Source of the DNA: Mucilaginibacter sp.
Lineage (GTDB): Bacteria; Bacteroidota; Bacteroidia; Sphingobacteriales; Sphingobacteriaceae
DNA: 32,774 nt
Reading direction: 5' to 3'
Assembly: GCA_025929405.1 (NCBI GenBank)
Contig: JAICMD010000005.1
Coordinates: 1 to 32,774 of the forward strand
Shown: positions 1 to 32,774 of the stretch, piece by piece
Position numbering within the stretch: the stretch's first letter is position 1
Layout: each line of letters begins with the position of its first letter
The notes under the pieces: model-generated
Told to the model about the DNA's origin: nothing
What the model saw: the letters and a program-made list of their open reading frames with translations, nothing else
The model's database searches: none
Position numbers and translations under genes: made by a program

Positions 1-73
1 GTTTGCTGCATGTAAATAAAATCAAGGCTAAATAAGCACTTATATTTTAAATAACGTTTATTTGTTTGTTGAT

Positions 74-547
74 ATGAAGATAGTTTTTTTAACCGTTGGC
101 AAAACTGAGGATGCTTATTTAAAAGAGGGGATAGATAAGTACATAAAACGTTTGAAGCATTATGCACGATTAGAATTTGTTGAAATTAATGAGCTTAAAA
201 ACACCAAAGCATTAACCCCGGAGCAGCAAAAAGCTAAAGAGGCCGAATTAATACTAAAAAAACTATCTCCGCTTGATTATGTTATATTACTTGATGAAAA
301 GGGAACGGAATTTTCGTCCAAACAATTTGCCGCTTATTTGGATAAGAAGGCCATCAGTTCAACCTCTACTATGATTTTTATAGTAGGCGGCCCGTATGGG
401 TTTGATGATACGCTATACACCCGTGCCAATGATAAACTTTCGCTGTCGCGAATGACGTTTTCGCACCAGATGATACGTTTGCTGTTTGTTGAACAATTGT
501 ACCGTGCTTTCACCATTATAAAAGGCGAACCTTATCACCACGAATAA
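74..547 (+). CDS. rlmH: RlmH, 23S rRNA pseudouridine-1915 N3-methyltransferase
   Basis: SAM-dependent SPOUT-class enzyme that methylates pseudouridine 1915 in helix 69 of 23S rRNA; cytoplasmic, acting on assembled ribosomes. The family signature is complete: N-terminal MKIVFLTVGKT, the cofactor-binding knot loop FIVGGPYGF (about residues 102-110) and the C-terminal block LSLSRMTFSHQMIRLLFVEQ ending in PYHHE. The ORF track opens at a TTG at 62, but the ATG at 74 gives 157 residues, matching the usual 155-160, and begins at the conserved MKI. It stands alone, 51 bp ahead of the next gene on the same strand. Nothing is missing or unusual. Confidence 0.96.
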   Translation: MKIVFLTVGKTEDAYLKEGIDKYIKRLKHYARLEFVEINELKNTKALTPEQQKAKEAELILKKLSPLDYVILLDEKGTEFSSKQFAAYLDKKAISSTSTMIFIVGGPYGFDDTLYTRANDKLSLSRMTFSHQMIRLLFVEQLYRAFTIIKGEPYHHE

Positions 548-573
548 TTAATATACAACTAACAGATTTTCAT

Positions 574-581
574 TATTTTTG
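574..581 (+). promoter_or_regulatory. -7 promoter element TATTTTTG ahead of the PH-SHOCT gene
   Basis: TATTTTTG is an exact match to the Bacteroidota -7 consensus TAnnTTTG and lies 18 bases before the ATG at 599. No TTG was found at the expected distance for a -33 box, so the leader would be very short and the assignment is weak. Confidence 0.35.
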
Positions 582-598
582 CCCCGCATAATAAAGCA

Positions 599-1228
599 AT
601 GAGCATGATAGACAAATTTTTGCATGATGACCAGGACCCTAAAGCGGTTGAAAAAGTTTACTCCCGTTTAGTTGACCTTTTAACCACCGGCGAAGAAATA
701 TTATACATCGCATCGCAAAAAAAACCATTGGTGAATATTTTGCCCGACTGCATTGCACTAACCAATAAGCGTATATTGTTTTTTACCCCGGCAAATCTGG
801 GGCTATCCATCAAATTTGTTGATTTTGTGTGGAAGGACATTGTTGATGTAGCCACCAAGGAAGAAATAATTGGTGCAGTATTTACCGTTAAAACTACCGG
901 CGGCGCCGAAATGGGCGTTGATTATCTGCCTAAGATACAGGCACGTAAACTATACCAATATGCTCAGGAACGCAAGGAAGCCGAGCGCGAGGCACGTCGT
1001 CTGCGCGAATTGGAAGAAAAACGTGCCGAATCGGGTTCGGTACAGTTTGAACATGCTGCAGCCTCGGCAGCGGCTGCTTTTCATGCTGCTCCAACACCGG
1101 CTCCGACCGAACCAAAAGCAGATGAGCTTACCGAAAAACTAAAAAAATTACGTACACTGTTTGATAACGGCCTAATATCGCAGGAAGAGTATAACCATAA
1201 AAAGCTTGATCTGTTAAGCGATTTATAA
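599..1228 (+). CDS. PH-like domain protein with C-terminal SHOCT domain
   Basis: Probable cytoplasmic protein of unknown role. Residues about 10-130 resemble a bacterial pleckstrin-homology (YokE/bPH type) fold: the segment GEEILYIASQKK...CIALTNKRILFFTPA is the typical 'T-N-K-R-I-L' strand pair of these domains. A charged, probably coiled-coil stretch (QERKEAEREARRLRELEEKR) and an Ala/Pro-rich linker follow, then a C-terminal SHOCT module (LKKLRTLFDNGLISQEEYNHKKLDLL, about 180-205), the short oligomerisation helix found at the ends of many unrelated bacterial proteins. There is no signal peptide or membrane span. The start could equally be Met3. Domain calls are by pattern recognition; substrate or partner is unknown. 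Confidence 0.8.
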   Translation: MSMIDKFLHDDQDPKAVEKVYSRLVDLLTTGEEILYIASQKKPLVNILPDCIALTNKRILFFTPANLGLSIKFVDFVWKDIVDVATKEEIIGAVFTVKTTGGAEMGVDYLPKIQARKLYQYAQERKEAEREARRLRELEEKRAESGSVQFEHAAASAAAAFHAAPTPAPTEPKADELTEKLKKLRTLFDNGLISQEEYNHKKLDLLSDL

Positions 1229-1326
1229 TCTATTCGATATAAGCGGTTAGCGAAGAAGCTTATAATTGATAAATGTAAGGCATATAAGCCCCCTTTGCTA
1301 TCGCTCAAGAACAGATTTATAAAATT

Positions 1327-1818
1327 ATGTACTTCACCCTATTTATATCCTTTCTGATACTTCAACGCCTGTCAGAGCTATATATATCGGCCCGTAATGA
1401 AAAGTGGCTGTTAAGCCAGGGAGCCGTACAATACGGGCAAAGCCATTACCCATTTATGGTAACCATGCATACCCTGTTTATTATTTCCATTATTGTGGAA
1501 TATATCTGGGGCAATCATTCGGAATTTAGCTTATTATTTTTAGGGTTATTTCTGCTGGTGTTATCTTTCAAATTCTGGGCATTATCCTCATTAGGTAAAT
1601 TCTGGAACACCAAAATTTATCGTATACCGGGTGTATATCCTGTAAAAAAAGGTCCTTACAAAATATTTAAACATCCCAATTATGGCGAGGTAGTTTGCGA
1701 AATAGCTATCATTCCGCTGGTTTTTAACCTGTACTATACCGCCATCATTTTCAGTTTACTTAATGCTGCTATGCTTACTGTGAGAATACGGGAAGAGAAC
1801 AAGGTTTGGGCGAAATAA
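1327..1818 (+). CDS. Isoprenylcysteine carboxyl methyltransferase-family membrane protein (YpbQ/BpsB-like)
   Basis: Small integral membrane protein (163 residues, about four or five hydrophobic segments) of the ICMT family. Family features seen are YPVKKGPYKIFKHPNYGEV (about residues 99-117), the G-x-Y...H-P-x-Y SAM/substrate motif, and the terminal RIREENKVW. Bacteria mostly lack prenylated CaaX proteins. The best-known relative of this size is Bacillus YpbQ (BpsB), which O-methylates alkylpyrones made by the adjacent type III polyketide synthase BpsA. A type III synthase is present about 19 kb away in this window, so a similar role is possible but inferred. It is convergent with glgB, with only 43 bp between stop codons. 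Confidence 0.8.
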   Translation: MYFTLFISFLILQRLSELYISARNEKWLLSQGAVQYGQSHYPFMVTMHTLFIISIIVEYIWGNHSEFSLLFLGLFLLVLSFKFWALSSLGKFWNTKIYRIPGVYPVKKGPYKIFKHPNYGEVVCEIAIIPLVFNLYYTAIIFSLLNAAMLTVRIREENKVWAK

Positions 1819-1861
1819 ACAGAAAGCGTAAAGCAGATAGAAGCTTTTGTACTTTAGCTTA

Positions 1862-3892
1862 TTAAATCTTCTTAAACACCGAAGCTCCTAACGGCGGCAA
1901 CGTTATTTTTATCGAATTTTCGCGGCCATGCCAGCCAATAAACTCAGCATTAATATTACCATAATTGATAACCCCGCTGCCCCAGAAGCTGGTTGCATCC
2001 GAGTTAAATATTTCCTTCCATCCGCCACCGGCGGTTACACCTATGCGGTAATCATGCCGTGTAACCGGGGTTAGGTTAAGCACTATTACCAGATCATTAG
2101 CGGCATCATTACCCTTACGTGCAAATACCAGTACCGAATCATCAGCATTGCCGCCATCTATCCACTCAAAACCTGTGTGGTCAAATTGTTTTTCGTAAAG
2201 CGCAGGTTCACTTTTATACAGTTGGTTAAGCGCTTTTACCGTATTTGCTATGCCCTGGTGGTTGGGATATTGCATTACATGCCAATCTAACGAATGCTGG
2301 AAATTCCACTCATTACCCTGCCCAAATTCCGATCCCATAAACAGTAGTTTGGTACCCGGGTGGGTAAACATAAAGCTGTACAACAAGCGTAAATTGGCAA
2401 ACTGCTGCCATTCATCGCCAGGCATTTTACCCAGCATGGAGCCTTTACCATACACTACCTCATCATGCGAGAAAGGCAGCATAAAGTTTTCAGTAAAGGC
2501 ATATATCAAACTAAAGGTAATTTGATTATGACGATATTTACGGTGCACAGGGTCTTCGCCAAAGTATTTAATCACATCATGCATCCAGCCCATCATCCAT
2601 TTCATGCCAAAGCCTAACCCACCCAGAAATACCGGACGGCTTACCCCGGTAAACGAAGTCGATTCTTCGGCAATAGTTTGTATATCAGGAAAATGGCTGT
2701 AACATGCCTCATTAAATTCTTTCAGGAATGATATCGCCTCCAAGTTTTCATTGCCGCCAAATACGTTAGGCTCCCATTCGCCATGATTGCGTGAGTAGTC
2801 AAGATAAAGCATGGAAGCTACGGCATCAACCCGCAAGCCATCCGCATGATACCTGTCCAGCCAAAACAAGGCATTACTTATCAGGAACGCTCGTACCTCA
2901 TTACGGCCGTAATTAAATATATATGATTTCCAATCGGGGTGAAAACCTTTGCGCATGTCGGCATGTTCATACAAATGCGTGCCATCAAAGTTATATAGTG
3001 CATGTGCATCGCCGGGGAAATGTGACGGTACCCAATCCAATATCACACCTATGCCCTCCTGGTGAAAGCGTTCTATCAGCAGCATTAACTGCTGCGGAGT
3101 ACCGTAACGGGATGATGCCGCAAAATACCCGCTTACCTGGTAACCCCAGCTTGGGTAAAAGGGGTGCTCCATAATAGGCATAAACTCAACATGGGTAAAA
3201 CCCATATCCTTAACATAAGGCACCAGTTTATCGGCCATATCCACATAACTCAAAAACTGGTCTGGACTTTCAGGGCTACGCGCCCATGAGCCAAAGTGTA
3301 CCTCGTAAACCGAGTAGGGTTTATCTAACGCATTATGCTCACGGCGGGTGTCCATCCAAACTTTATCATTCCACTCGTAGTAAGTATCAGCAACTATTGA
3401 TGCAGTACGCGGAGGTTCTTCCCAGCGCAAGGCAAACGGATCGCTTTTTTCAAGGTCCTCGCCGGTATTTGAGGCAATAAAATATTTATAGGCCTCGCCA
3501 TTGCCAACATGCGGTATAAAGCCCTCCCATATACCCGAACCATCCCAGCGTACATATAAGCCATGCGAGCCACGGTTCCAGCCGTTGAAATTGCCTATTA
3601 CCGACGCAAACTTTGCATTAGGCGCCCAAACGGCAAAGTATGTACCCACAACTCCCTCATGCTCCACTACATGCGAGCCAAATTTTTCATATAACTTATA
3701 ATGCTTGCCTGATTTAAAAAGATCAATATCAAAATCAGTAAAGCGACTGTAGGGATGTACATTGTATTTTTGCACTATTACTGACGGTATAGTTTTTTTT
3801 GCTGCCGCAGATTTGGGCTTGGCGGCTTTTTCAGCCTTTTCGCCTGCGGGCTTTGATGGTTTGGCAGAAGGGGTAGTTGCTTTTTTGGCCAT
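1862..3892 (-). CDS. glgB: 1,4-alpha-glucan branching enzyme GlgB (GH13)
   Basis: Cytoplasmic enzyme that cuts an alpha-1,4 glucan and re-joins the piece as an alpha-1,6 branch in glycogen synthesis. Order: N-terminal tail, CBM48-like domain (about 75-165, VGTYFAVWAPNAKFASVIGNFNGWN), GH13 barrel, C-terminal beta domain. The catalytic triad is visible: nucleophile Asp356 in DGLRVDAV, acid/base Glu409 in IAEEST, and Asp477 in LPFSHDEVV. At 676 residues it is near family length. The unusual part is residues 1-33, nearly all Lys, Ala, Pro and Ser (AKKATTPSAKPSKPAGEKAE), resembling a histone H1/HU tail; the catalytic part is normal. A good TTG-N19-TATATTTG promoter sits about 40 bp upstream. The GH31 and GH13 genes nearby fit glycogen turnover. 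Confidence 0.97.
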   Translation of the reverse strand: MAKKATTPSAKPSKPAGEKAEKAAKPKSAAAKKTIPSVIVQKYNVHPYSRFTDFDIDLFKSGKHYKLYEKFGSHVVEHEGVVGTYFAVWAPNAKFASVIGNFNGWNRGSHGLYVRWDGSGIWEGFIPHVGNGEAYKYFIASNTGEDLEKSDPFALRWEEPPRTASIVADTYYEWNDKVWMDTRREHNALDKPYSVYEVHFGSWARSPESPDQFLSYVDMADKLVPYVKDMGFTHVEFMPIMEHPFYPSWGYQVSGYFAASSRYGTPQQLMLLIERFHQEGIGVILDWVPSHFPGDAHALYNFDGTHLYEHADMRKGFHPDWKSYIFNYGRNEVRAFLISNALFWLDRYHADGLRVDAVASMLYLDYSRNHGEWEPNVFGGNENLEAISFLKEFNEACYSHFPDIQTIAEESTSFTGVSRPVFLGGLGFGMKWMMGWMHDVIKYFGEDPVHRKYRHNQITFSLIYAFTENFMLPFSHDEVVYGKGSMLGKMPGDEWQQFANLRLLYSFMFTHPGTKLLFMGSEFGQGNEWNFQHSLDWHVMQYPNHQGIANTVKALNQLYKSEPALYEKQFDHTGFEWIDGGNADDSVLVFARKGNDAANDLVIVLNLTPVTRHDYRIGVTAGGGWKEIFNSDATSFWGSGVINYGNINAEFIGWHGRENSIKITLPPLGASVFKKI

Positions 3893-3933
3893 AGTAGATG
3901 CCCTTTGCAGGGATTAGCTTTTTATGTAACAAT

Positions 3934-3963
3934 CAAATATATCAATATTGTTTGTTTGCGCAA
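3934..3963 (-). promoter_or_regulatory. glgB promoter (TTG-N19-TATATTTG)
   Basis: Read on the reverse strand, TTG (3963-3961) is followed after 19 bases by TATATTTG (3941-3934), an exact match to the Bacteroidota -33/-7 pattern. Transcription would begin near 3927, giving a leader of about 35 bases before the glgB ATG at 3892. Confidence 0.65.
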
Positions 3964-4022
3964 GACAATAACAAAGGCACTGTTAAATAATGTTAATCTT
4001 TTCTGTTTATAGCTTAGGCAGC

Positions 4023-4030
4023 TAAATTTG
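4023..4030 (+). promoter_or_regulatory. -7 promoter element TAAATTTG ahead of the MacB-like permease
   Basis: TAAATTTG matches TAnnTTTG exactly and lies about 140 bases before the proposed ATG at 4173. No TTG occurs 19-20 bases upstream, so the -33 box is missing or weak. Confidence 0.35.
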
Positions 4031-4172
4031 ATACTATATCGTAATCGAACATATACTGTTCGGTTTTATTACAACATACAGATTTTATGTTGGCTTTAAA
4101 TTGCTCATTATTAATGGCTTAGTAGCATGGCATGGATTTAATACTTACATGCGGATAATCTATCATAACAGC

Positions 4173-6581
4173 ATGATAAAAAATTATATAACTATTGCCT
4201 GGCGAAACATTATCAAAAACAAGGCATTTTCGTTGATTAATATATTGGGCCTTTCGGTAGGTATTGCCTTTACTTTATTAATAGGGGCCTATATATGGGG
4301 CGAATTGCAGGTTAACCGACAGCTTAAAAATTCAAATAATCAATACATTATTCTTAGCAAATTTATTGACCCAAATTTTAGTAATGAGCTTGGCACTATA
4401 GCTGAATTACCTATAGCATTGAAAAAAAATTATCCCGAACTTATTGCTAATTACTATCGTGAAGACCTGATAACCAGTTACGTATCAAAAAACGAAAAAC
4501 ATTTTAGGGAAGACCTGCAAATTGGTGATAATAACTTGCTAAAAATGTATGGTTTTAAGGTTTTGTATGGAGACGTAAATACGGCGCTTAAAGATCCGTT
4601 TGCGGTTGTAATTAACCGTAAAATAGCGAATAAATATTTTGGAAGTACCAATGTTGTAGGCAAAACGCTAAGCTTTGAAAACTTTTCGGCCGAGCATCAT
4701 GATTTTACTGTTACTGCTGTTATAGATAATTTGCCCCGAAATTCGGTAACCGCAATGGTTGCTGATAATGGCTTTTTCTTTAATGTTGAAAGCGGTAAGT
4801 TTTTTAAACGTGATTTTACTAACTGGATGAATTTAAATCTGGTTGGATATCTGGAGCTTAAGCCCGGCGTAAACCCCAAGACCGTAAATAGGGCTATGGA
4901 ACAAATTGTTGCCAGGTATGAGCCTGATAAAAACATCAAAAAGCAATTAACCCCTTATGTTGTAAAGCTAACCGATTATAACCTGGAGGCTAATAACGGA
5001 CTAATTAAAAAAATGGTTTATACACTATCGTGCATTGCATTATTTATTTTGCTGATGGCGGTAGTAAACTTTGTTAATATTTGTATAGGCCGCTCGGCAG
5101 GGCGCATGCGTGAAATAGGGATACGTAAAGTAATGGGAAGTTTGCGCAAACAGCTTATCCTGCAATTTTTAATAGAATCAATTACATTGGTAATGCTGTC
5201 AACGCTAATAGCATTGCTTATCTATATCCTTGTAAAGCCATATTTTGGTGAAATTTTAGGCAGGGAAATTCCGGGGTTGCTTGCTTTTCCGGCTTATATG
5301 ATACCAATACCTTTTGTATTTGCGTTACTTGTTGGCCTGTTGGCGGGTATTTATCCGGCATTTGTATTATCGGCATCAAAATCAGTCGAGTCATTAAAGG
5401 GAGAATTTAATTCAGTAAAAGAAAGTGTATTACTCCGCAAAACTTTGGTAGCCTTTCAATTTATTATAGCTGCTGTAGTTTTAATAAGCACTATTTTAGT
5501 TTCCCAGCAGATCAATTTATTTTTTAGTGATAGCCTGGGATTCAGTAAAGAAAACGTTGTTTACGCACAAACCTCGCGCGATTGGTCAGCCAAAGGAGTA
5601 CAAAAAATTGAATACGTTCGCTCTCAGTTAGCACAACTACCCCAAGTGCGTAATGTATCAGTATCTTATGAAATACCTGATGGGCATAATGGTGGTAACT
5701 ACACGGTTGGTCGACCCGATATACCCGGCAAAACAGTAAGCAGTACAGGTATGGTGTGCGATGACGCTTATCTGACAACTTATAACATACCGCTAAAGGC
5801 TGGACGGTTTTTTAGTCCAGTCTATGCTAAAGGCGACAGCTTAAAAGTAGTTATTAACGAAACAGAAGCCAAAATATTGGGATGGAAAAACGCCCAGGAT
5901 GCCATTGGTAAGCCAATGATGATCTGGGCTTATTCGTCAAAGCCTTTTATCATCACAGGTGTAACAGCCGACTTTCATTTCGGGTCCATGCGTGACAAAG
6001 TTCAACCGATAACTTTTATGAACAATAATTATCAAACTGCTTATCGTTATGTGTCTATTCGTCTGAAACCCGGCGATTTGCAAAACAGCCTGGCTGCCGT
6101 TCAGAAAAAATGGACCGCTTTAATGCCAGGTACTCCTTTTGAATATAATTTTATGGACGGTGCACTTAAAAAGGTTTATAAAACCGAATTACAATTAAGA
6201 AAAGCGGCATTAGTTGCTACCGTACTATCAATAATTATTGTATTATTAGGTATTTTAGGGTTGATAGCATTAAGTGTGCAAAAACGCACAAAAGAAATTG
6301 GCGTACGTAAAGTATTAGGCGCATCTGTAAATGCTATTATGATGCTTTTTATAAAGGATTTTTTGACAACCGTAACTATAGCGGGAGTAGTGGCCTGCCC
6401 CGTGGCATACCTGATTATAACACATTGGCTAAACGGTTATGCATCCAGAATAAGTATAACGCCTTTGCCATTTATTATTACCATAAGCATACTTATCATA
6501 TTAACTACTTTATTAATTAGCCTGCAAACCATAAAAGCTGCATTAACTAACCCGGCTAAAAGTTTACGGGTTGATGCATAA
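4173..6581 (+). CDS. MacB/FtsX-type ABC transporter permease (orphan)
   Basis: Inner-membrane permease, 802 residues from the chosen ATG. The N-terminus (MIKNYITIAWRNIIKNKAFSLINILGLSVG) is the standard opening of Bacteroidota MacB-like permeases. The TTG at 4101 in the ORF track would add 24 residues that do not look like the family, and an ATG at 4149 is a less likely alternative. First helix about 19-43, a large periplasmic MacB-core domain, then helices around 285-360 and 375-400. A second half repeats the pattern, ending in three helices. The cytoplasmic coupling motif occurs twice (REIGIRKVMGS and KEIGVRKVLGA), showing the duplicated FtsX architecture. No ATPase subunit or membrane-fusion protein is nearby, so the partner must be encoded elsewhere and the substrate cannot be named. 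It is convergent with the GH31 gene. Confidence 0.9.
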   Translation: MIKNYITIAWRNIIKNKAFSLINILGLSVGIAFTLLIGAYIWGELQVNRQLKNSNNQYIILSKFIDPNFSNELGTIAELPIALKKNYPELIANYYREDLITSYVSKNEKHFREDLQIGDNNLLKMYGFKVLYGDVNTALKDPFAVVINRKIANKYFGSTNVVGKTLSFENFSAEHHDFTVTAVIDNLPRNSVTAMVADNGFFFNVESGKFFKRDFTNWMNLNLVGYLELKPGVNPKTVNRAMEQIVARYEPDKNIKKQLTPYVVKLTDYNLEANNGLIKKMVYTLSCIALFILLMAVVNFVNICIGRSAGRMREIGIRKVMGSLRKQLILQFLIESITLVMLSTLIALLIYILVKPYFGEILGREIPGLLAFPAYMIPIPFVFALLVGLLAGIYPAFVLSASKSVESLKGEFNSVKESVLLRKTLVAFQFIIAAVVLISTILVSQQINLFFSDSLGFSKENVVYAQTSRDWSAKGVQKIEYVRSQLAQLPQVRNVSVSYEIPDGHNGGNYTVGRPDIPGKTVSSTGMVCDDAYLTTYNIPLKAGRFFSPVYAKGDSLKVVINETEAKILGWKNAQDAIGKPMMIWAYSSKPFIITGVTADFHFGSMRDKVQPITFMNNNYQTAYRYVSIRLKPGDLQNSLAAVQKKWTALMPGTPFEYNFMDGALKKVYKTELQLRKAALVATVLSIIIVLLGILGLIALSVQKRTKEIGVRKVLGASVNAIMMLFIKDFLTTVTIAGVVACPVAYLIITHWLNGYASRISITPLPFIITISILIILTTLLISLQTIKAALTNPAKSLRVDA

Positions 6582-6599
6582 AAAAGACTTAACTAATAT

Positions 6600-6626
6600 G
6601 TCATGCTGAAACAAGTTCGACATGAC
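6600..6626. repeat. Imperfect palindrome, REP-like (GTCATGCTGAA...GTTCGACATGAC)
   Basis: Arms gtcatgctgaa and gttcgacatgac form an imperfect stem-loop just after the permease stop codon. Repeats with a 'TCATGCTGAAC...GTTTCAGCATGA' flavour are common between genes in Bacteroidota. Only this copy is visible here. Confidence 0.5.
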
Positions 6627-6642
6627 TGTTAATTTTAAACAA

Positions 6643-6679
6643 AAAGACTTGCGAAGTTTTTAAAACTTCGCAAGTCTTT
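6643..6679. terminator. 18-bp perfect inverted repeat, likely bidirectional terminator
   Basis: AAAGACTTGCGAAGTTTT (6643-6660) and its exact reverse complement (6662-6679) flank a single T. The repeat lies between the convergent permease and GH31 genes, with A-rich and T-rich flanks on both sides, so it can end transcription from both directions. The core GACTTGCGAAG also resembles a dispersed Bacteroidota intergenic repeat. Confidence 0.7.
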
Positions 6680-6714
6680 AATCCTATCATCCTTAAATCT
6701 TATAAATCTTAGTC

Positions 6715-9168
6715 TTACTTACTTATTTCCAGTACCTTAAAATTCTTACTAAACTTCATTTGCAATATTCCGTTGGTTATAGTAAAATCATTAACTGATT
6801 TTCCGTCAGCAATTATTGTTGATGGTTTAAAGGGTAAACCAACTACATTAAACGCATAGCTTTCATAGCGTGGAGTGTATAGCCCTTCCATACTTTGCTT
6901 GATGATAAAGCTGTTTTTGGTGCCGTTTACTGCAAATTTCTTTTCCAGGTATATGTCCTGTTCATAAGCGAAGGTTTCGCCATAATCTTCAAAATAGAAA
7001 GAATTAGCTTCGTAATCGCTGTAGTAAACATTTAATATTACTTCCTCAATTTCCTTTTCGCCCACATATTGCATTACGGGATATTCCGGAATAACCGAAC
7101 CGGCTTTTATAAATACCGGGATAGTTTCTAAAGGAGTCAACACATCTATTTCCTTGCCGCCTATTATTAACTCCTGCGTCCAGAAGTTGTACCAATTACC
7201 TTTTGGCAGATATACTCTGCGGTTTTTTTGACCTGGTTCCAATACCGGACAAATCAATATTTTATCGCCATAAGTAAACTCATCCTGGCGGAAATGGTTG
7301 CCCAATACTTCTTGCTCCTGCATTACAACCGGCCTTAATATAGGGAAACCATAACGGTGATGCTCCCAAAAGGCCGAATACATATAAGGCAATAAGCGGT
7401 AACGCAACTCAATAAATTTGCGGTTTATTGAAGTATATGGTTCACCAAAGCTCCATGGCTCGCGCTCTTTAGTATCGCCTGCCGAATGCGCGCGCATAAA
7501 CGGCGAGAAGGTGCCCATTTGTATCCAGCGGGTAAACAGTTCGCCATCAGGCTCACCGCTAAAACCGCCTATATCTGTGCCAACAAAAGGTATACCCGAT
7601 ACCGACATACGCTGGCATTGTATATTGCCCAGTTTCAGGTGCTCCCATGATGCCACGTTATCGCCCGTCCATGCCGAAGCAAAACGCTGTACACCTGAAT
7701 AACCCGCACGGGTAATAGTAAACGGACGTTTGTTTTTAAGCAGTTTGCGTAAGCCCTCGTAGGTTGAGCGCACCATTTGCATACCGAAAATATTATGCGC
7801 CTTGCGGTGCGAACCACGTAATCCATCATAATCATGGCGCACATCATCAGGAAAGGTACCTGCACCAAATACGGCAGGCTCGTTCATGTCGTTCCAAACA
7901 CCTGCTACGCCGGCTTCGACAAGGCCCTCAAATAAGCCACCCCACCATTCGCGTACCTCAGGATTGGTAAAATCAGGGAACTGACAGCGGCCGGGCCATA
8001 CGTGCCCTTCCATAAAATAATCATCACTGCGGCGGCAAAAATATTTTTTTCCCTTACCTTCTTTAAATACCCAGTAATTATCGTCAACACGTATACCGGG
8101 GTCAATAATTACTACGGTTTTAAAACCATCAGCAGATAGTTCGCTGATCATTCTTTTAGGATTGGGAAAGTATTTTTTATTCCAGGTAAAACAACGATAG
8201 CCATCCATGTAATCAATATCCAGGTATATACCATCGCATGGTATTTTATTTTCGCGAAAGCCTGCTGCTATCTTTTTTACTTTAGATTCGGGATAATAGC
8301 TCCAACGGCACTGATGATATCCCAAAGCCCAAAGCGGCGGCATTGGATGCGTACCTGTTAACAGATGGTAGCTTTTAACCACATCCATCATGTGTGGCCC
8401 GTGGATATAATAATATTGGAGTTCGCCGCCGTCTGCCCAAAAACTTGTTTTGGTTTTATCCTCGGCACCAAAATCAAAATGCGATTTAAAAGTATTATCA
8501 AAAAATATACCGTGGGCTATATCATTATTTAAACTAATGTAAAAAGGAATGCTGCGATAAAGCGGATCCTGGTTCCAGTTAAAAGAATAGGCATCGGTGT
8601 TCCAGTTTTTTAGCCGTTTGCCGCGCAGGTTAAGTTCGGTAGGCTTATCGCCTAAGCCAAAAAAGCTTTCTTCGGGACGGCACTCTTTAGTGCAAAACAC
8701 ATAATACCCGCCAAACTTTACGTTCTCTTCCCAATGCATGGGCACAGCATCCGCACTGGTAATATTGTTTTGGCAGTCAGAAAATGATATAAAAAAATCC
8801 TGTTTGCGGATATGACAATTTACAGCACTGGTAGAAATCTGATATTCGTCCTCATTGTCAGCAACAGTAAAGGCAACCGGCCTGGTACTTAATTTAGGTA
8901 CCGCATACGAAAATTCTTCCAGAAAAACGCCATGAGGTGCCAGGCGTACTTTTATTACCTGCTCAGTAATAACTACAATTTCAACCTTGGCATCACCATC
9001 AGTAAAGTATATTTTATTTTCTAATTGTTCTGCTTGCCTTGGTACACCCAGGTACTTTTTTATAATAGGCTTTATGGCTTCGGCAGGATTGTTAAGATGG
9101 TGAAATTCTTCTTCCTCCTCCAATAATCTGTTCGCTAACAATTCCGGGTCTTGTATATTTTCTTCCAT
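6715..9168 (-). CDS. Glycoside hydrolase family 31 alpha-glucosidase
   Basis: Retaining alpha-glucosidase that releases terminal glucose from alpha-glucans (malto-oligosaccharides, glycogen fragments); alpha-xylosidase activity cannot be excluded from sequence alone. An N-terminal beta-sandwich (about 50-260) precedes the barrel, whose signature GVWNDMNEP contains nucleophile Asp427; the acid/base is Asp503 in WTGDNVASW. GIYLDIDYMDGYRCFTW is the usual substrate-pocket strand. The C-terminal beta domains include a DUF5110-like part. At 817 residues it is typical. There is no signal peptide, and the N-terminus is acidic (LLEEEEEFHHLNN), so the enzyme is probably cytoplasmic. It is the third gene in a same-strand run after GH2 and GH13, with 162 bp separating it from the GH13 gene. 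Confidence 0.93.
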   Translation of the reverse strand: MEENIQDPELLANRLLEEEEEFHHLNNPAEAIKPIIKKYLGVPRQAEQLENKIYFTDGDAKVEIVVITEQVIKVRLAPHGVFLEEFSYAVPKLSTRPVAFTVADNEDEYQISTSAVNCHIRKQDFFISFSDCQNNITSADAVPMHWEENVKFGGYYVFCTKECRPEESFFGLGDKPTELNLRGKRLKNWNTDAYSFNWNQDPLYRSIPFYISLNNDIAHGIFFDNTFKSHFDFGAEDKTKTSFWADGGELQYYYIHGPHMMDVVKSYHLLTGTHPMPPLWALGYHQCRWSYYPESKVKKIAAGFRENKIPCDGIYLDIDYMDGYRCFTWNKKYFPNPKRMISELSADGFKTVVIIDPGIRVDDNYWVFKEGKGKKYFCRRSDDYFMEGHVWPGRCQFPDFTNPEVREWWGGLFEGLVEAGVAGVWNDMNEPAVFGAGTFPDDVRHDYDGLRGSHRKAHNIFGMQMVRSTYEGLRKLLKNKRPFTITRAGYSGVQRFASAWTGDNVASWEHLKLGNIQCQRMSVSGIPFVGTDIGGFSGEPDGELFTRWIQMGTFSPFMRAHSAGDTKEREPWSFGEPYTSINRKFIELRYRLLPYMYSAFWEHHRYGFPILRPVVMQEQEVLGNHFRQDEFTYGDKILICPVLEPGQKNRRVYLPKGNWYNFWTQELIIGGKEIDVLTPLETIPVFIKAGSVIPEYPVMQYVGEKEIEEVILNVYYSDYEANSFYFEDYGETFAYEQDIYLEKKFAVNGTKNSFIIKQSMEGLYTPRYESYAFNVVGLPFKPSTIIADGKSVNDFTITNGILQMKFSKNFKVLEISK

Positions 9169-9330
9169 AAAAACTTATAGTTCGTTCGCGGCCATAAGCA
9201 AATTAAATCAATGTCTGAGGATTTGCTTTGTTCTATAAAGCTAATAAACGATTATTATTCAATAAACGCGCCATAAATTGCGTGGAAAATAACAGAACGA
9301 TTAAATTTTTGAAAAAATGGCAATTTTGAT

Positions 9331-11052
9331 CTATAAAAATTTCAAAATTACTCCGTTCATAGCCGGTATGATTAAATTTATCCCGTTCCTGATATCATCC
9401 GTATAGTATTCTGTTAATGTAAGCAAGTCTGTAAGCTGTTTCGGACCTGATAAGTTTATGGTACCTAACAAATCGTCGGGCAAGTTAACCTGTAACTGCC
9501 GCTCGTTACGGTCAAAGTTTACCACAACCAATAACTGCTGCTGCGTATTATAACGCAGATAGGCATAAATGCGTTCATCAAAACCTCCCCGATTTTGGTT
9601 GGCCAGCATCAGCTCGTAAAAACTGCCGGTTTGCAGGGCTTCATTATCGTGTATAGCGTTTAGCAGTTTGTAATAAAAATAATGTAATTTTTTTTGATCA
9701 TCATTTAAACCGGCGCCATCAAATTTGCCACCATTCATCCATTTCTGATGTTCAGGTAGCCCCCAGTAATCAAATATAGTGGTGCGGCCGTCATCGCCGC
9801 TAAAACCTTCGCTGCCTTTTGCCGATTCGCCTACTTCCTGGCCATTATAAATCATTACCGGACCATTATTTAGTGTAGCGGTAACAATCATTCCGGGTAG
9901 GGCATACCAGGCGTTATCGGCAAAATAGTTTGAGGCTATACGCTGCTCGTCGTGCGTTTCCATAAACCGCAGCATGTGCTCGTCAATATCGCGGGTATCA
10001 TAGTTCCACACAGCGTTTATTTGCCAGGTGGAGTTGTTGTATGGATTAGTAGTTAAACGCCTTATGGTATCATACAAGCCGCTTTTATCATACAGGTAAT
10101 CAAACTTTCCTTTAAAAATATAATCGCGGTACTTACTGCGATCATAGGCTTCGCCGATAAACACAATGCCTGGTACTTCGGCTTTTAACTTAGGCACCAG
10201 CCAACCCCAAAATTCAAAAGGTACATGCTCTACCATATCGCACCTAAAACCATCTACGCCCTTTTGTGTCCAGTAGTGAAGTATGGCGTAAAGTTTGTTC
10301 CAGAGTGGAGGAATCGGATCAAAGTAACGCTGATTGTTTGAGTAATCGACCCCATAATTTAGTTTAACAGTTTCAAACCAGTCGTTTATAGATGGGTGCG
10401 CGTTAAATACATCATTACCCGTTGCTTTAGCGGGGTATTCATGAAACTCGCCGTCCTTTAGCGGGCTAACAAATTCATTTCCACCGGGATTATAGCCATG
10501 CGGCACTTCAAAATATTCGCCGGGCATGTAGTAAAAATCGTTATTTGTATCAAAGGCCTTATTACTGTGGTCATCTTCGCCAATATCGCGTACGCCTTTA
10601 GGTTTTTGGTCTGATTTATAGGTGCGCGCCACATGGTTGGGCACAAAATCAATAATAACCTTTAAGCCGCAGGCATGTGTGCGTTTAACCAGTTCCTCAA
10701 ACTCGGCAATGCGGTTGGGGACATCAACAGCCAGGTCGGGGTCAATGTCATAATAATCCTTTATGGCATAAGGCGAGCCTGCGCGACCCTTAACTACATC
10801 CGGATCATCAGGTGTAATGCCGTGGGCCGAATGATCAGTCATGGTGGCATGCTCAATTACACCACAATACCAAATATGGGTAAAGCCCGTTTTTTTGATT
10901 TCCTGTAGTGCGACATCAGTAATATCATTAAGCTTGCCTACGCCATTTTCTTCGGCCGAGCCATAGTATTTGTTGGTAGTGTTGGTGTTGCCAAACAGGC
11001 GCGGCAATAATTGGTATATAATTAGTTTATTGTTTGTTGAGAATGGTTGCAT
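9331..11052 (-). CDS. GH13 alpha-amylase-family glycosidase, cytoplasmic
   Basis: Alpha-glucan hydrolase or transglycosidase with a complete GH13 catalytic set: VIIDFVPNHV (region I), GFRCDMVEHVP with nucleophile Asp272, VFIGEAYD with acid/base Glu301, and METHDEQRIAS with Asp368. It opens without a signal peptide (MQPFSTNNKLIIYQLLPRLFGNT), so action is expected in the cytoplasm. Residues 90-105 (GSPYAIKDYYDIDPDLA) form the common conserved loop. The C-terminal 80 residues form a beta domain. The exact specificity (amylase, maltogenic enzyme, glucan transferase) cannot be read from sequence alone. It lies between GH2 and GH31 genes on the same strand, with 155-160 bp gaps, and near glgB, consistent with intracellular glycogen or maltodextrin processing. 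Confidence 0.9.
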   Translation of the reverse strand: MQPFSTNNKLIIYQLLPRLFGNTNTTNKYYGSAEENGVGKLNDITDVALQEIKKTGFTHIWYCGVIEHATMTDHSAHGITPDDPDVVKGRAGSPYAIKDYYDIDPDLAVDVPNRIAEFEELVKRTHACGLKVIIDFVPNHVARTYKSDQKPKGVRDIGEDDHSNKAFDTNNDFYYMPGEYFEVPHGYNPGGNEFVSPLKDGEFHEYPAKATGNDVFNAHPSINDWFETVKLNYGVDYSNNQRYFDPIPPLWNKLYAILHYWTQKGVDGFRCDMVEHVPFEFWGWLVPKLKAEVPGIVFIGEAYDRSKYRDYIFKGKFDYLYDKSGLYDTIRRLTTNPYNNSTWQINAVWNYDTRDIDEHMLRFMETHDEQRIASNYFADNAWYALPGMIVTATLNNGPVMIYNGQEVGESAKGSEGFSGDDGRTTIFDYWGLPEHQKWMNGGKFDGAGLNDDQKKLHYFYYKLLNAIHDNEALQTGSFYELMLANQNRGGFDERIYAYLRYNTQQQLLVVVNFDRNERQLQVNLPDDLLGTINLSGPKQLTDLLTLTEYYTDDIRNGINLIIPAMNGVILKFL

Positions 11053-11176
11053 AAGGGATTAAAGATAATTGCGGTAGATGGGATATGCAATAATTATTAA
11101 ACAAAGCAACTCATACAAATGTCCCATGGGTAACAGAGAGACTTCTTTGAACAGTCACGTATAAGTACTTTGTTTT

Positions 11177-11195
11177 GCCCCTGAAAGACAGGGGC
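11177..11195 (-). terminator. GC-rich hairpin after the GH2 gene
   Basis: GCCCCTG - AAAGA - CAGGGGC forms a perfect 7-bp stem with a 5-base loop, 13 bases past the GH2 stop codon. On the GH2 strand it lacks a long U-tract, so it may terminate weakly or protect the 3' end. The opposite strand is followed by a better T-rich run. Confidence 0.45.
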
Positions 11196-11207
11196 TATTA
11201 TTTTTCA

Positions 11208-13640
11208 TTATTTTATGGTAACAGATAGTGGTATACAGCTCAATCCATCTGCTTCTGCTTTAAGGGTTATAGTTCCTTTTTTATTATTTTTTAATGGGCG
11301 TAGTATCGCCAATGCCACGCCGCGATAAGTTTTACAAACCGGACTGTTCACGCTTTCCATATCGCTGGGATTTGCACTGCCGGAGCCCGCAATCTCACCA
11401 TCGCCTGATACGGATAGTTTAACCGGAGTATCAGCGTCAGGAATAATGTTTCCCCCAGCGTCTGTTATTTCAATTTTAATATACGATAGGTCGTTCCGAT
11501 TGGCTCTTAAATTTGATCTGTCAGGCATCAGCATAATTTTAGCTGGTTTGCCCGTAGTAGTTAATGTTTTTGAAGCTACTTCTTTACCATCTTTTACAGC
11601 AATGGCTTTTAATGTTCCGGCCTGATACGGTACTTTAAAAGTTGCTATAAATTTGGTATCCTCACCTGATTTTCGTTCGTCAATGATTTTCCCGTTCAGT
11701 TCCAAACGGATAAGCGGATACCTTGAAAACACCCGCACATCCATGTTTTTACCATCGCTGCCTGCCCAGTTCCAGCTTGCCCACTCGTTGGGCCATCCCC
11801 ATTGGCTCACTCTTTCCTGCTGGCCTTCCGGTATAGGTGCATGTACAACCATTTCCAAATCACTGTTGCGCCATAGTACATCACGATATAACATCTGTGG
11901 CTTTTTACTGCCTGTAATATCAATATCACCGCAAAAACCATTAAACCACGGCCATGGCCTTAATATTCCTCGTACGGGTTCATTATTTAACCTGCTGTTT
12001 CCCAGTCCTGTCTCGCCAAAATAATCCATGGCAGTCCAAACAAAGTCGCCTATAACCCACGGATCGTTCTCCACCTTCTGCCAATTGTCAAATGCTTCTT
12101 TTGGATATGATTCTGTGCCCATCATTATCCTTTGAGGATATTTTTCATGATCAGACTCATATACTGAGTGCATATAGTTATACCCGCCCACATCAAGCAT
12201 GGCAAAAGCGGGCGCAGTAGTTTCCCATTTATAACCAGGATGATCCCAAAAACTGCAAATAGCTTCAGTTACAGGGCGGGTATTGTCTAAATGTTTTACT
12301 TCGTCAACCAATTGCTTTTCAATAGCTAACCCAAGCGAATCAACCCGTTCGTTTATCTCGTTTCCTATGCTCCAGAAAATAACCGACGGGTGATTTCTAT
12401 CACGATAAATCATTGATTTCAGATCTCTTTGCCACCAATCTTTAAAATATAAATGATAATCTTCCGGGTTTTTTGGGCGTTCCCACATATCAAAGGCTTC
12501 ATCAATTACCAGCATGCCATTACGGTCGCAAGCGTCTAAAAATTGCTTTGAAGGTGGGTTGTGGCTGGTACGTACCGCGTTAAAGCCATTAGCTTTCATT
12601 AATTCTACGCGCCGCTCTTCAGCACGGTCAATAGTGGCGGAGCCTAAAAAACCATTGTCATGATGCAGGCATCCACCTTTTAATAAAACCTTTTTGCCAT
12701 TTAATGTGAAGCCGGTTGTGGCATCAAAATGTATGGTACGGATGCCAAATGGAACTTTAGCGACATCTGTTGTTTTACCATTCACCTGTATGCTTACTTC
12801 TGCCGTATAAAGGTTGGGTTTATCAACCGACCAAACTTTTGGTTGGTTAACGATCAAAGCTTGAGCAATATCAGTAACAGCTGATTGTGCATTTTTTTCG
12901 GCAGCTTTACTAACTTGTGCAATTTTACCATCTGGCCCGATAAGTTTTATTGCTAATCGCACATTAGCTTTACCGGCACCCTCAACACTTGCAACTATTT
13001 TAATAGTAGCTTTATTAGCCGATAAGCCTCCTGTTGTAATGGAAATACCATTTTGTGCAATGTGTGCAGCCTGTTTCCTGATAAGCCAAACATGCCTGTA
13101 AATACCCGAACCACTATACCAACGCGAATTCCGTCCGTCGTTTTGTACTTTTACAGCTATTACATTGGGCTGCCCGGCAGGTTTTAAGGCGTTGCTGATG
13201 TCCACATCAAACGCGGTATAACCGTAAGGGTGTTTAGCTAATAACTTGCCGTTTACCCACACCTCGCTATTCATGTAAACGCCATCAAAATTTATTACCG
13301 ATTGGCTATAACGCTCGCCGGGTTTTAAAGCAAAGGTTTTGCGGTACCAGCCCGTGCCTCCTAAAGTATAGCCGGTGGCGGTATTCCCTGGACTATCTTT
13401 TGAAAAAGGGCCAACTACGTTTCCTGGTGATTGGTTAGGCAGCTTTTCGATACTCCAGTCATGAGGCAGATCTACTGTCCTCCAGGATTTATCATCGAAA
13501 TTAATATTTTGGGCGCCGGATATATCCCCTTTATGGAATTTCCAATTATCGTCAAAAAGTGATTCTGAGCGTGTATTTTGAGCATAAACCATCCCACTTG
13601 TTAAGCATGCAGCTAACGCCAGCGCCAAAAAATATTTCAT
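11208..13640 (-). CDS. Exported GH2 beta-galactosidase-like enzyme
   Basis: Secreted or periplasmic retaining exo-glycosidase. A Sec signal peptide spans residues 1-20 (MKYFLALALAACLTSGMVYA|QN). A GH2 sugar-binding domain follows (GTGWYRKTF, NSEVWVNGKLLAKHPYGYTAF, about 95-150), then an Ig-like domain and the barrel. Catalytic acid/base is Glu428 in FWSIGNEIN and nucleophile is Glu510 in IMMGTESYP. The region after 600 resembles the DUF4982 and Ig-like C-terminal domains of Bacteroides GH2 beta-galactosidases such as the xyloglucan enzymes. Family assignment is firm; beta-galactosidase is the best guess among GH2 activities. It is first in the run GH2-GH13-GH31 and has its own promoter-like sequence. 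Confidence 0.88.
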   Translation of the reverse strand: MKYFLALALAACLTSGMVYAQNTRSESLFDDNWKFHKGDISGAQNINFDDKSWRTVDLPHDWSIEKLPNQSPGNVVGPFSKDSPGNTATGYTLGGTGWYRKTFALKPGERYSQSVINFDGVYMNSEVWVNGKLLAKHPYGYTAFDVDISNALKPAGQPNVIAVKVQNDGRNSRWYSGSGIYRHVWLIRKQAAHIAQNGISITTGGLSANKATIKIVASVEGAGKANVRLAIKLIGPDGKIAQVSKAAEKNAQSAVTDIAQALIVNQPKVWSVDKPNLYTAEVSIQVNGKTTDVAKVPFGIRTIHFDATTGFTLNGKKVLLKGGCLHHDNGFLGSATIDRAEERRVELMKANGFNAVRTSHNPPSKQFLDACDRNGMLVIDEAFDMWERPKNPEDYHLYFKDWWQRDLKSMIYRDRNHPSVIFWSIGNEINERVDSLGLAIEKQLVDEVKHLDNTRPVTEAICSFWDHPGYKWETTAPAFAMLDVGGYNYMHSVYESDHEKYPQRIMMGTESYPKEAFDNWQKVENDPWVIGDFVWTAMDYFGETGLGNSRLNNEPVRGILRPWPWFNGFCGDIDITGSKKPQMLYRDVLWRNSDLEMVVHAPIPEGQQERVSQWGWPNEWASWNWAGSDGKNMDVRVFSRYPLIRLELNGKIIDERKSGEDTKFIATFKVPYQAGTLKAIAVKDGKEVASKTLTTTGKPAKIMLMPDRSNLRANRNDLSYIKIEITDAGGNIIPDADTPVKLSVSGDGEIAGSGSANPSDMESVNSPVCKTYRGVALAILRPLKNNKKGTITLKAEADGLSCIPLSVTIK

Positions 13641-13683
13641 AGTTAAGTATTTGGTTATTGGTAGTGTTACCTAATTGATTATA

Positions 13684-13716
13684 CAAACCTAATTAAAACA
13701 ACCTGATTTATGCAAA
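13684..13716 (-). promoter_or_regulatory. GH2 promoter (TTTG-N21-TAGGTTTG)
   Basis: On the reverse strand TTTG (13716-13713) is followed after 21 bases by TAGGTTTG (13691-13684), an exact -7 match. Transcription would begin about 37 bases before the GH2 ATG at 13640. Confidence 0.5.
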
Positions 13717-13773
13717 TACTTTCATTATGTGTATAATGTCCTTATTTCCTGACAAGGAGGCCATAATTTTTAA

Positions 13774-13809
13774 TAAAAAAAACCTGTTGGTACGTACCAA
13801 CAGGTTTTT
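13774..13809 (-). terminator. Terminator of the tRNA-Cys/small-ORF transcript
   Basis: A perfect 16-bp inverted repeat (arms AAAAACCTGTTGGTAC and GTACCAACAGGTTTTT). On the reverse strand the stem is followed by a long U-run, matching the A-run at 13774-13782. It lies 64 bp past the stop of the 56-residue ORF, which it most likely serves. Confidence 0.75.
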
Positions 13810-13812
13810 ATA

Positions 13813-13865
13813 GAGGCACAAAGTATTGTGTCTCATAAATATCATACAGACGCAAAGTCTGCGTC
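13813..13865. repeat. Two adjacent hairpins, degenerate GACGCAAA/TTGCGTC type
   Basis: GAGGCACAA-AGTA-TTGTGTCTC (13813-13834; 9 bp with one G-T pair) is followed by GACGCA-AAGTC-TGCGTC (13849-13865). Both look like worn copies of the 'GAGACGCAAAATTTTGCGTCTC' repeat common in Bacteroidota intergenic DNA. They sit between the small ORF and its terminator, so they would be in its 3' UTR. Confidence 0.5.
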
Positions 13866-13872
13866 ATGCGAA

Positions 13873-14043
13873 TTACTTACTCAGGCCGGCTAAAACTTCG
13901 TTGTTTTTAGCTATCTGATTGCCTTTTTTCTCTGCAGAACGGCTTCCCGGCTCCAGATTAGTGGCATTTTTTAAGAACTGTACTTCTAAACGCGAAGTAG
14001 TTTTATTTCTTCTGTCTTTTCTTTTTAAACGTGTTACGCCCAT
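13873..14043 (-). CDS. 56-residue basic protein of unknown function (absent from ORF track)
   Basis: Translation of the reverse strand gives MGVTRLKRKDRRNKTTSRLEVQ...NNEVLAGLSK, 56 residues. The first 18 residues hold eight Lys/Arg, suggesting nucleic acid or ribosome contact. The rest is polar with no membrane segment. It begins 29 bp after the tRNA-Cys gene on the same strand. The tRNA promoter and the terminator beyond the ORF bracket both, so they probably share one transcript. The MGVTRLKRK opening looks like a short protein found in other Sphingobacteriaceae, but this is a recollection, not a search result. Function is not known. Its supports as a gene are the clean reading frame, the ATG start and the flanking signals. 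Confidence 0.72.
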   Translation of the reverse strand: MGVTRLKRKDRRNKTTSRLEVQFLKNATNLEPGSRSAEKKGNQIAKNNEVLAGLSK

Positions 14044-14072
14044 GACTTTATTTTTTAATGTTGTTAACCTCG

Positions 14073-14143
14073 AGGTCGGGAGCGGATTCGAACCGCTGTA
14101 AAAGGTTTTGCAGACCTCTGCCTAGCCACTCGGCCACCCGACC
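14073..14143 (-). tRNA. tRNA-Cys (anticodon GCA)
   Basis: Read on the reverse strand, the acceptor stem GGTCGGG pairs with CCCGACC. The D arm (GCCGAGTGGCTAGGC), anticodon arm GAGGT-CTGCAAA-ACCTT and T arm (AGCGGTTCGAATCCGCT) are all present. The loop CTGCAAA gives anticodon GCA (Cys). The discriminator base is U, the identity element of tRNA-Cys. It is 71 nt to the discriminator, and CCA is not encoded, so it must be added by nucleotidyltransferase. Confidence 0.95.
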
Positions 14144-14157
14144 ATTTTTAAGGATTG

Positions 14158-14187
14158 CAAAAATAGTAATTATTTATTGCCTGCCAA
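14158..14187 (-). promoter_or_regulatory. tRNA-Cys promoter (TTG-N19-TATTTTTG)
   Basis: On the reverse strand TTG (14187-14185) is followed after 19 bases by TATTTTTG (14165-14158), an exact consensus match. Transcription would begin about 8 bases before the tRNA 5' end at 14143. The box abuts the trmH stop at 14191. Confidence 0.65.
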
Positions 14188-14190
14188 TAT

Positions 14191-14940
14191 TTATTTAAGG
14201 ATATTTCTGTTTATTTCTGAGCAGAATATGGCCGTGGCAATGGCCACGTTTAATGATTCGGCTTTTCCTACCCTTGGTATGGTAACTGCTTTGTTAACCA
14301 GCTTAATAATATTTGGCCGCAGCCAATTGCCCTCATTGCCCATTACTATCAGGCCCTCGGTGCCAAAATTGGTGCTGTAAATATTTTCGCCATCCAACAA
14401 AGCGCCAAATACAGGCAGTTTAACATCATTTATTACTTTGGCAATATCAGTATAATGAATATTTACCCGCGCCAGCGAACCCATTGTAGCCTGCACTACC
14501 TTTGGGTTATATACATCAACACAATCTTCCGAGCAGATGATATGCTCAATACCAAACCAGTCGGCCGTGCGGATAATGGTACCCATATTGCCCGGATCCT
14601 GTATGCCATCCAATACCAACGAAAACTTTTTTTGAAGAATACTGTATTTTATAGTGGGCCATTGCGGTATTTTTACCAGTGCTATTACGTCGGGCGGAGT
14701 AGTTAAGGCGCTTATTTTTTCAATATTATTTATTGAAATTTCCTCAAAATTTATTTTGTGCGATAAATTGAGCAATTTTGGGGCAACAGCGCTTGTATGG
14801 TAAACAGCTTCAATAATATAGGCCGAATTAATAAATTCGCTTACAGATTTATAGCCTTCAACCAAAAATGCGCCGTGTTCCCTGCGAAATTTTTTATGTT
14901 GTAAGGATTGTAATAAACTGATTTTTGACTTTGAAAGCAT
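14191..14940 (-). CDS. TrmH/SpoU-family RNA 2'-O-methyltransferase
   Basis: SAM-dependent SPOUT methyltransferase acting on rRNA or tRNA ribose in the cytoplasm. The N-terminal substrate-binding domain (SKISLLQSLQHKKFRREHGAFLVEG) is typical of the rRNA-type subfamily. The three knot motifs are present: LDGIQDPGNMGTIIRTADWFG (about 110-130, with Asn118 and Arg124), IVMGNEGNWL (about 198-207) and IPRVGKAESLNVAIATAIF near the C-terminus. At 249 residues the length is normal. The exact target nucleotide cannot be assigned. The start at 14940 is supported by the conserved SK..I..LQSL..KKFR opening, which makes the gene overlap the divergent tamL start by about 10-16 bp. Confidence 0.92.
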   Translation of the reverse strand: MLSKSKISLLQSLQHKKFRREHGAFLVEGYKSVSEFINSAYIIEAVYHTSAVAPKLLNLSHKINFEEISINNIEKISALTTPPDVIALVKIPQWPTIKYSILQKKFSLVLDGIQDPGNMGTIIRTADWFGIEHIICSEDCVDVYNPKVVQATMGSLARVNIHYTDIAKVINDVKLPVFGALLDGENIYSTNFGTEGLIVMGNEGNWLRPNIIKLVNKAVTIPRVGKAESLNVAIATAIFCSEINRNILK

Positions 14941-17330
14941 ATAAACTGTATAATTTTCGCCTTACAATATTAAGTATTCTTCTGGTTTTTATTGCTTCGG
15001 CCTGCAGCATTACGCGCCGGTTAAAGCCTAATGAATCATTAGTACGAAAGATCACCATTAAGGGGATGGATAAGGAATTTGCAGATATGGCTGTAAACTA
15101 TGTGGACAAGCAACAGCAACCCAACAACATACTTAATCTGCAGTTTTATTACCTTTTCAGCAAAAACGGAAAAAAAAATATAGGCGAGCCACCTGCCATA
15201 CTGGATAGCAACCTGGTTGAGTTTTCGCGCTACCAGATTGAACGCTTTATACAAAGTAAGGGCTATTTAAAAGCAAAGGTTACCGATACCATTGTAATTA
15301 AAAAGAAAAAGGCCGAGCTGATATTTACTACCGTACAGGGGCCAATGTTCCGTTTCCGTAAACTGGATGATAGTATACCTGATAAAAAGGTATCAGACCT
15401 ATACCAAACCTATCGTCACAGGTTATCACATGTGCAGCCGGGCGGCCGCTTTGATACAGATAGCCTGGCAGCCGATCGTGACGAGTTTTTCCAGGTGATG
15501 AAACGTAACGGGTATTATGATTTTTATCGTCAATACATGAATTTTAATTACGATTCGACCTATAACAGGAGCATTGTAGATATAAAAACCATTATTGATA
15601 ACCCGCCTAACAAAGCTGCGCACCCGGTTTATACTATTAACAATACACTGATTACCATATTTAAAAGTAACGGTAAACCTGATACATTAAATAAGCCGGA
15701 TACCATTCAGGTTGATTCGCAATATAGATTTGTTGATTATTCGCACAGATTTAAGCCACGTGTGGTAACTGATTATATTTTCCAGAAAAAAGGCGAAATA
15801 TATGATGTAGACATGCAAACGTTAACTACTTCGCGGCTTTCGGAGTTAAATGTTTTCGGAAACGTGCCCAATCCAACCTATATTAAGCTTGCCGACAGCA
15901 CCAATCGTTTAAATACCAAAATAGATATTGTTCCGCTTAAACGAATGTCTGACCGGGTGGAGGGCGAATTTTTATTTAGTGGCGGACGCTATGGTTATAA
16001 CCTGGGCAATACGTTTACCGAGCGCAATATTTTTAAGGAGGCGGCCATATTACAGCTAAAATTTAACGCCAGTGTATTGTACGATAATGGTACCAGTTCT
16101 ATTGACCCCGGTGGTGTGGAAAACCAGGAGTTTAAAATAGGTGCAAGCCTTGCATACCCACGTATAATATCGCCGTTCCACTTTGCTAAACCAGGCAAAT
16201 ATGGGGTGCCGCATACTACCTTCTCTACCAACTATTCGTTGTTCTTTCAAAAAGGATTAGTGCAGCGCAACAGCTTTATAACCTCTGTTACGTATGATTT
16301 CTACGAAACAGCCAATAAATCGCATAGTGTTACGCCTATTAGTATTGAATATTCAAAAGGCACTATTGACCCTGATGCCTACCGGCAGTTGCTGGCTAAT
16401 AACCGCTATTCGTATGTTTACCTTATTGGCCGTACAGTGTTTACAACCGGTAGCCAGTATACTTATCAGGTAAATGCCAACCAGCTAAACACCTTACGTG
16501 ATTTTACCTATTTCCGCGGATCGCTTGATGTAGGGGGCAATGTGTTATCGGGCTTAACCAACATTTTAAATACTAAAAGGGATTCTTTGGGTCAGCGCAC
16601 CATTTTTGGTTATACGTTTTCGCAGTATACCAAAGCCGAAATTGATCTTAGGTTTTATCGCAGTTTGGGTGGCGACCGCCAGTTTATTTTCCGTTTAAAC
16701 CCGGGTATAGGCATCCCTTATGGCAATAGCAATCAGCTTATTTTTGAAAAGGATTTTTATGCCGGTGGCGCTAATGATATGCGCGCCTGGTTACCTCGTA
16801 CACTTGGTCCCGGTCAGTTTAACCGTGCCAGTTATGGTACAAGTGCTACCGCTGATACCATCCGTGGCAGATTAAAATATCTTGACCAGTTTGGCGAGAT
16901 AAAACTGGTAGCCAATGCTGAATACCGCTATAAAATTGCCAATAACTTTTTTGGTTCAGTATTAAAGGGCGCATTGTTTATGGATGCGGGTAACGTTTGG
17001 CGCCTGCATAAACAGCCTGAAAATCCCGGCGGCGAATTTAGGTTGAGCAACCTGTGGCAGTCAACCGCAATTGGTATAGGTACAGGTTTACGGTTTGATC
17101 TTGGTTTCTTTGTTTTCAGGCTTGATGCTGCATTTAAGTTCAAGGACCCTCAGTTTAACGGCGCAGACCAATGGGTACTTCTCAGACACGGTGATGAACT
17201 ATTTAAAACCGGCGACTTTAAACGCGCCTATCAAAATGCTAACAAAACAGGCGTTAATGATGATGGCAGTATACGTGGCGATACCTATGGCTTTATGCAG
17301 TTAAACTTTGGTATAGGGATGCCGTTTTAG
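14931..17330 (+). CDS. tamL: TamL: lipidated TamA/BamA-superfamily outer-membrane protein
   Basis: Outer-membrane Omp85-superfamily protein. POTRA-like domains cover the N-terminal half (for example VRKITIKGMDKEFADMAVNYV), and a C-terminal 16-strand-type barrel (FAGGANDMRAWLPRTLGPG, ending LNFGIGMPF) terminates in Phe. A lipoprotein signal ends at LVFIASAC, with the lipidated Cys at residue 25 from the chosen start. A lipidated TamA homologue is the Bacteroidota TamL, which pairs with TamB in outer-membrane homeostasis. No ATG exists before the signal peptide: the only in-frame starts are TTG at 14925 and TTG at 14931, and the second is taken (799 residues). No tamB is in the window. It is divergent from, and overlaps, trmH. 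Confidence 0.85.
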   Translation: MKAYKLYNFRLTILSILLVFIASACSITRRLKPNESLVRKITIKGMDKEFADMAVNYVDKQQQPNNILNLQFYYLFSKNGKKNIGEPPAILDSNLVEFSRYQIERFIQSKGYLKAKVTDTIVIKKKKAELIFTTVQGPMFRFRKLDDSIPDKKVSDLYQTYRHRLSHVQPGGRFDTDSLAADRDEFFQVMKRNGYYDFYRQYMNFNYDSTYNRSIVDIKTIIDNPPNKAAHPVYTINNTLITIFKSNGKPDTLNKPDTIQVDSQYRFVDYSHRFKPRVVTDYIFQKKGEIYDVDMQTLTTSRLSELNVFGNVPNPTYIKLADSTNRLNTKIDIVPLKRMSDRVEGEFLFSGGRYGYNLGNTFTERNIFKEAAILQLKFNASVLYDNGTSSIDPGGVENQEFKIGASLAYPRIISPFHFAKPGKYGVPHTTFSTNYSLFFQKGLVQRNSFITSVTYDFYETANKSHSVTPISIEYSKGTIDPDAYRQLLANNRYSYVYLIGRTVFTTGSQYTYQVNANQLNTLRDFTYFRGSLDVGGNVLSGLTNILNTKRDSLGQRTIFGYTFSQYTKAEIDLRFYRSLGGDRQFIFRLNPGIGIPYGNSNQLIFEKDFYAGGANDMRAWLPRTLGPGQFNRASYGTSATADTIRGRLKYLDQFGEIKLVANAEYRYKIANNFFGSVLKGALFMDAGNVWRLHKQPENPGGEFRLSNLWQSTAIGIGTGLRFDLGFFVFRLDAAFKFKDPQFNGADQWVLLRHGDELFKTGDFKRAYQNANKTGVNDDGSIRGDTYGFMQLNFGIGMPF

Positions 17331-17336
17331 ATGTGC

Positions 17337-17486
17337 AGATGACATGTAAATGTGCAGATGCGTGAATATGCAGGGATGATTTTATTATACCAAAACGACA
17401 GCTATTTAATTGATAGGCAATAATATGCACATACGCACATCTGCATATCTGCACATTTTTTTCATCTGCACATTTACATGTCATCT
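17337..17486. repeat. Inverted-repeat element built from TGTGCAGATG units
   Basis: A 24-bp stretch at 17337-17360 recurs as its exact reverse complement at 17463-17486. The inner flanks repeat the same word (GCAGATG, ATATGCA, TGTGC) several more times in both orientations, including CACATCTGCATATCTGCACA at 17426-17457. The element fills the whole gap between tamL and the next reverse gene, and its right arm overlaps that gene's stop codon. It looks like a dispersed REP-type element and can also fold as a terminator between the convergent genes. Confidence 0.75.
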
Positions 17487-18017
17487 AAACATCGCTTTTA
17501 ACCCATCAAATATACTCTCAAAAAATGTTGGGATACTGAGGCCGTTGTGATGGTTAAAGTATAAAAAGATACAGAAGATGATAGCTGCAATAATAATGAA
17601 CCTCTTAAATATATAGCTTAATAATATCAGCGCGATGGGAATTGCAAGTAGCAATATCCAACTGATATGTATGGGGCTTAGCTTATCATCATGCTTGTAA
17701 ATGTAATAAAGCAGTGAGTGCGCGCCCGAATCATTTACATGCTTAACGTATAAAAAGGTTGAACGCTCTATTTTATGCCGATAAAATGCCGTGCCCTTAT
17801 CAAACACCATTTCCTGCTGAAAACCATTGATTGTAAAGCTATAGGTGCCGCTTACATCTTCGCGGATATTATTTAATGAATCGGTAGCTACAATGGCTAT
17901 TTCGTTTTGAGCGAAGGGATTTTCCTTAACTACAAAATGATTAACAGACAAGGTATCGGCAAAAGCCAAACCTATAATAAACAACTGGAGCAGGCAGGCA
18001 AGCAGTATTTTTTTCAT
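17481..18017 (-). CDS. Uncharacterised exported membrane protein
   Basis: Not recognised. It has a Sec signal peptide (MKKILLACLLQLFIIGLAFA, about residues 1-20) and an exported domain of about 95 residues with beta-rich character. Two adjacent hydrophobic segments (ISWILLLAIPIALILLSYIF and FIIIAAIIFCIFLYF) and a short tail follow, so the N-terminal domain is probably periplasmic and anchored in the inner membrane. No enzymatic motif or cysteine pair was seen. The gene stands alone between the tamL repeat element and an inverted repeat, and its stop codon lies inside the right arm of the 17337-17486 element. Confidence 0.75.
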   Translation of the reverse strand: MKKILLACLLQLFIIGLAFADTLSVNHFVVKENPFAQNEIAIVATDSLNNIREDVSGTYSFTINGFQQEMVFDKGTAFYRHKIERSTFLYVKHVNDSGAHSLLYYIYKHDDKLSPIHISWILLLAIPIALILLSYIFKRFIIIAAIIFCIFLYFNHHNGLSIPTFFESIFDGLKAMFR

Positions 18018-18100
18018 ACACCAATATTATCAACAATAATTAAAAGTAGTTAATAATATGATATATTGTTTTAAAAGATTACTTGGAAGGATTAAAAGAA

Positions 18101-18145
18101 TGAAGATTAAAGATTAGTGAACTATGAACTAATCTTTAATCTTCA
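18101..18145. terminator. 18-bp inverted repeat after yceI
   Basis: TGAAGATTAAAGATTAGT (18101-18118) and its exact reverse complement (18128-18145) flank a 9-base loop. It starts 16 bases past the yceI stop codon, so it may end or stabilise that transcript. It lacks a clear T-run and could instead be a dispersed intergenic repeat. Confidence 0.6.
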
Positions 18146-18160
18146 ACAACTAATATTTGA

Positions 18161-18736
18161 TTACGATTTCCCAAACTCGCCGTTGGCGGTAATAGTTACT
18201 TCATCGCCAATTATTGCACCGCCAAAGCTTTTGCCGAAACCAAAATCCGAACGTTTAAGCGTGCCGGTAACTTTAAAGCCTGCATTTTCTTTTTGTGTTT
18301 GCGGGTTTACAATGGTAGCACGATGCCAAAGGTCCATAGTTACCGGTTTGGTAACGCCATTTAGGGTAAGGTTACCTACCAGTTTAAAATGATTAGGGGT
18401 AGTTGGCGTAATTGATGTGCTTACAAAATTTATGGTTGGGTACTTGGTTACATCAAAAAAATCGGCGCTTTTAAGGTGTGTGTCGCGTTTTTCATTATCG
18501 GTATTTAATGATGCTGTTTGTGCAACCAGGGTAATTTTAGCATCGCTGAAATCAGGCTTTGCGCTGATGATAGTTACATCAAAATCTTTAAAAAAGCCGT
18601 CAACATCTGATACCATCAGGTGTGTAACCGTAAATTGTAAACGGGCATGCGCTTTATCAACTTTCCAGGTTGATTGTGCAAAAATAGTTGTAACTGTAAG
18701 TGCAGCAACAGTTAACAGGGCGAAGATCTTTTTCAT
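18161..18736 (-). CDS. YceI-family periplasmic lipid-binding-like protein
   Basis: Exported lipocalin-like beta-barrel protein of the YceI family, whose members bind polyisoprenoid or amide lipids in the periplasm; the ligand here is unknown. The signal peptide is residues 1-21 (MKKIFALLTVAALTVTTIFAQ). The mature part begins with the characteristic WKVDKAHARLQFTVTHLMVSDVDGFFKDFD. LNTDNEKRDTHLKSADFFDVTKYPTINFVS is the family core signature. The C-terminal GDEVTITANGEFGK completes it. At 191 residues it is a single complete domain. It follows dpp4 on the same strand but is separated by a strong palindrome and has its own promoter-like sequence. Confidence 0.92.
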   Translation of the reverse strand: MKKIFALLTVAALTVTTIFAQSTWKVDKAHARLQFTVTHLMVSDVDGFFKDFDVTIISAKPDFSDAKITLVAQTASLNTDNEKRDTHLKSADFFDVTKYPTINFVSTSITPTTPNHFKLVGNLTLNGVTKPVTMDLWHRATIVNPQTQKENAGFKVTGTLKRSDFGFGKSFGGAIIGDEVTITANGEFGKS

Positions 18737-18764
18737 TTTTGTGAATGTATGTTTAATTATTTCA

Positions 18765-18795
18765 CAAAAATATATTTATGATTTATAAGTCACAA
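18765..18795 (-). promoter_or_regulatory. yceI promoter (TTG-N20-TATTTTTG)
   Basis: On the reverse strand TTG (18795-18793) is followed after 20 bases by TATTTTTG (18772-18765), a full -7 match 29 bases before the yceI ATG. The -33 box lies inside the left arm of the dpp4 terminator palindrome. Confidence 0.55.
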
Positions 18796-18826
18796 AATAA
18801 ATGTTTAAACATTTATTTTGTGACTT
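18787..18826 (-). terminator. 40-bp perfect palindrome, dpp4 terminator
   Basis: AAGTCACAAAATAAATGTTT (18787-18806) is directly followed by its exact reverse complement (18807-18826). It lies 12 bases past the dpp4 stop codon on the dpp4 strand, so termination is the simplest role. It has no spacer, so the real loop would be the central TTTAAA. Confidence 0.7.
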
Positions 18827-18838
18827 TGCTGTGTTAGT

Positions 18839-21085
18839 TTACTTGTTGTTTAGGTTAGGCAGATTATTATTACCTTTTAAATAACGCTCAAGGTATTGGA
18901 AGCTTACGTCTTTAATTAAAACAGCGCTTTGCGAATTATAGGCTGCCCCGTGCGCGCCTTTAGGATAAATGCGCAATTCGGCGTCTTTACCTGCATCGGT
19001 AAGGGCAGTTAATAACTGCATGGTGTTTGCCGGGTGCACATTATCATCGCTCATGGAGTGTATCAGTAATAAATGATCCTTTAAATTACCGGCATAAGTC
19101 ATAGCCGAGCTGGCTTTATAGCCGGCTGCGTTATTGTTTGCCAAGCCCATGTAACGTTCGGTATAAATATCATCATAAAGTGTCCAATCGGTAACCGGCG
19201 AGTTGGCTATACCTACCTTAAATACACCCGGATGTGTAAGCAAGCTATAAACTGTGCTGTAACCTCCATAGCTGGTGCCCATTATAGCAATTTTATCAGC
19301 ATCAACAAAAGGCATTTTGCTTAAATAGCGGGTAGTTTCAACAAAATCATTGCTCTCCCATTTACCCAGTTGCTTGTAAACTATTTTCATAAAAGCACTG
19401 CCATAGTTGGCAATGCCACGGTTATTTACATCAACTACAATGTAGCCGTTTTGAGCAAGCCATTGCTGCCAGCCATCGGTGTAAAACTTATTAAATACAT
19501 CGTGCGATTCAGGCCCGCCGTAAACGGTCATTACTACGGGATATTTTTTATCCGGATCAAAGTTAAATGGCTTTATCATGTAGCCATCAAGCATAACGCC
19601 GTCGCTGGTTTTAAATTTAAACAGTTCAGGAGTTGAATATGCGTGTGTGGCTACAAAGTTGCTTACTGCAGCATTATCTTCCATCATTTTAAGCTGCGTG
19701 CCTTTGTTGTTGCGCAGAGCTACATGTAAAGGTGTAGTAAGGTTACTGTATTCATCCAGGTAATACCTGGCATCGGGCGACATATTAATATCATGAAATC
19801 CGCTTATATCTGATAGTTTGGTTTTCTGACTGCCATCATATTTGATAGAGTAGAATTGCTGCTCCAAACCGCCCGTTTCGGCTGATAAATAATAAATGGT
19901 TTGTGTTTTGGGGTCAATGCGCGATACTTTGATCATATCCCAATCGCCTGTGGTAACCTGATTAAGTAACTTACCATCATAGCTGTACCGGTAAATATGG
20001 TAATAGCCCGACCGGTCAGAAACCCAAAAAAACTCTTTAGCCTTTTCGGGGAAGTAAACCATATCGTTTACATCGGTATAAAAATCAAATACAGCCACCC
20101 AGGTGGTGTTTTTTTCTTCAAGTACTACATGATGTTCGCCGGTTTTAACATTAAAAAAGTATAGCTTCATGTGGTTCTGTGCGCGATTAAGCGTCATCAG
20201 CGCCAATACATCCGGGTTGCTTGTCCAGTAAATACGCGGTGTATAATAATCGCCGGTTTCATCAGGCTTTAGCCATATATTTTTGCCGGTGGCAACGTCA
20301 ACTACACCAATCCTTACAGTTGGGTTAGTATCACCCACCTGAGGGATAGGGATATGTATATTATCGTTATGATGCCCTTCGTAATTGGTCATTTCAAAAT
20401 CAGGCACCTTATGCTCATCAAACTGCCAGTAAGCTATGTACTTGTTATCGGGCGACCAGTTCCAGGCCTGTGCCTGTCCAAACTCTTCTTCGTACACCCA
20501 ATCGTAATGGCCGTTAAATATGCCATTTTCGCTGGTTTTATCGTGGGTTAGCTGCTTTTCTTTTCCGGTAGCAAAATCATATACATACATATTACCATTA
20601 CGCTCTACGCCAACCTTTTTTCCATCGGGCGATAGCTCAGCCGTACGAGCATCCTTAGCAGCCTGTTTAAGCTTTTTAGTGGCCAGATCGTACACAAAGT
20701 AATTAGATATGCCCGAACGACGATAGATAGGCCTGAAATCGGTTTGAAAAACCAGGTATTTGGAATCATGTGACCATTGGAAAGATTCGTATTCAAATGG
20801 TTTGGCAGTACCCGGGAAGGTAAATCCTTTACTGGTAAATATAAGCTCATCTTTTAACGTAGCCGGTTCCATAGAGCGTATCTCGTCATTAACGATGTAC
20901 GAATATTTTTGGCCGCCGTTTATCCAGTTCACACTCTCAGGGCCGGGCAGACCACGTAGTCGTGACGTGGCACGCATGGCATCAATAAGCGAGGTATATT
21001 CCGGTTTATTTTGGGCCATTGATCCGGCAGAGGATAGCAATAGCAACACGCATGTTATGCGTAAAGTAAGTTTGGTACTCATCAT
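18839..21085 (-). CDS. Dipeptidyl peptidase IV (S9B family)
   Basis: Exported serine exopeptidase that removes X-Pro or X-Ala dipeptides from peptide N-termini. A signal peptide spans residues 1-24 (ending GSMAQ), followed by an eight-bladed propeller and a C-terminal alpha/beta hydrolase domain. The DPP IV-specific Glu pair that holds the substrate amino terminus is present in YDWVYEEEFG (Glu199-201). The triad is Ser605 in GTSYGGYS, Asp680 in HSMSDDNVH and His712 in PKGAHG. YGGPESHDV is the oxyanion-loop region. The nucleophile motif has Thr where most DPP IV have Trp (GWSYGG). At 748 residues it is full length. A second ATG (codon 2) is an alternative start. It is monocistronic, with its own promoter and terminator. 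Confidence 0.93.
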   Translation of the reverse strand: MMSTKLTLRITCVLLLLSSAGSMAQNKPEYTSLIDAMRATSRLRGLPGPESVNWINGGQKYSYIVNDEIRSMEPATLKDELIFTSKGFTFPGTAKPFEYESFQWSHDSKYLVFQTDFRPIYRRSGISNYFVYDLATKKLKQAAKDARTAELSPDGKKVGVERNGNMYVYDFATGKEKQLTHDKTSENGIFNGHYDWVYEEEFGQAQAWNWSPDNKYIAYWQFDEHKVPDFEMTNYEGHHNDNIHIPIPQVGDTNPTVRIGVVDVATGKNIWLKPDETGDYYTPRIYWTSNPDVLALMTLNRAQNHMKLYFFNVKTGEHHVVLEEKNTTWVAVFDFYTDVNDMVYFPEKAKEFFWVSDRSGYYHIYRYSYDGKLLNQVTTGDWDMIKVSRIDPKTQTIYYLSAETGGLEQQFYSIKYDGSQKTKLSDISGFHDINMSPDARYYLDEYSNLTTPLHVALRNNKGTQLKMMEDNAAVSNFVATHAYSTPELFKFKTSDGVMLDGYMIKPFNFDPDKKYPVVMTVYGGPESHDVFNKFYTDGWQQWLAQNGYIVVDVNNRGIANYGSAFMKIVYKQLGKWESNDFVETTRYLSKMPFVDADKIAIMGTSYGGYSTVYSLLTHPGVFKVGIANSPVTDWTLYDDIYTERYMGLANNNAAGYKASSAMTYAGNLKDHLLLIHSMSDDNVHPANTMQLLTALTDAGKDAELRIYPKGAHGAAYNSQSAVLIKDVSFQYLERYLKGNNNLPNLNNK

Positions 21086-21104
21086 AAATAATAAAATCAG
21101 TTTT

Positions 21105-21135
21105 TAAAGCTAATAGAATTGAGGCATTTGCGCAA
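21105..21135 (-). promoter_or_regulatory. dpp4 promoter (TTG-N20-TAGCTTTA)
   Basis: On the reverse strand TTG (21135-21133) is followed after 20 bases by TAGCTTTA (21112-21105), matching TAnnTTTG except the last base, 20 bases before the dpp4 start at 21085. Confidence 0.4.
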
Positions 21136-21196
21136 CACTAAACATGCTTGAACTGATTGTCCTTTATTTATTTTGCTGCTGAGGGATGACACTTAT

Positions 21197-22255
21197 TTAT
21201 TCATTTGTTATTTTTAATAATACCATCTCGCTCGAAAAGCCAGGCCCCATGGCCATCATCAGGCCGTAGCCGTCTTCGAAGCCTTCGCTCATAAAACGTT
21301 CAAGCACATATAAAACTGTTGCGCTTGACATATTGCCGTAACCATTCATTACCTCGCGTGTGTGGTGTAAAAAATCGCCCTCAATACCTAATGCATCAGT
21401 ATAAGCATCTAATACTTTTTTGCCGCCGGGATGGAATACAAAGTTTTTAATATCGCTCAATTGCAAATTATGTTTCATTAAAAACTCTGTTATATCATCA
21501 CGTACATGCTCATGTATAAATGTGGGTATATCTTTTGAAAACAATACCTTAAAGCCGGTATCTTTAAACTCCCAGCCCATTACGTCCAGCGAATCGTAAT
21601 ACAACTTGCTGCTTGATGCAATGTAGGTTACCCGCTTATCCCTGCCATGATTATCGCCTTTAACAATGCAGGCTGCAATACCGTCAGAAAATAAGCTCGA
21701 ACCGATAAAATTACTTTTGCTGTAATCGCTTTTTATAAGGGTTAATGAACATAGTTCAACTGCAATAAGTAAAACAACGGCATTGGGGTTTGCCATTGCT
21801 GCGGTATTAGCTTTAGCCATGCCTGATACGCCGCCACCACAACCTAAGCCCCAAATTGGTGTACGGTTTATATTAGGGTTAAGCCGTATTTTGTTAATTA
21901 TTAGCGCATCCATGCTGGGTGTGGCCAGTCCGGTGGTTGATACAAAAAATATATCGGTAATGTCTTCCTTATTAATACCGGCTTTGTTAATACAATCTTC
22001 TGCTGCCTGCACCGAGTAATTCAAGGATATATTTAAATAAGCATCATTCCGTTCCTCAAATGTATTAGGTTGGGCATAGTAGGATAGGGGTTTGCAAAAA
22101 TTGCGTGTATTGATCTCGGTATTATCAAAGGCAAATATTAAACGATCTGTTTGAGGGAAATTAGCCGAAAATAATTCATGAGCTTGTTGTTTTACGGCTT
22201 GCTGATCTGTTTTAAAAGGAAGATCGACCTTTGAAACTGCTGCTATAAATGGCAT
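21197..22255 (-). CDS. Type III polyketide synthase (chalcone/stilbene synthase-like)
   Basis: Homodimeric ketosynthase that extends an acyl-CoA starter with malonyl-CoA and cyclises the chain to pyrones or resorcinols, without an acyl carrier protein. The full Cys-His-Asn triad is seen: Cys139 in WGLGCGGGVSGMA, His275 in NFVFHPGGKK and Asn308 in GYGNMSSATVLYVLE. The family ending MAMGPGFSSEMVLLK is present. The ORF-track start at 22417 is rejected because the ATG at 22255 gives MPFIAAVSKVDLP, the usual opening, and 352 residues, the usual length. The first 54 residues of the longer ORF also overlap the GH115 terminator. It stands alone, without a tailoring gene beside it. The nearest candidate is the ICMT-like methyltransferase at 1327. 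The product is not predictable; alkylpyrones or alkylresorcinols are likely. Confidence 0.93.
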   Translation of the reverse strand: MPFIAAVSKVDLPFKTDQQAVKQQAHELFSANFPQTDRLIFAFDNTEINTRNFCKPLSYYAQPNTFEERNDAYLNISLNYSVQAAEDCINKAGINKEDITDIFFVSTTGLATPSMDALIINKIRLNPNINRTPIWGLGCGGGVSGMAKANTAAMANPNAVVLLIAVELCSLTLIKSDYSKSNFIGSSLFSDGIAACIVKGDNHGRDKRVTYIASSSKLYYDSLDVMGWEFKDTGFKVLFSKDIPTFIHEHVRDDITEFLMKHNLQLSDIKNFVFHPGGKKVLDAYTDALGIEGDFLHHTREVMNGYGNMSSATVLYVLERFMSEGFEDGYGLMMAMGPGFSSEMVLLKITNE

Positions 22256-22364
22256 GTAGTATTTACGTTTGTTTGGATTTATTAGTTGCTTGGGGTTATA
22301 TAATATAAAGGAGTAAGGTAGACAATTGTTTAACAGGTTACATAATAATACATCAAGCAGTAAA

Positions 22365-22390
22365 TAAAAAGGCCACCCAACCGGGCGGCC
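22365..22390 (-). terminator. GH115 rho-independent terminator
   Basis: On the reverse strand GGCCGCCC-GGTT-GGGTGGCC forms an 8-bp stem with one G-U pair and is followed by UUUUUA. It lies 33 bases past the GH115 stop codon and ahead of the polyketide synthase gene, so the two are separate units. Confidence 0.8.
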
Positions 22391-22422
22391 CTCAAACAAA
22401 TCAAACTTATATAACAATTATT

Positions 22423-25400
22423 TTATTTTTTTGCAGATGCAATAACTCTATAGCTTTCAGGCGGACCTAAATAGCTTGATTTAACACCGCCGCGGTCAAG
22501 CACTATTTTTTCAAGCACCACGGCAGGGTCAACCATCCAGTATTTAATAATATGTTTACCCGGTTTGCTGATATAATGATCTGAACTTAAAACTTTGATC
22601 AAATTGGCCGAGTTTCCTTCCATTACCGAGTTGGCTCTTTGCGGATTAGTGATCAGCGGATCGATATTAACTTTTACGGGCGCTTCGTTATCAATTGATA
22701 TGGCATACCATAAGCCTTTCTCGTGCGTAAAATCAATTGAAGGTGCGGTATAAACCAATAGTTTTATTTTACCGGTATCGGCTACGTTTACTTCATATTC
22801 AATATGCGGGGTATTACCACCGGGGTTGTCAATACGCGGATGGGTGATAGGCGAACCTTCAATACCCGATAAGGTACGGCCATAATCAGGAAGTATGTTC
22901 CATTTTGCATCGGTGCCATCAACAATTTTGCTATAATGTATGGCTTCCATTGATGCGTAACCATTGCTTTCAACAAAACCCGATGTTGGTACAGGTTTGC
23001 TGTTATTTACCACAGCCTGTACCGTTACTGTACTGCCATTAGGACCGGTTATGGTAATAGGTACGTGTTTAACGCCTTTAGGCGCTTTTGTCCAGTCAAC
23101 ATTAACCCATACGCGCTGTTGTTTATCAATTGTGCCACCGGCAGGACTTACCTGTACCCATGGCTCGTTTGATTTAACTGTATATGTAAATGACGCTTTG
23201 CCGCGGTTAAATACTTCAAAGTAATGACCAACACGCGGATATTGGGTCAGCTCAGGTAATACAGCGGCTGTTGTAGCTTTTGGCCAATAATCTGCCGAGC
23301 CTTCAACCGATACACCCATTTCAGGGCCATCCGCCGGTGTTACTTTTACAAATGCGGGTAATTTATTGCCCCCTCTTATATCCCAGCTTGTATAACCAAT
23401 ATGCGGCTGATCCATCATGTGGCTCCATTTGCCGTTGGCCAGCGTATCATTAAAATATTTTCCTATACGTGCATCTTCAGCAAATAATTTATCAGCTTTT
23501 GCAGCTTCATCATCAGCAGCGGTGCGTCCCTGATTGCCATATAATTTTTGTTTGGCAGATGCCAGATACATTTCATTAAACACTGCACTTGCTACTACCG
23601 GATGATATACCAACTGATAAAAAGCATCATGATAAGCGGCAGGTATTTTTTTGCTTAAAGCGATGGTTTGGGCTTTAAGTTTATTATAATCTGCAACTAC
23701 AGTTTCAAATTCTCGGTAATCGGTTAAGCTATACGGTGTACTGGTGCGTATAGTGGTAGGGTCAACCATTTCGGGCTTACGTCTGCCGTTATATTTGCCG
23801 TATTGTGCTATTATCTGTGCTATTTCTGTAGCATGCTCGGGGCCAAATTGTTTGGCCGCCCATTTACGGGTATATTCCTGTAGGCTGTTTGCCGGATATT
23901 TATCAGGGTTCCAGGCGTAATCTAAGAAGAAACTTATCGGAAACTCGTATGGTTTTAAATCGCCAACGTTTACAACCCATTCCTTTCGCACGCCATACTC
24001 ATAGGCCAGGTGCATTTGCTCCCAAATATGCGGTAGCGGATTGGTGTTAACCCATTGGTAATTACGTGGGCCACCATGATAATCAAAGTGATAATAAATA
24101 CCGTATCCGCCTTTATTGTGTTCTGTTAGTAAAGGCAGCCTCCTTACGTTTCCCCAATTATCATCGCAATATAAAAGGGTAACATCTTCGGGTACACGCA
24201 TTCCTGCATCGTAATAATCCTGTACTTCTTTATATAATGCCCATACCTGCGGGGTTTTGCTGGCATCCTGATGTTTTACGTCGGCTATTATTTGGCGTTG
24301 TGTTTTAATAATATTTTCAAGCAAGGTCATGTTAGCAGCAGGGCCGCCGGGTGCCATAGGCGAGTCGCCGTCGCCGCGCATGCCTATTGTGGTTAATGCT
24401 TCTTTGTCGCCTTCGCGTTCAACACTCTTTCTCCAAAAATCTTTTAACAAATCGGGATGTGTAGCAAAATTCCACGCCTGCGATTGTTCCTGTCTGTTCA
24501 ATGTAGGGTTAAAGCGCCCCCATTCCTGTTGGGCACGATACAGCGGCTCGTGGTGTGATGTACCCATAATAATACCCATTTTATCAGCCAGGATAGGATT
24601 GTCCGGGTCGTCATCATTAAAAGCATTGCTCCACATGGCCGGCCATAAAAAGTTAGCTTTTAACCTGAGTAACAGTTCAAACATGTGCTCGTACAAATAA
24701 TGGTTAACGCCTTTGTCCATTATTTTTCCATTTAGCAATGACGGTTTTTTATTTAAGCCATCAAATTTAGCTTTGGCCCAACCGGTAAAGCCCGGCGACT
24801 CGTCATTAATAAATATACCGCGGTATTGTACTGCCGGTTCGCCATCAGTATGGCGGGTAGTAAATACGTATAAGTTACTTTTATGAATGATAGGTACATC
24901 CGCCCAATAGTACCATGGCGATACGCCAATTTCTGCCGACAGATCATAAATGCCATAAATGGTGCCGCGTTTGTTGCTGCCTGCAATTACAAAGGCAGTT
25001 TCAACGCCGGGCAGCGGGTTTTTAACAATCTGCGAAATATACATTTCGTTTTTACCGGCTAAATCGGTAAGGTTTACTTTTTTATTTTTTACCAGATTAT
25101 CAATCAGTGGGCTTTTACCTAAGGTGCCAATAATTACTACCTGTTTGCCTTTTACATCGCCGGTTGATAGAGTAGGCTCGGCATTAGTAACCGCTTTAAT
25201 ATCTGTTTGCAGATTTTTAGCGGCCATCAGCACGCCTTCATAATCGGCATTGCTTACATAAATAGGTGCCGATTTTCCTGCTGCTGACAATGTGAGCGCT
25301 CCCGGTACTTTTTTGGTATAAACATAAGGTGTATCGCCTGCATATACATTGCTTACGATCAACAATGTAAAGGTTAATAAAAATAACGCTGCGTAAACCT

Positions 25401-25452
25401 GAGTAGTAATTGGCCTGGCTTTATTGCCTTGCCGGGTAATACGTACTTTCAT
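22423..25452 (-). CDS. GH115 xylan alpha-1,2-glucuronidase
   Basis: Large exported enzyme that removes (4-O-methyl-)D-glucuronic acid side chains from glucuronoxylan and its oligosaccharides. The N-terminal signal region is about residues 1-38 (hydrophobic stretch AALFLLTFTLLIVSNVYA after a basic extension). Family blocks are strong: QYRGIFINDESPGFTGWAK (about 209-227), LRLKANFLWPAMWSNAFNDDDPDN (about 262-285), IIMGTSHHEPLYRAQQEW (about 294-311) and YYHFDYHGGPRNYQW (about 453-467). The C-terminal part from about residue 780 is beta-rich, like the GH115 C-terminal domain. At 1009 residues it is slightly long. It is divergent from susC; the 726-bp gap holds two groups of palindromic operators, and the proximal one (25546-25561) is about 95 bp upstream of this start. 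Activity is inferred from the family. Confidence 0.92.
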   Translation of the reverse strand: MKVRITRQGNKARPITTQVYAALFLLTFTLLIVSNVYAGDTPYVYTKKVPGALTLSAAGKSAPIYVSNADYEGVLMAAKNLQTDIKAVTNAEPTLSTGDVKGKQVVIIGTLGKSPLIDNLVKNKKVNLTDLAGKNEMYISQIVKNPLPGVETAFVIAGSNKRGTIYGIYDLSAEIGVSPWYYWADVPIIHKSNLYVFTTRHTDGEPAVQYRGIFINDESPGFTGWAKAKFDGLNKKPSLLNGKIMDKGVNHYLYEHMFELLLRLKANFLWPAMWSNAFNDDDPDNPILADKMGIIMGTSHHEPLYRAQQEWGRFNPTLNRQEQSQAWNFATHPDLLKDFWRKSVEREGDKEALTTIGMRGDGDSPMAPGGPAANMTLLENIIKTQRQIIADVKHQDASKTPQVWALYKEVQDYYDAGMRVPEDVTLLYCDDNWGNVRRLPLLTEHNKGGYGIYYHFDYHGGPRNYQWVNTNPLPHIWEQMHLAYEYGVRKEWVVNVGDLKPYEFPISFFLDYAWNPDKYPANSLQEYTRKWAAKQFGPEHATEIAQIIAQYGKYNGRRKPEMVDPTTIRTSTPYSLTDYREFETVVADYNKLKAQTIALSKKIPAAYHDAFYQLVYHPVVASAVFNEMYLASAKQKLYGNQGRTAADDEAAKADKLFAEDARIGKYFNDTLANGKWSHMMDQPHIGYTSWDIRGGNKLPAFVKVTPADGPEMGVSVEGSADYWPKATTAAVLPELTQYPRVGHYFEVFNRGKASFTYTVKSNEPWVQVSPAGGTIDKQQRVWVNVDWTKAPKGVKHVPITITGPNGSTVTVQAVVNNSKPVPTSGFVESNGYASMEAIHYSKIVDGTDAKWNILPDYGRTLSGIEGSPITHPRIDNPGGNTPHIEYEVNVADTGKIKLLVYTAPSIDFTHEKGLWYAISIDNEAPVKVNIDPLITNPQRANSVMEGNSANLIKVLSSDHYISKPGKHIIKYWMVDPAVVLEKIVLDRGGVKSSYLGPPESYRVIASAKK

Positions 25453-25545
25453 GAATTTTATTTTTAATTGGTTAGTGCTTGTTGGGGTTTTAAGAGTTTA
25501 AAAAATCAATTACCAAACTCTTTAAACAATAGCCTGCTAAGGTTA

Positions 25546-25561
25546 TTGCAATCGATTGCAA
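25546..25561. promoter_or_regulatory. LacI-type operator TTGCAATCGATTGCAA near GH115
   Basis: A perfect 16-bp palindrome with the central AATCGATT, matching the AAnCGnTT core of LacI/GalR-family operators. It lies about 95 bp upstream of the GH115 start. The same core occurs before susC and uxuA. The regulator is not in the window. Confidence 0.7.
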
Positions 25562-25803
25562 ATATAAATTTAAATAAAAGCCATTTTGCTACAAATAGGT
25601 TGTTTAACAACTATTTTACAATTGAAACTGATGTTTATTTTTATAAAAAATGATTAATTTTTGTAAAAAAGTGTTTTTAGTTATTTCTGATTAAATCGTT
25701 CAAATCATTATTTAATTTTTAACAAATTATTAAATTTATTAAAATATTTTCAAGATAATTTGAGTTTATTGTAATCAACTGACTGGGTTAATTACCATAT
25801 TGG

Positions 25804-25830
25804 TGCAATCGATTACGGTAATCGATTGCA
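25804..25830. promoter_or_regulatory. Double operator: overlapping TGCAATCGATTAC / GTAATCGATTGCA sites
   Basis: Thirteen-base arms, exact reverse complements, flank a single G. Each arm is itself a near-complete LacI-type site with core AATCGATT (centres 25810.5 and 25823.5, 13 bp apart). The right arm overlaps the susC -33 box. Confidence 0.72.
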
Positions 25831-25855
25831 ATTTTAATTTTTCTTTATACTTTTA
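25826..25855 (+). promoter_or_regulatory. susC promoter (TTG-N19-TACTTTTA) overlapping operator
   Basis: TTG (25826-25828) lies in the operator half-site GATTGCA and is followed after 19 bases by TACTTTTA (25848-25855), one base off the -7 consensus. Transcription would start near 25862, giving a leader of about 317 bases. Overlap with the operator suggests repression by blocking polymerase. Confidence 0.55.
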
Positions 25856-26057
25856 TCTCTTGTAACCCAATTATTACACACCTTTCATAGTTGTTATTTT
25901 TAAAGAGACAGATTTATATAGGTCAGCATTATATGCGTCATTTTTGACAAATATTTTATGAGCAGTTATAAGAACTTAATCAATTTTTATTTTTACAATT
26001 AAATCAATTTATAAAGTATGGGAAAAAAAGTCCTTTAATTTAAAATCTGCCAGGGCG

Positions 26058-26098
26058 CTTTATGCAGTGACCCGAACGGATGTTTGTCAGACATAAGG
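26058..26098 (+). other. Stem-loop in the susC 5' leader
   Basis: CTTTATG...CATAAGG (7 bp with one G-U pair) enclose an inner TGAC/GTCA stem, separated by a 3x2 internal loop, in a locally GC-rich stretch of an otherwise AT-rich leader. It lies 81 bases before the susC ATG. The function is unknown; it could be an RNA control element. Confidence 0.35.
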
Positions 26099-26178
26099 TA
26101 AACACCGTAAATACATTTAAATACACTTTAAATATATTTCTAAACATGCAAAAACAAAATCAATCAATTAATTAAATT

Positions 26179-29100
26179 ATGGAAAAACTTAGACTTATCA
26201 AATGCTGGAAGACTTTGCTTTTACTATTTAGTATAAGCATGATTTCAGGAACTATTTTTGCCCAAACTGTTACACTGCACGGCCGTGTAACCGACCAAAA
26301 GGGTGAAGCCTTAATAGGGGCGACTGTGAGAGTTGCCGGTAGCAGCAATGGGGGTACAAATACCGACATTAGCGGTAACTTTACTTTGCGTACAGGTGCT
26401 GATACAAAATCATTAACCATATCTTATGTAGGTTATGTATCACAAAGTGTAGCTGTAAAGCCTGGTACTACTAATTTAGGTAACATTATATTGGCTAACG
26501 ATGCTAATAGCTTAAATGAGGTGGTAGTTGTTGGTTACGGTACGCAACAAAAGCGTGATATAACAGGTGCTACTTCTTCAATTGACAATAAAACCTTGTC
26601 TGAAACACCAACACCGAACTTTGTTGATCAGTTAAAAGGTAAATTAGCCGGTGTTGATATCACAAGCAGCACAACCAGGCCGGGTAGCGCGCCTCAGATA
26701 CACATCAGGGGTAACCGTACCATTGGTGCGAGGCAAGATCAATCGCCCGACCAACCTTTATTGGTAGTTGATGGTATACCATATACCGGTAGCATTACGG
26801 ATATTAATCCGGATAATATCAAAAACATTGAGATATTAAAAGATGCATCTTCAACAGCTATTTACGGTTCAAGAGGCGCTAACGGTGTGTTACTGATTAC
26901 AACTAACAGGGGTACAGCCGGAAGATCTGTGACCAGCTTTAGCCAAACTTTAGGTATTAGAAATGCAGAAAGCGAACTAAAAGTATATGACGGCCCGGGT
27001 TATGCACAATTAAATGCTGACGCGTTAGCAGGTTCAGTTTTGCAAGGAAATGGTGCCTCTGCATCTTACCCTTTATCAACGCTTGAAAAACAAGGCCTTG
27101 CAAATGGTGTAAATACTGACTGGCAGAAATATACTTACCAAACAGGTATCAGTTCTGATAGCCATTTAAATGTTTCGGGCGGTACTGAAAGTACTACCTT
27201 TAATATAGGCGCAGGTTATAATGCCGTTACTGAACCTACTCCACTGAACCGTTATGAAAGATACAGCCTTCAGGCTTCAATTGAACATAAGATAAGCAGG
27301 ACCATTCGTGTTGGAGCCAGTATTACTAATACTTTAACTTATACTAACACTCCGGGTGGATTCCCTTCAGGCGCTGCAGCTTCAATGACCCCATTGGTAA
27401 CTCCTTTTGACGAAAATGGTAATTTACGCTTATTCCCTTATATTGGCGCATTTGATGCAAGTACTTTAACACCATTGTATTGGAAGTATAATGCAACCGG
27501 CCTTAATAACACCAGGAATTTCCATGACTTTACTACTTTGTTTGCCGAGTGGAAGCCTGTTAAAAACTTAACCTACCGAGTTAACTTTGGTTATGATTTT
27601 ACTCAAAGTTTCCAAAGTCAATACAGTAGCGGAAGCATCGACGTAACAGGTGCTATTAATACGGCATCATCAAGTGCAAGTTCTAATAACTCTGATGGAT
27701 ATCATTATACATTAGATAACTTGTTGACTTATGATAATACATTTGCTCAAAAACATCACCTTACCGTTACAGCGTTATTTGGTACTGAAAAAAATCATAC
27801 CCAAAATACTAACGTAGGTGCACAAAATTTACCTGCTGACGTTGTTCAAAACTCAAACCTTAATTTGGGTACCTTCAGCAGCTTTAGCGGTGGCTGGAAC
27901 GAGTTAGGTATCATTTCAGAAATGGCGCGTGTAAACTATTCATACAACGGCCTTTATGCCTTAACAGCTACTATCAGAAATGACGGTAACTCTACTTTGG
28001 CGCCAGGTCATCAATGGCTTACTTACCCCGCGCTTGGCTTGGCATGGAATATCTCAAATGAAAAGTTCATGCAGCAGTTTAGCTGGATAGATAACTTGAA
28101 ATTAAGAGGCGGTTATGGCATTTCATCAGCAGGTGCGTTAGCCGGTAACCCATACCAAACCTTGGCTAATTTAGGTATCGGCCAGTTCCAATTTGGTGGA
28201 GGCGCTGCTGGTAACGTACTTACGGTATCAAACACTAAGGTTCCTAACCCAAATCTGCAATGGCAAAAAACGGCTGAGCTAAGCATAGGTTTAGATTTTG
28301 CTATACTTAAAAACAGGCTATCAGGCTCAATTGATGTTTACTCGCAAAAAACTACAGGTATATTATTAAATAATACCAGTATAGCGAGTGCCGGTGGCGC
28401 AAGTCAGCAAACTAACCTGGGCACATCAGCAACCAAGGGCCTTGAAATTGCTTTAAGCAGTATTAACGTACAAAGCAAAGGCTTTACCTGGGCAACAGAT
28501 TTTAACATTGCCTTTAGCCGCGACAAAATTGTTGCTTTGCCAAGCGGACTACCGTATGATATAGGTAACGGATTTTTCGTTGGTTATCCATTGAACGTTG
28601 TATATGATGTTAGAAAAATTGGTATCTGGCAAATATCTGATTCGCCTGGCCCAAGCACAACAGTAGCAGGCGCTTACCAAAAAGTTCCTCAAAATGGCGT
28701 TACCGAATATCCTGGCCAAATACGTGTGCAGGATGTTAACGGCGATGGTAGTATAACCAATGCCGACCAACAAATATTAGGTAGCTTTACACCTCAATAT
28801 ACCGGCGGTATTACTAACAGGTTCACTTACAAAAATTTTGACTTTTCATTCAGCATAAATGCACGTATGGGCGGTTTGGTTTTAGTAAATTATTTAACCA
28901 GTGGTGGTTCAGCAGGTGGTTGGGGTTTCTTAGGTACAGCTCGCCACAACCAACCGGTTGTTGATTACTGGACACCTACGCATACTACAGGTACTTTCCC
29001 AATGCCTAATATGAACTTGCAAACCTATCCATTCTCATCAACTACCGGATACTACAATGGTTCATGGATCAAATTGCGTACTATTAACTTAGGTTATAAC

Positions 29101-29361
29101 ATTCCGTCAAAATTGGTTTCGCGCATTGGTATAAGTTCATTAAGGGTATTTGTACAATGCTTAAACCCATGGATCATATACAATCCTGCAGGCAAAGCAA
29201 CCAACGGAACTATATTTGATCCGGAAACAAATGCTGGAATTAATAATCAGGTTAGCGGACAATTTAATAACAACCCAACCGGCAATCGCGTAAATACTGT
29301 TACTTATGGTCAAGTTCCTTACACCAGAGATTTTGTATTTGGTCTTAATGTTAGATTCTAA
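26179..29361 (+). CDS. SusC/RagA-family TonB-dependent outer-membrane transporter
   Basis: Outer-membrane transporter that imports oligosaccharides using TonB energy, with the next gene's SusD lipoprotein as its lid. Signal peptide about 1-29 (ending GTIFAQ), then a carboxypeptidase-D-regulatory-like beta-sandwich (about 31-110, VTLHGRVTDQKGEALIGATV). A TonB box/plug start follows (NEVVVVGYGTQQKRDITGATSS, about 113-134), then the plug signature ILKDASSTAIYGSRGANGVLLITT and a 22-strand-type barrel ending FGLNVRF. At 1060 residues it is normal. There is no N-terminal STN domain, so control by an anti-sigma partner is unlikely, which fits operator-based control. The substrate is inferred to be glucuronoxylan fragments from the divergent GH115. 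SusD follows after 14 bp. Confidence 0.95.
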   Translation: MEKLRLIKCWKTLLLLFSISMISGTIFAQTVTLHGRVTDQKGEALIGATVRVAGSSNGGTNTDISGNFTLRTGADTKSLTISYVGYVSQSVAVKPGTTNLGNIILANDANSLNEVVVVGYGTQQKRDITGATSSIDNKTLSETPTPNFVDQLKGKLAGVDITSSTTRPGSAPQIHIRGNRTIGARQDQSPDQPLLVVDGIPYTGSITDINPDNIKNIEILKDASSTAIYGSRGANGVLLITTNRGTAGRSVTSFSQTLGIRNAESELKVYDGPGYAQLNADALAGSVLQGNGASASYPLSTLEKQGLANGVNTDWQKYTYQTGISSDSHLNVSGGTESTTFNIGAGYNAVTEPTPLNRYERYSLQASIEHKISRTIRVGASITNTLTYTNTPGGFPSGAAASMTPLVTPFDENGNLRLFPYIGAFDASTLTPLYWKYNATGLNNTRNFHDFTTLFAEWKPVKNLTYRVNFGYDFTQSFQSQYSSGSIDVTGAINTASSSASSNNSDGYHYTLDNLLTYDNTFAQKHHLTVTALFGTEKNHTQNTNVGAQNLPADVVQNSNLNLGTFSSFSGGWNELGIISEMARVNYSYNGLYALTATIRNDGNSTLAPGHQWLTYPALGLAWNISNEKFMQQFSWIDNLKLRGGYGISSAGALAGNPYQTLANLGIGQFQFGGGAAGNVLTVSNTKVPNPNLQWQKTAELSIGLDFAILKNRLSGSIDVYSQKTTGILLNNTSIASAGGASQQTNLGTSATKGLEIALSSINVQSKGFTWATDFNIAFSRDKIVALPSGLPYDIGNGFFVGYPLNVVYDVRKIGIWQISDSPGPSTTVAGAYQKVPQNGVTEYPGQIRVQDVNGDGSITNADQQILGSFTPQYTGGITNRFTYKNFDFSFSINARMGGLVLVNYLTSGGSAGGWGFLGTARHNQPVVDYWTPTHTTGTFPMPNMNLQTYPFSSTTGYYNGSWIKLRTINLGYNIPSKLVSRIGISSLRVFVQCLNPWIIYNPAGKATNGTIFDPETNAGINNQVSGQFNNNPTGNRVNTVTYGQVPYTRDFVFGLNVRF

Positions 29362-29375
29362 TAAAATATTTAATC

Positions 29376-31313
29376 ATGAAAATAGTTAAAAATATCTCAA
29401 TCATTACAGCTGCGGTACTGGCTATAACTGTATCGAGTTGTAAAAAGCTTTTGGAAGAACATCCCAAAAACGGTTTGTATCTTGATTATTTACAAACTGA
29501 GGCGGGCATTAAAGCAGCCATAGCAAATTCTTACAATAATTTAAGAGGCTTTTATGAGGGTGACGGAAACAACGCTCTTGTTAACGATGGAACAGATGAG
29601 TGGTTTAATGGTGGATCATCTACGGCTTCCCAGTATGGTACCTATAATATCAACCCATCAAACGGACCGGGTTTTACAGCTGAATACCAACAGATAAATA
29701 CCATGAACGGCTTGATGGATTTTATAAATGCATCAACAACAATTAGTGCTGCCAATAAAAAACTTTATTTGGGCGAGGCACAGTTTTTACGTGGATTTTA
29801 TTACTTCTATTTAGTACAAACGTTTGGTGGTGCAACCGCATCAGATCCAGCAGGTATACCATTGCATACCACTTTTATTTCAGAGCCTGTTTATCAGGAT
29901 GCACCTGCAAAATTAACTGATATCTATAATTTGATCATCAGCGATTTTACTAATGCTGCTACAAACTTACCAAATACAATAGCCAGTGGTAATCCTTTCT
30001 CGGCCAATGGTGTTGGTAAAACTGCTACCGCTGCTGTTGCAAATACTATGCTTGCTAAGGCATATTTAACACGTGGTTATACCTCAGCCGGCAGTACTGC
30101 TGATTTTCAAAAAGCTGCAGACCTTACTGCTGCAATTATTGCTAATAAAGCTACTTATGGCCTTGACTTATGGCAAGACTATAACGACGTTTATAAACAA
30201 GCTAATGATTACGGTAAAGAAAACATGTTGATGTTTGACGTAGGTTCTGACCCGGTTTATAGCGGCTATTGCTGCAATAATGGTAGGGGTAACAACAATA
30301 TGGCTGTGCTTTATCGTTGGTCATACAACCTTGCAGCCGTAAACAATGTTGCTGGTAATGATGCGCCAAATCAAAAGCAAGGCGGCCCTAACCCAATGGT
30401 ACGCGACGTTTATAACGGCCGTTCTTATGTACGTGACGCCTTTAACCGTCCATACTTAAATGATGTTGCCTTTGCCGATCAGGTGCATGATACACGTTAT
30501 GATGCATCTTTCCAAACATTTTGGATTTGTGACCAGGCTGCTGCCGATGGTACCAAGTTTGATGGTAAAACTTTAAAAGGCGATGGACTACCGTTTAAGG
30601 TTGCTTCAAACGTATCATTCGTATCATACCAGCCACCGGTTGATGGTGATACTGCTATATTAATGCCGGGTGTTCCGGTTGATAATACCCGTCGTGATAA
30701 TTTTAAAGGTTTAATTATTACTCCGGTACAGTATAACAACAACCAATATCCTGCTATTAAAAAATGGGATGATATAACCAGGATTGCAACTAATGACTTG
30801 TCTTCAAGGCCACTGATGTATATGAGGTTTGCTGAAGTTTACATGCTTAATGCTGAGGCTAACTATATGTTAGGTAAAGTAGGCTTAGCTGCACAGTCAT
30901 TAAACGTTATCAGAACCAGGGCTGCCTACAGGACACCTGCTGATGGTGACCGTATTCCTAAATCACAATTTAGGGTTACTGCTGCTTCACAAGCTGCTGA
31001 TAATGCTGCTAATGCTGCTGCAATGCAGTTAACTACAGCGCAATTAGCCCAGTTAGCTATACCAAACAACACTACAGTTGGTTCTCCAGCTTGCGGTATG
31101 GATTTGATTTTGGACGAATACACCCGCGAGTTTTGTAGCGAGCCACGCAGATGGTATGACCTTGTGCGTACCGGCCAGTTACTAAGAAGGGTTACAAAGT
31201 ATAATGCTGAAGCAGCTGCTAATATAAAAGCTTACCACACTGTAAGGCCTATACCTCAGGGAGAATTAGACAAAAATACAGGTCCAAAATACCCTCAACA
31301 CCCAGGCTATTAA
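29376..31313 (+). CDS. SusD/RagB-family surface glycan-binding lipoprotein
   Basis: Cell-surface lipoprotein that binds glycans and caps the SusC channel. The lipoprotein signal is MKIVKNISIITAAVLAITVSSC, with the lipidated Cys at residue 22. The SusD N-terminal region (EEHPKNGLYLDYLQTEAGIKAAIANSYNNLRG), the TPR-like helices (KLYLGEAQFLRGFYYFYLVQTFGG; ANTMLAKAYLTRGY) and the C-terminal family signature (LILDEYTREFCSEPRRWYDLVRTGQL, about 580-606) are all present. At 645 residues it is somewhat longer than the usual 500-600, with an extended middle region (about 280-420). It is co-transcribed with susC and ends at a strong terminator. Ligand inferred from GH115. Confidence 0.94.
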   Translation: MKIVKNISIITAAVLAITVSSCKKLLEEHPKNGLYLDYLQTEAGIKAAIANSYNNLRGFYEGDGNNALVNDGTDEWFNGGSSTASQYGTYNINPSNGPGFTAEYQQINTMNGLMDFINASTTISAANKKLYLGEAQFLRGFYYFYLVQTFGGATASDPAGIPLHTTFISEPVYQDAPAKLTDIYNLIISDFTNAATNLPNTIASGNPFSANGVGKTATAAVANTMLAKAYLTRGYTSAGSTADFQKAADLTAAIIANKATYGLDLWQDYNDVYKQANDYGKENMLMFDVGSDPVYSGYCCNNGRGNNNMAVLYRWSYNLAAVNNVAGNDAPNQKQGGPNPMVRDVYNGRSYVRDAFNRPYLNDVAFADQVHDTRYDASFQTFWICDQAAADGTKFDGKTLKGDGLPFKVASNVSFVSYQPPVDGDTAILMPGVPVDNTRRDNFKGLIITPVQYNNNQYPAIKKWDDITRIATNDLSSRPLMYMRFAEVYMLNAEANYMLGKVGLAAQSLNVIRTRAAYRTPADGDRIPKSQFRVTAASQAADNAANAAAMQLTTAQLAQLAIPNNTTVGSPACGMDLILDEYTREFCSEPRRWYDLVRTGQLLRRVTKYNAEAAANIKAYHTVRPIPQGELDKNTGPKYPQHPGY

Positions 31314-31345
31314 TAATAGCAATTTAGTTTAATTTGAATATAGTG

Positions 31346-31380
31346 AAAAAGCGCCCCGATTTATCGGGGTGCTTTTTTTT
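31346..31380 (+). terminator. susCD terminator
   Basis: AGCGCCCCGA-TTTA-TCGGGGTGCT forms a 10-bp stem with one G-U pair, preceded by A's and followed by eight T's. It begins 33 bases past the susD stop. Confidence 0.88.
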
Positions 31381-31415
31381 ATGCCCGTTGGGTAAATAAA
31401 TAAATTTTAAAGCAA

Positions 31416-31439
31416 TAAAAAAGGCCCCGAAAGGCCTTT
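31416..31439 (-). terminator. uxuA terminator
   Basis: On the reverse strand AAAGGCC-TTTCGG-GGCCTTT forms a 7-bp stem followed by a U-run (forward A-run 31416-31422). It lies 30 bases past the uxuA stop and faces the susCD terminator. Confidence 0.82.
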
Positions 31440-31468
31440 GAATTATTTGTTAAGTGGAGGAGGGATAA

Positions 31469-32662
31469 CTATTGAAACAGGGTTCTTTTTACGCCCATCT
31501 CCAATCCACGCAATTCTGCTAAACCTTTCATGCGCCCAACAGCCGAATAGCCGGGATAGGTGTTGTAGTTATAATCATCCAGCAACTTATGGCCATGATC
31601 GGGGCGCATTGGTATGGCAATATCGTCGCGGCCTGCTTCAAGCCTTTTCTTTTGTTCTAATATTACAGCTTTCATAACGGCGTACATATCTGTAGTACCT
31701 TCCAAATGATTATCTTCATAAAAAGATCCATCAGCCTCGCGCCTTACATTACGCAAGTGTAAAAAGTGCACATGCTGGCCCAAACGATTCATAATGCCCG
31801 GCAAATCATTATCTGCACGGGCACCTAATGAGCCGGTGCAGTAAGTAAGCCCATTGCTTGGCGATGGTGCGGCATCAACAATAAATTTTAGGTCCTCTTC
31901 GGTTGAAACCACGCGTGGTAAACCTAAAATTGCAAACGGTGGATCGTCTGGGTGGATGCACATTTTTACGCCCAGCTTTTCGGCATCGGGTATAATGGCC
32001 TGTAAAAAATAAGCCAGGTTAGCTTTTAAAGCTTTGGCATCAATATTTTCATATTTTTTAAGGTGCTCTTTAAATTCAGCTATGGTATAAACTTCATCAG
32101 TGCCGGGTAACCCTGCCATAATGGTATTTATCAATAATTCTTTTTCTTCGTTACTTATGCTATCTAAATAAGCCTTAGCAGCCTTTTGCTGCTCAGTGGT
32201 AAACTCATTAAAAGCTTCAGGACGCTCTAAAATATACAAATCAAAGGCGTGCAAGGCAGGAGCATGGTAACGTAATGCCGAGGCATTATTGGGCAAACGG
32301 TAATCTAAGGTGGTACGCGTCCAATCTAATACAGGCATAAAATTGTAGCAAACGGTTTTAATGCCTTGTGCCGCTAAATTTTTTAAGGTTTGTATGTAGT
32401 TTGCTATTGCCTCGTCACGGCCTTCACCGGCGGTTTTAATGCTTTCGTGTATGTTTACACTTTCCACTACCGACCATGTAAGCCCGGCAGCCTCAATAAT
32501 ATCTTTACGTTTTTTTATTTCTTCGGTGCTCCATACCACGCCCGAGGGGATATGATGCAATGCGTTAACTACACCGGTTGCTCCGGTTTGTCTTATTGCT
32601 GATAAAGTTACCGCGTCTGACGGGCCAAACCAGCGAAATGTTTGTTCTAAATTACTGATCAT
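31469..32662 (-). CDS. uxuA: D-mannonate dehydratase UxuA
   Basis: Cytoplasmic enzyme converting D-mannonate to 2-keto-3-deoxy-D-gluconate, the third step of glucuronate catabolism. Recognised by the opening LEQTFRWFGPSDAVTLSAIRQTGATGVV, the metal-site blocks MCIHPDDPPFAILGLPR (His237), LTYCTGSLGARADNDLPG, HVHFLHLRNVRRE and the C-terminal PMRPDHGHKLLDD. At 397 residues it is full length (family about 390-400). It is convergent with susD, with paired terminators, and has its own operator-controlled promoter upstream. The pathway partners (UxaC, UxuB, KDG kinase, aldolase) are not in the window and may lie beyond its right edge. The link to GH115, which releases glucuronic acid, is direct biochemically. 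Confidence 0.97.
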   Translation of the reverse strand: MISNLEQTFRWFGPSDAVTLSAIRQTGATGVVNALHHIPSGVVWSTEEIKKRKDIIEAAGLTWSVVESVNIHESIKTAGEGRDEAIANYIQTLKNLAAQGIKTVCYNFMPVLDWTRTTLDYRLPNNASALRYHAPALHAFDLYILERPEAFNEFTTEQQKAAKAYLDSISNEEKELLINTIMAGLPGTDEVYTIAEFKEHLKKYENIDAKALKANLAYFLQAIIPDAEKLGVKMCIHPDDPPFAILGLPRVVSTEEDLKFIVDAAPSPSNGLTYCTGSLGARADNDLPGIMNRLGQHVHFLHLRNVRREADGSFYEDNHLEGTTDMYAVMKAVILEQKKRLEAGRDDIAIPMRPDHGHKLLDDYNYNTYPGYSAVGRMKGLAELRGLEMGVKRTLFQ

Positions 32663-32714
32663 TATAATGCTTATTAGCTTGTGTTATTTTAACTATGCAA
32701 GTTACAATTAATGC

Positions 32715-32744
32715 CCAAAGTATAGATAATGAGATAAATTGTAA
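32715..32744 (-). promoter_or_regulatory. uxuA promoter (TTA-N19-TACTTTGG) overlapping operator
   Basis: On the reverse strand TTA (32744-32742), within operator half-site GATTACA, is followed after 19 bases by TACTTTGG (32722-32715), one base off the -7 consensus. The layout copies the susC promoter. Confidence 0.5.
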
Positions 32745-32755
32745 TCGATTACAAT
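32738..32755. promoter_or_regulatory. LacI-type operator ATTGTAATCGATTACAAT upstream of uxuA
   Basis: A perfect 18-bp palindrome with the same AATCGATT core as the GH115/susC operators, 76 bp upstream of the uxuA start. Shared architecture suggests one regulator for both loci. Confidence 0.72.
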
Positions 32756-32774
32756 ATTAAGTATAATAATCAAA

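Follow-up and report, generated by a model that had tools for sequence, protein, structure and literature searches.

A glucuronoxylan locus of Mucilaginibacter and the predicted LacI-family regulon to which it appears to belong

Glucuronoxylan PULs that combine GH115 with SusCD exist in Bacteroides. Hybrid two-component or ECF-sigma systems usually control them (PMC10766802). UxuR, UxaR and KdgR of Bacteroides thetaiotaomicron are LacI-family proteins with predicted glucuronate/galacturonate regulons (PMC3878776), UxuR2 of Algoriphagus marincola HL-49 (Cytophagales) is a LacI-family regulator of glucuronate and galacturonate loci (PMC5507952), and six LacI orthologous groups have been described for glucuronate or galacturonate (PMC4052901). 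LacI-controlled beta-1,4-xylan systems with TonB-dependent transporters are found in Xanthomonas, for example (cited in PMC12125979). GH115 glucuronidases include candidates from Mucilaginibacter mali, in a paper whose text is without operons or regulation (PMC13059095).

The locus analysed here lies in the window, a stretch of 32,774 bases that forms the entire contig C190 of a Mucilaginibacter sp. assembly. It resembles the Bacteroides glucuronoxylan PULs in its enzyme and importer families, and the M. mali candidates in enzyme family and genus, but differs from the former in that control appears to be of the one-component LacI type, acting via a palindrome common to scattered loci. We put at roughly 85% the probability that the locus belongs to a genome-wide regulon of a LacI-family regulator predicted to bind TGYAATCGATTRCA. 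The Bacteroides UxuR, UxaR and KdgR proteins are likened to this regulator by family and pathway (LacI, hexuronate catabolism, within the Bacteroidota); however, the monosaccharide regulators of Bacteroides mainly serve cytoplasmic enzymes and inner-membrane transporters, with few extracellular genes (PMC3878776), whereas here the operator also stands before debranching enzymes and SusCD pairs. Algoriphagus UxuR2 is likewise a LacI regulator of glucuronate and galacturonate loci, in a Cytophagales genome, but its links are to a TRAP transporter and GH109, in place of the SusCD, MFS permease, GH115, GH67 and CE15 found here. The Xanthomonas system shares LacI control tying xylan import to degradation, but belongs to another phylum. 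No paper on this motif, or on a Mucilaginibacter glucuronoxylan regulon, was found in the open-licence literature.

The sequence-only reading had placed GH115, SusC/SusD and UxuA in the window, and both the open reading frames and the families agree (Table 1). The catalytic and C-terminal domains of GH115 are both full-length by Pfam profiles and PDB match (residues 39–1001; top match 4zmh, E 7.7e-249, then 4c90, “alpha-glucuronidase GH115”), and UxuA matches the mannonate dehydratase 4eac (E 1.2e-143). SusC homologues also adjoin GH115, UxuA or LacI in relatives. The combination by which a glucuronoxylan PUL is recognised, SusC/SusD with xylan-specific enzymes, is found here: the window SusCD pair adjoins GH115, and its operator is common to GH67 and CE15. 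A type III polyketide synthase-like gene (21197–22417), on the same strand as GH115, begins 5 bp past the GH115 stop, and one transcript is possible.

Table 1. Genes and operators of the window (C190) and operator sites on other contigs of the assembly
Feature	Location	Strand	Details
GH115 xylan alpha-1,2-glucuronidase, 1009 aa	22423..25452	-	PF15979 483 bits; PF17829 (GH115_C) 165 bits
SusC-like TonB-dependent receptor, 1060 aa	26179..29361	+	Plug and CarbopepD_reg_2 domains
SusD-like lipoprotein, 645 aa	29376..31313	+	PF07980, PF14322; PDB matches are SusD-family structures
UxuA D-mannonate dehydratase, 397 aa	31469..32662	-	TIGR00695 equivalog 527 bits (cut-off 200)
Operator TGCAATCGATTGCA	25547..25560	.	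exact 14-mer; 95 bp before GH115 ATG; top weight-matrix score (matrix from other species)
Operator TGCAATCGATTACG	25804..25817	.	before susC, first of overlapping pair; 1 outer mismatch; matrix score 17.95
Operator GGTAATCGATTGCA	25817..25830	.	before susC, second of pair; 1 outer mismatch; matrix score 17.21
Operator TGTAATCGATTACA	32740..32753	.	exact 14-mer; 78 bp before uxuA ATG; 21 bp from contig end
Operator site	C57		ahead of GH67
Operator site	C356		ahead of CE15 glucuronoyl esterase (best PDB match 6hsw)
Operator site	C160		ahead of MFS permease; divergently KDPG aldolase and KdgK-like kinase
Operator site	C90 (L017)		ahead of ECF sigma, FecR, SusCD set (L017 6136-13701)
Operator site	C66		ahead of GFO/IDH/MocA oxidoreductase, divergent from GH130
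Operator site	C114		ahead of SDR
Operator site	C249		ahead of two-gene operon without clear role
Operator site GGTAATCGATTGCA	C311		one outer mismatch; ahead of 3-keto-disaccharide hydrolase, divergent from M1 peptidase
Operator site	C103 (L018 6012-6025)		exact; between 3' ends of hypothetical gene and bshB1 (bacillithiol deacetylase)
Operator site	C341 (L022)		between convergent genes

The motif AATCGATT occurs exactly four times in the 32.8 kb (25550, 25807, 25820 and 32743) where 0.62 copies are expected, and none of 100 shuffled windows reaches four. All four copies are intergenic, with one upstream of GH115, two overlapping copies upstream of susC and one upstream of uxuA, and none elsewhere in the window; the claim that each transcription unit is preceded by a palindrome thus holds. 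The two susC operators (25804–25830) overlap by one base, have centres 13 bp apart and lie ~350 bp before the susC ATG, whilst the uxuA operator (32740..32753) occupies the spot of the divergent uxuA–lacI promoter region of relatives. A DNA loop joining the GH115 operator to those of susC was considered and set aside: the spacings are 257 and 270 bp, against 268–301 bp in three relatives, and the helical phase is not constant.

Across the 3.24 Mb assembly (87% complete), the 14-mer TGYAATCGATTRCA is matched exactly at 12 sites, where a first-order Markov model predicts 0.08 and a reversed-pattern control gives none, and every one of the 12 lies outside genes or at a gene start; the core GYAATCGATTRC has 15 copies. 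One-mismatch sites elsewhere in the genome were dropped, being mostly intragenic, with the exception of GGTAATCGATTGCA on C311 and TGAAATCGATTACA on C150. A weight matrix trained solely on sites adjoining LacI starts in other species was applied to a 270 kb subset of the genome in which site-bearing contigs are over-represented, the only part in which weaker sites were scored; its 16 best positions there are the operators of Table 1 and one on C150, and the next score is intragenic. Hits scattered without any connection to hexuronate or xylan genes would have spoken against a shared regulon, but this is not what the genome displays: sites precede GH67, CE15, KDPG aldolase, KdgK, an MFS permease and a second SusCD. 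The hexuronate catabolic genes with a palindromic operator upstream are uxuA, KDPG aldolase and kdgK. Roughly half the sites stand ahead of genes without a clear pathway role (GFO/IDH oxidoreductase, 3-keto-disaccharide hydrolase/M1 peptidase, SDR and hypothetical genes). Through the C90 operator, the LacI regulon would extend to a sigma/anti-sigma system. Close to GH67 lies a gene (L015 3735-4958) that combines HD and PycTM (Pycsar effector-like) domains and is possibly involved in anti-phage defence.

The genes that the sequence-only reading expected behind such sites were recovered in part. GH67 and kdgK were as predicted, but no site with two or fewer mismatches was found at uxaC (C1), at uxaB (tagaturonate reductase; C143), the sole mannitol-dehydrogenase-type and UxuB-like match in the genome, at the GH10 genes (C342 and C33) or at xylA (C336); an endo-xylanase is thus found in neither locus nor regulon. 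uxaC is commonly, though not always, a member of LacI-family hexuronate regulons. Since uxaC, uxaB, GH10 and xylA are without a site, the predicted regulon takes in only part of the xylan pathway: debranching, import and the catabolic steps from mannonate downwards. The SDR gene on C114 was considered as the missing fructuronate reductase, an assignment that is unproven, as the protein is 37% identical to the SDR adjoining lacI in relatives and scores FabG-like.

The assembly contains a single LacI gene, located at 11556–12581 of C133, and thus on another contig than the window. Its product has a lacI HTH and a sugar-binding domain (PF00356 above cut-off, PF13377 107 bits, PF00532 88 bits), a conserved recognition helix and hinge, and orthologues of 57–64% identity in relatives. 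It neighbours a SusCD pair, a dehydratase and a PQQ dehydrogenase, with operator targets not adjacent, and no operator was found ahead of it, the best candidate having four mismatches. As the motif by itself names no regulator, this gene is indicated by the finding of no second LacI in the genome, and is most likely the regulator; another LacI, for example past the right edge of the window, could be missing, given that the assembly is only 87% complete. A LacI- or GntR-family gene had been anticipated beyond that edge. The LacI type fits, with a lacI diverging from uxuA at that spot in 14 relatives; in this assembly the gene found is on C133.

A scan of named genomes covered 80 LacI loci (Mucilaginibacter, Pedobacter, Adhaeribacter, Pontibacter, Chitinophaga, Niastella, Spirosoma and others), with orthologues spanning the Sphingobacteriales, Chitinophagales and Cytophagales. 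LacI often lies within a cluster of GH115, GH67, GH10, CE15, UxuA, SusCD, MFS and SDR genes with the palindrome upstream, and its flanks include UxuA in 41 of the 80 loci, SusC in 42, GH115 in 34, GH10 in 28 and CE15 in 16. The top 10-base palindrome in the intergenic DNA of these loci is CAATCGATTG, with 54 copies (runner-up, 17), and the operator consensus across relatives is TGCAAYCGRTTGCA. The 14-mer occurs near the gene's own start with at most two mismatches in 66/86 LacI orthologues, versus 68/1720 random stretches, and with at most three in 71/86 versus 165/1720, the latter set of LacI-adjacent sites being the basis of the weight matrix. Among leader genes of relatives' loci, 66/141 from the target families have a site, as opposed to 42/345 other genes (Fisher p 1.7e-15, a guide only, given the kinship of the loci and the sites common to divergent genes). 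Sites were found at none of eight CE15 and neither of two GH67 promoters in these loci, where both genes are mostly inside operons. A site ahead of lacI itself, or lacI next to its predicted targets, is seen in most relatives, but not in this genome.

Two further features of the relatives' loci were observed. An SDR gene adjoins lacI in 54/80 loci (e.g. L093:14745-15491), its product resembling an SDR-type D-mannonate oxidoreductase below the cut-off (184 vs 281 bits), and may encode a non-canonical fructuronate reductase; this genome has no orthologue of it. In Chitinophagaceae (L161, L166, L176, L182, L191, L192 and others), tandem LacI duplicates share 46–50% identity with the LacI of this genome, most having their own operator.

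Operators, their positions, target families, and the recurrence of operator, LacI and targets in relatives are read directly from sequence, and together suggest the following mechanism. Without substrate, a LacI dimer would occupy the operators and hold down the debranching enzymes GH115, GH67 and CE15, the importers (two outer-membrane SusCD pairs and the inner-membrane permease) and the lower hexuronate pathway (UxuA, KdgK and KDPG aldolase). Release would be brought about by an intermediate of glucuronate-branch degradation, with fructuronate, mannonate and KDG as possible candidates. By analogy with most LacI relatives, repression lifted by a glucuronate-pathway metabolite is the most likely mode of action, although activation at some promoters is possible, as the operators stand on no consistent side of TAnnTTTG promoter boxes. 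Xylan as the substrate, originally proposed from the window's gene families, is strengthened by GH67 and CE15, which would be co-regulated through the shared operator.

Not every site is readily placed in such a scheme, and two (C103 and C341) are flanked by convergent genes, as might be expected of palindromes that were chance or repeat-derived and without regulatory role. However, 12 sites against 0.08 expected, with controls at zero, already contradict chance, and the position and sequence of the palindrome are conserved across orders, making this explanation exceedingly improbable. The palindrome fits LacI operator architecture, with a central CG (TGNAANCGNTTNCA), and precedes LacI genes in dozens of relatives, which also argues against its use by a global carbon regulator of another family, such as the GntR or Crp type. 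Such a regulator would accommodate the targets that are not glucuronate genes, and Crp-type global control of sugar genes has been predicted in Bacteroides (PMC3878776), but a global regulator should have more than 12 sites, and sites less biased towards one pathway, and we consider this very unlikely.

A closer competitor to the glucuronate-type LacI is a paralogue. The sites could be read mainly by a xylose-type (XylR-like) LacI missing from the assembly, in which case the regulon would answer xylose, or xylose and glucuronate together. A separate LacI clade of 12 members (support 100, 33–36% identity) adjoins xylA, xylulokinase and symporter genes in relatives, and 10 of the 12 have the operator upstream with at most two mismatches. 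Because this clade shares the operator, exact motif and LacI orthologue do not correspond one-to-one among 41 genomes, and genomes without the glucuronate-type LacI carry exact sites too; moreover, the xylB–xylA contig of this genome is 4.4 kb long and ends where xylR would be. Against this, a search of the genome for a XylR-like gene found none, the contig that carries xylA is without a site, the recognition helices differ (aaSSVSRAL in the XylR-like clade versus SxATVSRgL), and the target set centres on glucuronate, with UxuA, KdgK, the aldolase, GH67, GH115 and CE15. The xylose reading is therefore judged unlikely, and the glucuronate-type LacI is preferred.

At the C103 site a promoter was looked for and none was recognised. 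On C341 (L022 3017-3116), the operator is followed by TACATTTG, a -7-like box, and, ~50 nt on, by a strong terminator-like hairpin (z -4.5), possibly a LacI-controlled small RNA of ~70 nt, which we regard as only a lead. The candidate RNA has no significant Rfam family, and conservation beyond the operator was not found in 150 same-genus genomes. A broader scheme, speculative and on balance rather unlikely, would have glucuronate- and xylose-type paralogues reading one palindrome, with full release needing both sugars and the operator perhaps driving the C341 short RNA too; if true, genomes with one paralogue, as apparently here, would run a simplified switch.

LacI glucuronate regulators were already known from Bacteroides and Algoriphagus; the predicted regulon described here is a well-supported addition to them, with an unusual reach to polymer-level genes. 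Xylan control in soil Bacteroidota is generally attributed to hybrid two-component or ECF-sigma systems, and the present analysis proposes a regulator and an operator for glucuronoxylan use in a large group of them, from the Sphingobacteriales, Chitinophagales and Cytophagales. The operator may be used to find more glucuronoxylan genes in these genomes, including several operator-bearing genes of unknown function.
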